Shown: in pieces, positions 1-64,000 of the stretch
Position numbering within the stretch: the first letter of the stretch is position 1
How the letters are laid out: each line of letters starts with the position of its first letter
Source: Salinisphaera orenii subsp. halophila YIM 95161
GTDB taxonomy: Bacteria > Pseudomonadota > Gammaproteobacteria > Nevskiales > Salinisphaeraceae
DNA length: 64,000 bases
Reading direction: 5' to 3'
Assembly: GCF_003732545.1 (NCBI RefSeq)
Contig: NZ_AYKF01000088.1
Coordinates: 1 to 64,000 of the forward strand
Made by a program: the position numbers and the translations under genes
The notes under the pieces: model-generated
Told to the model about the DNA's origin: nothing
The model's database searches: none
What the model saw: the letters and a program-made list of their open reading frames with translations, nothing else

Positions 1-156
1 TCCACATGTGAAAGCCGGATTCTCGGTAAGCTCCGCCTAACCTGCAATGCTTAAGTGAACAGCATTACGCCGTGGCGGGCCGTTCTTAGCTATTGGTCGC
101 AGATTCGAGGCAAATCAAAGCAGGCCAATGGTTACATTCGTTACCGCGAATGATGC

Positions 157-184
157 GGTGGCCGGATTTTTACGGCCGGCCACC
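157..184 (-). terminator. Stem-loop downstream of the transporter pseudogene
   Basis: Nine-base arms at 157-165 and 176-184 pair perfectly around a 10-nt T-rich loop, about 50 nt beyond the stop codon of the minus-strand gene. No clear T-tract follows on the minus strand, so it may be a factor-assisted terminator or simply a chance hairpin. The remaining bases at the left edge (1-156) show no gene that I can support. Confidence 0.25.
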
Positions 185-236
185 TGCGACGCCGCGCCTT
201 ACGTGGCGCGACGCGCAGGCACGGACTCTGGCAGGC

Positions 237-1413
237 CTAGATCAACAGCAACGCCCCAATCGCCACACCGGTAACCAGCATGATCACGACACAGAAGCCC
301 ATGATGTCCCGGGCCTTGAGGCCGGCGATGGCGAGTGCGGGCAGGGCCCAGAAGGGCTGGATCATGTTGGTCCAGGCGTCGCCCCAGGCGAAGCCGGTGA
401 TGACGTTGCCGATATCGGCGTTGAGCGACTGCGCGGCTTCGATGAGGATCGGCCCCTGCACGGCCCACTGGCCGCCGCCGGAGGGGATAAAGATGTTGAT
501 GAAGCCGGCCGACAGGAAGCTGATGAACGGCAGGGTGTGGGCGGTGGAAATGCTCACGAAGCCGTTGGCCAGCTCGGCCGCGAGGCCGGAGGCGCTCATC
601 ATGCCCATGATCCCGGCATAGAACGGGAACTGGATGAGCACGCCGGCCACGCCGCGCACGGCTTCGTCCAGCGTTTCCAGAAAGGCCTTGGGGCTGCCGT
701 GCAGGGCCAGGCCCAGAAAGATCAGCACGAAGATGACGATGTTGAGGTTGAGCCCGCCGCCGGTGAAGGCATAGGCGAGCACCGCGGCGAAGCCGAGTGC
801 GGCGCTGATCCAGGCCAGCCATTTGGACTGTTCCAGGCGTTCGGCCGGGCGCGTCTGCTCGTCGTGGGCACGCTCGGCGGCCGGGGCGTCCTCGAGCTGG
901 TCGGCCTTGACGGTAACGGGGTCCTTGATGCCGCGCATCATCAGCCCGCAGACGATCGGCATGCCAGATGATGAAGCCGGCATAGGCACTGGCGACCAGC
1001 AGGCGGTAATCCACGCCCTCGACACGGCGGGCGAGTTCACGCGCGAGAATCGCGCCCACGACCAGGCCGATGCCCCAGTTGAACCAGGTGACCACCAGCG
1101 ACACGAAGCTGACCGTGACCACCGCGCGTACCGGCGTGCGGGCGACGGTGGCGATACGCGAGACCAGGCTCATGAACAGCGGCGTCTTGGCGACGGTGAA
1201 GCCGGTGACCAGCATCAGCGCCATCTGCATGGCAAAGCTGAGCAGGTTCCAGAAGCCGTCCTGCCAGAAGCCGAGCATCGCGACCGGGCCGTGGCCCTGA
1301 AAGATCATGCCCGCGGCGAACACCACCAGCGTGATGATGAGTACCAGGATCAGTGGATCGGGCAGATAGCGGTCGAATACGCGGACACAGCCGCGGGTGA
1401 GTGCACTGAACAT
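237..1413 (-). pseudogene. Short-chain fatty acid transporter (AtoE/TIGR00366-like), frameshifted and internally deleted
   Basis: Intact members of this family are membrane permeases of roughly 440-460 residues that import short-chain fatty acids such as acetoacetate or butyrate. The first ~150 codons (1413 down to about 960) give a normal start and transmembrane segments ending in GFIIWHA. The rest of the family match (from MPIVCGLMM, about 960 to 237) continues in another frame and ends in GALLLI. The section normally found after the WH motif is missing, so about 50-60 residues are lost as well as the frame. The junction sits in a GGCATGCC repeat-like stretch, which suggests a short-homology deletion. 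It follows the ornithine cyclodeaminase-family gene by 47 nt and was probably the last gene of that operon. A sequencing or assembly collapse at the junction is the alternative. Confidence 0.75.
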
Positions 1414-1460
1414 GGTGGAATCCCCCTTCCTGAGCCGTCGGGCTCGTTATCGATAGAAAA

Positions 1461-2396
1461 TCAGGTCTGGTGTGCTTCGTAGATGAGCGTCGCGCTGGCC
1501 AGATCTTCCAGCGCGGTGCCCACCGCCTTGAATACGGTGATTTCGTTATCGTGTTCGCGCCCGGGGCGTTCGCCGCGGCACAGGCTGGCCAGATCGGCCT
1601 GGATATCGGTTTCGGCGAGCGCGCCGCTGCGGATCGGCTCGATCAGATCGCCGCTTTCATGCAGGGCGCCGAATACGTCCACGAACACACGGGCGCGCTC
1701 GAACACCTCGTCGTCGGCTTCGCGCATGGCGGGCGAAAAGCTGCCGATGAGATCGACATGCACGCCCGGCTGCAGCCAGGCGCCGCGAATGAGCGGCGCG
1801 GTAGACAACGTGGCCCCCACCACGCAATCCGCCGCGCGGACCGCGGCTTCGAGATCGGTGACGACGTCGGCCTCGAAGCCCTGCGCGTTCAGATCGCGCA
1901 CCAGGCGTTCAGCGTTGGCGGCGGTCGGGTTCCAGACACGCACGCGTTCGATCGGGCGCACGCTGGCATAGGCCTCGGCCATGAGCGAGCCGATACGCCC
2001 GGCGCCGAGCACGAGCAGTTCGCGGGCGTCCTCGCGGGCGAGATAGGACGCCCCGAGTGCAGAAGCCGCCGCGGTACGGCGTGCAGTGATCTGGTCGCCG
2101 TCGATCATGGCCAGATGCTTGCCGGTATCGGCATCGCACAGCAGATAGCTGGCATGCAGGCCCGGCATGCCGCGCTTGCCGTTGCCGGGAAACACGCTCA
2201 CCACCTTGATGCCCATATAGCGTTCGGACCATGCCGGCATGAGCAGCAGCGTGCTGTCGTCGGCGTTGCCCACGCCGTGGTGATGATGGCGTTCGGGCGC
2301 TTCACAGCCGGCCACGAAGGCGTCGCGCAACGTGGGCACGAGACGATCGAAGGCCAGGCAGGCACGGGCGGTTTCGGCATCCAGGGTCAACATCAC
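1461..2396 (-). CDS. Ornithine cyclodeaminase / mu-crystallin family protein
   Basis: The 311-residue product matches the ornithine cyclodeaminase/mu-crystallin family along its length. These cytoplasmic NAD(P)-dependent enzymes either deaminate and cyclise ornithine or reduce cyclic ketimines and related imino acids. Visible signatures are the substrate-side stretch KVVSVFPGN with GLHASYLL, the conserved MIDGDQITARRTAAASALGA helix (about residues 98-117), and the nucleotide-binding turn VLGAGRIGSLMAEAY (about 129-143). The length is normal for the family (310-350). It lies 73 nt downstream of the large molybdenum enzyme on the same strand and 47 nt before the transporter pseudogene, so co-transcription is likely. 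The exact substrate cannot be read from sequence. The gene starts ATGATG and either codon could be used. Confidence 0.85.
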   Translation of the reverse strand: MMLTLDAETARACLAFDRLVPTLRDAFVAGCEAPERHHHHGVGNADDSTLLLMPAWSERYMGIKVVSVFPGNGKRGMPGLHASYLLCDADTGKHLAMIDGDQITARRTAAASALGASYLAREDARELLVLGAGRIGSLMAEAYASVRPIERVRVWNPTAANAERLVRDLNAQGFEADVVTDLEAAVRAADCVVGATLSTAPLIRGAWLQPGVHVDLIGSFSPAMREADDEVFERARVFVDVFGALHESGDLIEPIRSGALAETDIQADLASLCRGERPGREHDNEITVFKAVGTALEDLASATLIYEAHQT

Positions 2397-2469
2397 GGCG
2401 TCCAGGGCAATAAGAAGGAAAAAGAACGGATCAGGCGCGGCATCGGCCGCGCGAAAGCTTCGAGCGCGC

Positions 2470-5400
2470 TCATGCGTCCAGCTCGATCGCGGTTAAGGGC
2501 ACCGCCTGACAGGTCAGGCAGATATCATCGTCCAGCGCGCCGGTATCCACCGCGGTGTGTACACGCCCGGCCACGAGCTTGAGCGCGCAGCTCTCGCACT
2601 GGCCCGCCCGGCAGCCGCTGGGCAGCTCGATGCCTTCGGCGTCGGCGCTGTCGAGAATCGAGGCGCTGTCCGGCGTCCAGGTGAAACTCTTACCCGAGCG
2701 CTTGAGCGTGACCGTCTGCGCGGCCAGCCCGGCGCGGTTCACCGGCGCGGGCGAGGTGAACGCTTCCGAAAAGATCTCGAAACCGAACACGCCGCGCGCG
2801 GTGAGCATATCCCGCACCTGGCTCATCATCGGCGTGGGCCCGCATAGATAGAAACGCGCCCGGCGATCGATCCAGTCTGCGGGGATGATGCGCCCATCGA
2901 CATAGCCGTCGGCGTCGTAGTCGCGCCCGCGTTCGTCGCCGGGCAGCGGCTCGCTATAGATATCGACCACGTCGAGACGCGCCAGCGCGCCTTTGAGCTC
3001 TCGCAGACGCTCTGCGAACGCATGCGTCGCGCTGTTGCGGTTGGCGTAGATCAGATGAATTTCCGGCATGTCGGTCGTGTTCGTCGCCGCCAGCGTTTCC
3101 AGCAACGACAGAAACGGCGTGATACCGATACCGCCAGCGATGAGCACGATCGGCGCGTCATGGCGGGTGGGCAGCGTAAAACGCCCGGCCGGCATCCGCG
3201 CGCGCACGAAATCGCCTTCGCGCAGCGTGTCGTTGATATGCGTGGAGACCTGGCCGGCGGCCGTATCCGGCGTGGCCGCGAGGCGTTTCACGCTGATGCG
3301 ATAACGCGCGGGCGTATCGAGCGCGGCATCCGAGAGCGAATAAAAACGCTCGACCTCGCTGCCATCGGCCAGCACGAAGCGCAGCGGCAGATGCTGGCCC
3401 GGGCGAAAACCCGCCAGCGGCGCGCCGTCGACAGGCTGCAGATAGACGCTGGCCACCGAATCGCCTTCGCGTTCGATCGCGGCGACCCGAAAACTACGAT
3501 AACCCGGCCAGAACGCGCGGCGTGCCAACGGGCGCACATCGCAGCGCGCGCTGCGCAGCGCGATCGCCCCGCTGATCGGGTCGCGCGTATCGCCGTCCAT
3601 CGCCGCATTGAGGCTAAAACTCGCGCTACCCACGATCGGCGCGCCGGGCAGGCCGAGATCGTCGCAGGCCTGCCACCAGCCGTAGTCGGCCACCACCACA
3701 TCGGCGGCGAGCGTGTCGTCCACGCGGGCTTTCAGGCGGATGGGCCCGGTCTGCCCGTCGAGCGCGACCCACTGGCCGTCCACGATGCCGCGATCGGCCG
3801 CGGCTTCGGTGGATAGCGCCACCCGCGGGTCGGGCGAGCGTTTGCGCAAGGAGCTGATCTGGCGATGCTGGGAATGGCAGTAATAGCCGTCCTTGGCCGT
3901 GGTCAGGCGCAGCGGCCGGCGCGTATCGGGTGCGAGCGGCGCCCGTGCCTGCGGCACCGCCGAATAGCCGTGCGTATGCAGGCGCTCGGAATAAAATTCG
4001 ACCCGGCGCGTGGGCGTGGCAAAACCCGCGGCTTCGCCCTTGGCGTTCGTTCGGGCGTATTTGCACTCGCCCGTATCGATATCGACCGCGCGCCCGCCCG
4101 GCTCGGCGCGCAGCGTGGCCACGTCGAGGCCCAGCGGCGCGAGGATATGGTTCCAGCCGGCTTCGATATCGCCGCCGAAGAAGTCGTCGGCCATGCCCAG
4201 CCGGCAGGCCAAATCCATCGCCACGTCGTAATCCGCGCGCGCTTCGCCGCGCGGCGCGACCATGCGCGGGCGCAGCTGGACATGCCCGGCCGCGCGCGCG
4301 TCGATCTCGAAACCCGGGCGCAGGCCTTCGCGCTCCCAGGGCGTGCTGATCGGCAACAGGATGTCGGCGTAGGCATTGGTCGGCGTATGAAACAGATCGC
4401 AATGCACATGAAAATTCAGCGCCTCGAGCGCGCGCTGGCCGCGTTCCACGTCCGGCTGCGAAACAAGAAAATTCCCGCCGAAACCGAACAGCGCCTTCAC
4501 CGCATAGGGCTGGGCCTCGAGCACTGCGTCGTAGACATCGGCCGCGGTGACCCAGCCAGAGGCCGGCGGGCCCAGCGGGCGCTCGTCGATGCCCAGGGCC
4601 TTGGCACGCTGGGCGTCTTCGAGCAGCGTAATGTCGTTGACGCGATTGATCGGCAGCGGCCCGTAGATACGATTGCCGCCGATACGATCGAAACTGCCGG
4701 TGAGCGCATAAAGCGTGGCGATCGCGCGGTCGGTCTGGCTGGCGTTGGCGTGCTGGCCGATGCCGGTCCAGCCGTGATAGCTCACCGCCGCGCCGGCCTC
4801 GGCGATCATTTCGGCCGCGCGCAGGATATCGGCCGGCGCCAGACCCGTGGCCGCGGCCGTACGGTCCAGCGTCCAGCGTTCACAGGCGCGGCGATAGTGT
4901 GCGAACGCCGGGCGTGCCCATACCGTCTGGCCATCGGCCAGGACGATATCGTGCTCGCCGCACAGGTCGACGTCCGCGGCCTGCGTATCGGCCATGGGTT
5001 CGCGCGTATCCACGCACACCGGCTCGTCATCGGCCTGCGACCAGACCACGAAGCCGTCACCCGTGGCGTCGAGTTGTTCCGCGCGCAGAAAACGCCCGCT
5101 CGCCTCGTCCACGAGAAACGGCGCGTTGCTCCAGCGGCGTACGAAATCGTCATCGAAACGCGCGCCGGTCAACAGCAAACGAGAAAGCCCGAGCGCGAGC
5201 GCGTCGTCCGTGCCCGGTCTGATCCGTAGCCAGAGATCGGCGGCTTTGGCATGCGCCGTGGCGCGCGGGTCGACGACCAGCAGCGCGCGCCGCACCTGCT
5301 CAGTCTGGCCGTCGGCAATCCGCGAGGCCTCGGCGAGCCAGACGCTCGAGGGGTTGTGCCCCCAAAGGATATTCAGGCGCGCCTGGGCATAGTCGGCCAC

Positions 5401-5970
5401 CGGCATGCCGCAGCCGAAGGTGAACTGGTGGGCCACGTCCTTGTGCCAGTTGCACAGCTCGGTGGCATAGATCGTGTTCGGGCTGCCATAGCGACGGATG
5501 AAGCGCTCGACCCAGTCGATGCTGTCCGACATCGGCGTGCCGCTGGGCGTGGTGACCGAAAACGCCACGCTTTCGGCGCCGTGGCGATCACGATAGCCGG
5601 CCAGCTTCTCCGCGATTTCCGCGAGCGCTTCGTCCCAGCCGATACGCTGCCAGCCCGGGTCGGCATCACCCTTGGGGCGGGTGCGTTTGAGCGGGTAGAG
5701 AATGCGTTCGCGGCTGTGGACCAGTTCCGGCGCGGCCCGGCCTTTGGCACAGGTCGCCTGGCCGGTGGGATGGTCCGGATCGGCCGTAACCGCGACCAGC
5801 CGATCGCCGTCGACGCTATTGAGCGTGCCGCAACGCGAGCGGCACAGCGTGCAAAAGCCCGGCACGTGGTGGGTCACGGCCGATATGTCCAGGAGGCGAT
5901 CATGCTTGAACCCTACCGGCGCGGCTTCGAAACAATCTAATATGTATTTTCGAGGCCTTCGTATAGACAA
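2470..5970 (-). CDS. Fused molybdopterin oxidoreductase - FAD/NAD reductase - 2Fe-2S ferredoxin
   Basis: This 1166-residue protein joins a complete molybdenum enzyme to its own electron-transfer chain. Residues 1 to about 790 are a bis-molybdopterin oxidoreductase of the nitrate reductase/formate dehydrogenase type, with a [4Fe-4S] site at Cys40, Cys43, Cys47 and Cys74. Cys173 in the stretch GSPNTIYATELCNWHKD is a plausible Mo ligand. A molydopterin-binding domain follows. Residues ~805-1055 form a ferredoxin-NADP reductase-like unit with the flavin motif RFYSLSD and the nucleotide-binding turns GGIGITPFLS and LCGPTPMM. The C-terminus is a plant-type 2Fe-2S domain with cysteines spaced CX4C, CX2C and a final Cys in LTCQ. 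There is no signal peptide, so it is probably cytoplasmic. The 5970 start codon is TTG and only 9 nt from the divergent LysR start. A GTG near residue 32 is an alternative. Substrate unknown; an assimilatory nitrate reductase-like or other oxidative role is possible. Confidence 0.85.
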   Translation of the reverse strand: MSIRRPRKYILDCFEAAPVGFKHDRLLDISAVTHHVPGFCTLCRSRCGTLNSVDGDRLVAVTADPDHPTGQATCAKGRAAPELVHSRERILYPLKRTRPKGDADPGWQRIGWDEALAEIAEKLAGYRDRHGAESVAFSVTTPSGTPMSDSIDWVERFIRRYGSPNTIYATELCNWHKDVAHQFTFGCGMPVADYAQARLNILWGHNPSSVWLAEASRIADGQTEQVRRALLVVDPRATAHAKAADLWLRIRPGTDDALALGLSRLLLTGARFDDDFVRRWSNAPFLVDEASGRFLRAEQLDATGDGFVVWSQADDEPVCVDTREPMADTQAADVDLCGEHDIVLADGQTVWARPAFAHYRRACERWTLDRTAAATGLAPADILRAAEMIAEAGAAVSYHGWTGIGQHANASQTDRAIATLYALTGSFDRIGGNRIYGPLPINRVNDITLLEDAQRAKALGIDERPLGPPASGWVTAADVYDAVLEAQPYAVKALFGFGGNFLVSQPDVERGQRALEALNFHVHCDLFHTPTNAYADILLPISTPWEREGLRPGFEIDARAAGHVQLRPRMVAPRGEARADYDVAMDLACRLGMADDFFGGDIEAGWNHILAPLGLDVATLRAEPGGRAVDIDTGECKYARTNAKGEAAGFATPTRRVEFYSERLHTHGYSAVPQARAPLAPDTRRPLRLTTAKDGYYCHSQHRQISSLRKRSPDPRVALSTEAAADRGIVDGQWVALDGQTGPIRLKARVDDTLAADVVVADYGWWQACDDLGLPGAPIVGSASFSLNAAMDGDTRDPISGAIALRSARCDVRPLARRAFWPGYRSFRVAAIEREGDSVASVYLQPVDGAPLAGFRPGQHLPLRFVLADGSEVERFYSLSDAALDTPARYRISVKRLAATPDTAAGQVSTHINDTLREGDFVRARMPAGRFTLPTRHDAPIVLIAGGIGITPFLSLLETLAATNTTDMPEIHLIYANRNSATHAFAERLRELKGALARLDVVDIYSEPLPGDERGRDYDADGYVDGRIIPADWIDRRARFYLCGPTPMMSQVRDMLTARGVFGFEIFSEAFTSPAPVNRAGLAAQTVTLKRSGKSFTWTPDSASILDSADAEGIELPSGCRAGQCESCALKLVAGRVHTAVDTGALDDDICLTCQAVPLTAIELDA

Positions 5971-5979
5971 AAGCTATAA

Positions 5980-6894
5980 ATGAAATTCCAGCAGCTGCGC
6001 CATTTCCTGGCGGTCGTGGAAACGGGGTCATTGTCCGAGGCGGCCCAGCGCTGTCATATCTCGCAGCCCTCGATGTCGGCCTCGCTGCAGCGCCTGGAAG
6101 AGGATGTCGACAAGCAGTTGTTCATCCGCCATGCGCGCGGGCTCACGCCGACCGAAAGCGGGCGCCGCCTGCAGCAATACGCCACGCGCATTCTGCAGAC
6201 GGTCGACGAAGCACGGCTGCATCTGGACGACGAACCCGCGGCCCTGGACGGCGAACTCACCGTCGGCGTGACCGAAACGATCTCGGCCTATCTGTTGCCG
6301 CGGCTTTTGCGCTGGCAGCAGACCATGCTGCCCGGCCTGGCCGTGACCTATATCGAAGACGATATCGCCGGCATGCAGCGCCGGGTGAAAAACGGCGAGC
6401 TCGATCTGGGGGTGATGGTCACCGACAACATCGCCCCCGATCACGCCTTGCGCTGCGACGTGCTGTTTTCTTCGCCGCGCCGGCTCTGGCTGAGCCCGGG
6501 CCATCCCTTGCTGCAGAAAGAGCGGATCACGCTGTCCGATGTGGCGGCCTATCCGTTCGTGCTGCTGGAAATGGACGAACACGTGAGCACCTGGTCGCGC
6601 TACTGGCGCCCCAGCCCGGTGCGCCCGAAGATCGTGTTCCAGAGCCACTCGATCGAAGCCGTGCGCAGCATGGTGGGCCGCAACGTGGGCGTGACGATCC
6701 TCTCGGACCTGGTGTTTCGCCCTTGGACGCTCGACGGCGAGCATCTGTCACGGCGCACCCTCGACGCCGACGTGCCCGGCATGGATATCGGCGTGATCCG
6801 GGTCGATGCCAGCGACAGCGCCCCGCTCCAAGCGTTCGTGGACATGCTCCACCACAACCTGCGGCGCGACGCGCTGCTCGAGCAGCAGCGCTAG
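5980..6894 (+). CDS. LysR-family transcriptional regulator
   Basis: The 304-residue product has the standard LysR layout. An N-terminal winged helix-turn-helix spans about residues 1-60 (MKFQQLRHFLAVVETGSLSE, then SQPSMSASLQRLE as recognition helix). An effector-binding domain follows from about residue 90 (GELTVGVTETISAYLLPRLL) to the C-terminus. Such proteins bind promoter DNA and respond to a small molecule linked to the neighbouring pathway. It diverges from the molybdenum fusion gene with only about 10 nt between the annotated starts, so one short region probably controls both, and it is the obvious candidate regulator of that operon. The inducer cannot be inferred. The stop codon TAG overlaps the end of the repeat element at 6893. 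Confidence 0.93.
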   Translation: MKFQQLRHFLAVVETGSLSEAAQRCHISQPSMSASLQRLEEDVDKQLFIRHARGLTPTESGRRLQQYATRILQTVDEARLHLDDEPAALDGELTVGVTETISAYLLPRLLRWQQTMLPGLAVTYIEDDIAGMQRRVKNGELDLGVMVTDNIAPDHALRCDVLFSSPRRLWLSPGHPLLQKERITLSDVAAYPFVLLEMDEHVSTWSRYWRPSPVRPKIVFQSHSIEAVRSMVGRNVGVTILSDLVFRPWTLDGEHLSRRTLDADVPGMDIGVIRVDASDSAPLQAFVDMLHHNLRRDALLEQQR

Positions 6895-7111
6895 GGCGTG
6901 TTGACGTCTCGTCCGAGCACCGCGTTGGAGACCGATCAGGTCAGGCAAGGCGCGAGCCGCGGGTCGTGGCGGGCCACGATCAAGGCACGCAACGCCGCAT
7001 AGCGGCCATGGTCGATTTTTATGGGCTGCCCAACCCATCGCGACAAGCGCTGTTTTGCGGCAAAACAGCGCTTGTCGCGCACGCGTATGGAACCTCAACG
7101 CGACACGCCCT
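6893..7111. repeat. Candidate MITE-like element with 9-bp terminal inverted repeats
   Basis: A 219-bp non-coding segment begins with AGGGCGTGT (6893-6901) and ends with its exact reverse complement (7103-7111). Similarity decays inward. It contains the long hairpin at 7039-7079 and no credible gene. The left end supplies the last two bases of the LysR stop codon. This arrangement fits a non-autonomous mobile element or an intergenic REP-type repeat inserted right after the regulator. No clear target-site duplication is visible and no second copy occurs in this window, so the mobile interpretation is inference. Confidence 0.4.
7039..7079. repeat. Perfect 20-bp inverted repeat with 1-nt spacer
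   Basis: Arms 7039-7058 and 7060-7079 are exact reverse complements around a single G at 7059. Such a long perfect palindrome could form a cruciform or an RNA hairpin. It lies inside the candidate mobile element, so it is probably part of that element's structure. It lacks a T-tract on either strand, so a simple intrinsic terminator is unlikely. Confidence 0.7.
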
Positions 7112-7377
7112 GGAACCCGGCATGCCTTCGACGAATTGTATGTTAGTACAGGCCTTCCCAGATCGTTGCCATGACCTGTAGTTTTCCTCGCAGGCCATCA
7201 CCGTCAGCGGTAACAATATGGTCATGGCCATACTTATTAACCCGGCACCAAAACAGTTGAACTGCCAGCTATTTTCAACGCGCTCGGAAATAGAGGTCGG
7301 CGCATGCCTGTCCTTTATTTTCAAGCCCTTCGCGGCCGATGGCCGCGGCGAGCACGCTAGCGCATGTTCGCTTCATC

Positions 7378-7409
7378 AACCCGGCATGAAGGTATTTTCA
7401 TGCCGGGTT
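7378..7409. promoter_or_regulatory. 13-bp hairpin in the leader of the Wadjet operon
   Basis: Arms 7378-7390 and 7397-7409 pair perfectly around a 6-nt loop, 77 nt before the jetA start codon. The core word ACCCGGCAT also appears at about 7115, and a shorter version (AACCCGGCA) near 7237, so the motif recurs across the 7112-7486 intergenic stretch. It could be a regulator-binding dyad, an RNA leader structure or the scar of an insertion boundary. No gene is supportable in 7112-7486. The sequence is visibly more AT-rich than its surroundings, as expected for a promoter region. Confidence 0.45.
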
Positions 7410-7486
7410 AATAGCGCCAGCTTCAGCCGGCTATGCGAGTCGCTTATCAGTGATGACATTAAACAGCGCGGCCGGGGGCGAAATGC

Positions 7487-9001
7487 ATGAATCAACCTGA
7501 ACACATACGCGAAACCGCCGATCTGTTTCGTCATGTCAGCGCCGAGCGGGCGACGGCGTACCGCGCGGTGCTGGATGCGTTTGCCACGGCCAAGCGTCAG
7601 TTCCGGCTGCATCTGCGCCCCGACGAAGTGCGCAGCGAAGCGCACTGGCCGGACGCAAACACGCCAGCGTTGGAAGAGGTCCAGAGCTTGCTGGCCCAAC
7701 TCGTGGAATGGGGCAATCTGCGGGGCCATGCCGATACCGCCCGGGTCGCAACCATCGAGGATTTCTATCGCGCGAAGTTTCTCTATCAGCTCTCGCGCGA
7801 GGGCGAGGCGGTGGAAACCGGGCTGGCGGCGTTCGCGCAGGCGTTGCAACGCCGCGCCGAACTACAAACGGTGGCCTTGGAGGATATTCAGACCCAGCTC
7901 GCCGCATTGGCCCGCCTGGCCGGCGAAGAGCCGTTCGACGACGCGCGCATTCACCAGACCCTGCGTGAGCTCGTCCATGTGTTCGAAGGCCTGGCCGATA
8001 ACGCCGAGGATTTCATGGCCGGGCTGGCGCGTACGGTCGAGTTGCAGGCCGCCGATGCAGCCACCATCGTGGCCTACAAGGATCGACTGATCGATTATCT
8101 TGAGCGCTTCATCGGCGATCTGGTGGCGGCTTCCGGGCGCATTGCCGAAACCATTGCCGCGCTCGAACCGGCCGACGAGCTGCTGCGCCTGGCGGCGGCT
8201 CGTGAAGCCCGGGACGCCGCGCCCGGCGACGATCAGGCCAGCGAAGCGGCCATCGAACGCGCGCTGGCGGCCTGGCGCGAACGCTGGGCCGGCCTACACG
8301 GCTGGTTTCTACGCAGCGAATCCGGCCCGTCCCAGGCCCAGCGCCTGCGCGCACGGGCCCGCTCGGCGATCCCGCGGCTGTTGTCGGCCATCGCACGGGT
8401 CAACGAGCGCCGGACGGGGCGCAGTGACCGCACGGCTGATTACCGCGAATTGGCCCGCTGGTTTGCCGATACCGAAGACGAGGCCGATGCCCATCGCCTA
8501 TGGCGCGCTGCGTTTGGCCTGGCCCCGGCGCGTCATCTGGTGCTCACGGTGGAAGAAGAGGTCGCGGCCACCACGCCCTGGGTCGCCTCGCCCGCGATCG
8601 CCATCGAGCCGACGCTGCGCGAACGCGGGCGACTGCCCAGCGCCGGCGGCGCGCCCAAGATGCGCGACCGGTCGGCCGAAAAAGCCTGGCTGGCCGAAAA
8701 GATCGCCGCCGAGGATGCGCAACTCGCCGCGGCTCGCCAGCGTCTGGCGACCGACCGGATCACGCGCCTGTCCGAAATCGGCCGGCTGGATCGGCATGCC
8801 TTCAAACTGTTTCTCAACGTGCTCGGCGAAGCGCTGGCGGCCATGCAGGAACCGGATGCGCGGATCGAACGGCTGACCTCGGACGGCAGCCTGGCTCTGA
8901 CGCTGGAGCCTATCGACGAGGCGCCGATTGTGACGATCGAAACCGATGACGGCACTTTTGCCGGGCGCGATCACTGGATTCATGTGCGGGAAGTGGAATG
9001 A
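7487..9001 (+). CDS. jetA: Wadjet type II JetA (DUF2397/TIGR02677 family)
   Basis: The 504-residue product matches the DUF2397 (TIGR02677) family, the kleisin-like JetA component of type II Wadjet systems. Wadjet complexes are SMC-like DNA loop extruders that recognise small circular plasmids and cleave them. Recognisable stretches are the N-terminal RFRLHLRP-like segment (FRLHLRPDEV, about residues 39-48), LVEWGNLRGHADTARVAT (about 71-88) and FLYQLSREGEAVE (about 98-110). The remainder is mostly helical. It is the first gene of the operon and the usual length for the family. Its stop codon overlaps an ATG (ATGA at 8998), a classic coupling arrangement. The frame opened there closes after 21 codons at 9063, because a toxin-antitoxin pair now sits where the next jet gene would be expected. 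Confidence 0.88.
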   Translation: MNQPEHIRETADLFRHVSAERATAYRAVLDAFATAKRQFRLHLRPDEVRSEAHWPDANTPALEEVQSLLAQLVEWGNLRGHADTARVATIEDFYRAKFLYQLSREGEAVETGLAAFAQALQRRAELQTVALEDIQTQLAALARLAGEEPFDDARIHQTLRELVHVFEGLADNAEDFMAGLARTVELQAADAATIVAYKDRLIDYLERFIGDLVAASGRIAETIAALEPADELLRLAAAREARDAAPGDDQASEAAIERALAAWRERWAGLHGWFLRSESGPSQAQRLRARARSAIPRLLSAIARVNERRTGRSDRTADYRELARWFADTEDEADAHRLWRAAFGLAPARHLVLTVEEEVAATTPWVASPAIAIEPTLRERGRLPSAGGAPKMRDRSAEKAWLAEKIAAEDAQLAAARQRLATDRITRLSEIGRLDRHAFKLFLNVLGEALAAMQEPDARIERLTSDGSLALTLEPIDEAPIVTIETDDGTFAGRDHWIHVREVE

Positions 9002-9072
9002 GCGTCTCGATGACGACTTCTGAGTCTCACATAGTGTCTGCCAAAAGGCACACAACGTGCTAGATTTTCCTG

Positions 9073-9351
9073 ATGAAGCCCATATCATGGAGCCGAGAAA
9101 AGAACGCGCTTCTAAAAGCCGAACGAGGCGTTTCATTCGAAGACGCGATTTTTCATATCATGGCCGGCGACGTGCTCGACACGATCGATCACCCGAATCA
9201 AGCGCGTTATCCCCGCCAACAGATTCATGTGCTGGCGATCGAGGACTATGTCTATCTGGTCCCGTTCGTCGAGACGGAAGATGAGGTTTTTCTAAAAACG
9301 ATCATTCCGAGCCGCAAGGCGACACGAACCTACCGAGGTGGCAGAAAATGA
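9073..9351 (+). CDS. BrnT-family toxin of a type II toxin-antitoxin pair, inside the Wadjet operon
   Basis: The 92-residue protein resembles BrnT-type toxins, small RelE-fold ribonucleases held inactive by a DNA-binding antitoxin. It has the early WSREKN motif, SFEDAIFHI helix (residues ~21-29), a central beta segment (HVLAIEDYVYLVPFVE) and the family-typical C-terminal stretch FLKTIIPSRKATRTY. Its stop codon overlaps the antitoxin start (ATGA at 9348), so the two are translationally coupled. Third positions are less G/C-rich than in jetA or jetB, consistent with a separate origin. The 71 nt between jetA and this start are AT-rich enough to hold its own promoter. The order toxin then antitoxin is typical of brnTA. 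RNase activity is inferred from the family. Confidence 0.8.
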   Translation: MKPISWSREKNALLKAERGVSFEDAIFHIMAGDVLDTIDHPNQARYPRQQIHVLAIEDYVYLVPFVETEDEVFLKTIIPSRKATRTYRGGRK

Positions 9352-9623
9352 ACCAGCTGGATCCTGAAGAAAAAGAGATTCTGGAGGCATTCGAGGGCGG
9401 CCAGACCCGGCGCGCCGAGGATGCGACGGCAACGAAGAAGCGCCATCAGGCCTACGCCGAGGCGTTATTCAAGAAGGACGCGCGAATCAATGTACGAATT
9501 GCCTCGAAAGACCTGCGCGGACTGCAGAAGAAAGCGCTGGCCGAAGGCATTCCGTATCAGACGCTGGTCGCCAGCATCCTGCATAAATACGTGGAAGGTC
9601 GCCTGCACGAGCGCGGCGATTGA
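9348..9623 (+). CDS. Ribbon-helix-helix antitoxin partner (BrnA/CopG type)
   Basis: This 91-residue protein is the expected antitoxin. Residues 1-48 are charged and probably flexible, the part that usually wraps the toxin. Residues ~49-85 (INVRIASKDLRGLQKKALAE, then PYQTLVASILHKYVEGRL) read as a ribbon-helix-helix DNA-binding domain of the CopG type. In this family the antitoxin, alone or with toxin, represses its own promoter; the likely operator lies between 9002 and 9072. It overlaps the toxin gene by 4 nt. The next gene, jetB, starts 45 nt after its stop. An 11-residue frame (9634-9669) whose stop overlaps the jetB ATG fills that gap. Confidence 0.78.
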   Translation: MNQLDPEEKEILEAFEGGQTRRAEDATATKKRHQAYAEALFKKDARINVRIASKDLRGLQKKALAEGIPYQTLVASILHKYVEGRLHERGD

Positions 9624-9668
9624 AGACGCGGTGATGTCGGCAGGAAATCGAGCCGAACTGAGTACCTG

Positions 9669-10886
9669 ATGGCCGAAGCTGCCGTCGTCGATGCCAAGAC
9701 CCGCGAGATCGACGAGCAGCGTCAGCGCGCGCTGCGGGCATTGCTGGCCCGGCCTCTGATGACCGCGGACGATCGGGCGTTTTCGCTGGTGCGCGCACAC
9801 GCCGATTATCTGCGGACCTGGTTCGCCCGCGAATGCGGTTGGGTGCTGCGCATCGAGCGTGGCCATGCGCGTCTGGCCAAACGCACAGCCGATGCGACTG
9901 ACGCCACCCGCGGGGCGCGCGAATTCAACCGCAATCGCTATATCCTGCTGTGTCTGGCGCTGGCTGTGCTGGAACGCGAGGACGTCCAGATCACGCTGGC
10001 GCGGCTGGGCGAGCGGCTGATGGTCGAAGCGCTGGATGACCAACTCGTGGCCAGCGGCTTCGTCTTTGCGCTGGATCGCCAGAGTCAGCGCCGTGACCTG
10101 GTGGCGGTCTGCCGGTTGCTGCTGGAACTAGGAATCATCGCCCGGGTGGCCGGCGACGAGGCGGCTTATATCAACCAGTCAGGCGATGCGCTCTACGATA
10201 TCCACCGGCCGATGCTGGCGGCCGTACTCGCCGGCGATCGCGGCCCGTCGGCCTTGGTGGATGCCCGCACCCTCGAAGCTCGGTTGGAAGCGCTTACCGC
10301 TGATAATCCGGCCGAAGGCGAGGACGCTCGGCGCACCGCGCTGCGCCATCGGCTGACGCGCCGGTTGCTGGATGACCCGTTGCTTTATCTCGACGATCTG
10401 GACGCCGACGAGCGCGAGTATTTCGTCAACCAGCGCGGGCCGATGGGCCGTCGGCTGGCCGAGGCCACGGGCTTGGTCGCCGAACACCGCGCCGAAGGCA
10501 GCGCCCTGGCCGATGCGCGCGGCGAGCTCACCGACGTTTCTCTGCCGCAGCAGGGCACCGACGCCCACGCGACGCTGCTGCTGGCCGAGTTTCTCGCCGA
10601 GCGTCTTCGATCCGGCCCAAACAATCATAAGGCCGGCCCGGTGCCGGAAGCCGAGATCCTGGCCTTCATGCGCGATGCCGCTCGTGAGCATCGTAAATAC
10701 TGGCGCAAGGCGACCCAGGAGGCCGGCGCCGAGCGCGTGCTCGCCGCGGCCGCGCTGGATCGCCTGGAAGCGCTGCGCCTGATCCGCCGCGCCGAGCAGA
10801 CGATTGAGCCGCTGCCCGCCATCTGTCGATTCCGACTCGGTGAAGCGCGCGTGACCACACAGACCGATTTATTGTCCGGCCTATGA
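9669..10886 (+). CDS. jetB: Wadjet type II JetB (DUF2398/TIGR02678 family)
   Basis: The 405-residue protein matches the DUF2398/TIGR02678 family, the winged-helix (kite-like) JetB subunit that binds the kleisin and bridges the SMC dimer. The N-terminal signature RALRALLARPLMTADD (about residues 20-35), then FARECGWVLRIERGHARLAK and RNRYILLCLALAVLER, is intact, so this gene was not truncated by the toxin-antitoxin insertion upstream. A Shine-Dalgarno site before 9669 is poor. The start instead overlaps the stop of an 11-codon frame (TGATG), which suggests re-initiation coupling. The stop overlaps the jetC start as ATGA at 10883. Function in plasmid restriction is inferred from family and context. 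Confidence 0.88.
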   Translation: MAEAAVVDAKTREIDEQRQRALRALLARPLMTADDRAFSLVRAHADYLRTWFARECGWVLRIERGHARLAKRTADATDATRGAREFNRNRYILLCLALAVLEREDVQITLARLGERLMVEALDDQLVASGFVFALDRQSQRRDLVAVCRLLLELGIIARVAGDEAAYINQSGDALYDIHRPMLAAVLAGDRGPSALVDARTLEARLEALTADNPAEGEDARRTALRHRLTRRLLDDPLLYLDDLDADEREYFVNQRGPMGRRLAEATGLVAEHRAEGSALADARGELTDVSLPQQGTDAHATLLLAEFLAERLRSGPNNHKAGPVPEAEILAFMRDAAREHRKYWRKATQEAGAERVLAAAALDRLEALRLIRRAEQTIEPLPAICRFRLGEARVTTQTDLLSGL

Positions 10887-13800
10887 CCGATATCCAATCC
10901 GTGGCTGATGCGCCGCAGCCGACAACCGACCGCTGGCAGCCGCTGCGGCTGGGTCTGGTCGAGTTGTACCACTACGACGCCGAGGAATTCTGGTTCGAGG
11001 ACGGTCATCTGCTGCTGCGCGGCAATAACGGCACCGGCAAATCCAAGGTGTTGTCGCTGACGCTGCCGTTTCTGCTGGACGCCAGCCTGTCCTCGGCGCG
11101 ACTCGAGCCGGATGCCGACCCCGGCAAGCGCATGGAGTGGAACCTGCTCATGGGCGGCCGCTTCGATCGGCGTACCGGCTATGCCTGGATCGAGTTCGGC
11201 CGTCTCGGCAACGACGGCACGCCGTATTTCGTTACGCTCGGCTGCGGCCTGCGCGCCACCGCCGGCCGGTCCGGCGTGGATTCCTGGTTTTTCTGTACCG
11301 AGCAGCGCGTCGGCCACGAGCTGGCGCTGGTCACGGAACAACAGACCGTGCTCACCCGCGACCGTCTGATCGAGGCCATCGGCAGCCACAGCGTGTATGC
11401 CACGGCCCGCGATTATCGGCGCGCGGTCGACGAGCGTCTGTTCCAGCTCGGGCCGGAACGCTATCGCGCGCTCATCGATACGCTGATCCAGCTGCGCCAG
11501 CCGCAATTGTCCAAGCAGCCCAACGAGAACAATCTCTCGGCCGCGCTGTCGCAGGCGTTTCCGCCGATTCGGCGGGAAGTGCTGGAGGACGTGGCCGAGG
11601 CCATGACCCAGCTCGATGAATACCGCGACGAACTGGATGATTATTGCGCCATGGCCGCCGCGGTCGGCCAGTTCAATGCCACTTACGGCCGCTATGCACA
11701 AATCCTCGCGCGCCGACGCGCCCGCGATCTGCGCCAGGCCCAGACGGCGTTCGACAACGCCAGCGGCGAGGCCCGCCAGGCTCGAGAAGCGCTCGCCGCC
11801 GCCCAGGCCGCGCTCGAAGCCGGCCAGGAAGAGGTCGACACCACCGAGAACCGGTATGCGGAAACCGGCGGTCAGATCGAGGTCTTGAAGGACAGCCCGG
11901 AAATGCGCAGCGCCCGCGAACTGCATCGCGCGGGGAGTGCGGCCGAGGCCGCCGAGCGCCATGCCGTGGATGCCACACGCCACCACGAACAGGTACAACG
12001 CCGCCACGAAGAAGACCGGGCCGCGCTGGCCCGCCGCGAGCAGACCTGTCACGGCTCGCGCGACGCGCTGACGGCCGCTGTGGACGCCAGCGACGCCTGC
12101 GCCGACAAAACGGGTATTCTTGCCGCGCATCGACAAAGCTGGGGTGACACGCGCGACGCCGACGCGCTGGGCCAGTTGCCTGCGTCGCAGCAAGCCGAGA
12201 TCGCCAGCGCGCAGAATCTCCTCGCGAGCCAGCGCGAAGGCCGGATCGCCCAGATCCGGCGCGATCTGGCCGCGGTCGATTCTGCCGGGCAGCAGCACGC
12301 CCAGGCCCAGCACGAACGCGATGCGCGATTGGCCGACAGCGAAGCCGCCGAGGGCGCCGTGAATGATGCCCGGCGTGCCCAGCAGGACGCGGGTACAAAC
12401 CATATCGCCGATTGGCAGCAATTCGGCGAGCGCGTGACGACCACGCTAGGCACGGGGGCCGCGCGCGACTGGCCGGATGCCGACGATGCGCTGGCGGACT
12501 GGGTCAACAGCCTCGACGGCGAATCGCCGCTGGAACGCCATACCCAGGCTGTCGCGGAGCGTGAGCGCCAGCGTCTGGCCGAGCGCGCGAGCGAAACCAA
12601 GCAGCAGCGCGCCGCCATCCAGGCCGAGCGCGAACCGCTGCTCGAAGAGCAGGCCCGGCTGCGCGAAGGCGGCCAGCCGGCACCACCGGCGCCGGCCACC
12701 CGCGAAGCTGATCGCAGCGACCGCCCCGGCGCGCCGTTGTGGCGGCTGGTGGATTTCAAGCCGGGGATCGACGACGCCGCACGCGCCGGCGTCGAGGCCG
12801 CACTCCAGGCCTCTGGCGTGCTCGATGCCTGGGTCAGTCCGGCCGGCGAACTGCTGGCGCCGGATACCCGCGATCAGTGGCTGGTGGCGCGCGCGGCACA
12901 GCCCGACAATCTCGGCGCGCTGCTGGACGTCGTCATCGACGCCGACGACCCGGCGGCCGCCGAGGTCGATGCGCGCCACGTCGACACGATTCTGGCCGCC
13001 ATCGCGGTGACTGACGAGGACGCCTCGGCCGCCGAGTTCTGGCTTGCCGGCGACGGGCGTTATCGCCTGGGCCCGACGCGCGGCGCCTGGGCCAAGCCGG
13101 CGGCCGAGTATATCGGCGGGGCCGCGCGCGAAGCCGCCCGTCGCCGGCGTCTGGCGGCCATCGAAACCGAGTTGGCCGCGCTGGCCGCGCGCGCCGAGCA
13201 AATCGCGGCCGAACTCGTGGCAATCGATCGCGAACGCGCCACGCTCAACACACTTATCGTCGAGCGTCCGAGCGCCGAGGCCCTGCGTTCGGCGCATGCC
13301 GGGCTTTCCGCCGCCGAGCGCAGCGCGGCCGGGGCGCGTGAGCGTCTGGCCGAGGCCGAAGACCGGCTGCAACGCGCTCGCAGTGCCTTTGATCGCGCTC
13401 GCGAAGCATTGCAGCTGGATGCCGACGATGCGCACTTGCCTGCCGAGCGCGAGGCGCTGGAGGCCGTGGCCGCCCATCTGGCGGAGTACAAGCTCGCGGT
13501 TCGCGATGCCGGGTCCGCGCTGCGCGAGCATGCCCGCGCGCTGACGGAGTTGCGCGAGCAGACCGAGCGCGAGCAGGCCAGCCACGCCGATCTCGAACAC
13601 GCCGCCGCCCGCGCTCGCGAGGCCCGGCAGGCCGCCGAACAGGCCGCCGCACGCCATCGCGAGCTCAAGGAAACGGTGGGTGCGAGCGCCGAGGACGTGC
13701 TGGCCCGGCTGAACGCGCTGGAACGCGAGCGCCAGACGCTGGATGAGACCCTCAAGGCCGCACGTACCCGGCTCACCCAGGCCCACAAACAACTCGGTGG

Positions 13801-15007
13801 CGCCGAAAAGGCGGTCACCGATACTCAGAGCCAACTCGAAGCACGCCAGGGTGAGCGCGCCGATGCGGTGACGGCATTTCAGGCATTCGCCGAAACCGGC
13901 CTGTTGCGCGCGGCCGTCCCCGATCTCGAGCAGCCGGATACCGCCCACGACTGGACGATCGATCCGGCGCTGGCGGCCGCGCGCACCGCCGAGACCGCGC
14001 TGGCCGATGTCGCCGATAGCGATGCCGATTGGCAGCGGGTGCAAAACCGGATCGGGTCGGAGTTCACGGAGTTGCAGCGCGCGCTCTCGGCACGCGGTTA
14101 TCACAGCTCCGGCGAGCCCACCGATCACGGTTTCGTGGTGCGGGTAACGTTCAACCAGCGCGTTGAAGCGCCGGACCGGCTGCAGGCCATGCTCGACCAC
14201 GAGATTGCCGAGCGGCGTAATCTGCTGACCGCCAAGGAAAGCGAGATCATCGAAAATCATCTGCAGGCAGAAGTCGCCGCGCAGTTGCAGGGTCTGATGC
14301 GCGACGCCGATGCGCGGGTGCGCGCGATCAACGCTGAACTGGCCCAGCGCCCGACCTCGACCGGGGTCAAGTTCAAGCTGGTCTGGCAGCCGGTGGCCGA
14401 CGACGACGGCGCGTTCACCAACTTGGCCGATGTGCGCGATCGGTTGCTCAACAAGATCAGCGACGCCTGGTCGGCCGAAGACCGGGCCGCGGTTGGCGCG
14501 TTCTTGCAGCAGCGCATCGCCGCCGAGCGCGAGCGCGATGACGGCGCGGCGCGCATCGATCAGCTGGCCCGCGCGCTGGATTATCGCGCCTGGCATCGTT
14601 TTCGCGTACGCCGTTGGCAGGACGGCCAGTGGAAACCGCTGTCCGGGCCGGCTTCCAGCGGTGAGCGCGCGCTGGGGCTGACCGTGCCGTTGTTCGCGGC
14701 TGCGGCCAGCCATTACGAGAGCGCCAGCGAGTATGCGCCCCGGCTGGTGCTGCTTGACGAAGCCTTCGCCGGCATCGACGACGGCGCCCGTGCCCATTGC
14801 ATGGATCTGATCCGCGAGTTCGATCTGGATTTCGTGATGACCAGCGAGCGCGAGTGGGGCTGCTACGCGGCCCTGCCGGGGGTGGCGATCAGTCATCTGG
14901 TGCGTCGCGCCGATGTTGACGCCGTGTTCGTCTCGCGCTGGCGTTGGAACGGGCGAACGCGCGAGCGTGCCGAATCGCCGACGAACATCGCGTATGCCGG
15001 CGCCTGA
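10883..15007 (+). CDS. jetC: Wadjet type II JetC, SMC-like ATPase (TIGR02680 family)
   Basis: The 1374-residue protein is the SMC/MukB-like motor of the system. The N-terminal ATPase lobe carries Walker A at residues 47-54 (GNNGTGKS). Long Ala/Glu/Arg-rich coiled coils run from about 280 to 590 and about 690 to 990. A globular middle section, around 610-690, begins LWRLVDFKPGIDDAA and probably corresponds to the hinge region. The C-terminal lobe has the ABC signature ASSGERALGLTVPLF (about 1256-1270) and Walker B with D-loop RLVLLDEAFAGIDDGAR (about 1288-1304). All key ATPase residues are present, so the motor should be active. It overlaps jetB by 4 nt and jetD by 14 nt, which ties the three into one transcript. 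Chromosomal MukB was considered, but the neighbours are not MukEF. Confidence 0.93.
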   Translation: MTDIQSVADAPQPTTDRWQPLRLGLVELYHYDAEEFWFEDGHLLLRGNNGTGKSKVLSLTLPFLLDASLSSARLEPDADPGKRMEWNLLMGGRFDRRTGYAWIEFGRLGNDGTPYFVTLGCGLRATAGRSGVDSWFFCTEQRVGHELALVTEQQTVLTRDRLIEAIGSHSVYATARDYRRAVDERLFQLGPERYRALIDTLIQLRQPQLSKQPNENNLSAALSQAFPPIRREVLEDVAEAMTQLDEYRDELDDYCAMAAAVGQFNATYGRYAQILARRRARDLRQAQTAFDNASGEARQAREALAAAQAALEAGQEEVDTTENRYAETGGQIEVLKDSPEMRSARELHRAGSAAEAAERHAVDATRHHEQVQRRHEEDRAALARREQTCHGSRDALTAAVDASDACADKTGILAAHRQSWGDTRDADALGQLPASQQAEIASAQNLLASQREGRIAQIRRDLAAVDSAGQQHAQAQHERDARLADSEAAEGAVNDARRAQQDAGTNHIADWQQFGERVTTTLGTGAARDWPDADDALADWVNSLDGESPLERHTQAVAERERQRLAERASETKQQRAAIQAEREPLLEEQARLREGGQPAPPAPATREADRSDRPGAPLWRLVDFKPGIDDAARAGVEAALQASGVLDAWVSPAGELLAPDTRDQWLVARAAQPDNLGALLDVVIDADDPAAAEVDARHVDTILAAIAVTDEDASAAEFWLAGDGRYRLGPTRGAWAKPAAEYIGGAAREAARRRRLAAIETELAALAARAEQIAAELVAIDRERATLNTLIVERPSAEALRSAHAGLSAAERSAAGARERLAEAEDRLQRARSAFDRAREALQLDADDAHLPAEREALEAVAAHLAEYKLAVRDAGSALREHARALTELREQTEREQASHADLEHAAARAREARQAAEQAAARHRELKETVGASAEDVLARLNALERERQTLDETLKAARTRLTQAHKQLGGAEKAVTDTQSQLEARQGERADAVTAFQAFAETGLLRAAVPDLEQPDTAHDWTIDPALAAARTAETALADVADSDADWQRVQNRIGSEFTELQRALSARGYHSSGEPTDHGFVVRVTFNQRVEAPDRLQAMLDHEIAERRNLLTAKESEIIENHLQAEVAAQLQGLMRDADARVRAINAELAQRPTSTGVKFKLVWQPVADDDGAFTNLADVRDRLLNKISDAWSAEDRAAVGAFLQQRIAAERERDDGAARIDQLARALDYRAWHRFRVRRWQDGQWKPLSGPASSGERALGLTVPLFAAAASHYESASEYAPRLVLLDEAFAGIDDGARAHCMDLIREFDLDFVMTSEREWGCYAALPGVAISHLVRRADVDAVFVSRWRWNGRTRERAESPTNIAYAGA

Positions 15008-16202
15008 CCGGCAGCGGCTGAACCGCCTGATCGGCGGGGAGGCGCTGGCGGCACTGCGCCGCCGGCTGCGCAAGCGCTTTGCTGCCAGCCAAGCCCCGTC
15101 CGACGGCTTTACGCTGAGCAATCTGAACGCGGCCGAATCACGGGCGCTGGCCGGCTTGCTGGGCCGTACGCCGCGCCAACGTGCGTCCATGCGCCTGTCG
15201 CACACGGAACTCGACGGCGCGCTGGCGGACGCCGATCTGGCCGATGATCTGCGCGCCGCGCTCGAATGCCTGGACGGGCCGATCGCCGATACCGCTGCGG
15301 CACGTGCGCGCATATGCCGAGCCTGGGATCGGGTATGCAACCAAGCTACCGACCCGCGCTTGGCGCGGGTACTGACCGAGCCGGCTGGGCAGGGTCTGCT
15401 CAAAAGACTCGCCGGTCGCGACGTCGACGCTGCCGCGCGTCTCGTGGGCCAGACCGAGCGCGTGTTGGCGCGTCTGCCGGGCGCAGCCGTTGCGCGTGCC
15501 CGTCTGGCCGCGGATTCGCTGGGCGATGCCCATGCGCTGGATGCCGGGCGGCCGGTCGCCACGCTTGTTCGTCGGGCGCTCGCGGAAGGCGATGTGAGCC
15601 TGCGCCCGCGCGAGCTATGGGCCAGCCAGGGCGTGCTGGTCAACGAACTGGCCAAGCCGGTCGCCGTACTCAATCTGGCGGTTGACGGCGACGACCCGGG
15701 CACACGCCTCATCGCGATGGCGGCAGCAGCCGGGGAGCCGTTGCATCTATCGCTGCGGTTGCTCACCCGCCGCATGCCGGCGTGGCGGCCCGGGCAAGCT
15801 GTTTTTGTCTGCGAAAATCCGGAAGTGCTGGCGGCCGCGGCCGATGCGCTCGGCCCGAACTGCCCGCCCATGGTCAGCCTCGACGGCCAGCTCTCGGCGG
15901 CGCCGCGAACACTGCTCGACCAGCTCGCCATGGCCGGCGCACATTTTTACTACCACGGTGATTTCGATTGGCCGGGTATCCGCATCGGTAACCATGTCAT
16001 CGCCCGCTATAACGGCACGCCGTGGTGCTACGCGGCACTCGACTATGTTCCCGGCGACCATGGCTCGCCGCTGGCGGGCGAACCGGTCGAAGCCCACTGG
16101 GACGCCGCGCTCGCCGCGCGTATGCAGGCCGCCGGCATGGCGGTTCATGAAGAAAGCCAGCTCGATGACTTGATTGCCGATCTTTCGCGTGCAGCATCAT
16201 GA
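14994..16202 (+). CDS. jetD: Wadjet type II JetD nuclease subunit (DUF2399/TIGR02679 family)
   Basis: The 402-residue product matches the DUF2399/TIGR02679 family. JetD proteins carry a Toprim-like domain related to topoisomerase VI that cuts the DNA held by the loop-extruding complex. The catalytic-looking elements are visible: FVCENPEVLAAAA near residue 272 supplies the acidic residue, and YYHGDFDWPGIRI near 320-332 supplies the paired aspartates. The N-terminal ~230 residues are helical and probably the arm that contacts the kleisin. I chose ATG 14994, which overlaps the end of jetC by 14 nt. The frame is open further upstream but lies within jetC. The stop is followed by an AT-rich gap before the DUF6880 gene. 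Nothing suggests inactivation. Confidence 0.9.
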   Translation: MPAPDRQRLNRLIGGEALAALRRRLRKRFAASQAPSDGFTLSNLNAAESRALAGLLGRTPRQRASMRLSHTELDGALADADLADDLRAALECLDGPIADTAAARARICRAWDRVCNQATDPRLARVLTEPAGQGLLKRLAGRDVDAAARLVGQTERVLARLPGAAVARARLAADSLGDAHALDAGRPVATLVRRALAEGDVSLRPRELWASQGVLVNELAKPVAVLNLAVDGDDPGTRLIAMAAAAGEPLHLSLRLLTRRMPAWRPGQAVFVCENPEVLAAAADALGPNCPPMVSLDGQLSAAPRTLLDQLAMAGAHFYYHGDFDWPGIRIGNHVIARYNGTPWCYAALDYVPGDHGSPLAGEPVEAHWDAALAARMQAAGMAVHEESQLDDLIADLSRAAS

Positions 16203-16304
16203 AGGACACTAAAAATTTTCCTGTTTTGATGGGGCCGGGATTGGCCAAGAGCGAGTTGCCAACGAATGTGGATCGGGACAAAAAAAACAAGATTTACCTT
16301 GCAT

Positions 16305-16324
16305 CTGCGTCGATCTGCGTCGAT
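16305..16324. repeat. Tandem 10-bp duplication in the jetD-DUF6880 gap
   Basis: The decamer CTGCGTCGAT occurs twice back-to-back, followed closely by a TACAAT sequence at 16332-16337 that could be a -10 element. The surrounding 16203-16413 gap is AT-rich and carries no gene. It may therefore hold a separate promoter for the DUF6880 gene. There is no convincing -35 box at the right distance, so this is tentative. Confidence 0.35.
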
Positions 16325-16413
16325 CTTCGGATACAATGCCTTAAGAAAAGGGGAAAATGCTCTAGGGCGCGTGATAGCCTGCTGAACCCTAAAACTCACC
16401 GCATTCAGCGCTC

Positions 16414-17844
16414 ATGGCATCCAGGAAAACGCTCAACGCCAACAACCTCGAAGCTTTGGGCGCACCGCGCCTCGCCGAACTGTTGCTGGAGATCATCGCG
16501 GGCGACGCCGTGGCCAAGCGGCATCTGCGGCTGGCGCTGGCCGATTCGGTCGGTCCGGCGGAACTCGCCCAGGAAGTCCGCAAGCGACTGACGACGATCG
16601 GTAAATCGCGCTCGTTCGTGGGCTGGGAGAAAAAAGGGGCGCTGATCAAGGATCTGGAAGCCCAGCTTGATGCGATCGTCGAGCGTATCGCGCCCGTCGA
16701 TCCGGGGCTGGGGCTGGATCTGTTATGGCGATTCATGAGTCTGGCCCGCTCGATCTTCGAGCGCTGCGATGACAGCAGCGGCCGGATCGGCGATCTCTTT
16801 CACTATGCGCTCGGCAAGCTCGGCCCGATCGCGAAATCTGCGAACCCAGCGCCCGATAAACTGGCTGACCAGGCCTACGACGCGCTGGTCGCCAACGACT
16901 ATGGCCAGTATGACGGCTTGATCGAGATTCTGGCGCCCGCGCTCGGTGAACACGGTTTGTCGCATCTGAAAGAGCGAATGATCGAGTTGTCCAACACGCG
17001 GGTGCAGCGGTCGCCTGAAGGCCAACGCGAAGTCATCGCCTACGGCATGGGCGGGCCGATCTACGCCGATGATATGGCCGAGCGCTCGCGCGTCATGACG
17101 GTACAACTTGCCTTGCAGGCCATTGCCGACGCCCAGGGCGATGTGGATGCCTTCATCGCGCAATACGATGAGACTACACGCCGCGTGCCCAAGATCGCCG
17201 CCGATATCGCCCAGCGCTTGATCGCGGCCGATCGCGCGCAAGATGCTCTGGACACGATCGAGGCTGCCGAGCATCGCCGGCGCGGGTGGCCGGATTTCGA
17301 CTGGGAGGATGCGCGTATTGCGGCGCTTGAAGCCGTCGGCCGCAGTGAAGACGCTCAGGCGGCGCGTTGGTCCATCTTCGAACGTGCTTTATCCGCGTCA
17401 CATCTCAAGGCTTATCTCAAGCACCTGGACGACGATCTCGACGCCGAAGAGCAAGCGCTCGACCAGGCCCGGCGTCATCCGGATGTGCTCCAGGCTTTGG
17501 CGTTTCTGAAAAACTGGCCCGATCTGGACCGGGCCGCGCGGTTCGTCATTGAGCGCGCGGACGAAATAGACGGCGATTTCTACGAAATCCTGTCGCCGGC
17601 GGCCGAAGCGTTGGCCAGCCGCAGCCCCTTGGCGGCCACGCTGCTGCTACGTGCCATGATCGACTTCACGCTCGTCAATGCCCGATCCAAGCGCTACAAG
17701 CACGCGGCCCGGCATCTCGAGGAATGCGCACGCCTGGCCTCTACGATCGACGATTACCAGGGGTTCGAGACGCATGCCGACTACGATTCGCGTATCCGCG
17801 ACAAGCATCGCCGCAAGACTTCATTCTATCGGCTGATTGAGTGA
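16414..17844 (+). CDS. DUF6880 family protein downstream of the Wadjet operon
   Basis: The 476-residue protein appears to belong to the DUF6880 family, whose function is not known to me. The N-terminus (KTLNANNLEALGAPRLAELL, then HLRLALADSVGP) and the WEKKGALIKDLEAQLDAIV segment are the recognisable parts. The rest is helical with TPR-like repeats, for example ALDTIEAAEHRRRGWPDFDW and ARFVIERADEIDGDFYEIL, and it ends in a KHRRKTSFYRL-type tail. Neither signal peptide nor membrane segments are visible, so it should be cytoplasmic. It is on the same strand as jetABCD, 212 nt after jetD, and may be transcribed with it or from its own promoter in the gap. A role as an accessory of the defence locus is inference from position only. 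Confidence 0.75.
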   Translation: MASRKTLNANNLEALGAPRLAELLLEIIAGDAVAKRHLRLALADSVGPAELAQEVRKRLTTIGKSRSFVGWEKKGALIKDLEAQLDAIVERIAPVDPGLGLDLLWRFMSLARSIFERCDDSSGRIGDLFHYALGKLGPIAKSANPAPDKLADQAYDALVANDYGQYDGLIEILAPALGEHGLSHLKERMIELSNTRVQRSPEGQREVIAYGMGGPIYADDMAERSRVMTVQLALQAIADAQGDVDAFIAQYDETTRRVPKIAADIAQRLIAADRAQDALDTIEAAEHRRRGWPDFDWEDARIAALEAVGRSEDAQAARWSIFERALSASHLKAYLKHLDDDLDAEEQALDQARRHPDVLQALAFLKNWPDLDRAARFVIERADEIDGDFYEILSPAAEALASRSPLAATLLLRAMIDFTLVNARSKRYKHAARHLEECARLASTIDDYQGFETHADYDSRIRDKHRRKTSFYRLIE

Positions 17845-18125
17845 ATGGACCGATGCTGGACGGCGGATTATTGTCCGTGTCGAGCCTCCAGCATCAAGCG
17901 TTTGCAGCTGCATGCTCCGCCGCCGCATGTCAGGCATGAACAGCGCATCGGCGGCGTCCAACTTGTGCAGTGTGCCGAGCCGCGACGCCGGCGCCTGTTG
18001 AAGGCCTGCTGTAGCCGTCGACGACGTGTTGTCCCCTTGGGCTCGAACAGCTGTCTGAAAACGGCCGAGATCGAGACGCTGGACCCGATCGGATACCAGG
18101 CGACCGTGGCCGCCTGACGTGTGCA
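17845..18125. other. Gene-free stretch with one stem-loop
   Basis: No supportable gene was found. Arms at 17852-17860 and 17887-17895 form a 9-bp stem with a 26-nt loop just after the DUF6880 stop, but no T-tract follows. The right side runs into the MATE remnant. Short open frames here have arginine-rich compositions typical of non-coding high-GC DNA. Confidence 0.4.
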
Positions 18126-18407
18126 ACGAAGTCGGCCGCCGGCAGCGTCATGCTCGGCGAGATCGTGATCGCCGCGCACACGCTGGTGCTGAACTTCAGC
18201 TCCGTGCCGTTCATCCTGCCGCTGTCTCTCGGCATGGCGCTGACCGTGCAGGCAGGCCGGGTGCTGAGCCGGAGAAGGACACGCGCATCATCATGATCGT
18301 CACGATGCTCTCCTACTGGGGGCGTCGGCTTAGGCATGGGCAACCTGCTCGGCCGGCGGCTGGTGTGGATGTCGCAGCTGCGGCGCCTGTCGGCGTCCGG
18401 GCCGTAG
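18126..18407 (+). pseudogene. MATE efflux pump remnant (copy 1)
   Basis: Translation gives pieces of a MATE (NorM-like) multidrug exporter C-terminal half. One frame reads IVIAAHTLVLNFSSVPFILP followed by LSLGMALTV. After a frameshift, KDTRIIMIVTMLSYW appears. After a further frame change, LLGRRLVWMSQLRRLSASGP leads to a stop at 18405-18407. Intact family members are about 450 residues with 12 membrane segments. Here fewer than 100 codons survive, in at least three frames with internal loss, so the gene is dead. Its tail closely resembles the second remnant at 20323-20421. A GC-rich, imperfect hairpin at about 18414-18477 may be its old terminator. Confidence 0.75.
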
Positions 18408-19140
18408 GCGCCCGGCGCCCCGGCACGGGCGTTTCGTGACGCATGCCGGCACGCCCGTGGGGCGCGCGTCTTCGTCCACGACAACGACGGCCGGCCGGGC
18501 CGTGATGGGCCGCACGCCTAATACGCCGAACGGCCTGTGTTCGCGCTCCAACGCACAGCCCGGCCTCGAGACCACCGCAGCAAGCCAGTGCCCCGAGCGC
18601 CCGCATACGTGCGCGGCTTACAAACTTTCACAGCTCGATCGCTAAGGTAATCCGGGCGTTCTGACGACCTTGAACGAAACACCGACCGCGCACTCGCTCG
18701 GCGGACAGTCCGACGCCACGCTGTCGCGGCTCGGATGACTGGACCGGGCCTCCACACCGGCTGTCGATATAATTTACATAACTCAGCGGAGAACAACCCG
18801 AATGCCGACATAAAAATCAATATTTCTTAGCAAATTTAATCGTTTGCCCTGAGCGGCTCGGGTCTTGCTTATACCCGTGAGTCGGCGACCTGCCGAATCA
18901 GTGGAGGATGGGCCGTGCCACGTATACCAACGACTGCACTCGGGGCATCACGTCCCTTGCAGCCACTTCAGGCGGTGTCGCCCTTCGGGCCGGTTCACCC
19001 CGTGTTCCAAGACTTCCGTTAAGTCGTGATCCCTTAAGTCGAACTGACCGCTGCCGTACACGAAAGCGCGTCGGCACGGATCGAATCACCGCGGTTCCGT
19101 CGCAGGAACCAACGCCCGCTACCCTGTAAGGATAAGCATC
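18408..19140. other. Intergenic region upstream of the PEP-CTERM-type gene
   Basis: I see no gene in these 730 bases. A sharp AT-rich island at about 18768-18835 includes TATAAT at 18768-18773, the best promoter-like signal, although a matching -35 box is lacking. Short hairpins follow, for example TCGGC/GCCGA around 18882-18896. A long untranslated leader of roughly 350 nt before 19141 is possible. A clear Shine-Dalgarno (AAGGAT) lies a few bases before the 19141 start. Confidence 0.35.
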
Positions 19141-20100
19141 ATGCAACACGAGAACCTCCCGCCGCGCTCGGCGACCACCTTCGCTTCCGATATTGGCGGC
19201 GCACTGTCTACAGTGGCCCGGAAGCCGTTCATGGGACGCTTTTCGGGGCCTGCCGCGGTGGTGCTGACGATTGCGGCCACGGTCGCAACTTCGCCGGCGC
19301 TAGCCGCGACGATCGACCTCTACCCCGGCGACGTCTATTCAAACGTTCCGGCAGTTTCGGGCGTCAACGGCGACGGCACGCTCGGCAATGACTCCTGGCA
19401 CGTAACCACCGGGCCGGCGAACGTCGACTTCTTCTATCTAGCCGATCCGCTGGGCATCTCCAACGCCGGGATCACCATCCGCGACATCTCGAGGGTAAGC
19501 TTCGACGTGAAGCACGATGGCGGCTATTCGGACCCGACGTTCTCGATGCAGATCGAAACCGACAGCCCCTACCATCCGGACGGCTTCCAGGCCATCGACT
19601 TTTTCCACAACATCCGGGACGACACCAACGTCGATGACAGCGCCGATTTCCAGGTCGGCGAGTGGAATACCTACGAATGGACCAAGACCGGCGACGCGCC
19701 GACCGGCCTCGAAGGCACGCTGCACCAGAACGAAAGCCCGGCCGGCTCGACCAACGGCGGCAACGGCCAAAACAACCCCTGGTACACGTTCGAGGAAACC
19801 CTCTACTGGGACGAGGTGTTTCAGAATGACGGCGACCCGACCAACGACGACTACTACAGCTGGCTGGACGATCCGATCGATGGCCTGAAGATCACCGCCC
19901 TCGATGGAGATGACATGGAGTTCGAAGGCTGGCTCGACAACTTCACGTTCACCTACGACACCGGCGACGGCAGCCAGCAGGCAGTCGCCAACTTCGCCGC
20001 CTATCCCGTCGACGTGGCGGAACCGGGTCCGCTGGGCATGGCGCTGTTCGGTATCGCCCTGCTCGGCATGGGCGTCGGTGCGCGTCACTACCGGGCCTGA
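19141..20100 (+). CDS. Secreted protein with PEP-CTERM-type sorting signal
   Basis: The 319-residue protein has an export signal and a C-terminal surface-sorting tail. After a 30-residue N-terminal extension, a hydrophobic segment (AAVVLTIAATVATSPALA) ends in a likely signal-peptidase site. The mature part is acidic, rich in Asp, Gly and Thr, and mostly beta in character, as in extracellular matrix-type proteins. The C-terminus reads AEPGPLGMALFGIALLG, then a short basic tail with Arg-His, which fits a PEP-CTERM variant processed by exosortase. No exosortase gene is in this window. AAGGAT before the ATG supports the 19141 start, though the ATG at residue 31 would give a more ordinary signal peptide. 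It is flanked by decayed MATE sequence on both sides and followed by a strong terminator. Function unknown. Confidence 0.75.
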   Translation: MQHENLPPRSATTFASDIGGALSTVARKPFMGRFSGPAAVVLTIAATVATSPALAATIDLYPGDVYSNVPAVSGVNGDGTLGNDSWHVTTGPANVDFFYLADPLGISNAGITIRDISRVSFDVKHDGGYSDPTFSMQIETDSPYHPDGFQAIDFFHNIRDDTNVDDSADFQVGEWNTYEWTKTGDAPTGLEGTLHQNESPAGSTNGGNGQNNPWYTFEETLYWDEVFQNDGDPTNDDYYSWLDDPIDGLKITALDGDDMEFEGWLDNFTFTYDTGDGSQQAVANFAAYPVDVAEPGPLGMALFGIALLGMGVGARHYRA

Positions 20101-20173
20101 TCGCAGCCTCTAGCAAAGCGGTTCCGGCTAGCGCTGATGTGTTAGACACGGCATAGCTGCGAGTGCACCGATA

Positions 20174-20206
20174 ATCCGGCTTCCATTGGATGGGAGCCGG
20201 ATTTTT
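20174..20206 (+). terminator. Rho-independent terminator after the PEP-CTERM-type gene
   Basis: An 11-bp stem (20174-20184 with 20192-20202, one G-U pair) around a 7-nt loop is followed directly by a run of T (20202-20206) on the plus strand. It lies 73 nt after the stop codon and is a textbook intrinsic terminator. Confidence 0.88.
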
Positions 20207-20322
20207 ATTGTGTGCAGCATCGCGCAACGTCAATTAAAACCATGGGGCCTGATGCGCGATGCAAGACTCGCCCCAACTCCCACAGGCGCAGCGGCGACGG
20301 CGCCTTCGAGGGCTTGGACGTC

Positions 20323-20421
20323 TACAGCTACTGGATCGGGCTGAGCGTGGCCGCCGCCCTGCTCGGCCAACGGCTGGTGTGGGTGTCGCAGCTTCGGCGG
20401 CTATCGGCAGCCGGGCCGTGA
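20323..20421 (+). pseudogene. MATE efflux pump remnant (copy 2)
   Basis: The last 32 codons of a MATE-family exporter survive in one frame: YSYWIGLSVAAALLGQRL, then VWVSQLRRLSAAGP and a TGA stop. The match to the tail of the first remnant (18126-18407) is close at both DNA and protein level, differing at scattered positions. Nothing upstream continues the family. These are therefore two decayed copies, or one duplicated end, separated by the PEP-CTERM-type gene. Confidence 0.7.
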
Positions 20422-20819
20422 CGAAATCGAGGCAGCAGATGCCGTGGGCCACTGCCCACCCCGCCACCGGCCCCGCAAGACATGGTCCGGCAAAGGCCTC
20501 TTGTCCACGTCGATACGGGCCAGCGCTATGGCGCGACAGTCGTTTGCGCGCCGCCGTGGTGCACGGCGGCCTCCGGAATGAGGCGAGCGCCCCGGTACGG
20601 CGCGGGGCGCCCCAGCGCGCGCCGCTGCCGGCTCGCGGCCGATGCGTTCACCAAACTCATCGTCGCTTCGGATTTTTCAGCGTTCCCATCAACACTTGCC
20701 GCCGGGGCGCGGCCGTAAGAGCGGCCGATACGGCGGCGCACGGAGGCTTCGGCGCCCGTATGGCGCAACTATTGCTAGACCCTCTGCGCCTTATTCCATC
20801 TCCTTTCTGGGGGACAATC
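20422..20819. other. Gene-free stretch before the lipoprotein amidase
   Basis: About 400 nt with no gene that I can support. The last 80 nt are AT-richer and probably hold the promoter of the amidase gene. GGGGGA lies just before its start codon. Confidence 0.4.
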
Positions 20820-22481
20820 ATGGATCGATCACCTTGGTCACCGCGTGGCCGTGATTTTTCTGGCGTCGGCGGCAACGTTCGGCGGCTGACGCTCGCCGCG
20901 CTCGCGGCGCTCGCCCTGACCGCCTGCGATGACGACTCATCGGTCTCCGTCGACACTGACGACGATACGGCGAGCCCGACGTTCTCGTTGACGGAGACGA
21001 CCATCCCCGAGATCCATGCGGCGCTCGAATCAGGCAGCACGAGCTGCCGCGCCCTGGTGGCGGACTATCTCGAGCGCATCGAGGTCTACGACCAGAGCAC
21101 CACCGTAAACACCATGATCACGATCAACCCGGCGGCGCTCGAGCGCGCCGAGGCGATCGATGCACGGATCGCGGCCGGGGACGCGCTCGGCGAACTGTAC
21201 TGCGTGCCGGTCATCGTCAAGGACCTCTACGACACCGCCGACATGCCGACCAGCGGCGGCGTGCTTGCGCTGGCCGAGTCGGTGCCGCCGGACGACGCCC
21301 ACGTGGTGGCCGAACTCCGCGACGCGGACGCCATCATGCTCGGCAAGTCGAACATGGACGAATTCGCCTTTCACGCCGGCCATACCCTGAGTTCGGTCAC
21401 CGGCCAGACGCGCAACGCCTATGACGTCAGCCGCACGACGGCCGGTTCCAGCGGCGGCACGGCCTCCGCCGTCGCCGCCAACTTCGGCGCGGTCGGGGTC
21501 GGCAGCGATACCGGCAATTCCATTCGCGGCCCGTCGTCGCATCTCGCGCTCGTCGGCCTGCGCAGCACCATGGGGCTGATCAGCCGCGACGGCGTCATCC
21601 CGCTGAACTTCGACCGCGACATGACGGGCGCAATGACCCGTACGGTGGGGGACACGGCGCGCATGCTCAACGTGATCGCCGGCTACGATTCGGCCGACCC
21701 CATCACCACGCTGAGCGAGGACAACATTCCGGACGACTACACCGACGCCCTGCAGGCCGACGGCCTGGAAGGGGCGCGCTTCGGCGTGTTCCGCCGGCTC
21801 ATCGACGACACCGCGGACCCGGAGGTCGAAGCACTGTTCGAGCAGGCGATCGCCGACCTGCGCGCCGCCGGCGCGACAATCGTCGACCCGTTCGATGTCG
21901 ACGGTTATCAGGACGCCCTGCGCGGCGCCGAAAGCTGCCGCCGCTTCCGCTACGATCTCGACAACTATCTGGCCTCGCTCGGGCCCGACGCGCCAGTGCA
22001 GTCGCTGCAGGAGATCGTAGACAGTGGCGAATTCGCCGAGGCCCACGGCGAGCAGCTGCGCGGCAATCTCGAGGTGACCGAAACGCCCGCCGAACAGGGC
22101 TGTGCGGGCGAACCCGGCAACATCCGCGACAACCCGGGCCGCCAGGCGTTTCGGGACACCATGGTCAGCGCCATGGAAGCGGCCGACCTGGACGGGCTGA
22201 TCTATCCGACCTGGGACAATCCGCCGCAGCCCATCATCACCGACGACCCGGAAACCCGTGACGACCTGCCAGCCAACACCGGCGACAACAGCCAGGGCCT
22301 GGCGCCCGCCTCCGGCCAGCCGGCCATCACCGTCCCCATGGGCTTCACCGGCTCGGGACTGCCTACCGGCCTGCAGATCTTCGGCTATCCGTTCGCCGAG
22401 GCGGACCTCATCAAGTACGCCTACGCCTACGAGCAGGCGACACAACATCGCCATCCGCCCACGCTGTTCCCGGCGCTTTAG
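20820..22481 (+). CDS. Exported lipoprotein amidase (amidase signature family)
   Basis: The 553-residue product is an amidase-signature hydrolase. The Ser-cisSer-Lys triad is visible: Lys in VIVKDLYDTADMPTSGG (about residue 138) and the serines in TTAGSSGGTASAVAANFGAV with GSDTGNSIRGPSSH (about 205-238). The start is placed at 20820, behind GGGGGA. From there a signal sequence RRLTLAALAALALTAC ends in a lipobox (LTAC), followed by an Asp/Ser-rich linker, so the enzyme should be lipid-anchored outside the inner membrane. Most amidases are cytoplasmic, so this is a less common version; secreted peptide amidases are the nearest parallel. The substrate is unknown. A strong hairpin follows the gene at 22507-22538. 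Confidence 0.85.
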   Translation: MDRSPWSPRGRDFSGVGGNVRRLTLAALAALALTACDDDSSVSVDTDDDTASPTFSLTETTIPEIHAALESGSTSCRALVADYLERIEVYDQSTTVNTMITINPAALERAEAIDARIAAGDALGELYCVPVIVKDLYDTADMPTSGGVLALAESVPPDDAHVVAELRDADAIMLGKSNMDEFAFHAGHTLSSVTGQTRNAYDVSRTTAGSSGGTASAVAANFGAVGVGSDTGNSIRGPSSHLALVGLRSTMGLISRDGVIPLNFDRDMTGAMTRTVGDTARMLNVIAGYDSADPITTLSEDNIPDDYTDALQADGLEGARFGVFRRLIDDTADPEVEALFEQAIADLRAAGATIVDPFDVDGYQDALRGAESCRRFRYDLDNYLASLGPDAPVQSLQEIVDSGEFAEAHGEQLRGNLEVTETPAEQGCAGEPGNIRDNPGRQAFRDTMVSAMEAADLDGLIYPTWDNPPQPIITDDPETRDDLPANTGDNSQGLAPASGQPAITVPMGFTGSGLPTGLQIFGYPFAEADLIKYAYAYEQATQHRHPPTLFPAL

Positions 22482-22506
22482 TAACAACGCAACCGGGCAG
22501 CAACCG

Positions 22507-22538
22507 TCGAGCCGCCATCCGCAGGGGTGGCGGCTCGA
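22507..22538 (+). terminator. 14-bp hairpin after the amidase gene
   Basis: Arms 22507-22520 and 22525-22538 pair over 14 positions (one G-U) with a 4-nt loop, 25 nt after the stop codon. No T-run follows, so it may act as a mRNA 3'-end stabiliser or a factor-assisted terminator. The next 265 nt to the convergent minus-strand gene show nothing else. Confidence 0.55.
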
Positions 22539-22803
22539 TCGGCTCGGCCCGAAAAGACGGTCGAGCGTGGTATTCGGCGGGCAGAAACGCCCGCCTGGCA
22601 GGGCTCCTCCAACGCCGCCACAGCCCGCGGCGGTATCGCCGATACCATGGGCCGCGCCATCGCGGCGCGATTCACCGCGCAACCCGAGACCGATAGCCAC
22701 GCGGCAACCGTGCCCACCTCGTGAAAAGATCCGGGAGACGCCATCCGGACGCGCACCAACGTGCCCGCGACACCGCCCCGGCGGACCACCCGTTTCGGCC
22801 GCC

Positions 22804-23451
22804 TCAGCCGGCCGCCGACCGCACCGCGCCGAAGTCCTTCGCCAGCTGGGTGCGCACCAGCGCGGCGACCAGGCGGGGGAACTCGCGCGGCTCGACCAGG
22901 CCGGCGAGATGCTCGACCTCGGTGGGCAGCCCCAGTTTCTCGGCGGCCTTGAGTGCGGCCTTGTCGGCGAAGGGATGGAACTCCGGCCATGCGGCCTGGA
23001 CCTCGCGCAGGAAGATGCCGGCACCGGTCTCGCCGATGCCGTGGAACTGCTTCAGGGCCTTGCGCGCGGCGCGCAGGTCGCCGTCCGCCTCGTCGCGCAG
23101 CCGTCGCAGGTCGCCGCGGTATTCGGACAGCAGCCGGTCGTTGAGCCGCTCCAGCTGGGTGGCGGTCTTTTCATCCACGCGGGCATAGCCGGCGCGGTTG
23201 AACACCGCCGCGCGCTCGGCCCAGCTGCTGCGGCGCAGCTTGTCGGGCGTGGTCCAGTCGGCCGTGCCCAAGGCCTGCGCGCCGCGCATGGCCAGATCGG
23301 CCTGTACCGGCGCGCTCGTCAGCAGCGACAGACACAGCAGTCGGAACAACGGCGAGGGCGTGTTGCGCTGCAGCCGGACGCCGAGCTCCGCGGCGAAGGT
23401 GCGGCCGTGCCGCCGTAGCGCGGCCTGCGCGATATCCTGTTGCCGGGCCAT
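22804..23451 (-). CDS. HhH-GPD endonuclease-like protein
   Basis: The 215-residue product resembles the small HhH-GPD-superfamily proteins annotated as endonucleases. The helix-hairpin-helix is in KQFHGIGETGAGIFLREVQ, followed by AWPEFHPFADKAALKAAEKL, in the order seen in that group. Members are related to DNA glycosylases such as endonuclease III, but this short form lacks the C-terminal Fe-S cysteine cluster, so the activity is uncertain. I chose the ATG giving MARQQDIAQAALRRHG (23451). A longer frame upstream adds an Arg-rich extension that looks like non-coding sequence. It lies alone, convergent with the amidase gene. The 300 nt to the next gene hold nothing recognisable. Confidence 0.75.
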   Translation of the reverse strand: MARQQDIAQAALRRHGRTFAAELGVRLQRNTPSPLFRLLCLSLLTSAPVQADLAMRGAQALGTADWTTPDKLRRSSWAERAAVFNRAGYARVDEKTATQLERLNDRLLSEYRGDLRRLRDEADGDLRAARKALKQFHGIGETGAGIFLREVQAAWPEFHPFADKAALKAAEKLGLPTEVEHLAGLVEPREFPRLVAALVRTQLAKDFGAVRSAAG

Positions 23452-23752
23452 GCGGGCTCCACGGTTGATGTTCTGCCCGCATTGTCGGGGCCGCATCCGC
23501 CACGGGCCCATCCGTAGGATTCCGGGTACGCGGGGGCCTTTTCACCACCTGCGATAGCCGGACGCCCGCGCCATGGAAGCGCCCCGCGCCGCGCGGTTTG
23601 CGGCGCCACACGCTGCCGGCCGGCTCCGCCGCATCGCTCAGCATGCGGCATATGGCAGGCCTCGAGCGGGCTCAGCGATATCCCCAAATGCGGCGGATAT
23701 CGAAGCTCCGCGCCGACAACGCGAGGCGGCGGACGACGCAGCCCGCAGTGCG

Positions 23753-25519
23753 TCAGCGTTCGGGCCCGGACCGGGCGGGTGCGACCGCCCACGGCGGGTC
23801 GCTGCGCAGCAGCGCCGCGAGATCCTCGGCCGGCACGGGGGCGGAGAACAGATAGCCCTGGGCCTGATCGCAGCCGCGGGCGGCCAGTTCGGCGAGCTGG
23901 GCCTCGGTCTCCACGCCTTCGGCCACGACATCCAGATTCAGGCTGTGGGCCATGCGGATGGTGGCGTCCACGATCGCGGCGGTACTCGCGTCCACGGCGA
24001 TATCGCGCACGAACGAGCGATCGATCTTGATGACATCGAGGGGGAAACGCCGCAGGTAACTCAGGCTCGAATAGCCCGTGCCGAAGTCGTCCAGCGCCAG
24101 GCGCACGCCCAGTGCCTTGAGCGCGGCCAGCGTACGCACCGCGCCCTCGGCATCATCCATGAGCATGCTTTCGGTCAGCTCGAGCGTGAGGCGCTGCGGC
24201 GCGACATCGGCGGCGTGGAGCATCGTCTCGACCCGGCGAACGAAGTCCGGCCGCAGGAATTCGCGCGCCGAGATGTTGACGCTGATCTGGGCCAGCCTCG
24301 GCTCCCCGGCCAGCCAGCCGCGGGTCGTCGCCAGCGCGGTCTCCAGCGCCCAGGCGCCCATGGGCACGATGCGCCCGGTCTGCTCGGCGATCGGGATGAA
24401 ACGGTCGGGCGGCACCACGCCGTGGCCCGGCCGGCGCCAGCGCATGAGGGCCTCGGCGCCGACGATCCGGCCCGAGGCCAGATCCACCTGCGGCTGATAG
24501 CACAGAAAGAGCTCGTCGCGCTCGATCGCGTGGTGCAGCGCGGATTCCAGTGCCAGCCGCTCGGGGTCGCGATCGTCCGGACCCCGCCGGTACACCTCAG
24601 CCATGTTGCCGCCGCGCGCCTTGGCGCCGTGCAGCGCCGCGGAGGCCTTCTTCAGCAGCAGGCCATCGTCGGTATTGCCAGCGGCAGTATGGCGCGCACA
24701 GCCGATGCTGCAGGTCAGATGAATCTCCTGGCCTTCGACCGTGATCGCCCGCCCCAGGACCTCGGCCACCGCCGTGGCCGCGGCCGCCGCATCCACGTCG
24801 CCGTCGAGCAGTACGGCGAACTCGTCACCACCCACGCGAGCGACCCGGCCCCGGTCGCCGGCCCAGTCCATCAGACGATGCGTGGCCTCGCACAGCACCG
24901 TATCGCCCGCGCCGTGGCCCAGCGACAGGTTGATCAGGTTGAAGCGGTCCAGGTCGATCAGCAGCACGATGACGACTTGATCGGCCCCGGCTTGCTCCAT
25001 CGCCTCCGCCAGGCGCGCCTGCAGCAGGTGCCGATTGGGCAGACCGGTGATCTCGTCGTGCGTGGCCAGATACTCGATACGCTGCTCGGCGACCCGGCGC
25101 TCGGTCAGATCGCTGGCCGCGGGGACCAGGTATTCAACCTCGCCGCTCGCCCCGTAGAGCGGCTCCAGCGAAAAATCGAGCAGCAGCACGCGGCCGTCGC
25201 GATCCTGCATCGCGGCCTCGAAACGCGAGCGCTTGCCGTCACGGCCATCGCGGATCGCGGCGCGCAGCTGGCGCCGCGACACCTCGGAGAACCGCCACCA
25301 GGGCGTGGTCTCGAACGGCTGGCCCAGCACGTCCTCGGGCCGCGCATCGATGGCATCGAGCGCCGCCCGGTTGACGTCGATCAACACCCCGTCGACATCC
25401 AGCAGCCCGGCGAACACCGACCGCGGCAGCCGGTCGATCACGGCCCGCAGCTGCGGCAGATCGAGCGGCTTCGACTCCTCGGCCCGCGCCGACCCGCCCT
25501 GTCCTCCGGCTCCGCTCAT
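23753..25519 (-). CDS. PAS-GGDEF-EAL cyclic-di-GMP signalling protein
   Basis: The 588-residue protein has a PAS-like sensor (about residues 20-140), a GGDEF diguanylate cyclase domain (about 150-310) and an EAL phosphodiesterase domain (about 325-575). Both active sites look intact: VGGDEFAVLL in the cyclase, and EALMRW, NISAREF, TESMLM, DDFGTGYSSL, KIDRSFV and EGVET in the EAL domain. It could therefore make and break c-di-GMP. The usual RxxD inhibitory site upstream of GGDEF is not present. No membrane segment is visible, so it should be cytoplasmic. I chose ATG 25519, which follows GGGAGG, over a longer upstream frame. The neighbouring minus-strand gene at 25897 also encodes a cyclase, and shared control of surface behaviour is possible but unproven. 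Confidence 0.92.
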   Translation of the reverse strand: MSGAGGQGGSARAEESKPLDLPQLRAVIDRLPRSVFAGLLDVDGVLIDVNRAALDAIDARPEDVLGQPFETTPWWRFSEVSRRQLRAAIRDGRDGKRSRFEAAMQDRDGRVLLLDFSLEPLYGASGEVEYLVPAASDLTERRVAEQRIEYLATHDEITGLPNRHLLQARLAEAMEQAGADQVVIVLLIDLDRFNLINLSLGHGAGDTVLCEATHRLMDWAGDRGRVARVGGDEFAVLLDGDVDAAAAATAVAEVLGRAITVEGQEIHLTCSIGCARHTAAGNTDDGLLLKKASAALHGAKARGGNMAEVYRRGPDDRDPERLALESALHHAIERDELFLCYQPQVDLASGRIVGAEALMRWRRPGHGVVPPDRFIPIAEQTGRIVPMGAWALETALATTRGWLAGEPRLAQISVNISAREFLRPDFVRRVETMLHAADVAPQRLTLELTESMLMDDAEGAVRTLAALKALGVRLALDDFGTGYSSLSYLRRFPLDVIKIDRSFVRDIAVDASTAAIVDATIRMAHSLNLDVVAEGVETEAQLAELAARGCDQAQGYLFSAPVPAEDLAALLRSDPPWAVAPARSGPER

Positions 25520-25680
25520 GACGCCTCCCGCGTATCGTCCGGGGCCCTCAGGCCCCCAGCGGCATCGGCCCGCCGCCGGTCGCGGCGCTGCCCCCAAAGC
25601 CTTCGAAACACCTTGAAGTGCCGGCCGTGCGAGCGCAACAAGCCAGCGCCATATTCAAATTATCGGCGCTTATCGGGAAT

Positions 25681-25878
25681 TCATGAGTTACAGACGAGCG
25701 GCGACGCAGGCGGCAGGCTATGCGGATTGCCGAGTCCCTCAGAGTGCTTCAACTCTGGCCAGAACCACGCTTCAAACGGCTCACTGGGACGATTACAGAT
25801 TAAGCAAACTCTAGCTGGTTTGACCTCGAAATCGGCGCCACATAAAAGAATGCACTGCGCAAGACCCGACCCCATCAC
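25681..25878 (-). CDS. Hypothetical small cysteine-rich protein
   Basis: A 65-codon frame lies 18 nt after the downstream end of the membrane diguanylate cyclase gene on the same strand. It encodes Cys residues in CILLCG, then VCLICNRPSEPFEAWFWPEL, so a CxxC metal-binding knuckle is conceivable. Base composition is lower in GC than neighbouring genes. There is no strong ribosome-binding site and I recognise no family. It may be a real small protein, a remnant, or chance. Confidence 0.25.
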   Translation of the reverse strand: MMGSGLAQCILLCGADFEVKPARVCLICNRPSEPFEAWFWPELKHSEGLGNPHSLPPASPLVCNS

Positions 25879-25896
25879 CGCGAGCTGGCGCGGCGG

Positions 25897-27033
25897 TTAA
25901 TCGTTAGCGCCGAGAAAGCCGCTTTCGGCGCGATTGCGGCCCAGATTCTTGGCCCGATACAGCGCCTTGTCAGCCGCGTCGATCGGTTCTCGTGTCGACG
26001 GCGCGCGCCGCTTGCCGCGGCTTTCGAACTGACTGTACCCGATGCTCATGGTAACGACTTCGAGTGCATCGGGGCGATAGCGGTGCTCGATCGCCAGCGC
26101 CTCTACGGCAGCGCGCAGCCGCTCGACCGCTTCCTTGATATAACCGTGGTTGGCTTGCGGCAGAAGAATGATGAACTCCTCGCCGCCATAGCGGGCCACG
26201 AGATCGAAATCGCTGCGTGTGGAATCCCGCAGCGCCGCGCCAATCGCATACAGCGTTTCATCGCCTCGCAAATGACCGTAATGGTCGTTATAGAGCTTGA
26301 AATAGTCGATATCGCATAGCACGACGCCGACCAAGGTGTCCGGTTTTTCAGACCACCGCGCGAGAAACGCCTCCACGGCTCGACGATTGGGCAACTGGGT
26401 AAGCACATCGGTCGCACTCAGTTGTGCAAGTTCCAGGTTCGAATCCGTCAGGCTTTCTTCGACGGCGTCGATCTGCTGGCGAAAAAGCACCATAAACGCC
26501 GTTATCAACGCGACCGCACCAACCGTACTGAAACCGAAAACCAGCGTGAGAATAACCTCTGGCACCGCCAACGGTGGTGTGGCATGGCCGAAGTTCTGAT
26601 CGCATATCCAGAACAGTAGCGCGTTGCCCCCTGCCAGCAGGGCAAGCGCTCGAGCGCGCGCACGCTCGAACAACAGCGGCAGAATGCTGATGAGGGTGAA
26701 ATAGAACAGATGGACGCCCAGGTCGCGGCCGATGTACCAGGTCACCATCGCGAGCTGCGCCATCACTACGACCACAATGAAATTACGGGCGGAATCATGA
26801 CGCCGGCGATAGTTCGCCCATAGCGTCCATAGGTACCCCGCCATGATCGCCAAATTGCTGGCGAAAACCGGCGCATAGTAAGACAGCGACGTCAGGCCAT
26901 AGAACAGCTGATAAGGCACGGTCGTAACCGCGCCAAACAGGCCCAGCTGATTGACGAGCATGATGCGCCTGCGCAAGGCCGGTTCCGTATTTTGCGCACC
27001 CAACCTCCAGAGTTTGGCCAACCATCTCAGCAT
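25897..27033 (-). CDS. Membrane-bound diguanylate cyclase (GGDEF)
   Basis: The 378-residue product makes c-di-GMP from two GTP. Residues ~25-195 form about five or six membrane helices (for example VTTVPYQLFYGLTSLSYYAP, FTLISILPLLF, TLVFGFSTVGAVALITAFMV). A linker and a GGDEF domain follow, starting near LSATDVLTQLPNRRAVEAFL. The catalytic motif is RYGGEEFIILLP. The four residues normally RxxD, five positions ahead of the motif, read SDFD here, so product inhibition through the I-site may be absent. The C-terminal signature DAADKALYRAKNLGRN is typical. It is monocistronic or leads into the small frame at 25878. No EAL or HD-GYP domain is fused. Confidence 0.92.
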   Translation of the reverse strand: MLRWLAKLWRLGAQNTEPALRRRIMLVNQLGLFGAVTTVPYQLFYGLTSLSYYAPVFASNLAIMAGYLWTLWANYRRRHDSARNFIVVVVMAQLAMVTWYIGRDLGVHLFYFTLISILPLLFERARARALALLAGGNALLFWICDQNFGHATPPLAVPEVILTLVFGFSTVGAVALITAFMVLFRQQIDAVEESLTDSNLELAQLSATDVLTQLPNRRAVEAFLARWSEKPDTLVGVVLCDIDYFKLYNDHYGHLRGDETLYAIGAALRDSTRSDFDLVARYGGEEFIILLPQANHGYIKEAVERLRAAVEALAIEHRYRPDALEVVTMSIGYSQFESRGKRRAPSTREPIDAADKALYRAKNLGRNRAESGFLGAND

Positions 27034-27425
27034 GTCGTCCGGGCCAGGCGTCCTTTAATTGATTCGTGTTTCCGGCACGGCCGTCGGCCGCAAGCTACAC
27101 GTCATAGCCCCAATCCAACACGCCGGCATGCATCCTGTGACCCAACCCATGACCGTACAGCTGATCGTGTCCTATCGGCCAGCGCGCTCACAAATTGATG
27201 ACAGCATCCCATGCTGGCTCAACCGAACATGCTCACCAGAGCACGCTCTTGATCGGGGCGACCTCAGTTGGTGCCGGTCGACCGATCGCCTTTATGAGAT
27301 CGAGCTCGATCAACCTGCCCCGGCTGAAGAACCAGCGTGACACAAGAAAAAATCTTTCGTCATATCCGTGGGCGGCGTACTTAATTCCGGATTCCACGAA
27401 GCAATTAGCCCAAGGCCCTTAGCCC
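27034..27425. other. Gene-free stretch
   Basis: About 390 nt upstream of the diguanylate cyclase start without a supportable gene. It should contain that gene's promoter on the minus strand, but no clear box stands out. Short open frames on both strands have no family resemblance. Confidence 0.35.
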
Positions 27426-27647
27426 GTGCCACGAATTCCGTACACTGTCACCGGATTCCACAACATCTCCAACCCCATGAGCATGTTGAACGAAAACTAC
27501 GGCCCGCTGCCCTTCGTTGCCAGCAACGAGCTCAGCGTGTTCTCGATCCTCGATACCGGCACAGGCACGGTGAAAAGCTATGTCTTCGATCCGTCGGATC
27601 TCGACGGTGAAGTCGCGCTGTTCGACGAGTTCTCACTGGCGAACTAG
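27426..27647 (+). CDS. Hypothetical 73-residue protein, possibly a 3' gene remnant
   Basis: A GTG-started frame reads like genuine protein (VTGFHNISNPMSMLNENYGP, then SVFSILDTGTGTVKSYVFDP) with a G/C-biased third position. The Shine-Dalgarno is weak and the product has no signal or membrane segment. The beta-rich, Gly/Thr/Asp content looks like the end of a larger extracellular or repeat protein whose upstream part has been lost. I recognise no family. Either a small intact gene or a truncated tail fits. Confidence 0.35.
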   Translation: MPRIPYTVTGFHNISNPMSMLNENYGPLPFVASNELSVFSILDTGTGTVKSYVFDPSDLDGEVALFDEFSLAN

Positions 27648-27769
27648 CAAGGCCCCATTTTAGTCATTGGCTCGCAGCGACCTCTCGCGAGCAAGCAAAA
27701 AACAAAACAGGACGAACGGTTGGCGGCGCGGCTCGAGCATCGCGCTTGCCGCGCCGCCTGCGCCTACGC

Positions 27770-29164
27770 TCAGATATCCGGGCGGCGTTGGTGCCAATCC
27801 GTTGCCGCCTCGTAGGCCGCCCCCAGACGCAACACCGTGGATTCGTCGAAGGGACGACCGATCGCCTGGAAACCGATCGGCAAGCCGTTTTCGGTGAAAC
27901 CGCAGGGCACGCTCATGGCCGGCAGGCCGGTGACGTTACCGGGCAGCGAGAAGCGCGTGTAGGCGGAGATGAGCGGCTCTTCGCTGCCGTCCGGCCAGGT
28001 GATGGATTCGGTGCCGGCGGTGACGGCGGTCGCAGCGACGGAGGGCGCGACGATGACGTCTACCTTGTCGTAGAGCTTGCGGAATTCCTGCTGTAGCAGA
28101 TTGCGTACGCGCTGGGCACGGATATAGGTGGTGGCGGGCACGAACTCGCCGGCTTCGAGCATGACGCGCACGTCGTCGTTATAGAGATGGGCGCTGTCGC
28201 GCAGCATCTGACGGTGGTAGTCGCTGGCTTCCGGCAACAGGATCGCGAACTCGACGGCGACGATCTGTTCCGGCATGGGCAGCGCGACGTCCACCAGTTC
28301 GGCGCCGAGTGATTCCAGCTGTTCGTAGGCCTTGCGGACGGCGGCTTCCACTTCTGCGTCCAGCTGGTCGAAGAAGTAGTTGGTGGGCACGCCGACGCGC
28401 AGGCCCTTGATGCCGTCGCGCAGGCCGGCCGAGTAATCCGGTACCGGTTCGTCCACCGAGCCGGGATCGCGCGGGTCGTAACCGGCGAGTACCTGCAGGC
28501 AGGTGGCGGCGTCCTCGACGGTGCGCGTGAGCGGCCCGGCGTGGTCCAGCCCCCAGGACAGCGAGGTGATGCCCGCGCGGCTGACGCGCCCGAAGGTGGG
28601 CTTGAGGCCGACCGTGCCGCACAGGCCGGCGGGGATACGGATCGAGCCGCCGGTGTCCGAGCCCATCGCCATGAAGGCGCCGGCCGAGGCGACGGTAGCG
28701 CCGGAGCCGCCGCTGGAACCGCCGGGCGTGCGCTCGGTATCCCAGGGATTGCGCGTGGTGGGCGTGACGATGCCGTAGGCGAATTCGTGGGTATGGGTCT
28801 TGCCGAGAACGATGGCGCCGGCGGCCTTGAGCCGTTCGGCGGCGGCGCTGTCGGCATTCGGCGTCCAGTTTTCGCGCACGCGGGACGAGGCGGTGGTGGG
28901 CACGTCGGCCAGGTCGTAGAGATCCTTCAGCGCAACGGGCACGCCGTGCAGCGGGCCTTTCCATTGGCCGGCAGCGATTTCCTTTTCGGCTTGTTTAGCC
29001 GCGGCGCGGGCCTCGTCGGCCAGCACACGTACATAGGCGTTGAGTTTTGGTTCCGTGGCGTCGATACGGGCGAGGCAGGCGTCGACCGCGTCGACGGGCG
29101 AGATGTCGCCCGCCTTGATCTTCTGCCCGAGTTTGGTCGCCGACAGGGAGAGTATGTCGTTCAT
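27770..29164 (-). CDS. Amidase of the GatA/AtzE type
   Basis: The 464-residue cytoplasmic enzyme is an amidase-signature hydrolase. It carries the catalytic Lys in GVPVALKDLYDLADVPT (about residue 78) and the serine pair in RTPGGSSGGSGATVASAG with GSDTGGSIRIPAGLCG (about 147-182). It overlaps by 4 nt a 66-residue GatC/AtzG-like gene. That pairing, and the length, match the AtzE/AtzG arrangement, where the small subunit stabilises a hydrolase of 1-carboxybiuret or related amides. GatA of the Gln-tRNA amidotransferase is unlikely because no gatB is present. The substrate cannot be fixed from sequence. The N-terminus MNDILSLSATKLGQKIKAGD is typical of the family. No terminator is obvious downstream. 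Confidence 0.85.
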   Translation of the reverse strand: MNDILSLSATKLGQKIKAGDISPVDAVDACLARIDATEPKLNAYVRVLADEARAAAKQAEKEIAAGQWKGPLHGVPVALKDLYDLADVPTTASSRVRENWTPNADSAAAERLKAAGAIVLGKTHTHEFAYGIVTPTTRNPWDTERTPGGSSGGSGATVASAGAFMAMGSDTGGSIRIPAGLCGTVGLKPTFGRVSRAGITSLSWGLDHAGPLTRTVEDAATCLQVLAGYDPRDPGSVDEPVPDYSAGLRDGIKGLRVGVPTNYFFDQLDAEVEAAVRKAYEQLESLGAELVDVALPMPEQIVAVEFAILLPEASDYHRQMLRDSAHLYNDDVRVMLEAGEFVPATTYIRAQRVRNLLQQEFRKLYDKVDVIVAPSVAATAVTAGTESITWPDGSEEPLISAYTRFSLPGNVTGLPAMSVPCGFTENGLPIGFQAIGRPFDESTVLRLGAAYEAATDWHQRRPDI

Positions 29165-29361
29165 TTCTTTTCTCCCCAGCGGGCGTCGAAGGAATGCAGC
29201 GGCGCGGTTTCGTCGACTTCCACGTCGTAGAGCACGTCGAACTGCTGCAACAGACCGTCGAGCGCGGGCATTAGAACAGCGCGGCGCTCGGGCGAGAGAT
29301 CGAGCCCCACGGACTCGCTGAGGGTGGTCAATCGGGCGTCGTCCAGAGGCGGTCGCGACAT
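29161..29361 (-). CDS. AtzG/GatC-like small amidase subunit
   Basis: This 66-residue protein has the size and helix-rich pattern of AtzG-like (DUF4089/GatC-related) partners: LTTLSESVGLDLSPERRAVL, then a terminal DETAPLHSFDARW segment resembling the extended tail that lies along the amidase. I start it at ATG 29361, behind GGAG. An ATG 12 nt earlier is also in frame. Its stop overlaps the amidase start (ATGA), so the two are made together. It diverges from the acyl-ACP reductase-like gene across a 154-nt promoter region. Confidence 0.7.
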   Translation of the reverse strand: MSRPPLDDARLTTLSESVGLDLSPERRAVLMPALDGLLQQFDVLYDVEVDETAPLHSFDARWGEKK

Positions 29362-29515
29362 GCTTTTCTCCATCCGATGATTGTTGTTATGGCCATCGAA
29401 CCTACTACGCGCGCCGGGGGCGGTAAACCGCGCCCGCAATCGTTTCGCCAGTGATACAAAACCGCGCGCCTGAAGTAAGCTGCTCGCACAAGAAAAACAT
29501 GCTGGGGAGCTGGCT

Positions 29516-31564
29516 TTGAAACACGTCATCACCGTCTCGATGGGGCCGTCCGCGCAGGACTATTCGTTTAAAACCAAATTCCTGGGGAACGACTTCACCG
29601 TTACACGCCAGGGCGCGGACGGCGACGAGGATCGGGCCTGGGATCTGCTGCGCCGTGCGCAGGCCGACGCCGATGCGGTGGGCCTGGGGATGATTCGCGA
29701 CCACTACGACGTGGGCACGCGGCGTTTCGTGCACAAGGACACGGACAAGCTGCTGAAGGTGGTGACACGGGTGCCGGCGACCACAGGCGCGGATCTGCGC
29801 CGCATGCTGCAGGTGCGCGCGGTGCGCCATGTGCAGAAGACCCTGGGCAACTATTTCAACAACGCGCTGGTGCTGTTCCTGTCGGGCACGGTGAACTACG
29901 ACATCGCGGTGGAGATGTCGCAGTACACGCCCAACCTGAGTTTTGCCGACGCGGTGTTGAAGACGGGCACGCCGGCCCTGTTGACGTCGTTGTCGCAGCT
30001 GGAGCTGTTCGCGACCGGCAGCACTATGGCCAACGGCATCTGGGCGGCCCGCAAGCTGGGCGCGGCGTTGCCCAAGCTGCCGAAGGTCAAGCAGCGCTTT
30101 CTGGCCAGGGAGATGGCCAAATCGCATGTGATCGTTGGCGCGATCGAGGATATCCGCGCCTTCGCCGGCGACGGCAATCTCAAGCGCAAGACGCTGCTCA
30201 GCTCGGCCATCGACGAAGAAAGCCTGGCCTGGCTGAAGGAACAGGAAGTCAATCTCGCGATCGATATCTGCCCGCAGCCGTTCAAGGAAGTGGTCGGCAT
30301 CAATGTGATCGAGGCGATGATTCTCGCCGCGACCGGGCTCGAACCGCAGGACCTTTCGGACGACGACCTGGCCGAGATCATCGACGAGCTCAAGCTCACC
30401 CCGCAGCTGCTGCACCCGACCGGGCAGTTTCGCAACGTGCGTCGCTTTGCCTTCATCATCCATCCGCTCAGCCAGGAAGCCATCCGGATGGGTTTTCCGC
30501 TGCTGCCGAAATCCACGCCCAAGCGCGTGATGGACCAGATCGAGAAGGCCGCCGCCATGGTGCCGCCCATGGTGTACTGCAAGATGACCAACATCGTCTC
30601 GCCGACCGGCTCCGAAGCGGAGGGCTGGCTGATTTCGGTGGGCGGCACGCCGAAGGAAATGCTCGCCCGCAGCCCGGAATTTACCTATCGCCGGCTGCTC
30701 GCCGCGGCGGACAAGGCACAGAAGATGGGCGCGCAGATCATCGGCCTCGGCGCGTTCACGAAAGTGGTCGGCGACGCGGGCGTGACCGTGGCCCGACGCG
30801 CGAACCTGCCGGTGACCACCGGCAACAGCTATTCGGCGTCCGGCGCGCTCTGGGCCGCGGCGGACGCGATGCGCCGCATGGGCCTGGTGGAAGCGCCGAA
30901 AGACGGCCGCGTACAGGCCAAGACCATGGTGATCGGCGCCACCGGCTCGATCGGATCGGTGAGCGCGCGCCTGCTGGCGATGGCGTTCGACGAGGTGTAT
31001 CTCGCCGGCCGCGACCAGAAGAAACTCGAGGCGCTGAAGGCCTCCATCCTCAAGGAAACGCCGGACGCCAAGGTGGTCGCGGCGGCCGACTACGAGGGGC
31101 ATCTGGCCGAGATGGACATGATCGTCACCTCGACCTCGGGTGCGGGCAAGAAGGTGTTGGACATTACAAAGGTGAAGCCCGGCTGCGTGATCACCGACGT
31201 GGCCCGCCCGCTCGACCTGCCGCCCGAGGAATGCGCCAAGCGCCCGGACGTGCTGGTGATCGAATCCGGCGAAATCGACCTGCCCTCCAGGGTGCAGGGC
31301 CTGCGTGACATCACCCTGCCGGAAAACATCGTCTACGCCTGTCTGGCGGAGACCATCGTGCTGGCGCTGGAAGGTCGATTCGAGGTGTTCACGGTCGGGC
31401 GCGATACCGAGTGGCGCAAGGTCAAGGAGATTTACAAACTCGGCCTCAAGCACGGCATGAAGCTGGCCTCGATCTCCGGCGTGAACGGCGTCTACACCGA
31501 CGAGGACATCGCCAAGGTGGTCGAACTCGCACGCGAACGACGCAAGACCTGGCAGACCGGCTAG
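29516..31564 (+). CDS. Large Rossmann oxidoreductase with acyl-ACP reductase-like C-terminal half
   Basis: The 682-residue protein resembles cyanobacterial long-chain acyl-ACP reductase (AAR) and bacterial proteins labelled shikimate dehydrogenase-like over its second half. The order of elements agrees: RFAFIIHPLS, AQIIGLGAFTKVVGDAGV, TTGNSYSASGALWAAADAM, the nucleotide-binding VIGATGSIGSVSARLLA, DVARPLDLPPEE and LPENIVYACLAETIVLALEG. The first ~300 residues form an extra helical domain that I do not recognise. AAR reduces fatty acyl-ACP to aldehyde with NADPH. Whether this protein does so is unproven, as no aldehyde-deformylating oxygenase gene is nearby. The start is TTG at 29516 with GGGGAG 8 nt upstream. 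It is transcribed alone and divergently from the amidase pair. Confidence 0.7.
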   Translation: MKHVITVSMGPSAQDYSFKTKFLGNDFTVTRQGADGDEDRAWDLLRRAQADADAVGLGMIRDHYDVGTRRFVHKDTDKLLKVVTRVPATTGADLRRMLQVRAVRHVQKTLGNYFNNALVLFLSGTVNYDIAVEMSQYTPNLSFADAVLKTGTPALLTSLSQLELFATGSTMANGIWAARKLGAALPKLPKVKQRFLAREMAKSHVIVGAIEDIRAFAGDGNLKRKTLLSSAIDEESLAWLKEQEVNLAIDICPQPFKEVVGINVIEAMILAATGLEPQDLSDDDLAEIIDELKLTPQLLHPTGQFRNVRRFAFIIHPLSQEAIRMGFPLLPKSTPKRVMDQIEKAAAMVPPMVYCKMTNIVSPTGSEAEGWLISVGGTPKEMLARSPEFTYRRLLAAADKAQKMGAQIIGLGAFTKVVGDAGVTVARRANLPVTTGNSYSASGALWAAADAMRRMGLVEAPKDGRVQAKTMVIGATGSIGSVSARLLAMAFDEVYLAGRDQKKLEALKASILKETPDAKVVAAADYEGHLAEMDMIVTSTSGAGKKVLDITKVKPGCVITDVARPLDLPPEECAKRPDVLVIESGEIDLPSRVQGLRDITLPENIVYACLAETIVLALEGRFEVFTVGRDTEWRKVKEIYKLGLKHGMKLASISGVNGVYTDEDIAKVVELARERRKTWQTG

Positions 31565-31620
31565 GCGCCGACACGCCGCTGGCCTCACCGCTCGGGCAAG
31601 GCCGCCGCTGCTCGGTGCGG

Positions 31621-31655
31621 GCTAGTGCCAGAGCTTGTCGCGCGAGGCTTCGGCT
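31621..31655 (-). pseudogene. Displaced tail of a DUF971-type gene
   Basis: On the minus strand these bases encode AEASRDKLWH followed by a stop. They match the last codons of the intact DUF971 gene at 40923-40957 with only a few differences. Nothing upstream continues the gene. A fragment of that 3' end has evidently been copied or left here beside other remnants. Confidence 0.55.
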
Positions 31656-31671
31656 TTCTTTGGAGACTAAA

Positions 31672-32034
31672 CGTGTCTGACGCTTTTTACTTCGCCAATA
31701 CTTGGGAGCCTAAACTTCATCGGTCGCGCCCGATGCACGACACAAAACCCAGTGCCGCACTACCTGGCCCTTCCGTTACTCCGCGTCGTAGTCTCTAGGG
31801 AAAGACTTTCCGCGCTCGCGTTGATATTGGAAATTCGGTATGACCCAGCCGTCACCATTCCGATAAATGACAAAGATCCAGCTCAGCGGCAAATTCTCCG
31901 TTTTCTTCAGATAAACGAATCGGATCAACGAGTCGCCAACCACTTTCTTGCCCAGATACTCGTCGCCAATCTGTTCTCCGACCACAGTCTTGGCTTTTTG
32001 GCGAAAATCAATTGAAAAGTAAATCGTGTCTGAC
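31672..32034 (+). repeat. Two direct copies of the word CGTGTCTGAC flanking a gene fragment
   Basis: The decamer CGTGTCTGAC occurs at 31672-31681 and 32025-32034 in the same orientation, each followed by a T-rich stretch. It has the look of REP-like or insertion-scar sequence. The first copy abuts the DUF971 tail fragment and the second abuts the truncated gene at 31776-32024, so both may mark junctions. A chance repeat cannot be excluded. Confidence 0.35.
31776..32024 (-). pseudogene. 3' fragment of an unidentified gene
   Basis: The minus-strand frame reads plausible protein (VVGEQIGDEYLGKKVVGD, SLIRFVYLKKTENLPLSW, IFVIYRNGDGWVIPNFQY) ending at a stop. It stays open upstream without a start codon backed by a ribosome-binding site until it meets the CGTGTCTGAC motif. 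The IYRNGDGW..NFQY pattern resembles the final strands of small NTF2-like or DUF4019-like domains. It is most likely the surviving end of a gene cut at that motif. Confidence 0.4.
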
Positions 32035-32257
32035 CCCTTTTACCCCGCTGGGCTATCGAACGCCGCTGGCAGTGAAAGGATCGCATCAAGCTGTGGCTTG
32101 ATTTACTTGTCCGTGGGAGTCGGGCTAGCTCAGATAGACCCCGCTATTCCACTTATTCCTTCCATCCTCGTCGACCAACCATCATTGGCAGTTACTTCGC
32201 GCGAGAGACTGCGCCTTACCGAGGCATGCCAGTTGTCATGCGCAGTGACAATAATTT

Positions 32258-33346
32258 CTATTGCAGATATTTGATCAACATCCTGTATTTTTGGATCCAC
32301 GTGTCATCCGGTGGAGTAGCGTATGTCAAATCCGTTTTGCTTTTGCAATATTCTGCCACCAGCCCTTCGATATCCGGATTCCGACTTATCCCTGCCATAG
32401 GGTCTCCTTGTATAGCTATTAACAATCTATCGTAATCATCTATATTCGAATCGGAATAAGGGTAATATTTCTCGGCTTCTCGAATCAGTGCCTGGGCATC
32501 ATTTTCCATCAATAACTTTCGGCAAGATCCTGCGGTTTTCACACCGTTCTTTAGGTCGAGATATTTTTTATTCGCCTCGTCGTACCGTTCCTCCGCGCTA
32601 GCAAGATTCTCATGATATTTTTTTATAACTGAAGGATAACGAGCACACCCGACCTTGACAGCTTGTTTCTGCGCTCTCGTAAACGATGACAGCTCTTCGG
32701 CACTTATCCTAGTGAGAGTCATGCAGGAAAGCTTGATCGGTGCTACGGGATGAGCTAAGTATGCTGAAGCGATTTCGTCATTGCTAGTGAGAAGCGCTCG
32801 CAGCATTCCGCTATATTTGAGAGCCTGCCCACCTTCTATAAAGAGTAGCGCCGTTTCTGTATCCTTATTTTGTAGCGCTTCGTAGTAGCTATCGGCACTC
32901 CATTCGACACCGCGGTTAGCCAATTCCTTACGAGGGTTTTCGCTAGTTTCCTTTTTCAGCTTGGCAACTTTCCGGTCTATATTACTGAGCGTCTTGTTCA
33001 TTAGGCCCAGATCCTGCTGAAAGTCTCTGGCAACAGGCGCCTTCGCTGCAATAATTCCGTAGCGTTCAAACGTTTGGGTGTGATGCTGAACCAAATACAG
33101 CACGCTCGATAGCACAAAAAGCAAGCCGAAAAGAACACTTGCAGTCTTTATCGATTCGGACCACAGCCTAGTTACGAGACTCGCGCCCGCCAACAATATC
33201 AACGCGATAGCCGAAATACCCGCCAGATATGCAGAGAACGGTGCGATTGGCTGGCAGATATCCGAGACCGTGCTTGCTGCCGCCGCGATTCCAAAAATTT
33301 TCGTTAGTCTAAAATAAAAATTTTTTTTGCTCGATTCTAACCCCAT
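32258..33346 (-). CDS. AT-rich membrane protein of unknown function
   Basis: The 362-residue product has two or three N-terminal membrane helices (SAYLAGISAIALILLAGASL and TASVLFGLLFVLSSVLYLV). A coiled-coil segment follows near residues 105-140 (MNKTLSNIDRKVAKLKKE), then a cytoplasmic or periplasmic helical domain. The stretch WSADSYYEALQNKDTETALL with LFIEGGQALKYSGMLRALLT has an ankyrin-like pattern. The DNA is strikingly richer in A/T than its neighbours and uses other codons, which suggests horizontal acquisition. AGG before ATG 33346 supports the start. I recognise no family. Membrane-bound effectors of accessory islands sometimes have this build, but no function should be assigned. Confidence 0.65.
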   Translation of the reverse strand: MGLESSKKNFYFRLTKIFGIAAAASTVSDICQPIAPFSAYLAGISAIALILLAGASLVTRLWSESIKTASVLFGLLFVLSSVLYLVQHHTQTFERYGIIAAKAPVARDFQQDLGLMNKTLSNIDRKVAKLKKETSENPRKELANRGVEWSADSYYEALQNKDTETALLFIEGGQALKYSGMLRALLTSNDEIASAYLAHPVAPIKLSCMTLTRISAEELSSFTRAQKQAVKVGCARYPSVIKKYHENLASAEERYDEANKKYLDLKNGVKTAGSCRKLLMENDAQALIREAEKYYPYSDSNIDDYDRLLIAIQGDPMAGISRNPDIEGLVAEYCKSKTDLTYATPPDDTWIQKYRMLIKYLQ

Positions 33347-33477
33347 ATATTTGCCTATAAATTTAAAAAATCGTATATCTATAAATCTTTCCCGCCATTA
33401 CAGTTTTTTATCTCGAGCCCGGTTTGGCGATCGAGCAACGAGAAAAGGATCATGAGAAATGGCGAGAAACATTTAGC

Positions 33478-33939
33478 TCATTTACTTATCGGTCGCTTGT
33501 GCGCGGTGTGATCCTTTGCGATGAGCACCGCGCGCAGGACATTCGGATTACACTCAGACAGCGGCTGAGCTCGAACTGCCAAATGCCATGGTTGTGCCTG
33601 CGCGGCTGCGTAGAACCGACTCTGTGAATTTTGCTGTCTACTTACCGCTATAGCATTAGTTGTGATCTCACAGCGCTTGCTCGGCCGCCCTATCATTCGT
33701 CCTTCAATAGACGCATTTGCCGGCACCTCGATCAGGGCCTCCAGTCGGTTTTCTTCCTGGTTCACCGTCCAGTCTTCAGGGGTGATTAAACGCACGTAGC
33801 TATTACCGCCCACCCCGGCATCGCCGGCTTCGATTTGGCGCTTGAGCAGCGCGGGGTTCATTGCGAGCGCAACCGTGGCGCTGAGCAACAACGTGAGCGC
33901 AGCAGAGTATCTGGCAAGCGTAGCGGTGTGTGTCGGCAC
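33478..33939 (-). CDS. Small exported protein of unknown function
   Basis: The 153-residue product starts with a signal peptide (RYSAALTLLLSATVALA), followed by a basic, polar mature part with two cysteines (SKRCEITTN and LSECNPNV) that could form a disulfide. I recognise no family. The start is a GTG at 33939; no in-frame ATG would keep the signal peptide. It shares the strand of the next three small exported or membrane genes and the regulator upstream, with a weak terminator just before it, so it may be a separate unit. Confidence 0.5.
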   Translation of the reverse strand: MPTHTATLARYSAALTLLLSATVALAMNPALLKRQIEAGDAGVGGNSYVRLITPEDWTVNQEENRLEALIEVPANASIEGRMIGRPSKRCEITTNAIAVSRQQNSQSRFYAAAQAQPWHLAVRAQPLSECNPNVLRAVLIAKDHTAHKRPISK

Positions 33940-33959
33940 CAGCGCTATCCCCCGTTATG

Positions 33960-33985
33960 AAAACAGGCCACGCGCGGCGACCTGT
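33960..33985 (-). terminator. Weak intrinsic terminator after the 135-residue membrane protein gene
   Basis: On the minus strand a 7-bp stem (33979-33985 with 33963-33969, one G-U) is followed by only three or four T residues. It lies about 25 nt after the stop of the gene at 34012. Confidence 0.35.
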
Positions 33986-34011
33986 CTAACCCCTTGCCTG
34001 GACTATGCCAG

Positions 34012-34419
34012 CTAGGCCCGGGCATCGGAAGCGCTGGCTTCGCGGTCGGCGCGGACCTTGAACGCTGCGCCTGCCATGACGAGCGCGGCGCCGATGATTA
34101 CGAGCCAACCCCAGGACAGGCTCATGAACTGGACTGGCGAGAGGTTGGCCGGGTCGTCGTTTGTCTTCGCGCCGACGTAGATCACCAGCAGAAAACAGAC
34201 GAACAGCAGATTCAGCAGGCTGGCGAGCACGGCGACAATGGGCCTTTGCCAGTAGAAGCCGGCGGCCGCCGGCGCGGTGATCGCGAGCACGATGTAGGCC
34301 TGGACCTCGTTGCTGGACATCAGGCTAAGCGATGTCTGGGGTGTCGAGAGAATGGGCATGAAGACAGCGAAGGCCATGGCGGCGCAGGCGGCCAGACCGG
34401 TGATTTGTAGTTTTGTCAT
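34012..34419 (-). CDS. Small membrane protein of unknown function
   Basis: The 135-residue protein has four predicted membrane helices: LAACAAMAFAVFMPIL, VQAYIVLAITAPAAAGFYW, PIVAVLASLLNLLFVCFLLV and WGWLVIIGAALVMAGAAF. A short charged C-terminus follows. A Shine-Dalgarno (AAGGAT) precedes ATG 34419. I recognise no family. It follows the 248-residue exported protein by 38 nt and is probably co-transcribed with it. Confidence 0.65.
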   Translation of the reverse strand: MTKLQITGLAACAAMAFAVFMPILSTPQTSLSLMSSNEVQAYIVLAITAPAAAGFYWQRPIVAVLASLLNLLFVCFLLVIYVGAKTNDDPANLSPVQFMSLSWGWLVIIGAALVMAGAAFKVRADREASASDARA

Positions 34420-34457
34420 GACAGGATCCTTGATTGTTTGGATGGCAACGCGAGCGA

Positions 34458-35204
34458 TCAGGAATCAGCCGGCCAGCTCGCGAGGAGCGTGTCGTCGCTC
34501 ACACGCTGGCGATCGCCGACGGCATAGGCCTTGGCAGAGGTGATGCGGCCCTTGAGTTCCTTGACCGTGTTGTTGCCATAGCCCACTTGCGTGGTGCCGG
34601 CCGACAGCACCTTGATGGTGTAGACGATGACCACGCTGCGATCGATTCGGCCGGAACGGCTGGTGCGGCTTTCGATCATGGTCTGGGCGTCTTCCCGCGC
34701 GACGGGCAGGCCGTCGATATCCACGGCGTCGGCGATGGTCAGCGCATAGCCGGCCTGCGAGGTCCAGCTGTTCGGGTTGTAGAGCCGGCGGCCGAGCGAA
34801 ATGGGGTAGTAGGCGCCCTCTTCGATCGGGTCGAACGCGAACTGCTGTTTGTCGAAATCGTATTCACCGAACGAGGCGCCGGTGCGGATACGGAATACGA
34901 TTTCCTCGGGCCAGGCATCGACCGCGGCCTCGACTTTGGCGGCCGCATCTTCGAGCACGCCTTGCAGCGAGAATTCGTTATTGCGGTTCTGGGTATAGCG
35001 ATTCCAGAAGAACGCCTTGGCCAGTTCGGTCTTGTTCGCCGCGTAGTCGTAGTCCGACTGCTGCTTGAGCCAAGTGAGATAGAACATGGGTTCTTCGAAG
35101 GCGTAGGTGCCGTCGTCGTTGGGCGTTGGGCTGGGCACGGCGGCGGTGAGCGGTGCGCTGCACAGACACAGCAGGGCAGCGGCCATGAGATGGCGGTAGG
35201 TCAT
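34458..35204 (-). CDS. Exported protein of unknown function
   Basis: The 248-residue product has a clear signal peptide (HLMAAALLCLCSAPLTAAVP) and a mature domain with mixed strands and helices (MFYLTWLKQQSDYDYAANKT, VFRIRTGASFGEYDFDKQQF, SVVIVYTIKVLSAGTTQVGY). CAGGAG before the ATG supports the start. It may belong to a small periplasmic DUF family, but I cannot name it with confidence. It lies between a lipoprotein gene upstream and a small membrane protein gene downstream on the same strand, which suggests a compact envelope-protein operon. Confidence 0.65.
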   Translation of the reverse strand: MTYRHLMAAALLCLCSAPLTAAVPSPTPNDDGTYAFEEPMFYLTWLKQQSDYDYAANKTELAKAFFWNRYTQNRNNEFSLQGVLEDAAAKVEAAVDAWPEEIVFRIRTGASFGEYDFDKQQFAFDPIEEGAYYPISLGRRLYNPNSWTSQAGYALTIADAVDIDGLPVAREDAQTMIESRTSRSGRIDRSVVIVYTIKVLSAGTTQVGYGNNTVKELKGRITSAKAYAVGDRQRVSDDTLLASWPADS

Positions 35205-35273
35205 GGAAGACTCCTGAATAGAGGATCACGCGGCGCGGATTGCGACGCGGTTTGATGGGGTTCGCGGCTGCGT

Positions 35274-35660
35274 TTACTTGCGCTCGAGCATGAATTCAGT
35301 CGGTTGATTGGCGAATTCCTGCTGGACGCGTGCTGTGCCCGTGGCTTCCCACTTGAGTTGGTCTGACGGCTCGATGTAAGTGAACTTCATACCGCTGCCG
35401 TTCGTCTTGTTCCAGGCGACCAGGGCGCCGTTTTCGATGTGGAGGAACAGATCGTTACTTGGGTCGCCATCATTGTTGAAGTCGACCCGGAAATTGTCAT
35501 TGTTGCGCTCGATGGTCACGACACTGGTGTCGTTCGGATCAACGCTCTGCCATGTGTCGACGTACACGGCGCCAGGCTCGCTGCTGCAGGCCGTGACCGC
35601 GACCAGGAGCACGGCCGAGACGCCGGCAAGCACGGGGTGAAAAAGACTGGATGGGTTCAT
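35274..35660 (-). CDS. Small lipoprotein of unknown function
   Basis: The 128-residue protein begins with a lipoprotein signal (GVSAVLLVAVTAC, lipobox VTAC). The mature part reads like a compact beta protein (YVDTWQSVDPNDTSVVTIER, FLHIENGALVAWNKTNG, FTYIEPSDQLKWEATG). That pattern is reminiscent of small lipocalin-like or META-like domains measuring misfit between a sample and a reference, but no family is certain. I start at ATG 35660, behind GAGGT. A frame extending upstream to 35732 lacks a ribosome-binding site and would bury the lipobox. It is 69 nt upstream of the exported-protein gene. Confidence 0.65.
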   Translation of the reverse strand: MNPSSLFHPVLAGVSAVLLVAVTACSSEPGAVYVDTWQSVDPNDTSVVTIERNNDNFRVDFNNDGDPSNDLFLHIENGALVAWNKTNGSGMKFTYIEPSDQLKWEATGTARVQQEFANQPTEFMLERK

Positions 35661-35862
35661 GGTTCTGACCTCGTTGGTATGGGTGACGCCGCCCGACCGG
35701 CGAACCGGTGGAGCGGCGAGGTCAGATTGCACAAACAGCCGGGATTCAAGCTGTCGGCTGCCTTGCGCGTAGCTTTCGGTTAGCTTTCGTTATTCAGGAA
35801 CAATAAGTTACGAGCGCTAACGCGCGCGGTTCGTGGCCCGAAAATCAGCCGACGACCCGCAT

Positions 35863-35881
35863 AAAAAGGCGCTCACGCGCC
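35863..35881 (-). terminator. Intrinsic terminator overlapping the regulator stop codon
   Basis: On the minus strand a 5-bp GC stem closes a GTGA tetraloop that includes the TGA stop (35873-35875). It is followed by five T residues (35867-35863). The compact stem plus T-run supports termination right at the end of the winged-helix regulator gene. Confidence 0.6.
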
Positions 35882-37372
35882 GGATTGCTCATCGAGTTGC
35901 TCGCTTATCGCCTGTATTTGAGCCCGCTGCGAATCGGTCAGGACGCCGTTGTCCCAGGCGATCCGCAGCGCTTTCGCGTACGGCGCAGCGTCGGCGGCCC
36001 GATCCAGCGCGATCAGGCAGCGCGTTGCCTCGATCGCGATCGCGCTATCCACGGTGCTGTATTGCTGAGTGAGCGTCGGTAAGTTAAGCGTGCCTTCGAG
36101 CCGTGGGGCCTCGGTGTCGCAGTGGCCCCCTTCGCGCGCGGCGCGTGCGCGCGGAGCAATAAGGGCGCGGCTCCACCAGGTGCTGTAGTGGTACGGGAGT
36201 TCGCGGGTGATCGCCAGCGCGTCCTGAAACGTTGTGTAGGCCTCGTCCCAGCGTTCGAGTGCGATCAGCGCATGACCACGGCCGGCCAGCGCACCGGCGA
36301 CCGCGGTGCTGCTGCCGGCGAAGACCGGCGTCATCTGTTCGAGCAGATCATCGAAGACCGCAAGCCGATCCTCTGCGGGCAGCGTTTCGGCGGCGTGGGT
36401 GAGATAGCGCAGTCTCGCCGTCAAGCGCGTGGGTGCCGGATACTTCAGTTCGGCGGTCTCCAGCTCGTCGAGAATCGATTGCGCAGTGTCGCGATTACCG
36501 GCGGCGGCTTCGACAGCGACTAATCCGGCCTTGTAGTCCGGCGTGTCCGGCGCAGCCGTCAGCGCTGCTTCGATCCGTTGCCGCGCTCGGTCGTAATCGC
36601 CTTCTGCATAGGCCCGGAGCCCGTCGGCATAAGCCACGCCGGCCCGACTCGTCGGTTCCGAATAAGACTGGTTGCCGGACACGACGCGGCTGAGCCAGTC
36701 GGCGGTAATGTTGGGCGTGCCGAACAGGTGATAACGCAGCGTGCTGAGCGCGCCGACGGGCGCTGCGGGTTCGCCAGCCGGCGCGTCATCGCCTACGGGC
36801 GGATTTATGGGCGCGGGGCCTGACGTGTTCGCCTGCGATTTCGCCCATGGCCGCGGCGCCTCGCGACTGTCGAACACGTGCATCAACCCTAGCCCGGCGC
36901 CGGCGATTGCAATCACCCCAATGATGGCAGCCGCGGTATAGCCGATCGTTCGTCCGCTCTGATCTTTTTCGGTCAGAGTGGACGATGACGCAACCAGATG
37001 CTCGTCATCGTCCAGACGTCTCACTCGTTTTAGCTGGTAAGTGCTATGTCCTTTTTCGCCGGATTCGAGGCATTCGCTATCTGCGCCCAGCGCTTTGCGA
37101 GCCTTCCTGATCGCGCCGTAAAGAGTATCGGGCGCGACGGCGCCGTTCGACCAAATCGCATGCGCCAGTTCTTCGTGCTTCGCCCAATGATCATCGCGGC
37201 TGAGTAGATAAGCCAGAACCTGCGCCGCACGGGGCGGACATTTATCGCTTGAATCTTTCGCCATAAGCGTGCGCCGCCGCGCGTCAAAAATGGCGTGGTC
37301 GCCGATTTGCCATCGGCCTTCCAGTTTCCGCCAGTCGACCGTGCAGGCTTTTGCTGTTTTGGTTTTGTCCAT
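35873..37372 (-). CDS. Membrane-anchored winged-helix regulator (ToxR/CadC type) with TPR-like tail
   Basis: The 499-residue protein joins an N-terminal OmpR/PhoB-type winged helix to a membrane helix and a long periplasmic domain. The DNA-binding part covers about residues 12-115 (AQVLAYLLSRDDHWAKHEEL, then LYGAIRKARKALG as recognition helix). The membrane helix is TIGYTAAAIIGVIAIAGAGL (about 142-161). The periplasmic part has TPR-like helices (for example AYAEGDYDRARQRIEAALTA, and ALIALERWDEAYTTFQDAL). ToxR and CadC relatives sense envelope or external signals and activate transcription directly from the membrane. It lies upstream, on the same strand, of three small envelope-protein genes, which are natural but unproven targets. 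GGGGGAC precedes ATG 37372. Confidence 0.85.
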   Translation of the reverse strand: MDKTKTAKACTVDWRKLEGRWQIGDHAIFDARRRTLMAKDSSDKCPPRAAQVLAYLLSRDDHWAKHEELAHAIWSNGAVAPDTLYGAIRKARKALGADSECLESGEKGHSTYQLKRVRRLDDDEHLVASSSTLTEKDQSGRTIGYTAAAIIGVIAIAGAGLGLMHVFDSREAPRPWAKSQANTSGPAPINPPVGDDAPAGEPAAPVGALSTLRYHLFGTPNITADWLSRVVSGNQSYSEPTSRAGVAYADGLRAYAEGDYDRARQRIEAALTAAPDTPDYKAGLVAVEAAAGNRDTAQSILDELETAELKYPAPTRLTARLRYLTHAAETLPAEDRLAVFDDLLEQMTPVFAGSSTAVAGALAGRGHALIALERWDEAYTTFQDALAITRELPYHYSTWWSRALIAPRARAAREGGHCDTEAPRLEGTLNLPTLTQQYSTVDSAIAIEATRCLIALDRAADAAPYAKALRIAWDNGVLTDSQRAQIQAISEQLDEQSGA

Positions 37373-37601
37373 GTCGTCCCCCGAGTTAACCGCCGGCCTG
37401 CCCGAAGTCTTCGCCCATCGACGGCCGCGTCTATTTTTCCGCGCATAGTTCTAGCGTATTTCGCTGGTTTTGCCACGGCTCCCCGGGCGGATCCTGATGT
37501 TTTCGTTCTCGAAACCGTCGCGTTTGCGCGAACCGCCGAGACTGGTTACAACGGCTCGGCCCACCACAGCGCCCTCGTTCGTTTAACCGGATTGAACCCT
37601 G

Positions 37602-38366
37602 ATGCGTATCCGCGTGCTTTCCGATTTACATCTGGAATTCTTTGATGATCCGGCTGCGGCCGGCATCCGTGACGATGTCGACTGCGACGTGGTGGTGTTG
37701 GCGGGTGATATCGCGCAGGGGCTGGACGGCCTGGAATGGGCGGCGGATACCTTTATGTCGCGCCAGATGATCTACGTGATGGGCAACCACGAGTATTACG
37801 ACCACGATCTGCAATATCTCCTGGGTCAGGCCCGAAAGGACGCGCCGCGGCTGGGTATTCATCTGCTGGAAAACGATGAAGTCCGCCTGTGGGGCGTACG
37901 GTTTCTGGGTTGCACGCTGTGGTCCGGCTTCGACAGCCCGCGGCATTCCTGGCGGGAGGTGACCGATCATGCGCATATCGCGTTGGCCGATTTCAGCCAT
38001 ATCGGCAACGGCGACAAGGCGTTCACGCCGCTGGCGATGACCATGGAACACGACGCCAGCCGCGTGTGGCTTGAAACCATGCTCGATCCCGCGCTCCCAT
38101 CCGTGGTGGTCACGCATTTCTCGCCGGCGCGCGTGGGTTTGAACCCGCGCTTTGATGGCGGCGACGTGCTCACGCCCTATTTCCACAACCATCTATCGGA
38201 TCTCCTGGGTGCTGCGGTACCGCTTTGGATTCATGGCCATCATCACCACTCGTTCGACGAAACCGTATCCGGCCGTGACGGGCAGACTCGGATCGTGAGC
38301 AACCAGCGCGGATATGCCGACGAGACGACCGGTTTTTGCGCCGATTTCGTGGTGGAAATCGGATGA
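37602..38366 (+). CDS. Calcineurin-like metallophosphoesterase
   Basis: The 254-residue cytoplasmic protein has the metal-binding motifs of the calcineurin-like phosphoesterase fold in order: SDLHLEF near the N-terminus, VVLAGDIAQG, VMGNHEYYD, the VVVTHFSPAR histidine and the terminal GHHHHSF. These bind two metals that hydrolyse phosphoester bonds in nucleotides, proteins or phospholipids. The substrate is not evident. Its stop codon overlaps the start of a second phosphoesterase gene (ATGA at 38363), so the pair is coupled. It diverges from the membrane-anchored regulator across about 230 nt. Confidence 0.88.
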   Translation: MRIRVLSDLHLEFFDDPAAAGIRDDVDCDVVVLAGDIAQGLDGLEWAADTFMSRQMIYVMGNHEYYDHDLQYLLGQARKDAPRLGIHLLENDEVRLWGVRFLGCTLWSGFDSPRHSWREVTDHAHIALADFSHIGNGDKAFTPLAMTMEHDASRVWLETMLDPALPSVVVTHFSPARVGLNPRFDGGDVLTPYFHNHLSDLLGAAVPLWIHGHHHHSFDETVSGRDGQTRIVSNQRGYADETTGFCADFVVEIG

Positions 38367-39067
38367 CTGAACCGAACATTATCGTCTTGGGCGATACGCA
38401 CGGCGACCATGCCCACGTGATTGATCTGGCGCGCACGCATCGCCCGGATGCCATGATCCATGTCGGCGATTTTGATCTGGACGTGCCATTTGCAGATGCT
38501 TTCGCGGCAGTGCTCGAGATCTGCCCGCTGTATTTCGTGGCCGGCAATCACGACTTCGACAACGCGGATTATTACGATCACCTGTTTCAGAACACCGCCG
38601 AATTGAATCTGCACGGGCGAGTGATCGATGTACACGGGCTGAAGGTTGCCGGGCTCGGCGGCAATTTCCAGTCACGAATCTGGTATCCGCCGGATATTGA
38701 GCCCCGCGTAAAGAACCGGCGCGAATTCCTTCGGATATGCGGCAAGGGAAACTGGTGGCGCGGCGGGCTGCCGCTCAAGCGCCGGGGTGCGATCTGGCCC
38801 GACGAAGTCGATAATCTGGCAACGAAACGTGCCGATCTACTGATTACCCACGAAGCGCCGGGCTGTCATCGCTACGGCTTCGAGGCGCTGACGGAACTCG
38901 CACACGGCCTGGGTGCGCAAGCGCTGTATCACGGCCACGTTCACGTACAGTACGATCACGACACGGATGATTGCGGTTTGACGGTCCACGGCATCGCGCT
39001 CGGCGCGGCGGTGGATCTCGACGGCACGATTCTGCACTGGGGGCCGCGGTCTCAACGGCCATATTGA
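38363..39067 (+). CDS. Second metallophosphoesterase
   Basis: The 234-residue protein also has a calcineurin-like fold: VLGDTHGDH, IHVGDFDLD, FVAGNHDFD, a LLITHEAPG segment and the final YHGHVHVQY. It is clearly not a close copy of the preceding phosphoesterase, so the two probably have different substrates or act in sequence. I use ATG 38363 because it overlaps the upstream stop by 4 nt. A frame reaching 38336 would run far into the first gene. The 3' side up to the terminator at 39356 carries no gene. Confidence 0.85.
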   Translation: MTEPNIIVLGDTHGDHAHVIDLARTHRPDAMIHVGDFDLDVPFADAFAAVLEICPLYFVAGNHDFDNADYYDHLFQNTAELNLHGRVIDVHGLKVAGLGGNFQSRIWYPPDIEPRVKNRREFLRICGKGNWWRGGLPLKRRGAIWPDEVDNLATKRADLLITHEAPGCHRYGFEALTELAHGLGAQALYHGHVHVQYDHDTDDCGLTVHGIALGAAVDLDGTILHWGPRSQRPY

Positions 39068-39355
39068 GCGGCTCGCGAAAGTCAGTATTGGAGACTCAGG
39101 CCATCCCCCTCAAGCCGGTCGATTCCGACGAGTAACAGGGTCGAGTCTTTCATCGCGTGCAAATTCCCGGAACTGCCCCTCACTTTCGCGCTGTAACCGC
39201 GAAACGTCAGGCTCTCGAAGGGTTGACCGTGGCGGCGGGGTGCCGTTTTGATCAGTTTGTCTTATCGCGGTTGCCTGACGATTCGATCCACGACGCCGGA
39301 CACGGCGACGCGTACGCACAAGAGGGCTCGCTCACAGACCGACCCGCGTCACAGC

Positions 39356-39383
39356 AAAAAGCCCCGGTCGGCTGACCGGGGCT
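39356..39383 (-). terminator. Intrinsic terminator for the MDR oxidoreductase gene
   Basis: A perfect 10-bp stem (39360-39369 with 39374-39383) with a 4-nt loop is followed on the minus strand by a run of five T (39360-39356). It lies about 30 nt after the stop at 39414. Confidence 0.88.
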
Positions 39384-39413
39384 TCGTTGGTGATCACGCT
39401 CGTGTCGAACGGG

Positions 39414-40427
39414 TCAAATCGTCAGGCAGATCTTGCCGAAGTGCTGGTTGGTTTCCTGATAGCGAAACGCGTCGGCCAGCTCTTGCAGGGGGAAGGTTTT
39501 GTCGATGAGCGGCTCGATGTTGCTGGCCTCGATGGCGCGCACCATGTCCTGCTGCTGACGGCGATTGCCTACCAGCACGCCTTGGAGCCGAATCTGCTTG
39601 GCGAGCATCGGCATGAGCGAGACCTCGCCGGCCACGCCGCTCAACACGCCGATGACGGCGATATGCCCACGGACACGAACGGCCGTCATCGACTGTGCCA
39701 GCGTATCCGGGCCGCCGACCTCGATGACGTGATCGACACCGATACCGCCGGTGATATCACGCGCGGTCTGGCCCCAGTTCTTGTCCTGCTTGTAGTTGAT
39801 CAGGTGATCCGCGCCCAGTGCGCCGAGTCGCTCGAGCTTGGCGTCGCTCGACGAGGTGGCGATGACCGTGGCCCCGCAGTGCTTGGCGAACTGGAGCGCA
39901 AAGATCGAGACCCCGCCCGTGCCTTGCACGAGCACGGTTTCGCCCGGCTTTAGCGCGCCGTCTTCCATAAGCGCACGCCAGGCCGTCAGGCCCGCGGTGG
40001 TGAGCGTGGCCGCCTGGACAGGCGTGTAATTCGATGGCGCCGGAGTGAACGCCTGGGCCGAGCGGGTGACGCGTTCGCAGGCATAGCCGTCGATGCCGTC
40101 GCCCGGCACGGTGTCGAAGCCTTCGACTTCGGTTTCGCCGTCGTACCAGGTGGTAAAGAACGTGCTGACGACGTGATCGCCCACGGCAAACTCGGTGACG
40201 CCCTCGCCGATGGCTTCGACTTCGCCGGCACCGTCGGCCATGGGCACGCGGTCTTCGCTCAGCGCGCCCCACAGGCCGGTGACCACGGCATAGTCGTGGA
40301 AATTGAGGGAGTTCGCCCGAAGACGCACGGTGATTTCGCCGGGCCCAGGCGCGGCCACATCCCGCTGTTCGAGGCGGACTTTGTCGTAGCCGCTACCGGC
40401 ACCGACGACGATGGTTTGATTGGACAT
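39414..40427 (-). CDS. Zinc-independent MDR-family alcohol dehydrogenase/quinone oxidoreductase
   Basis: The 337-residue protein is a medium-chain dehydrogenase/reductase. It has the GroES-like N-terminal fold (SLNFHDYAVVTGLWG, PMADGAGEVEAIGEGV) and the NAD(P)H-binding turn VLVQGTGGVSIFALQFAKH. The usual Zn-binding cysteines of alcohol dehydrogenases are missing, so quinone oxidoreductase-like or enone reductase activity is more likely. I start at ATG 40427, seven bases after AGGAG. The TTG two codons earlier overlaps that site. It follows an ArsR-family gene by 62 nt, with a palindromic operator in between, which suggests induction by a reactive or metal stress signal. Confidence 0.88.
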   Translation of the reverse strand: MSNQTIVVGAGSGYDKVRLEQRDVAAPGPGEITVRLRANSLNFHDYAVVTGLWGALSEDRVPMADGAGEVEAIGEGVTEFAVGDHVVSTFFTTWYDGETEVEGFDTVPGDGIDGYACERVTRSAQAFTPAPSNYTPVQAATLTTAGLTAWRALMEDGALKPGETVLVQGTGGVSIFALQFAKHCGATVIATSSSDAKLERLGALGADHLINYKQDKNWGQTARDITGGIGVDHVIEVGGPDTLAQSMTAVRVRGHIAVIGVLSGVAGEVSLMPMLAKQIRLQGVLVGNRRQQQDMVRAIEASNIEPLIDKTFPLQELADAFRYQETNQHFGKICLTI

Positions 40428-40453
40428 ATCCAAGCTCCTTTAAACGATTCGTT

Positions 40454-40473
40454 ATTTCGTTAAAAAACGAAAT
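40454..40473. promoter_or_regulatory. Palindromic operator between the ArsR-like regulator and the MDR oxidoreductase
   Basis: ATTTCGTT (40454-40461) and AACGAAAT (40466-40473) are perfect reverse complements with four A between them. A second partial dyad (AACGA/TCGTT) overlaps at 40443-40453. The position, immediately upstream of the oxidoreductase and downstream of the ArsR-type gene, fits an operator for that regulator. Confidence 0.6.
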
Positions 40474-40489
40474 GTATGTCGAAAAGATA

Positions 40490-40789
40490 TCAGAGATTGG
40501 CGCGGATGTCGTCCAACAATGTGTCGATGGCAGCTTCGTTGCGGCGATAGTAGGTCCACTTGCCAATGCGCGTGGCCTGTACGAGTTCGGCGCGCTGGAG
40601 AATCGCCAGATGGGTCGATGCCGTCGACGGCGACATGCCCGCCTTGGATTGGATATGGCTCACACAGACGCCAATACCCACCGGATCGCCGTGCGCCTGG
40701 GCCGGGAAATGCTCGGCCGGCGCGCGTAACCAGGCCATGATCTGCAAGCGAGTATCGCTGGCCAGCGCCTTGAGTTGATCGACCATCAT
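40490..40789 (-). CDS. ArsR-family transcriptional repressor
   Basis: The 99-residue protein is an ArsR/SmtB-type winged helix (LKALASDTRLQIMAWLRAP, then the recognition part MSPSTASTHLAILQRAELVQ and the wing RIGKWTYYRR). There is one cysteine (GVCVSHIQ) and no clear metal-binding pair, so it may sense redox or an organic compound rather than a metal. The central insertion HFPAQAHGDPVGIGVC is longer than in minimal ArsR proteins. It starts ATGATG (40789 or 40786). The dyad at 40454-40473 is the likely binding site. Confidence 0.85.
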   Translation of the reverse strand: MMVDQLKALASDTRLQIMAWLRAPAEHFPAQAHGDPVGIGVCVSHIQSKAGMSPSTASTHLAILQRAELVQATRIGKWTYYRRNEAAIDTLLDDIRANL

Positions 40790-40923
40790 GCGTTCACGAT
40801 AACGGCTTCGTCGGGCGTTGTCGCCGAAAGTTCACGCAGCCATCTTGGTGGTGCGATCCGGCAAGTTGGTCACACACCCGCTGCTCGATGCGTATTCCTG
40901 GATCACCCAACGAGCGCTCGCCG

Positions 40924-41283
40924 CTAGTGCCAAAGCTTGTCGCGCGAGGCCTCGGCCGCTTGGAGACGTTCCAGATAGTCGTTCCAGTTCGCTTCGTAGG
41001 CATCGCCGAGCTCGCGCAGCTCTTCCCAGGAGAAGATGCCGGTGTTGTGGCCGTCGTCGAAGTGGAGCTGGATGGCGTAGTTGCCGACCGGTTCGATCTT
41101 GTCGACGCCGACGTCGCGCTTGCCGGTGACCAGTTCCATGGGGCCGCCGTGGCCGCGGACCTCGGCGGAGGGGCTGTAGACGCGCAGGTATTCCAGCGGC
41201 AGCTCGTAGCGGGCGCCGTCGGGGTATTCGACCTCGAGCACCCGGGATTTCTGGTGCAGTGTGATGTCGGTGGGTGCGTCCAT
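40924..41283 (-). CDS. DUF971 protein (gamma-butyrobetaine hydroxylase-like N-terminal domain)
   Basis: The 119-residue protein consists only of the DUF971 beta domain (LHQKSRVLEVEYPDGARYEL, VGNYAIQLHFDDGHNTGIFS, then WEELRELGD). It is a widespread small protein, and I know of no settled function. It ends the conserved cluster xerC - hslV - hslU - DUF971 seen in many gammaproteobacteria, although here a strong terminator (41303-41338) separates it from hslU. It starts with ATG 41283 after AGGAC. A fragment of its 3' end lies at 31621. Confidence 0.88.
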   Translation of the reverse strand: MDAPTDITLHQKSRVLEVEYPDGARYELPLEYLRVYSPSAEVRGHGGPMELVTGKRDVGVDKIEPVGNYAIQLHFDDGHNTGIFSWEELRELGDAYEANWNDYLERLQAAEASRDKLWH

Positions 41284-41302
41284 GGCGGATGTCCTGTAGG
41301 CG

Positions 41303-41338
41303 AAAAAAAGCCGGGCCGCGATGGTATCGCGACCCGGC
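41303..41338 (-). terminator. Intrinsic terminator after hslU
   Basis: On the minus strand a 12-bp stem (41327-41338 with 41310-41321, one G-U) and 5-nt loop lead into seven T (41309-41303). It is placed 22 nt after the hslU stop and is a very strong candidate. Confidence 0.92.
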
Positions 41339-41359
41339 CCGAGCGTACCGACCTGTCGA

Positions 41360-42718
41360 CTACAGAATATAGCGCGACAGGTCCTCGTCGGCAGCCAGGT
41401 CCTTGAGCTTGGAATCGACGTAGGCGGCGTCGATGGTCAGCGTCTCGCCGGTGCGGTCCGGGGCGTCGTAGGAGATCTCCTCCATGAGGCGCTCCATGAC
41501 CGTGTGCAGGCGGCGGGCGCCGATGTTCTCGGTGCCCTCGTTGACCTTGAACGCCATCTCGGCGATGCGGTGCACGCCGTCCTCGGTGAAGCTCAGCGTG
41601 ACGCCCTCGACGTTCATCAGCTCGCTGTACTGCTCGGTGAGCGAGCAGTGCGGCTCGGTGAGGATGCGCACGAAGTCCTCGGCCTTGAGCGCGTCCAGCT
41701 CGACCCGGATCGGCAGGCGGCCCTGCAGCTCGGGGATCAGGTCCGAGGGCTTGGCCACGTGGAACGCACCCGATGCGATGAACAGGATGTGATCGGTGCG
41801 GACCATGCCGTACTTGGTGGAGATGGTGGAGCCCTCCACCAGCGGCAGCAGGTCGCGCTGCACGCCCTCGCGGGAGACGTCGCCACCCGAGCCGCCTCCG
41901 GCGTCCGAGCGCTTGCAGACCTTGTCGATCTCGTCGAGGAAGACGATGCCGGAGTTCTCGACCTGCTCGATGGCCTGGGTCTTGATCTGCTCCTCGTCGA
42001 CCAGCTTGGCGGCCTCTTCGTCGACGATCTGACGATAGGCGTCCTTGATGCGGATCTTCTTGCGCTGGGTCTTGCCGCCCTGCATGTTCTGGAACATGGA
42101 CTGGAGCTGGTTGGTCATCTCCTCCATGCCCGGCGGCGCCATGATCTCCATGCTCTGCTGGTTCTGCTGGAGTTCGAGCTCGATCTCCTTGTCGTCGAGC
42201 TTGCCCTCGCGCAGGCGCTTGCGGAACGCCTGGCGCGTGGCACTCGACTCGCTGGCGCGCTGGTCGGACTCGGAGGCCTCCTCCCAGTTCTTGGGCCGCG
42301 GCAGCAGCGCGTCGAGGATGCGCTCCTCGGCGGCATCCTCGGCCTTGACCCGCACCTGGGCCTTGGCGGCCTCGCGGGTCATCTTCATGCCGACCTCGAC
42401 CAGATCCTTGACGATCGAGTCGACTTCCTTGCCGACGTAGCCCACTTCCGTGAACTTGGTCGCCTCGACCTTGGTGAACGGCGCGTTGGCGAGCTTGGCC
42501 AGACGGCGCGCGATCTCGGTCTTGCCGACGCCCGTGGGGCCGATCATGAGGATGTTCTTCGGCGTGATCTCGCCGCGGATGGCCTCGTCGAGCTGCATCC
42601 GCCGCCAGCGGTTGCGCAGGGCGATCGCGACCGAGCGCTTGGCATCGGCCTGGCCGATGATGTGGCGGTCGAGCTCGGCGACGATCTCGCGCGGGGTCAT
42701 CTCGTGGCGCGGCAGCAT
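41360..42718 (-). CDS. hslU: ATP-dependent protease ATPase subunit HslU
   Basis: HslU is the hexameric AAA+ unfoldase that feeds proteins to the HslV peptidase. This 452-residue protein has the conserved start [17 protein letters not shown], Walker [10 protein letters not shown], the GYVGKEVD pore motif, the inserted I-domain with [10 protein letters not shown], Walker [11 protein letters not shown], and the sensor-2 [12 protein letters not shown]. It ends [10 protein letters not shown], as in other HslU proteins. I start at ATG 42718, five bases after GAGG. An in-frame ATG at 42769 would overlap the hslV stop and add 17 residues. The gene follows hslV directly, so both are co-transcribed and probably under heat-shock control. 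Confidence 0.96.
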
Positions 42719-42761
42719 GGGCGCCTCGCGGCGCTCCTCGCCGGCGGATCCGGGGGCTGTA

Positions 42762-43313
42762 TCAGGCATGGTCCAGCACCTCGACGGTGATGTGATGGTT
42801 GGTATAGATGCAGGTGTCGGCGGCGATGTGCATCGCCTTCTCGGCGATGGTGGGCGCATCCATGTCGGTGTTCTCGGCCAGCGCCCGGCCGGCGGCCTGG
42901 GCGTAGGCGCCGCCGGAGCCGATGGCCATGCAGGCGTGTTCGGGCTCCATGACGTCGCCGTTGCCGGAGATCATGAGCGTGGCGGTCTCGTCGGCCACCA
43001 GCAGCAGCGCCTCGAGCCGGCGCAGGGCGCGGTCGGTGCGCCAGTCCTTGGCCATTTCCACGGCGGCCTTCACGAGCTGACCGCTGTGCTCGCCGAGCTT
43101 GCCCTCGAAGCGCTCGAACAGCGTGAAGGCGTCGGCCGTGCCGCCGGCAAAGCCCGCGAGGACCCTGTCGTCGTAGAGGCGGCGCACCTTGCGGGCGTTG
43201 CCCTTGAACATGGTGTCGCCCATGGAGACCTGGCCGTCGCCGGCCACGGCGACGCGGCCGTTGTGGCGCACGGCGAGGATGGTGGTGCCGTCGAATTGTC
43301 GCAAAGCGTTCAC
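42762..43313 (-). CDS. hslV: ATP-dependent protease peptidase subunit HslV
   Basis: HslV is the proteasome-like threonine peptidase that works with HslU. The 183-residue product has the N-terminal [20 protein letters not shown], where the catalytic threonine becomes the first residue after processing, then [20 protein letters not shown] and ending in the NHHITVEVL segment. The start appears to be GTG 43313. It lies immediately ahead of hslU in the standard order and behind xerC (84 nt). The longer open frame upstream is Arg/Pro-rich and not coding. Confidence 0.95.
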
Positions 43314-43397
43314 CCGCGTTGACGTCGATGGAGCCGACTTGGGGCCGCGCGCGCAGCGATTCAAGCGAGACCGCCGCCGGCGCCGTTCGGCGGCGGT

Positions 43398-44372
43398 TCA
43401 GCCGGCCTCGGGATCGCCCCCGCCGGGGCCCGCCTCGGGCGCGCTGTCGGCCGCGTGCCGGGCGCGCGGATGGGCGGCGTCGTAGACCCGCGCCAGATGC
43501 GCGAAGTCCAGATGCGTGTAGACCTGCGTGGTGCTGATATGGGCGTGGCCGAGCAGTTCCTGCACGGCGCGCAGATCGCCGCTGGATTCCAGCAGATGGG
43601 TGGCGAAGGAGTGGCGCAGCTTGTGCGGATGCAGGTGCACCGGCAGGCCGTGGCGACGGGCCCAGAGGTCCATGCGCCGGGCGACGCTGGAACGCGACAG
43701 CCGCGTGCCGTGGACGGAGACGAACAGCGCCGTCTCATCGGCCGCCGCCCACCGCTCGCGCACGGGCAGCCAGCGCGCCAGGGCGGCCGCCGCGCGGCGG
43801 CCCACCGGCACCGCGCGCTGGCGTGCGCCCTTGCCGAGCACGCGGGCCTCGCGCCCGGCCAGGTCCACGTCGGCCGCGTCCAGGCCCACGGCCTCGGCCA
43901 GACGAATGCCGGCGGAGTAGAACAGCTCCAGCAGGGCGTGGTCGCGGATGTCGATGTCGGTTTCGGGGGTCACATCCAGCAGCGCGGCGAGGTCGTCCAC
44001 GTCCGCCGTCTCCGGCAGCCGCGCCGGACGTTTGGGCGCGCGCACGTCGACCGCGGGATTGGCCACGGCGCGGCCTTCGCGCATCTGCCAGACATAGAAG
44101 CTGCGCAGAGCCGAGAGCAGGCGGGCGAGGCTGGCCGGCTGGATGCCCTGCCGGTGCCGATGGGCGAGCAGATCGCGCACGTCGGCGTCGGTCACGCGCG
44201 TCCAGTCGGGGACGCCGCTATCGACGAAACGCCGGGCGGCCACACCCAGATCGCGGGCATAGGCGTCGCGGGTGTGGGCCGAGGCGCGGCGCTCGTGGGC
44301 CAGGTGCTCGAGAAAACCGTCGAGGCCGGCGGCCATGGCCTCGGGCAGCGCGTCGTCGGCGGGCCGGTTCAT
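43398..44372 (-). CDS. xerC: Tyrosine recombinase XerC
   Basis: XerC with XerD resolves chromosome dimers at dif. The 324-residue protein has the N-terminal SAM-like DNA-binding domain ([20 protein letters not shown]) and a complete catalytic set: Arg in [17 protein letters not shown], Lys in [14 protein letters not shown], His-Leu-Arg-His in [16 protein letters not shown], His in [12 protein letters not shown] and the Tyr nucleophile in VYTHLDF. I start at MNRPADDAL (44372). The segment before it is not similar to the family. It sits between DUF484 and hslV, which is the usual order in this phylum and marks it as the housekeeping recombinase, not a phage integrase. Confidence 0.94.
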
Positions 44373-44439
44373 GCTCGACGTCGCGGCCGCTTCGCCGGGC
44401 CGGCCGGGCGGGTCGTGGCCCACGGCGGGCACGGCGCGC

Positions 44440-45156
44440 CTACGGCAGGACGTCCGGGCCGAGCAGGCGCTGCAGCGAGGCGGTGACCAGCTCGCCCATC
44501 AATTCCAGAAACAGGGTGCCCACCTCGGGGACGAAGCGCTGCGGCCGCCGGCTGGCCAGCACCAGCGCGCCGTGCACGCCGCGGCTGCCCAGCGGAATCA
44601 TGGCCGCACTGGCCAGGGCCGGCACGTCGTGGCTGTCGGTGGCGAACAGGGCCTCGGACTGGTCCGCCGACAGCGGCCCGCAGATGGGCTTGCCGCGGCG
44701 GAAGACGTTGGTCAGGGCGCGGTCGGCCTCGGCGTCGCTGCCCAGGGCGTGGATCTCGCCGTCGGCGTGGGCGGTCGTGCCCTCCAGGCCGATGTAGATG
44801 TGGTCCACGTCCAGGTGCTGCTGCATGCAGTAGTCCAGCTCGCGGACCATGGTCGCGGCGTCCTCGGCCTCGACCAGCACCTTGGCGAGCCGGTTCATCT
44901 GCACCACGCGCTGCTCGTTGGCGCGCGCGGTCTCGATGAGTTCGTTGAAACGCGACTGCAGCTGCCGGTTGTGGGTCCGCAGCACGCCCACCTGGCGTTC
45001 GATCAGGGAGACCGCGTTGCCGCTGTCATGGGCGACGTGCAGCGCCTCCAGCGCGGCCGGGTAGCGGTCGAAGAAGTCCGGATGCGCCTGCAGATAGGCG
45101 GCGATCTCGGCCTCGTCGAGCTGGGGCGTGGAGGTCTGCTTCTCGGCTTCGTTCAT
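44440..45156 (-). CDS. DUF484 family protein
   Basis: The 238-residue protein belongs to DUF484, a GAF-like family found between dapF and xerC in many gammaproteobacteria. Visible elements are the N-terminal [20 protein letters not shown] helix pair, a short coiled coil around [20 protein letters not shown], and the GAF-like half with [20 protein letters not shown] regulatory or sensory role has been supposed, but no established activity is known to me. The start at ATG 45156 gives normal family length. Confidence 0.88.
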
Positions 45157-45235
45157 TGCGAAACATCTCTTGCGTTGCCTGACGCCGTCTGCGCCTCGAC
45201 CCCGATGATGCGGTCGCCGGCGCGCGGTCCACCCT

Positions 45236-46075
45236 TCATCCAGACGATACCAGCTTGCCGTCGAACACGCGCTCCGCCGGGCCGGACAGAAACACGGGCT
45301 CGCCCGGCCCGGCCCAGTCGACGCGCGCCCGCCCGCCGGGCAGATCCACGGCCACGGTCGGGTCGAGATCGCCCGCGGCGATGCCGGCGACCACCGCCGC
45401 CGCGGCGCCGCTGCCGCAGGCCAGCGTCTCGCCGGCGCCGCGCTCGAACACCCGCAGCCGCACGTGGTCGCGGGCCAGCGGCTCGAGGAAGCCCACGTTG
45501 ACGCGCTCGGGAAACGCCGGATGCGATTCCAGCGCCGGGCCGATGGTGTCGACCGCCGCGGTGTCGACGTCGGCCACCCGCAGCACCGCGTGCGGGTTGC
45601 CGATGGCCAGCGCCGCGAAGGTGACCCGGCTGCCGGCGACATCGTCGAGGCTGTAGCCGGGCGCGGCGTCGAAGCCGGCCAGCGGGATGCGCGCCGGGTC
45701 GAACTCGGGCACGCCCAGGGCGACGCGGTAGTGATGGTCGCCCAGCGCCTCGATGACCATGCGGCCGTCGCGGATGTCGACCGTGATGGTGTCCCGATCG
45801 GTGAGCCCGTTCTCGCGCACGAAACGCGCAAAGCAGCGCGCGCCGTTGCCGCACTGGCCGGACTCGCTGCCGTCGGCGTTGAGGATGCGATAGCCGAAGT
45901 CCGCGTCGGCGCTGCGCGGCGGCTCGACCAGCAGGATCTGGTCGCAGCCGATGCCGAACCGGCGATCGGCGATCCGCCGGGCCCGGGCCGTGTCCAGGTC
46001 GATCGGCGTGGCGGTGGCGTCGATCACGACGAAGTCGTTGCCGAGGCCGTGCATCTTGGTGAAGGCGAGTGTCAT
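45236..46075 (-). CDS. dapF: Diaminopimelate epimerase
   Basis: DapF converts LL- to meso-diaminopimelate for lysine and peptidoglycan synthesis. The 279-residue protein has both catalytic cysteines in family context (SGQCGNGARCFARF and TLACGSGAAAAVV), the starting MHGLGNDFVVIDA and the AIGNPHAVLRV segment. It follows the PCu(A)C-like gene by only 13 nt on the same strand and precedes DUF484 by 79 nt, so transcription could begin at the Zur-controlled promoter as well as at its own. Confidence 0.96.
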   Translation of the reverse strand: MTLAFTKMHGLGNDFVVIDATATPIDLDTARARRIADRRFGIGCDQILLVEPPRSADADFGYRILNADGSESGQCGNGARCFARFVRENGLTDRDTITVDIRDGRMVIEALGDHHYRVALGVPEFDPARIPLAGFDAAPGYSLDDVAGSRVTFAALAIGNPHAVLRVADVDTAAVDTIGPALESHPAFPERVNVGFLEPLARDHVRLRVFERGAGETLACGSGAAAAVVAGIAAGDLDPTVAVDLPGGRARVDWAGPGEPVFLSGPAERVFDGKLVSSG

Positions 46076-46088
46076 GCAGCGCCCGCGG

Positions 46089-46724
46089 CTATTCGGCGGT
46101 GGCCGAGTCGTCGGCCGCGCCCGCGGTCTCGTTCTCGCCCGCGGCGTCCTCGCCGGCCGGCTCTTCGTCGGCCTCGCCAGCGTTACCGTCCGCGTCGCCG
46201 TGATTCATGTCCTCGTGGTTCATGCCCGGCTCCGCGTCCGCATCGGTGGCGACGCCCGGCGCGTTGGCGCGCACGATCGCGGCCGCGGGCAGTTCCGCAT
46301 CCTGGCTGCCACAGGACAGGATCAGCTCGACCTGGTCGCCGGCGGCGTAGGGCTGGCTGGGCGAGAACAGCATGACGTGGCGCCCGCCCGGCTCGAAGGC
46401 CACGCGCTCGCCGGCGGGCACCACGACCCGCTCCATCGGCTGCATGCTGGCCTGGCCGTCGTCGTTGACCACCGTTTCGTGAACTTCGGCGCGCTCGAAC
46501 TGGGTGCTGCTCACGCCGTTGACGACGACCGTGTCGTCGCCGCTGTTGTCGAGCGTGAAATAGGCGCCCATGACGTCCATGCCCGACGGCGCTTCGCGCA
46601 CCCAGGGATCGCCCACCTGGAGGCCGCCGCAGCCGGGTGCTTCGGACTGGCCGCAGGCCGACAGGCCCGCCGCCAGCAGGACGGCCACGCCGAGGCCCGC
46701 GGGCCGTTGGAAACGCTGCATCAT
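46089..46724 (-). CDS. PCu(A)C-type copper-chaperone lipoprotein with acidic tail
   Basis: The 211-residue product has a lipoprotein signal (AVLLAAGLSACG) and a PCu(A)C (DUF461) domain: DPWVREAPSGMDVMGAYFTL, the metal-ligand pattern VHETVV through SMQPMERV to GGRHVMLF. Such proteins deliver copper, and possibly other metals, in the periplasm. An unusual acidic, Met/His-containing tail (about residues 165-211, EPGMNHEDMNHGD and many Glu/Ala) follows and may bind additional metal. The start is ATG 46724 (ATGATG) after AGGAGG. It diverges from a MerC-like/zur operon across a probable Zur box, which suggests it belongs to the zinc-limitation response. Confidence 0.85.
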   Translation of the reverse strand: MMQRFQRPAGLGVAVLLAAGLSACGQSEAPGCGGLQVGDPWVREAPSGMDVMGAYFTLDNSGDDTVVVNGVSSTQFERAEVHETVVNDDGQASMQPMERVVVPAGERVAFEPGGRHVMLFSPSQPYAAGDQVELILSCGSQDAELPAAAIVRANAPGVATDADAEPGMNHEDMNHGDADGNAGEADEEPAGEDAAGENETAGAADDSATAE

Positions 46725-46742
46725 CGCCCCTCCTGTACAAAT

Positions 46743-46755
46743 GTTATATATTAAC
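46743..46755. promoter_or_regulatory. Probable Zur box
   Basis: GTTATATATTAAC forms a dyad (GTTA...TAAC) in an AT-rich context that closely resembles known Zur operators with the pattern GTTATANTATAAC. It lies between the divergent starts of the PCu(A)C-like gene (46724) and the MerC-like gene (46784), with zur itself next. This supports zinc-dependent repression of both directions. Confidence 0.65.
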
Positions 46756-46783
46756 GCAAAGCAACCGCCAGGGAGGCCTTGCC

Positions 46784-47221
46784 GTGCGCCGCGCGTCATC
46801 CAGCAATTTTACCGGCAAACTCGACAAGACCGCAGTCGCGCTGTCCGGACTGTGCCTGGTGCATTGCCTGGCCCTGCCGCTGTTGATCGCGGTCTTTCCG
46901 GTGCTGGGCTTCACGGTGGTCGAGCACGAGACCTTCCATCAGCTGATTCTGATCGTGGTCATCCCCACCACGGCGATCGCGCTGGGCGTGGGCTGCCGGC
47001 GTCACCGCAGCCGTCTGGTGGCCGTGCTCGGCATCCTCGGCGTGCTGGCCCTGGTGGTCGCCGCCTTCGTGGTCCACGCCATGGGCACGGAGGCGCTGGA
47101 GCGCACGGTCACCGTCGCCGGCGGGCTGGTGCTGGCCGCCGCCCACGTGCGCAACTTCGTGCTCACGCGGGCCCTGCACGATCATCGCCACCATGCGGCG
47201 CAGCCGGCCCCGCCCGGCTGA
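46784..47221 (+). CDS. MerC-domain membrane protein
   Basis: The 145-residue protein has four membrane helices of the MerC family: ALSGLCLVHCLALPLLIAV with the conserved Cys-x5-Cys region, LILIVVIPTTAIALGVGC, LVAVLGILGVLALVVAAFVV and a last helix near TVTVAGGLVLAAAHV. It ends in a His-rich tail (HDHRHHAAQ). MerC proteins transport mercury or other divalent metals. Beside zur, a zinc-related role is more likely. It starts at GTG 46784 after GGGAGG and is 29 nt ahead of zur, with the probable Zur box upstream. Confidence 0.82.
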   Translation: MRRASSSNFTGKLDKTAVALSGLCLVHCLALPLLIAVFPVLGFTVVEHETFHQLILIVVIPTTAIALGVGCRRHRSRLVAVLGILGVLALVVAAFVVHAMGTEALERTVTVAGGLVLAAAHVRNFVLTRALHDHRHHAAQPAPPG

Positions 47222-47250
47222 TACGCCGCCCATGCCATGCTGTACGCATC

Positions 47251-47745
47251 ATGAGTGACACGTTTGGCCAAACCGTATTCGAGGCTCCCGGCCACGATCA
47301 CGACGCCTGCATTCGCGGGGCGCTGGCCCGTGCGGACGCGCTCTGCGCCGAGCGCGGGCTGCGGCTGACCGCGATCCGGCGCCGGGTGCTCGAGCTGATC
47401 TGGGACAACCACCGGCCCACCAAGGCCTACGATCTGCTGAGCGCGATCAGCGCCGAACGCGGCAATGCCGCCCCGCCGACGGTCTATCGCGCGCTGGATT
47501 TCCTGCTGGAGGCCGGGCTGGTGCACAAGATCGAGTCGCTGAACGCCTTCGTCGGCTGCGATGCGGGCCACGAGCGCGGCCACCCCAAGTTCCTCATCTG
47601 CCGGCGGTGCGAACACGTCGCCGAGATCCCCGGCCCGGCGGTCGACAGCGCGATCGCCCGCGAGGCCGAGCGCAGCGGCTTCACCGTCGATCACGAGACC
47701 ATCGAGATCGGCGGCATCTGCCGGCGCTGCGCCGCCGCCGACTGA
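47251..47745 (+). CDS. zur: Fur-family zinc uptake regulator Zur
   Basis: The 164-residue protein is a Fur-family repressor of the Zur subgroup. The winged helix is in RGLRLTAIRRRVLELIWDNH with the recognition segment PPTVYRALDFLLEAGLVHKI. The dimerisation domain has the structural-zinc cysteines in LICRRC and GICRRC and ligands in CDAGHERGH. With zinc it would repress its own operon and divergent genes through the GTTATATATTAAC dyad at 46743. The Fur-like CxxC pairs are intact. Fur itself is less likely given the neighbours and the operator. Confidence 0.88.
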   Translation: MSDTFGQTVFEAPGHDHDACIRGALARADALCAERGLRLTAIRRRVLELIWDNHRPTKAYDLLSAISAERGNAAPPTVYRALDFLLEAGLVHKIESLNAFVGCDAGHERGHPKFLICRRCEHVAEIPGPAVDSAIAREAERSGFTVDHETIEIGGICRRCAAAD

Positions 47746-47927
47746 CCGATCGCTGTACGAAACAGCATTCCATCGTCATCGACTAAGGTGGCATAACGAC
47801 CCGACGCACCGCACCGCTAGACTCGGATCAAAGCCGGCAGCCGCCGGCGATCGCCAGAACAAAAGCGACGATCTATGGTGCGGAGCAACGAGCGAGAACC
47901 GCGTCGAGCCGGCGCGGACGCGGGCCG

Positions 47928-48680
47928 ATGAGCGATGCCATCCTGCAGGCCCGCGGGCTGACCAAGACGTTCGCCGGCTTCACCGCCGTCGAGAACGTCG
48001 ACCTCGACGTCGTCCGCGGCAGCATCCACGCGCTGATCGGGCCCAACGGCGCGGGCAAGACCACGGTGTTCAACCTGCTCACCCGCTTCATCACACCGAC
48101 CGCCGGTTCCATCGTCTACGACGGCACCGACATCACCCGCGCCAAGCCGACCGCGATCGCCCGTCAGGGGATGGTCCGCTCGTTCCAGATCTCGGCGATC
48201 TTCGGGCATCTGTCGGTGCTGGACAACGTCCGCGTCGCGCTGCAGCGCCATCAGGGCAAGGCCTATCACTTCTGGCGCTCGGAGAAGATGCTGGACTCGC
48301 TGACCGACCGCGCCATGGCGCTGCTGGACGAGGTCGGCCTGGCCGAGTTCGCCGACACCCTGGGGGTGGAACTGGCCTACGGCCGCAAGCGCGCGCTCGA
48401 GATCGCCACGACGCTGGCCCTGGACCCGCGCCTGATGCTGCTCGACGAGCCGACCCAGGGCATGAGCGCCGAGGACGTGGGCAAGGTGACCGAGCTCATC
48501 CGTCAGGTCGCCGCCGACCGCACGATCCTGATGGTCGAGCACAATCTGCAGGTGGTCTCGCGCCTGGCGGACACAATCACCGTGCTCAACCGCGGCGAGA
48601 TCCTGGCCGAAGGGCCCTACGAGACGGTCTCGCGCGATCCGGCTGTCATGGAGGCCTACATGGGGACGGCCGATGCCTGA
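47928..48680 (+). CDS. livG: Branched-chain amino-acid ABC transporter ATPase LivG
   Basis: The 250-residue ATPase has Walker A GPNGAGKTT, the Q-loop region FQISAIFGHLSVLDNV, the LivG-specific insertion, Walker B LMLLDEPTQGMS and switch histidine in MVEHNLQVV. The ABC signature is unusual (LAYGRKRALEIATTLA, with YGRKR in place of SGGQ or similar). That form occurs in this family, often as HGEQR/YGRQR. It powers import of leucine, isoleucine, valine or related compounds with the next four genes. It overlaps livF by 8 nt. The 182 nt upstream, after zur, should hold the operon promoter. Confidence 0.9.
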   Translation: MSDAILQARGLTKTFAGFTAVENVDLDVVRGSIHALIGPNGAGKTTVFNLLTRFITPTAGSIVYDGTDITRAKPTAIARQGMVRSFQISAIFGHLSVLDNVRVALQRHQGKAYHFWRSEKMLDSLTDRAMALLDEVGLAEFADTLGVELAYGRKRALEIATTLALDPRLMLLDEPTQGMSAEDVGKVTELIRQVAADRTILMVEHNLQVVSRLADTITVLNRGEILAEGPYETVSRDPAVMEAYMGTADA

Positions 48681-49377
48681 ACTGCTCGCCATCGAGAATC
48701 TGCACGCCTGGTACGGCGAGTCGCACATCCTCCACGGCATCGAGCTGTCGGTCGCCGAGGGCGAGGTGATCACGCTGCTGGGCCGCAACGGCGCCGGCCG
48801 CACCACCACGCTGAAGTCGATTCTGGGCATGGTGGACAAGCGCACCGGCTCCATCCGGCTCAACGGCCGCGAGGTGATCAAGGAGCCGACGCACAAGATC
48901 GCCCGCATCGGCATGCTCGGCTACTGCCCCGAGGAACGCGGCATCTTCTCGCGCCTGACGGTGGACGAGAACCTGGCGCTGCCGCCGAGGCTGGGCGACA
49001 GCGGCATGAGCCGCGACGAGATCTACGCGATGTTCCCGAACCTGGCCGAGCGCCGGCGCAGCACGGGCACCCAGCTGTCCGGCGGCGAGCAGCAGATGCT
49101 GGCCATGGCGCGGGTGCTGCGCACCGGGGCCCGTGTCCTGCTGCTCGACGAAGTCACCGAAGGACTGGCGCCGGTCATCGTGCAGACCCTGGGCCAGACC
49201 ATCCGCCAGATGCGCGACCGCGGGCTGACCATCGTGCTGGTCGAGCAGAACTTCCATTTCGCCGCGCCGCTGGCCGATCGCCACTACATCATCGAACACG
49301 GCGCGGTGGCCGAAGTCGTCGCCGCGCACGAGGCCGAGGATAAACGCGAACGCATCAACGCGTTCCTCAGCGTCTGA
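48673..49377 (+). CDS. livF: Branched-chain amino-acid ABC transporter ATPase LivF, Walker A Arg variant
   Basis: The 234-residue ATPase pairs with LivG. Signature QLSGGEQQMLAMARVL, Walker B VLLLDEVTEGLAP and H-loop IVLVEQNFHF are in place, and GYCPEERGIF is typical LivF. The Walker A motif reads GRNGAGRTTT, with Arg where ABC ATPases normally have Lys, and the base after the Walker B Asp-Glu is Val (normally Pro). Some LivF-type ATPases are known to carry GAGR, so function may be kept, perhaps with one site driving transport. The gene overlaps livG and is followed by the binding-protein gene after 42 nt. Confidence 0.9.
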   Translation: MPELLAIENLHAWYGESHILHGIELSVAEGEVITLLGRNGAGRTTTLKSILGMVDKRTGSIRLNGREVIKEPTHKIARIGMLGYCPEERGIFSRLTVDENLALPPRLGDSGMSRDEIYAMFPNLAERRRSTGTQLSGGEQQMLAMARVLRTGARVLLLDEVTEGLAPVIVQTLGQTIRQMRDRGLTIVLVEQNFHFAAPLADRHYIIEHGAVAEVVAAHEAEDKRERINAFLSV

Positions 49378-49419
49378 TCGGACGCTCACAACACGAACGA
49401 CAACCCACCGGGGGAGACC

Positions 49420-50634
49420 ATGAACAAGCCATTTCTGACCGCAGTGTGCACGACCGGCGCGCTGATGTTCGGCGCCGCGCAGGCGGCCGACGGGCCGTCC
49501 GACGGCAGCGTCAAGATCGGCGTGCTCACCGACATGTCCGGCGTCTACGCCGCAATCGAGGGGCCGGGTTCGGTCATCGCTGCCGAGATGGCCATCGAGG
49601 ACTTCGGCGGCGAAGTCCTCGGCAAGCCGATCGAACTGACCTCGGCCGACCATCAGGAAAAGGCCGACGTGGCCTCCTCGATCGCCCGCCGCTGGATCGA
49701 CCGCGATAACGTCGACATGATCGTGGGCATGGTCAACTCCGCGGTGGGGCTGGCGGTCCAGGGCCTGGCCTCGGACAAGAAGACGATCACCATGAACACG
49801 GGCGCCGGCTCGCAGGAGCTCACCGAGAGCCAGTGCTCGAAGTACGGCATCCACTACGTCTACGACACCTACGCGCTGCCGGTGGGCACCGCCACGGCGA
49901 TGGTCGAGAACGGCGGCAAGAAGTGGTTCTTCATCACCGCCGACTACACCTTCGGCCACTCGCTGCAGAAGAGCACCGCCCGCGTGGTGGAGAACCTGGG
50001 CGGCGAAGTCGTCGGCGAGGTCAACGCGCCGCTGGCCACCAGCGACTTCTCGTCCTATCTGCTGCAGGCCAGCAGCTCCGGGGCCGACGTGATCGCCCTG
50101 GCCAACGCCGGCAACGACACCGTCAACTCGATCAAGCAGGCGCATGAATTCGGCATCGTCGACCGCGGCCAGAAGCTGGCGGGCATGCTCGTGTTCCTGT
50201 CCGACGTCAAGGCGCTGGGTCTGGAGACCGCCCAGGGGCTGCAGTTCACCACCGCCTTCTACTGGGACCGCACCGAGGAATCCCGTGAGTGGTCGCAGCG
50301 CTTCCTGGAGAAGCACGACGAGATGCCGACGATGGTCGACGCCGGCGTGTATTCCTCGACGCTGGCCTATCTCAAGGCGGTCGAGGCCGCGGGCACCGAC
50401 GAGGCCGACGCCGTGCGCGCCGAGCTGGGCGACATGAAGATCAACGACTTCTTCGTCAAGGACGGCTCGATCGAGCCCAACGGCCTGATGCCGCACGACA
50501 TGTACCTGGTGCGCGTCAAGCAGCCCAGCGAGTCCGAGGGCCCGTGGGATCTGCTCGAGGTGGTGAGCACCATCCCGGCCGATCAGGCCTATATCGCCAC
50601 CGAGGACAGCGCCTGCCCGCTGCTCGACGAATAA
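49420..50634 (+). CDS. Branched-chain amino-acid-type ABC substrate-binding protein
   Basis: The 404-residue periplasmic protein begins with a signal peptide (TAVCTTGALMFGAAQAADG) and follows the LivJ/LivK-like type 1 fold: VKIGVLTDMSGVYAAIEGPG, EVLGKPIELTSADHQEKADV, ITADYTFGHSLQKS. It captures the substrate for the LivGFHM transporter encoded by its neighbours. It has a paralogue at 60450-61673, in front of the valine catabolic genes, with the shared ADYAFGHSLEK/ADYTFGHSLQK region and the common ending MYL...KQPSESEG. It lies between livF and livH. The ligand could be a branched-chain amino acid, amide or organic acid. Confidence 0.9.
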   Translation: MNKPFLTAVCTTGALMFGAAQAADGPSDGSVKIGVLTDMSGVYAAIEGPGSVIAAEMAIEDFGGEVLGKPIELTSADHQEKADVASSIARRWIDRDNVDMIVGMVNSAVGLAVQGLASDKKTITMNTGAGSQELTESQCSKYGIHYVYDTYALPVGTATAMVENGGKKWFFITADYTFGHSLQKSTARVVENLGGEVVGEVNAPLATSDFSSYLLQASSSGADVIALANAGNDTVNSIKQAHEFGIVDRGQKLAGMLVFLSDVKALGLETAQGLQFTTAFYWDRTEESREWSQRFLEKHDEMPTMVDAGVYSSTLAYLKAVEAAGTDEADAVRAELGDMKINDFFVKDGSIEPNGLMPHDMYLVRVKQPSESEGPWDLLEVVSTIPADQAYIATEDSACPLLDE

Positions 50635-50659
50635 CGGCCCGCACCGGAGCGAACGCGCG

Positions 50660-51559
50660 ATGAGTCTCAACGCGATTCTGGCCCAGACGATGCTCGGGCT
50701 GAGCCAGGGCGTGTTCTACGCCATGCTCAGCCTGGGCCTCGCGATCATTTTCGGGCTGCTCAACGTCATCAACTTCGCCCACGGCGCGCTCTACATGCTG
50801 GGCGCGTTCGTGGCACTGATCGGCTATTCGTATCTGGGACCGTGGCTGGGCCAGCCCGACTGGCACATGGGCTTCTGGACCGCCCTGGTGGTCGCGCCGC
50901 TGCTGGTCGGCGGTCTCGGCATGCTCATCGAGCGCTTCCTGCTCCGGCGGCTGTACGACTTCGACCATATCTACGGCCTGCTGCTCACCTTCGGCATCGC
51001 GCTGATCCTGCAGGGCCTGTTCGCCAACTACTTCAACATCTCCGGCACCCCGTATCCGGGCCAGCCGGAGAGCCTGTCCGGGATCGTGAACCTCGGCTTC
51101 ATGTACTTTCCCAAGTACCGGCTGTTCGCGATCCTGCTCTCGATCGTGGTCTGTTTCGCGACCTGGTTCGTGATCGAGCGCACCTCGCTGGGCGCGGTAC
51201 TGCGGGCCGGCGTCGAGAACCCCAAACTGGTGGAGGCCTTCGGCATCAACGTGCCCCGCATGGTCACCCTCACCTTCGGCTTCGGGGTCGCGCTGGCCGC
51301 GCTCGCCGGCGTGCTGGCCGCGCCGATCTATTCCGTCAGCCCGCTGATGGGGGCGGATCTGATCATCACCGTGTTCGCGGTCGTGGTCATCGGCGGCATG
51401 GGCTCGATTCTCGGCGCCATCGTCACCGGGCTGATGCTCGGTCTGGTACAGGGGCTGACGCAGGCGCTGTACCCGCCGGCGGCCAACACGGTGATCTTCT
51501 TCATCATGGTCGTCGTCCTGCTGATCCGTCCCGCCGGCCTGTTCGGCAAGGTCGTCTGA
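50660..51559 (+). CDS. livH: Branched-chain amino-acid ABC transporter permease LivH
   Basis: The 299-residue inner-membrane permease has eight or so helices and the LivH signature near its start (GVFYAMLSLGLAIIFGLLNV with NFAHGALYMLGAFV). The conserved C-terminal part carries VVVIGGMGSILGAIVTGLML, the ATPase-contacting EAA-like loop. It combines with LivM and the two ATPases. It starts 25 nt after the binding-protein gene and is followed one base later by livM. Confidence 0.92.
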   Translation: MSLNAILAQTMLGLSQGVFYAMLSLGLAIIFGLLNVINFAHGALYMLGAFVALIGYSYLGPWLGQPDWHMGFWTALVVAPLLVGGLGMLIERFLLRRLYDFDHIYGLLLTFGIALILQGLFANYFNISGTPYPGQPESLSGIVNLGFMYFPKYRLFAILLSIVVCFATWFVIERTSLGAVLRAGVENPKLVEAFGINVPRMVTLTFGFGVALAALAGVLAAPIYSVSPLMGADLIITVFAVVVIGGMGSILGAIVTGLMLGLVQGLTQALYPPAANTVIFFIMVVVLLIRPAGLFGKVV

Positions 51560-51560
51560 A

Positions 51561-52487
51561 ATGTCCGTCATGAACCGTGTCTTCTGGATCGTGCTAATCG
51601 TGGCGGGCCTGATCGCGCCACATTTCGTCTACCCCGTGTTCGCGATGAAGCTGCTCTGCTTCGCCCTGTTCGCCTGTGCCTTCAACCTGCTGCTGGGCTA
51701 TGCCGGGCTGCTGTCGTTCGGGCATGCGGCGTTTTTCGGCGGTGCGGCCTACATCACCGGCCATGCGGTCAAGGTCTGGGGCCTGAGCCCCCTGCCGGGC
51801 ATCCTGGTCGGCACCCTTTTCGCGATGGTGCTGGGGGCGATCTTCGGCAGCCTGGCGATCCGCCGCCAGGGCATCTATTTCGCGATGATCACGCTGGCGC
51901 TGGCCCAGATCATCTTCTTCCTCGCCCTCAAGCTGCCGTTCACCGGCGGCGAGAACGGGCTGCAGGGCGTGCCCCGCGGCACCCTGCTGGGCGTGGTCGA
52001 TCTGAGCGATCCGATCGCGATGTACTACGTCGTGTTCGCGATCTTCATGATCGGCTTTCTCATCATCTACCGCACGGTGCACTCGCCGTTCGGCCAGATT
52101 CTCACCGCCATCCGCGAGAACGAACCCCGGGCCCGGTCGCTGGGCTACGACGTCGAGCGCTTCAAGCTGATCGCGTTCACGATCTCGGCCGCGCTCGCCG
52201 GCACCGCCGGCGCGACCAAGGCGCTGGTGTTCCAGTTCGCATCGCTCACGGACGTGCACTGGCAGATGTCCGGCGAGGTCGTGCTGATGACGCTGCTCGG
52301 CGGCATGGGCACGCTGTTCGGCCCCGTCGCCGGTGCGGTGACGATCGTGACGCTGCAGAACGAGCTCGCCGGCTTCGGATCCTGGGTTCAGGTCGCCATT
52401 GGCTCGATCTTCGTGGTCTGCGTGCTGCTGTTCCGCCGCGGTTTCGTGGGCGAGCTGGCGCGCCGTCTCGGCGCGAAATCGGCCTAG
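51561..52487 (+). CDS. livM: Branched-chain amino-acid ABC transporter permease LivM
   Basis: The 308-residue permease matches LivM, with the family motifs LLGYAGLLSFGHAAFFGGAA, IRENEPRARSLGYDVERFKL and VVLMTLLGGMGTLFGPVAGA. It forms the membrane channel with LivH. The five genes livG, livF, binding protein, livH and livM run without interruption from 47928 to 52487. No clear terminator follows on the plus strand. Confidence 0.92.
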   Translation: MSVMNRVFWIVLIVAGLIAPHFVYPVFAMKLLCFALFACAFNLLLGYAGLLSFGHAAFFGGAAYITGHAVKVWGLSPLPGILVGTLFAMVLGAIFGSLAIRRQGIYFAMITLALAQIIFFLALKLPFTGGENGLQGVPRGTLLGVVDLSDPIAMYYVVFAIFMIGFLIIYRTVHSPFGQILTAIRENEPRARSLGYDVERFKLIAFTISAALAGTAGATKALVFQFASLTDVHWQMSGEVVLMTLLGGMGTLFGPVAGAVTIVTLQNELAGFGSWVQVAIGSIFVVCVLLFRRGFVGELARRLGAKSA

Positions 52488-52948
52488 GCGCCGTCGAGCG
52501 CATCAACCGTCGCCCGCGCGGATTAACAGCGGGCGGCAGGCAGTCGCCGAGCCGGCGTTGAATGGCGCAGGCATGGCGCTGCCCAGCGGTGCGTACGCGT
52601 CATGGCGGGTTGCAGCCACGCCTTGAGCTGGGCAAAGCCGTAACACCGGGCCCGCCCCGACGCGGCTCACTGAAACGCCCGCCGCCGTGCACCGCGCCGC
52701 CCGCGGGCCGGCCGTTATCCCGCGACGTCACCCCCCGCGTTCGTTCCGGCATCCGCGTCGCCGCGCGCCGCATCGGCGCGACAGCGTCCGTGCCGTATCG
52801 GGGGCGTCGATTCCTGGGCTGGAGCCGCGGGCGCCCTCGACAGGGGCGCGACGCCGCCTGTCCGCGGCATTGGAACGGGAGCGCTGCGACAGCCGCTCGG
52901 CCACGGGGCTGGCGGCGCGCCGAGCCCGCGTCGCGCCCGAAGCGGCCG
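52488..52948. other. Gene-free, very GC-rich stretch between convergent operons
   Basis: About 460 nt between the livM stop and the terminator of the convergent valine operon. Open frames on both strands are Arg/Pro/Ala-rich and unlike proteins. I see no conserved gene or repeat. Confidence 0.4.
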
Positions 52949-52984
52949 AAAAAAAGAGCCGCCCCGAAACCCCGACGGGGCGGC
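52949..52984 (-). terminator. Intrinsic terminator of the valine catabolic operon
   Basis: A perfect 9-bp GC stem (52976-52984 with 52958-52966) with a 9-nt loop is followed on the minus strand by seven T (52955-52949). It lies 62 nt after the stop of the last gene of the operon. Confidence 0.9.
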
Positions 52985-53046
52985 CAATCCGCCGCACAAC
53001 AACGATTCAGTGCCGGGCTTCCGGCGGGCGCCGCCCCGCCGTCGGC

Positions 53047-54729
53047 TCAGGCCCGGAGTTCGGGAAAATCGCTCTCCGCGTACCCGTGCTCGCCGTGGTT
53101 GCGCTCAGCGGCGTGCGCGCGCAGCTCGACCCGGCGAATCTTGCCGGAAATGGTCTTGGGCAGTTCCGCGAACTCGAGCTCACGGATGCGCTGATAGGGC
53201 GCCATCCGCTCCCGGGAGAAGGCGAACAGCGCCTTCGCCGCCTCGCTGCCGGGTTCGTGGCCGCGGCGCAGGACGATGTAGGCCTTGGGCACCGACAGCT
53301 TCATCTCGTCCGGCGCCGGCACCACCGCGGCCTCGGCCACGGATTCGTGTTCGATGAGGATGGACTCCAGCTCGAACGGGCTGATGCGGTAGTCCGAACT
53401 CTTGAACACGTCGTCCGCGCGGCCGACGTACCAGTAGTAGCCGTCGGCATCGCGACGGGCGACGTCGCCGGTGCGGTAGTAGCCGTCGTGCAGGGCCTTG
53501 GCCATGCGTTCCGGGTCGTCGCGGTATTCCTGCATCAGCCCGAGCGGCCGGGTGTGGCGGACGTCGATCGCGATCTCGCCCTCGTCGTGCTCCTGATCGA
53601 AGGGATCGAGCAGCGCGATGCGATAGCCCGGCAGGGGCCGCCCCATGGAGCCCGGCTTCATCTCCTGGCCGGGCGAGTTGCCGATCTGGGCCGTGGTCTC
53701 GGTCTGGCCGTAGCCGTCGCGGATCGACAGCCCCCAGAGCCTGCCCACGCGGTCGATGACTTCCGGATTGAGCGGCTCGCCCGCGCCGACCAGGCTTTTC
53801 AGGCTCACGTCGTAGGCGGACAGGTCCTCCTGGATGAGCAACCGCCAGACGGTGGGCGGGGCGCACAGGCTGGTCACGCCCTTGTCGGCGATCACCTGCA
53901 GGGCCTCGGGCGCGGAAAAGCGGGGTGTGCGATAGACGAACACCGTGCAGCCGGCGTCCCAGGGCGCGAACAGGTTGGACCAGGCGTGCTTGGCCCAGCC
54001 GGGCGAACTGATGTTGAAGTGGATGTCGTCCGGCTGCAGGCCGAGCCAGTACATCGTCGACAGCGAACCCACGGGGTAACTCTGGTGGGTGTGCAGCACG
54101 AGCTTGGGCTGCGACGTGGTGCCCGAGGTGAAATAGAGCAGCAGCGGATCGGTCGCGCGGGTGACGCCTTCGGGCGTGAACCCGGTGTCTTCGGCATAGG
54201 CTTGCTCGAAGGCGGCCCATTCACCGACGGGCGCGCCGACGACGATCCGCGTCAGGCCGTCGGCCACCCCCTCGAACTTGGCCACGTGGGCCTCGGCGGC
54301 CACCACGTGCGTGACCCCGCCGCGGCCGAGCCGATCGCCCAGGTCCTTCTGCGAGAGCAGCGTGGTCGCCGGAATGACCACGGCACCGAGCTTGATCGTG
54401 GCCAGCATCGTCTCCCAAAGCTCGACGACGTTGTCGAGCATCAGCAGGATCGTGTCGCCGCGGGAGACGCCCTGGGCGCGCAGGAAGTTGGCGACCTGGT
54501 TGGACCGACGCCGCATGTCCTCGAAGCTGTAGCGCTCCTCGCTGCCATCGGCGTCGACCAGCCAGAGGGCGAGCCGATCGTTGTCGGCGGCGTAGTCGTC
54601 GAACCAGTCCAGCGCCCAGTTGAACGTGTCCAGCTTCGGCCATTCGAAGATCTCGTAGGCCTCGGTATAGTCTTCCCGCCGCTCCAGCAGCTGCTGCCGG
54701 ACGGCCTTGAACGCGTCGACGGATGCCAT
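53047..54729 (-). CDS. Acyl-CoA synthetase (AMP-binding enzyme)
   Basis: The 560-residue cytoplasmic enzyme activates a carboxylic acid to its CoA thioester through an adenylate. It has the P-loop-like YFTSGTTSQPKLVLHTH, the adenylate-binding YGQTETTAQIGN, YYRTGDVARRDADGYYWYVG and the C-terminal catalytic Lys in PKTISGKIRR. Its sequence style is that of medium-chain or acetyl/propionyl-type acyl-CoA ligases. In this operon isobutyrate, propionate or other short acids are probable substrates. It is the last gene of the minus-strand valine cluster, 75 nt behind mmsB, and is followed by a strong terminator. Confidence 0.9.
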   Translation of the reverse strand: MASVDAFKAVRQQLLERREDYTEAYEIFEWPKLDTFNWALDWFDDYAADNDRLALWLVDADGSEERYSFEDMRRRSNQVANFLRAQGVSRGDTILLMLDNVVELWETMLATIKLGAVVIPATTLLSQKDLGDRLGRGGVTHVVAAEAHVAKFEGVADGLTRIVVGAPVGEWAAFEQAYAEDTGFTPEGVTRATDPLLLYFTSGTTSQPKLVLHTHQSYPVGSLSTMYWLGLQPDDIHFNISSPGWAKHAWSNLFAPWDAGCTVFVYRTPRFSAPEALQVIADKGVTSLCAPPTVWRLLIQEDLSAYDVSLKSLVGAGEPLNPEVIDRVGRLWGLSIRDGYGQTETTAQIGNSPGQEMKPGSMGRPLPGYRIALLDPFDQEHDEGEIAIDVRHTRPLGLMQEYRDDPERMAKALHDGYYRTGDVARRDADGYYWYVGRADDVFKSSDYRISPFELESILIEHESVAEAAVVPAPDEMKLSVPKAYIVLRRGHEPGSEAAKALFAFSRERMAPYQRIRELEFAELPKTISGKIRRVELRAHAAERNHGEHGYAESDFPELRA

Positions 54730-54804
54730 CGTGGTGTCCTCCTGCGCGGGACGGCCGCCGGGGCGGCGCCCGCGTTGTTGTTGTGTCGGCGGTGCGAAGC
54801 CGCG

Positions 54805-55704
54805 CTAGGTCGTGCCCTGCCCCTTGAGCAGATTCATGATGCTGGAGAAATCGGCGCCGCCGTTGCCGGCCTGGCTGTGCATGGAATACAGGTTGCGCGC
54901 CATCGAGCCGAGCGGCGTGGACACGCCGTTGGCCACGCTGGAATCCATCGCCAGCCCGAGGTCCTTGAGCATGAGATCGACCCCGAAGCCGGGCTTGTAG
55001 CCGTTCGAGGCGGGGGCGTTGTCCATCACGCCGGGATAGGGGTTGTAGACGTTGAGCGTCCAGTTGCCGCCGGAGGCGTTCTTCATGATCTCGGAGACCA
55101 CGGCCGGGTCCAGGCCGTTGGCCACGGCGAGGTTGAGCGCCTCCGAGGTGCCGGTCATGAGGATGCCCAGCAGCATGTTGTTGCACATCTTGGCGACCTG
55201 GCCGGCGCCGCCGGGCCCGGCGTGGAAATGCGCCTTGCCCATGACCTCGAACAGCGGCGTGGCGCGTTCCACACCCGCCGCCTCGCCGCCCACCATGAAG
55301 GTCAGCCCGCCGGCCTTGGCGCCGTTCACGCCACCCGAGACCGGCGCGTCGAGCATCGCGATGCCGCGCTCGCCGGCGGCTCCGGCCACCCGGCGCGCGG
55401 TCTCGGCGTCGATGGTGCTGCAGTCGATGAGCAGGGTGTCGGCATCGGCCGCCGCCAGCAGATCGCCCTCGCCCAGATAGAGCGACTCCACCTGCGGCCC
55501 GGCCGGGAGCATGGTGATGACGAACTCGGCCTCGGCCGCTGCGGCCGCCGCGCTCTCGGCCACCCGCGCGCCCCGGGCCGCGGCGTCGGCGGTGGCCTGT
55601 TCGGCGAGATCGAACACGGTCAGCGTATAGCCCGCCTCGATCAGATTGGCGGCCATCGGCGCCCCCATGTTGCCCAGGCCGATGAATCCGACGGTGGCGC
55701 TCAT
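54805..55704 (-). CDS. mmsB: 3-hydroxyisobutyrate dehydrogenase
   Basis: The 299-residue NAD-dependent enzyme oxidises 3-hydroxyisobutyrate to methylmalonate semialdehyde in valine degradation. It has the Rossmann start VGFIGLGNMGAPMAANLIEA, the substrate motif DAPVSGGVNGAKAGGLTFMV and the catalytic Lys in GAGQVAKMCNNMLLG. The length is normal. It is placed between the hydrolase that makes its substrate and the acyl-CoA synthetase, with mmsA at the head of the cluster. Confidence 0.93.
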   Translation of the reverse strand: MSATVGFIGLGNMGAPMAANLIEAGYTLTVFDLAEQATADAAARGARVAESAAAAAAEAEFVITMLPAGPQVESLYLGEGDLLAAADADTLLIDCSTIDAETARRVAGAAGERGIAMLDAPVSGGVNGAKAGGLTFMVGGEAAGVERATPLFEVMGKAHFHAGPGGAGQVAKMCNNMLLGILMTGTSEALNLAVANGLDPAVVSEIMKNASGGNWTLNVYNPYPGVMDNAPASNGYKPGFGVDLMLKDLGLAMDSSVANGVSTPLGSMARNLYSMHSQAGNGGADFSSIMNLLKGQGTT

Positions 55705-55734
55705 GGCAGTCTCCTCTCGCAGTGTATTGGTGGT

Positions 55735-56889
55735 TCAGCCCGGCCCGTCGGCCGACAGATCGGCCAGCGGGTGCGGGCCGCCATAGTCGTCGGGCAGCCG
55801 GAAGTGTGCGTCCACGTCGGCTTCGCGAACGTCCGCCAGCCGCGCCGGCGACCAGGCCGGCTGCTTGTCCTTGTCCACGAGCAGCGCACGGATGCCCTCG
55901 GCCAGATCCGGCCGCCGGCCACAGGCCACGGCCATGGCGTAGTCGCGCTGCAGTACGGTCTCGATGGCGGCGCGCGGATCGCCGGCGAGCTGGCGATGCA
56001 CCACCGCCAGCGAGGTCGGCGAGGCGCCGGCGATCGCCCGGACACCGTGCTCGAAGAAGGCGTCCTGATTGGCGGCGGCCTGCAGGCCCTGGACGAACGC
56101 GGCCGCGTCGGCGGCATCGTCGAGCCCGGCGATGGTGGCCTGGCGCTCGAACAGCGGCGATTCGCGGCGCTCGGTCGCCGCCGTGTCGCCGTCCTCGAAG
56201 CGACGCAGCAGCTGGGCAAGACGGGCGTCGTCGGCGGCGCGTTCGCCGCTCCAGCGCAGCGTCGTCAGGGCCTCGAACACCGCCTCGCGATCGTCGCCGT
56301 CGAGCCGGAAGTCGGCCATGTTCAACCACAGCGCGTCGCCGGCGCGCATGGGCGTGGTCGTCATGCCCAGGAAACGCCCGATGCCGCCCGGCATGCGGCC
56401 CAGGAACCAGCTCGCACCGACGTCCGGGAACAGGCCGATGGTGACCTCGGGCATGGCGATGCGGCTGGCTTCGGTGACCACCCGGTGGCTGGCGCCGGCC
56501 ATCAGGCCGAGGCCGCCGCCCATGACGATGCCATGGCCCCAGCACAGCACCGGCTTGGGGAACCGATGCACGCTGTGATCGAGCCGATACTCCGCCGCGA
56601 AGAAACCCTCCGCGTCGGCGCTGGGCGCCCCGTCGGCCGCCCGCAGCGCGGCGTGAATGCCGATGACGTCGCCGCCGGCGCAGAAGGCCTTCTCGCCGGC
56701 ACCGTGCAGCACCACCGCGGCGACATCGTCGCGGCGGGCCCATTCGGCCAGCTTGGGCTGCAGGATCGCGATCATCGCCTGCGACAGGGAGTTCAGCGCC
56801 CGCTCGGCGTTGAGACAGGCGAAGGCCACCGTGTGGCCGTCGCCGGCGGGGCGCTCTTCGATGAGCACGGGTGCGTCGGTCGTCGTCAT
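55735..56889 (-). CDS. 3-hydroxyisobutyryl-CoA hydrolase (crotonase family)
   Basis: The 384-residue protein is longer than ordinary crotonases and matches the 3-hydroxyisobutyryl-CoA hydrolase group: LNSLSQAMIAILQPKL, KAFCAGGDVIGIHAA, MGGGLGLMAGASHRVVTE, and MPEVTIGLFPDVGASWFLGR. It releases free 3-hydroxyisobutyrate so that the dehydrogenase next to it can act. The start ATG 56889 overlaps the stop of the upstream enoyl-CoA hydratase gene (ATGA). The open frame continues far upstream but only as a shadow of that gene. Confidence 0.92.
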   Translation of the reverse strand: MTTTDAPVLIEERPAGDGHTVAFACLNAERALNSLSQAMIAILQPKLAEWARRDDVAAVVLHGAGEKAFCAGGDVIGIHAALRAADGAPSADAEGFFAAEYRLDHSVHRFPKPVLCWGHGIVMGGGLGLMAGASHRVVTEASRIAMPEVTIGLFPDVGASWFLGRMPGGIGRFLGMTTTPMRAGDALWLNMADFRLDGDDREAVFEALTTLRWSGERAADDARLAQLLRRFEDGDTAATERRESPLFERQATIAGLDDAADAAAFVQGLQAAANQDAFFEHGVRAIAGASPTSLAVVHRQLAGDPRAAIETVLQRDYAMAVACGRRPDLAEGIRALLVDKDKQPAWSPARLADVREADVDAHFRLPDDYGGPHPLADLSADGPG

Positions 56890-57668
56890 GACGGACGCGT
56901 CCAGACCGGATCGCGCTTGTCGAAGAACGCGCTCACGCCCTCGTTCGGATCGTTTGTCTCGAACAGGGCGGCGAAGGCTTCGCTCTCGCGGGCGTGGCCG
57001 GTCTCCAGCGCGCTCAGGCGCGTGCCGTCGATCAACCGCTTGGAGGCGGCCACGGCCCGCGGGCTCTGGCGCGCCGCGCGCTCGGTCAGCGCCATGGCGG
57101 CGTCGAAGGCGCCGCCGCGGGGCACTACCTCCTCGACCAGACGGATGCGCTGGGCGGTCTCGGCGTCGACGTGCTCGCCGCAGAGAATCATGCGCTTGGC
57201 CCAGCCCTCGCCCACCAGCCAGGGCAGCCGCTGGGTGCCGCCGCCGCAGGGCAGCAGGCCGACCCGCGCCTCCGGCAGGCCGAGCTGGGCGTGCTCCTCG
57301 CAGATGCGCACGTCGCAGGCGAGCGCGAATTCCAGCCCGGCGCCCAGGCAATAGCCGTTGATGGCGGCCACGGTCAGGCCGCGGAAACGGGCCACGCGGG
57401 CCACCGCCGCGGCCAGCAGCCGTGCCAGTTCGCGCGCGCCGGCACGATCGGCGTTGCGGAACATTTCCAGGTCGTCGCCGGCCGAAAAGTATTGATCACC
57501 GGCGCCGGTGATCACGATCGCGTCGATCGCACGATCCTGCTCGATACGGGCCAGCCGGCCCTCGAGCCCGGACAGCGCGGTCACGGACAGGGTGTTGGCC
57601 GGCGGATGGTCGAGCGTGAGAATCGCGATCCGGCCGCGCGTCTCGATGGTGGGTTCGCCGTTACTCAT
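56886..57668 (-). CDS. Enoyl-CoA hydratase/isomerase family protein
   Basis: The 260-residue crotonase-fold enzyme would hydrate methacrylyl-CoA in the valine pathway. Visible motifs are LDHPPANTLSVTAL, the oxyanion-hole segment YFSAGDDLEMF, INGYCLGAGLEFALACDVRI and GLPEARVGLLPCGGGTQRLP. It starts at ATG 57668, overlapping the stop of the acyl-CoA dehydrogenase gene by 4 nt, and its own stop overlaps the next start, so the three are translationally coupled. Confidence 0.9.
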   Translation of the reverse strand: MSNGEPTIETRGRIAILTLDHPPANTLSVTALSGLEGRLARIEQDRAIDAIVITGAGDQYFSAGDDLEMFRNADRAGARELARLLAAAVARVARFRGLTVAAINGYCLGAGLEFALACDVRICEEHAQLGLPEARVGLLPCGGGTQRLPWLVGEGWAKRMILCGEHVDAETAQRIRLVEEVVPRGGAFDAAMALTERAARQSPRAVAASKRLIDGTRLSALETGHARESEAFAALFETNDPNEGVSAFFDKRDPVWTRPS

Positions 57669-58825
57669 CGAAGTCGGTCTCCGTTGTCGTCCGCCAGTAC
57701 GCGGCGGGCGATGATCAGTCGCATGATTTCGTTGGTCCCCTCGAGAATCTGGTGCACGCGCACGTCGCGCACGTGCCGCTCGAGCGGGTACTCGCGAATA
57801 TAGCCGTAGCCGCCGTGGATCTGCAGCGCGGTGTTGCAGACATCGAAACAGCGGTCCGTGGCCAGGCGCTTGGCCATGGCGCAGAAGGCGGTCGCCTCGG
57901 GGTGGCCTTCGTCGAGCCTGGATGCCGCCAGCCACACCATCTGGCGGGCGGCGATCAGCTCGGTGGCCATGTCGGCGAGCTTGAACTGCAGCGCCTGGAA
58001 ATCCGCGAGCCGGCGGCCGAACTGTTCGCGCTCGCCCAGATAGGCCCGCGCCGCGTCGAGCGCGGCCTGGGCGGTGCCGAGCGAGCAGGCGGCGATGTTG
58101 ATGCGGCCGCCGTCCAGCCCCTTCATGGCGATGGCGAACCCCTCGCCTTCGGCCCCGAGCCGGTTGGCCGCAGGCACGCGCACACCGTCGAAGGTGATCG
58201 TGCGCGTGGCCTGGCTGTTCCAGCCCATCTTGGCTTCCTTGCGGCCGTAGCCGATGCCCTCGGCGTCGGCCGGCACCGCGAACGTACTGATGCCGCCTGC
58301 CCCGGCCTCGCCGGTGCGGGCCATGACCACCAGCAGATCGGTATCGCCCGCGCCGGAGATGAAGCATTTGCTGCCGGTGAGCACGTAGTCGTCGCCGTCG
58401 CGCACCGCCTTGGTCTTCAGGGCGGCCGCGTCGGAACCGGCACCCGGTTCGGTGAGGCAGTAGGAGGCGAGTTTCGTGCCCGCGGCGAGCTCGCCGCACC
58501 ATAGATCGCGCACGTCATCGCCGCCGAAGGTGGCCACCATCCAGGTGGCCATGTTGTGGATGCTGATATAGGCCGCAGTGGAGGTGCAGCCGCCGGCCAG
58601 CGCCTCGAATATGAGGGCGCTGTCGAGCCGGGCCAGCCCGAGCCCGCCCTGGTCCTCCGGCGTGTAGAGGCCGCAGAAACCGAGCTCGCCGGCCCGGGCG
58701 ATGACCTCGCGAGGGAAGATCGCCTCCGCATCCCAGCGCGCCGCCTCGGGGGCGAGCGCCTCGCGGGCGAAATCCTGCGCGGCCTCCTGCAGTGCGCGCT
58801 GGGTCTCGTCCAGGTCGAAGTTCAT
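57665..58825 (-). CDS. Acyl-CoA dehydrogenase, probable isobutyryl-CoA dehydrogenase
   Basis: The 386-residue flavoenzyme has the full acyl-CoA dehydrogenase layout: an N-terminal helical domain, the FAD-binding LTEPGAGSDAAALKTKA and KCFISGAGDTDLLVVMARTG, and a C-terminal helical domain with QIHGGYGYIREYPLERHVRD. The probable catalytic Glu is in ILEGTNEIMR. By context it oxidises isobutyryl-CoA (or 2-methylbutyryl-CoA) to the enoyl-CoA hydrated by its neighbour. Electrons would pass to ETF. It follows mmsA by 22 nt and overlaps the hydratase gene by 4 nt. Confidence 0.92.
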   Translation of the reverse strand: MNFDLDETQRALQEAAQDFAREALAPEAARWDAEAIFPREVIARAGELGFCGLYTPEDQGGLGLARLDSALIFEALAGGCTSTAAYISIHNMATWMVATFGGDDVRDLWCGELAAGTKLASYCLTEPGAGSDAAALKTKAVRDGDDYVLTGSKCFISGAGDTDLLVVMARTGEAGAGGISTFAVPADAEGIGYGRKEAKMGWNSQATRTITFDGVRVPAANRLGAEGEGFAIAMKGLDGGRINIAACSLGTAQAALDAARAYLGEREQFGRRLADFQALQFKLADMATELIAARQMVWLAASRLDEGHPEATAFCAMAKRLATDRCFDVCNTALQIHGGYGYIREYPLERHVRDVRVHQILEGTNEIMRLIIARRVLADDNGDRLR

Positions 58826-58847
58826 CGTGGACCGCCGCCGACGTCCG

Positions 58848-60374
58848 TCATTTCATGTTGATCGTCATGTTCGGGCCGTCCGGCACGTCGGTCTCCGGCC
58901 AGCGCGAGAGCACCGTCTTGGTCTCGGTGTAGAAACGCACCGCCTGCTTGCCGTAGGCGTGCAGATCGCCGAAGAAGGAATGCTTGGACCCCGTGAACGA
59001 GAAGAACGGCGCCGGCACCGGGATCGGCACGTTGATGCCGACCTGCCCGACCTCGGTCTCGTGCTGATACTTGCGGGCCGCGGCGCCCGAGCGCGTGAAG
59101 ATGGAGGTGCCGTTGCCGTAGGGGTTGGCGTTGACCAGCTCGATCGCTTCCTCGAGCGTGTCGACGTGGATCACGCACAGCGCCGGTCCGAAGATCTCCT
59201 CCTGATAGACGCGCATCCCGGTGGTGACGTTGTCGAACAGCGTCGGCCCGACCCAGTTGCCGTCGGGATAACCCTCGACCACGCAGTCGGCGCCGTCCAG
59301 ACGCACGTCGGCGCCCTCGACGGCCGCGCCGCGGATGATCTCGCGCACGCGATCACGCGCCTTGCGGTTGATCAGCGGCCCGTAGGCGGCGCCGTCGTCC
59401 CCGGGCGCGCCCGGGCGGATGTCGGCCAGCGCGGCCTCGATGTCGTCGACCCAGTCGCGGGTGGCCTCGCCCACGAGCACGGCCACCGAGATCGCCATGC
59501 AGCGCTGCCCCGCCGCACCGCAGGACGAGCCCACGAGCGCGGAGACGACCTGCGCCTTGTCGGCGTCCGGCATGACGATCATGTGGTTCTTGGCGCCGGC
59601 CATCGCCTGGACGCGCTTGAGGTTGTCGGTGCCGCGGCGATAGACGTGCTCGGCCACCGGCACCGAGCCGACGAAGGACACCGCCCGGACGTCCGGATGA
59701 TCGAGCAGGAAATCCACCTGGCGCTTGTCGCCGTGCAGCACCTGCAGCAGGCCCTTCGGAAAGCCGGCTTGCGCGAACAGCTCGGTGAGCATGGTGGGCG
59801 TGAGCGGGTCCTGCTCGGAGGGCTTGAGAATGAAGGCGTTGCCGCAGGCCACCGCCAGCGGATACATCCACAGCGGAATCATCGCCGGGAAGTTGAACGG
59901 GGTGATGCCGGCACAGACGCCGATCGGGTGAACGTAGCTGTGAGTGTCGATGTTGCGGGCCACGTTCTCGGTGGTCTCGCCCATCATGTGGGTGGTCATG
60001 CCGCAGCCGTGCTCGACCACCTCGATGCCGCGCCAGACGTCGCCCATGGCGTCGGCGAAGGTCTTGCCGGTCTCCTCCGAGAGCACCGCAGCGATGGCTT
60101 GCTGGTGTTCCTTGAGCAGCGCCTGGTAGCGGAACAGATAGCGCACGCGCTCGATCGTGGGCACGTCGCGCCATTCGCGGAACGCGGCCCGGGCCGACGC
60201 CACCGCCCGCGTCATCTCGTCGTCGGTGGCCACCGGCACCTGCGCGATCACGTCCTGCGTCGCGGGGTTGGTCAGCTCGATCCAGTCCGAGGTCTGGCTG
60301 TCGACGAATTCACCGTCGATGAAAAGCGGCACCGTGCCCGCGCTGCGGATACGGTCGATCTGGCTGTCACTCAT
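58848..60374 (-). CDS. mmsA: CoA-acylating methylmalonate-semialdehyde dehydrogenase
   Basis: The 508-residue enzyme converts methylmalonate semialdehyde to propionyl-CoA, the last step of valine breakdown. It matches the MmsA subfamily of aldehyde dehydrogenases: [36 protein letters not shown], the catalytic Cys in [14 protein letters not shown], and the family ending [21 protein letters not shown] start at MSDSQIDRI (60374). It leads the dehydrogenase-hydratase-hydrolase genes and follows the second binding-protein gene by 75 nt. Confidence 0.94.
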
Positions 60375-60449
60375 GAAGACTCGCTCGTTGTTGCAATCAA
60401 AGGCCTGCCCGCCGACACGCAGGCCGGCGGGCATCGGGCGGCGGCCGCG

Positions 60450-61673
60450 CTACTCGGCCACGCGCGGGCAGCCGGATTCGGCCAGCGAGGCGTAGGCGCG
60501 GTCGCCGGGAATCGTGCGTTCGATGGTGGCCAGGTCCCACCGCCCCTCGGACTCGGACGGCTGCTTGGCCTTGAGCAGATACATGTCGTGCTCGAGCAGG
60601 CCGTCGTCGCGGATCGTGCCGCCCTGGGCGAAGAAGTCGTCGATCGGCTTGTTGCCCATGGCCTCGCGTACCGCATCACTCTCGTCGGTGCCCGCCGCTT
60701 CGACCGCTTTCAGATAGGCCATGGTCGCGGAATAGAGCGCGGCGTGCGGGGAGGTCGGCGTGGTGCCGCCGTTGTCGAGATAGCGCTCGGTCCACTCGCG
60801 CGAGTCCTCGTCCCGATCCCAGTACCAGCCGGTGGTGAACTGCAGCCCGGCCGTCGTGTCCAGGCCGAGGCTCTGGATGTCGGACAGCAGCACGAGCATG
60901 CCGGCCAGCTGCTGGCCGCCCGAGACGATGCCGAACTCGTTGGCCTGCTTGACCGCGTTGGTGGTGTCCTGACCGGCGTTGGCGAGCCCGATCACCTGCG
61001 CGCCCGAACTCTGGGCCTGCAGCAGATAGGACGAGAAGTCGTTGGTGTTCAACGGCGCGTTCACCGAACCGACGACGCTGCCACCCAGTTCCTCGACCAC
61101 GGCCCGGGTGTTCTTTTCGAGCGAATGCCCGAAGGCATAGTCGGCGGTGATGAAGAACCACTTCTTGCCGCCGTTCTTGACGATGGCCGTGGCCGTGCCG
61201 ACCGGCAGGGCATGGGTGTCGTAGCCGTAGTGGATGCCGTACTCGGTGCAGGACGCGCCGGTGAGCTCGGAGGTGGCCGAGCCGGTGTTGATGGTGATGA
61301 TGCCCTTCTCGGAGGCCAGATTCTGGACCGCCAGCCCGACCGCGCTGTTGGTCAGATCCATGATGACGTCGACGCCGTCACGATCGATCCAGGCGCGCGC
61401 CGTGGCCGAGGCGACATCGGCCTTGTTCTGGTGGTCCGCCGAGACCACCTCGATCGGCTTGCCGAGGACCTCGCCGCCGAAGTCCTCCGCCGCCATCTCC
61501 ACCGCGGCGACCGCGCCGTCGCCGGAGAAGCCGCTGGAATACACGCCCGACATGTCGCCGAGCACCCCGAGCTTGACCTGACCGTCGTCGTTGCCCGCGG
61601 CCTGCGCCGGCAGCCCGACCCCGACCGCCGCCGCCATGACGCACCCTGCCAGTACACGTTGCACGCTGACCAT
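60450..61673 (-). CDS. Second branched-chain amino-acid-type ABC substrate-binding protein
   Basis: The 407-residue periplasmic protein has a signal peptide (LAGCVMAAAVGVGLPAQAAG) and the same type 1 fold as the binding protein at 49420. The two share many long stretches (EDFGGEVLGKPIE, NAPLxTxDFSSYLLQA and the KQPSESEG ending). No permease or ATPase gene accompanies it, so it most likely delivers its ligand to the LivGFHM system 8 kb away. Starting at ATG 61673, behind GAGGAGG, it is the first gene of the minus-strand valine operon. Co-regulation with the catabolic enzymes suggests a ligand that is degraded through isobutyryl-CoA. Confidence 0.9.
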   Translation of the reverse strand: MVSVQRVLAGCVMAAAVGVGLPAQAAGNDDGQVKLGVLGDMSGVYSSGFSGDGAVAAVEMAAEDFGGEVLGKPIEVVSADHQNKADVASATARAWIDRDGVDVIMDLTNSAVGLAVQNLASEKGIITINTGSATSELTGASCTEYGIHYGYDTHALPVGTATAIVKNGGKKWFFITADYAFGHSLEKNTRAVVEELGGSVVGSVNAPLNTNDFSSYLLQAQSSGAQVIGLANAGQDTTNAVKQANEFGIVSGGQQLAGMLVLLSDIQSLGLDTTAGLQFTTGWYWDRDEDSREWTERYLDNGGTTPTSPHAALYSATMAYLKAVEAAGTDESDAVREAMGNKPIDDFFAQGGTIRDDGLLEHDMYLLKAKQPSESEGRWDLATIERTIPGDRAYASLAESGCPRVAE

Positions 61674-62519
61674 CGCGAACCTCCTCGCACCGTTGTTTTT
61701 ATGTTGTTGGTTGCACAATGCAGCACGCCGTGTTCGGCGGCCCATTCAACTTTGGTGGAACAGCCGGCTCCGCGGCGTTCGGCGGACGCGTCACCGCGAC
61801 AATCGACCGCCGTCGCGGCGGTGTCGCCGCCGTTCAGAAGACCTGCCACGGCGTGCCGATCACGGCCGCGCCCCGGCGGTCGAAACGGCCGAATCCACGA
61901 TGGCGGAGGCCGATGCCCGGCGCCCGCACGCAGCGCCGAGCGGGCCGCGAGACAGACCCCGCCCGCGCGAAGCGAAGCCCTCTGAAACAGGCGGGCCCCG
62001 ATCGCCGGCACACCGGCCCTTCGCCGCACAGGCCGCACCCGACCGACCGTTTCCGCGCCCCGCTCGCGCGTCGCAGCGCGGCGGCACCCGGCGGGCTCCG
62101 TCGAGCCGCGATGCGACCGGCGCGACCGCCCGGCCCGGCATGCCGCCGACGGCGACCGGCTCCGCCGCAGCAGCCCGCGGTGCCAAAACGCCCCGCTTCC
62201 CGGCCTGGCGCCGAACGAGCGCGGCCGCGTCGCTCTGCCCGATGACGCGTGGATGCGCGAGCGCCGCCGCCAGCCCGCCATCGCCGTGGCCGATTGCCCC
62301 GCCCCGCTCGCGTGGACCGTCCTCGAGGACGCGCGCGAGGCCGGCCTGCGGCATCCCGGACAGCACCTCCGCCGTCCGCGGGCCGGGGCGCCGTACCGAC
62401 ATCGCCCCGGGCGGCGCCCGCGTAACATGGACGCATCCGGTGACGGCCGCCCGCCTTCCGGCCCCACTCCGGCACGGGCACGGCGGCCGTCACCCCGTCC
62501 GACCGACACGGAGACACGG
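61674..62519. other. Gene-free, extremely GC-rich region
   Basis: About 850 nt between divergent genes. The first 40 nt are AT-rich and should hold the promoter of the binding-protein gene. From about 61850 to 62500 the sequence is very GC-rich with Arg/Pro/Ala-rich open frames on both strands and no recognisable domain. A decayed gene is possible but no family match survives to my eye. Confidence 0.35.
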
Positions 62520-63302
62520 ATGAGCGCATCGATCCCGGATTTCGAGCACGCCCGGCTGACCTGCGACGACCGCGGCGTCTACACGCTGACGATCGTCGAT
62601 GCCGGCGCCCTGAACATTCTCGGCACGCCGGTGCTGCGCGGGCTGACCGACGCGCTGCAGTGGCTGGCCGGACGCACCGATCCGCGCGTGCTGATCCTGC
62701 GCGGCAGCGGCGAGCGCGCCTTCGTCGCCGGCGCCAACATCCACGAGATGGCCGCACTGGCGCCGGATTCCGCGCGGGCCTTCATCACCCGCGTGCGTGC
62801 GCTGTGCGATGCGGTTCGGGCGCTGCCGGTGCCCGTGATCGCCCGGGTGCCGGGCCACTGCCTCGGCGCCGGCATGGAGCTGGCCGCGGCCTGCGACATC
62901 CGGCTGGCCGCGAGCGCCGCCCGGGTCGGCATGCCCGAAGTGCGCGTCGGCCTGCCCTCGGTGGTGCACGCCGCGCTGCTGCCGGGCCTGATCGGCCAGG
63001 GCGCCAGCGACTGGCTGACGCTGACCGGCGAGACGGTCGACGCCGAGCAGGCCCGGACCTGGGGATTCTTCCAGTTCGTCGCGGAGGCGCAGGAGCTGGA
63101 CGCCCTCGTCGAACAGAGCGCAGCCGCGATCGTCGCCGCCGGGGCGCGGGCGGTCGGCGCCCAGAAGCGGCTGAACCAGCACTGGGCCGATGCCGATCTC
63201 GAGACCGCGCTCGATCACAGCGTGTCGGTCTTCGGCGCGGCCTTCGAGACCGACGAGCCGGCGCGCTGCATGGCGCCGTTTCTGCGCCGGCGGGACGGGT
63301 GA
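62520..63302 (+). CDS. Enoyl-CoA hydratase/isomerase family protein (second crotonase)
   Basis: The 260-residue crotonase-fold protein has the oxyanion-hole segment AFVAGANIHEMAAL, VPGHCLGAGMELAAACDIRL and VGMPEVRVGLPSVVHAALLP. The residue pattern around the usual catalytic glutamates (VGLPSVVHAALLP in place of VGLxPGxGGTQRL) departs from typical hydratases, so another crotonase-type reaction is likely. It starts at ATG 62520 after GGAG and is 850 nt from the divergent valine operon. It overlaps the membrane-protein gene that follows by 4 nt (GTGA). Confidence 0.85.
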   Translation: MSASIPDFEHARLTCDDRGVYTLTIVDAGALNILGTPVLRGLTDALQWLAGRTDPRVLILRGSGERAFVAGANIHEMAALAPDSARAFITRVRALCDAVRALPVPVIARVPGHCLGAGMELAAACDIRLAASAARVGMPEVRVGLPSVVHAALLPGLIGQGASDWLTLTGETVDAEQARTWGFFQFVAEAQELDALVEQSAAAIVAAGARAVGAQKRLNQHWADADLETALDHSVSVFGAAFETDEPARCMAPFLRRRDG

Positions 63303-64000
63303 TCGCAACATTGCCGCGCCCTACGCTGCGCGGCCGGGTCGGCGCGCCGCTGGCCATCGCGCTGAGCTATGCGGTGTTCGCCCTGCCGGCCGCACCCGCC
63401 GCGCCGACGGCCTATATCGGCCTGCCGATCGAGCTGGCGCTGCTCGTGCTCGCGGTCCTGATCATGCCGGCGCCGCTGGCCCGGGCGACGCGCCTGGGGG
63501 CGACGCTGGCCGTGGGCCTGCTGCTGCTGTTCAAGCTGGTCGATCTCGCGACCCGGCTGGCCATCGGCCGCAGCTTCAACCCGGCGCTGGACGCCGCCCT
63601 GCCCGGTTTCGGCTGGAACGTGCTCTCGCGGGCGCTCGGCCCGGGCGTGGCCGCGCTGCTGCTGGCCGCGATCGCACTGCTGTTCCTCGGTCTTCTCTGG
63701 CTAATCGCGGCCGGGCTGCGCGGGCTGCAGGACTGGCCGCGACCACGGCGTCGGGCCGCCGCGATCGCGAGCGCCGGCCTCGCGGTCGCGGGCGCACTCC
63801 TGCTGCTGGCGCCCGCAGCCGCGCGAGCGCCGCTGGCGAGCATCGACAACAGCCGCCTGCTGCTGGCCCGGGTGACCGAGACCCAGCGCGCGCTGCGCGA
63901 TCTCGCCGTCTTCCGCACGCGCCTGGCCAGGGGACCGGCAACCGCCGACGACGGCGCCGATTTCGGCCCGCTGGCGGGCAAAAACGTGCTGTTCGTGTTC
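63299..64000 (+). CDS. Partial membrane protein, possibly sulfatase/LTA synthase-like (runs off the window)
   Basis: The frame opens at GTG 63299, overlapping the crotonase stop as GTGA, and is still open at the window end (234 codons visible). The N-terminal part has about five membrane helices (IALSYAVFALPAAPAAP, ELALLVLAVLIMPAPLA, GATLAVGLLLLFKLVDL, GVAALLLAAIALLFLGLL, AGLAVAGALLLLAPAAA) and a linker ending GKNVLFVF at the edge. A membrane region followed by a KNVLFVF-type strand is how the extracellular phosphatase/sulfatase domain of LtaS/MdoB-like and related enzymes begins, with a metal-binding residue soon after. That domain lies beyond the window, so the assignment is tentative. Confidence 0.55.
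   Translation, partial: MIATLPRPTLRGRVGAPLAIALSYAVFALPAAPAAPTAYIGLPIELALLVLAVLIMPAPLARATRLGATLAVGLLLLFKLVDLATRLAIGRSFNPALDAALPGFGWNVLSRALGPGVAALLLAAIALLFLGLLWLIAAGLRGLQDWPRPRRRAAAIASAGLAVAGALLLLAPAAARAPLASIDNSRLLLARVTETQRALRDLAVFRTRLARGPATADDGADFGPLAGKNVLFVF

Follow-up and report, generated by a model that had tools for sequence, protein, structure and literature searches.

What does a protein do when its C-terminal half resembles an acyl-ACP reductase (AAR) and its N-terminal half is listed in no family? This question is raised by a 682-residue protein encoded in a 64,000-nucleotide stretch of DNA from a salt-loving Salinisphaera (the window). A first-pass annotation had described the protein as AAR-like in its C-terminal half, about twice as long as AAR and from an apparent gammaproteobacterium, and all three descriptions hold. 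By sequence, the protein is an acyl thioester reductase of the AAR/PigE type whose architecture is new. We consider it probably a two-lobed, NAD(P)H-dependent fatty acyl thioester reductase that would form aldehydes and most likely feed alcohols or wax esters.

The gene and its reductase domain

The open reading frame is a genuine coding gene. Between the window gene and its copy in the Salinisphaera NP40 metagenome-assembled genome (MAG), 60, 27 and 168 substitutions fall at codon positions 1, 2 and 3 over 680 codons, and GC content at these positions is 63, 43 and 88%. A 727-residue open reading frame on the antisense strand is a by-product of this high GC. The TTG start codon is very likely right, since it aligns with ATG in five relatives (L005, L006, L017, L021 and L022) and is preceded, six bases upstream, by GGGGAG.

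Table 1 Features of the fused gene and its divergent neighbour in the window.
Feature	Position	Strand	Basis or remark
Neighbouring amidase (PF01425), divergent from the fused gene; not counted in the system	27770..29164	-	Pfam
Whole gene: N domain (Cys-less, probably AAR-fold) fused to AAR/PigE-type acyl thioester reductase	29516..31564	+	682 aa and stop, TTG start
N domain, residues 1-309, AAR-like fold in prediction	29516..30442	+	No family in Pfam, NCBIfam or PDB sequences
Asn263 codon (AAT), facing the catalytic Cys of the C domain	30302..30304	+	N-C profile alignment
C domain, AAR/PigE-type reductase, residues 310-682	30443..31561	+	PDB sequence, NCBIfam, profile and Foldseek matches
GATGSIG dinucleotide-binding motif, residues 474-480	30935..30955	+	Sequence
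Cys609 codon, equivalent of AAR Cys294 (acyl-thioester nucleophile)	31340..31342	+	Pairwise alignment, residue counted there

Among PDB sequences, residues 310-649 match PigE (4ppm, E 8.5e-28) and residues 347-652 match AAR (6jzq, E 3.3e-18). The NCBIfam models rank in the same order: the PigE profile NF053554 reaches 184.8 bits (E 2.6e-54) over positions 1-360 of 837, below its curated cut-off of 850 bits, and the AAR profile TIGR04058 reaches 77.3 bits (E 1.3e-21), below its equivalog cut-off of 449.7 bits. By these alignments, the C half resembles AAR much more than chance would allow, and the fused protein is not a close AAR (77 bits against about 450). Cys609 pairs with residue 294 of 6jzq, which PMC8187606 gives as Cys294 together with the AAR domain limits, and this Cys is kept in all 52 C domains that we gathered. 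The three glycines of GxxGxxG are likewise kept in 52 of 52, one of which has a gap inside the motif. Reductase-domain homology, Cys and nucleotide motif, the marks of the broad AAR/PigE-type thioester reductase family, are thus all present in the C half; the broad label COG5322 is used for this family in PMC10829540 and PMC6498172. A full-length AF2 model was poor (pLDDT 56, pTM 0.40) and was used with caution; submitted to Foldseek, this low-confidence model returned AAR at ranks 1-7, with a best E of 2.1e-12.

Pfam recognises only the nucleotide domain of the fused protein, through generic Rossmann matches (Sacchrp_dh_NADP, Shikimate_DH), and such matches might point to a dehydrogenase of the amino acid or shikimate type instead of an acyl reductase. 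We regard that reading as very improbable: the Pfam matches end with the nucleotide domain, whereas PigE and AAR align over residues 310-652, catalytic Cys included. The first-pass annotation had itself named best matches to amino-acid dehydrogenases lacking this Cys as the outcome that would overturn its proposal; PigE and AAR proved to be the best matches, and Cys609 is in place. The same Pfam scan found no class III aminotransferase domain within residues 1-682. Residues 575-649 (window 31238-31462) show a weak Pfam match to a plant CER1-like C-terminal domain (E 0.027, in one of 28 C domains), which may be chance or may reflect a remote link to alkane enzymes of plants.

An unlisted N domain, probably of AAR fold

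The first-pass annotation left the N-terminal 300 residues or so as a domain of unknown kind and proposed searching each half separately. Such searches return PigE and AAR in NCBIfam for the C half and nothing for the N half, which has no Pfam or NCBIfam match up to E 1; a 27-member N profile finds no PDB sequence up to E 10. Assignment of the N half to a known family was rejected, as each listed family was hit by only one of the 27 members, in a chance-like manner. The absence from these libraries stands, and our results revise the rest: the domain is probably a Cys-less paralogue of AAR fold, with a stand-alone family elsewhere.

In a profile-profile comparison, the N and C halves match collinearly over 223 columns. 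The hhalign score of 34.9 compares with a mean of 15.6 (sd 2.4, maximum 21.8, n = 200) for column-permuted C profiles. When alignments of 55 N rows and 52 C rows were used, with domain matches under about 150 residues left out, the score was 39.95 (E 1.2e-4, probability 55) against a permuted mean of 16.0 (sd 2.8, maximum 26.1, n = 150). A shared Rossmann fold alone is insufficient to explain this match, because the N profile scores lower against SDR profiles (25.8) and against glutamyl-tRNA reductase (GluTR; 17.4 and 17.6). Comparisons between sub-families were weaker (n = 4): one missed the register, one covered 62 columns only, and the best score of 25.6 was barely above the permuted maximum of 24.4 (n = 100). 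The alignment pairs IIGLGAF with AVGLGMI, LPVTTGNS with VPATTGAD, and ACLAETIVLALEG with INVIEAMILAATG, and the order of predicted helices and strands agrees between the halves of the low-confidence model.

Structure prediction of the N domain, also proposed at the outset, gave a divided answer. Modelled alone from an alignment of five sequences, the domain reached pLDDT 67 and pTM 0.68. In VIA-align, AAR or carmabin TAD chains fill the first eight rows for this model (Z 11.6-12.3), with a best Z of 12.3 and an rmsd of 4.7-4.9 Å over 246-253 residues for AAR-type chains; malic enzymes (Z 10.0 and 9.9) and then periplasmic-binding folds (from 9.8 down) follow. Foldseek ordered its matches differently and placed sugar-binding proteins first.

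Both catalytic marks of an AAR reductase are missing from the N half. At the column facing the catalytic Cys, Asn occupies 50 of the 54 rows with letters and Cys none, with one further row a gap, and the stretch facing GxxGxxG reads SAVDRFG, SGTVNYD or other strings that lack the motif. The N half is therefore probably a diverged, Cys-less AAR-fold domain without the glycine motif, for which the evidence from profiles and models is good, if not final. As far as our literature searches reach, the N-C pair is undescribed.

Split genes in Actinomycetota and a patchy fused form

The halves are mostly separate genes in the Actinomycetota genomes with a match. The full-length alignment was matched in 53 of 396 such genomes, in a search that scored at most two candidates per genome and to which separate N and C searches were added; three of the 53 are fused (G458, G796 and G805). 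The 54 loci that we read come from 49 of the 53 genomes, with one Pseudomonadota genome added; four genomes gave two loci each, and aminotransferase matches weaker than 1e-60 were left out. G458 (read as L019/L108), G589, G716 and G755 stand outside this count. N lies directly upstream of C in 22 loci, an aminotransferase and an SRPBCC gene separate N from C in 14, two loci are fused (G796, G805), nine hold N only and seven C only. The 36 unfused pairs all have the same arrangement, with N upstream of C and both on one strand.

The genes around N and C form a recognisable cluster. By Pfam naming, the upstream side of the split loci carries an L-aspartate-oxidase-like gene, nadC, birA, bioY and a type III pantothenate kinase gene, often followed before N by an HtrA-like protease and then by an unlisted 206-residue protein; greA, a class II (lysS-like) tRNA synthetase, clpC-like and radA-like genes come after N and C. 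The 206-residue protein (for example L099:6876-7493) has no Pfam or NCBIfam match and sits directly upstream of N in many split loci, where its gene often overlaps the N gene. One actinobacterial locus holds two consecutive N genes upstream of C (L190:8980-9900 and 9924-10928, minus strand).

The 14 loci with inserted genes (L089, L095-L098, L178, L189, L193, L195, L196 and L199-L202) bear on an amine-forming role. The inserted aminotransferase is class III, of the putrescine/PigE kind (NF053554, E 2.2e-124), and the SRPBCC protein is of the polyketide cyclase/lipid transport type. These operons therefore hold both PigE activities as separate genes and are a candidate long-chain amine pathway. 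The fused protein might by extension act like PigE, TamH and KecF and supply an aldehyde for transamination, by a transaminase whose gene lies elsewhere in the genome; the proposal also draws on PigE being the best library match of the C half. All 14 aminotransferase-bearing loci are unfused, however, and the sole aminotransferase in the scanned part of the neighbourhoods of fused genes is GSA-aminomutase-like and lies 5 kb upstream, in L019; we thus find amine formation by the fused protein unlikely.

N and C also occur without each other. Two N-only loci (L184, L188) have C on another contig of the same genome. In all seven of the small Actinomycetota genomes behind L169-L175, whose assemblies may be incomplete, C is absent from the whole assembly and N is retained within the cluster between the pantothenate kinase and greA/lysS genes. 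Conversely, of 11 genomes searched for N, the four fused ones have it, and seven with a C match lack it, again in assemblies that may be incomplete (G555, G693, G558, G589 and G096, plus G190 and G394, which carry PigE-like fusions); in G555, C sits in the usual gene cluster. Over 16 loci, the N-C distance correlation is 0.79, against 0.87 and 0.88 for N or C with LysS, and with LysS as control the partial r of 0.13 does not support co-evolution beyond shared descent. The N-only and C-only genomes and these correlations speak against N as a dedicated partner of C.

Such independence raises the possibility that N is an enzyme or binding protein with a substrate of its own, and that the fusion joins two steps of a pathway. 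Stand-alone N proteins, for which a label 'quinate 5-dehydrogenase' may be in use, have strongly conserved motifs (SLGSSKRD, RxGTDGD, DGSGL and TTTP...GTNVxEA), and seven genomes keep N without C. The same motifs are weakened in the fused forms, and the predicted fold of N resembles the reductase minus its catalytic groups; we judge this explanation less likely than not.

The fused form is patchy. It occurs in four of 14 genomes of the genus and in seven of 61 genomes overall, the source genome included in both counts, and four further genomes of the 61 show short Rossmann matches only; across 398 Pseudomonadota genomes, the whole protein is found in three, again including its own. Five relatives are named: two Salinisphaera MAGs (88 and 86% identity), which agree with the gammaproteobacterial origin suggested at first, a record labelled Endozoicomonas sp. 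G2_2 (99%), an Ectothiorhodospiraceae MAG (85%) and an Actinomycetota MAG (48%). The Endozoicomonas label of the 99% identical protein (L015, NZ_JAGHQU010000008.1) looks wrong, because this record's match sits at the same contig position as the one in G009, a genome placed in the window's genus. In one relative (L018, G007:C58) the gene is broken near residue 480 by a run of N, with no recognisable insertion. The Ectothiorhodospiraceae MAG carries, 6 kb from its intact fused gene, a short degenerate second copy of the N-domain start (L017:1588-1860, plus strand), with about 45% identity over residues 8-83 before a frame change.

In a quick tree built from 54 C domains, including two outgroup sequences, the ten fused forms make up one branch (SH-aLRT 100) that unites Gammaproteobacteria and Actinomycetota, in an analysis where the program flagged long branches that meet. 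A single fusion with later transfer is the simplest reading, as the fused forms share one branch across both groups. Viral contigs yielded no relative of the fused protein. Plasmid matches are confined to the C half and number 16 records, of which 13 bear a class III aminotransferase annotation and three no gene label; a search with N alone found no match. What the computation establishes is homology, a kept catalytic Cys and nucleotide motif, and the fusion of two halves that are separate genes in other genomes.

Neighbouring genes and a putative aldehyde route

In relatives, the neighbours of the fused gene suggest a chemistry of fatty aldehydes, alcohols and wax esters. In L019 (6487-10867), a WS/DGAT gene and the beginning of the fused gene share four bases, provided that the latter starts at its first ATG, and an SDR gene follows downstream. 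An iron-alcohol dehydrogenase gene lies downstream in L105 (10261-11565), an alkyl sulfatase gene upstream in L104 (303-2363) and a fatty acid desaturase gene just upstream in L017. No lipid-family gene was found among ten open reading frames scanned near the window gene, or among the small number of further neighbours covered in L015, L016, L106 and L107. The first-pass suggestion of fatty aldehydes for wax ester or other lipid synthesis accordingly draws support from the neighbours in three relatives and none from the ten open reading frames scanned near the window gene.

The gene beside the fused one in the window is instead an amidase, whose orthologue (84%) also adjoins the fused gene in L016 (10278-11672) and in L018/L109 (L109:10749-12158); it is upstream and divergent in the window and downstream and convergent in these two. 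We see no metabolic reason for this adjacency. A second PF01425 amidase-family gene is present at window 20259-22481 (plus strand), with a 265-residue N-terminal extension that has no Pfam match at threshold.

Genome content places the fused gene among other routes. WS/DGAT occurs in 59 of 61 relatives and in all four genomes behind the named loci; its co-presence was rejected as evidence, being near-universal. A 666-residue SDR protein, which we take to be an alcohol-forming FAR, has a relative in the source genome (60% identity) and is matched in 57 of the 61, with a partial match only in G023, which carries the fused gene. The function of the fused reductase is possibly redundant or different in view of this SDR protein, and given the breadth of both families the fused gene looks like an extra, patchy aldehyde route and not the sole one. 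Aldehyde-deformylating oxygenase (ADO; PF11266) was found in none of the 61 genomes, the source genome included, and was detected in the control, Synechococcus elongatus. An alkane pathway was rejected on this ground, and alkanes are not expected.

We propose that Cys609 in the C half accepts a long-chain acyl group carried by ACP or CoA, as the homology of this half suggests, and that the enzyme thioester would be reduced to the free aldehyde by a cofactor at GATGSIG, in the manner of AAR and the PigE/TamH reductase domains. We infer the long-chain substrate, the aldehyde product and its use for alcohols or wax esters; judging from neighbours in relatives, the aldehyde would most likely pass to the alcohol and then, via a wax-ester synthase, to the ester. 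The N half, probably a copy of the reductase fold that diverged long ago and lacks both Cys and glycine motif, may lie against the reductase and influence how substrate or a partner binds, the weakest step of the scheme. A broader and quite tentative model is a two-component reductase, in which an active AAR-type subunit and its own Cys-less paralogue would form a pseudo-symmetric heterodimer, encoded side by side in Actinomycetota, fused once, moved between Actinomycetota and Gammaproteobacteria and wired there into wax-ester synthesis.

Aldehyde-forming acyl reductases that serve the making of wax esters and fatty alcohols are a small set, which such a protein would extend by a new architecture. 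The protein also offers a first foothold on an N-domain family absent from Pfam and NCBIfam and found within a conserved cofactor/translation cluster of many Actinomycetota. If N modulates the reductase, it would offer a way to approach a class of enzymes for which assays are difficult, and the split and fused forms make modulation directly testable.

Comparison with known systems

SDR-type fatty acyl reductases (Acr1, Marinobacter FAR) belong to another sequence family, to which the window protein has no match above cut-offs; presumably they share its reaction class, and the 666-residue SDR protein is, we assume, of similar look. GluTR, which has a tRNA substrate and a dimer helix, is distantly related to the C half (hhalign probability 94.8 and 96.0) and is not matched by the N half. 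The Nevskia enzyme Ramo was dropped as an AAR-like lead, as PMC5806253 calls it an Acr1 homologue.

AAR itself (TIGR04058; 6JZQ, 6JZU, 6JZY and 6JZZ) shares with the window protein the homology over residues 347-652, GxxGxxG and the equivalent of Cys294. The window protein, unlike AAR, is twice as long, bears a Cys-less N domain, scores far under the equivalog cut-off and has no ADO in its genome.

Among library entries, PigE of prodigiosin biosynthesis comes closest to the C half. For PigE, TamH, KecF and TAm-AAR fusions, conversion of a thioester to an aldehyde is proposed or shown in PMC8341465, PMC9594044, PMC10829540 and PMC6498172. Thioester reduction by PigE is reported there with lysate, purified PigE giving no detectable NAD(P)H consumption (PMC8341465), and TamH is described as converting an ACP-bound acyl chain to an amine via the aldehyde and as not using acyl-CoA (PMC9594044), so that even these kin are hard to assay. 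In all of these enzymes an aminotransferase is fused to the reductase, whereas the window protein has the N domain instead.
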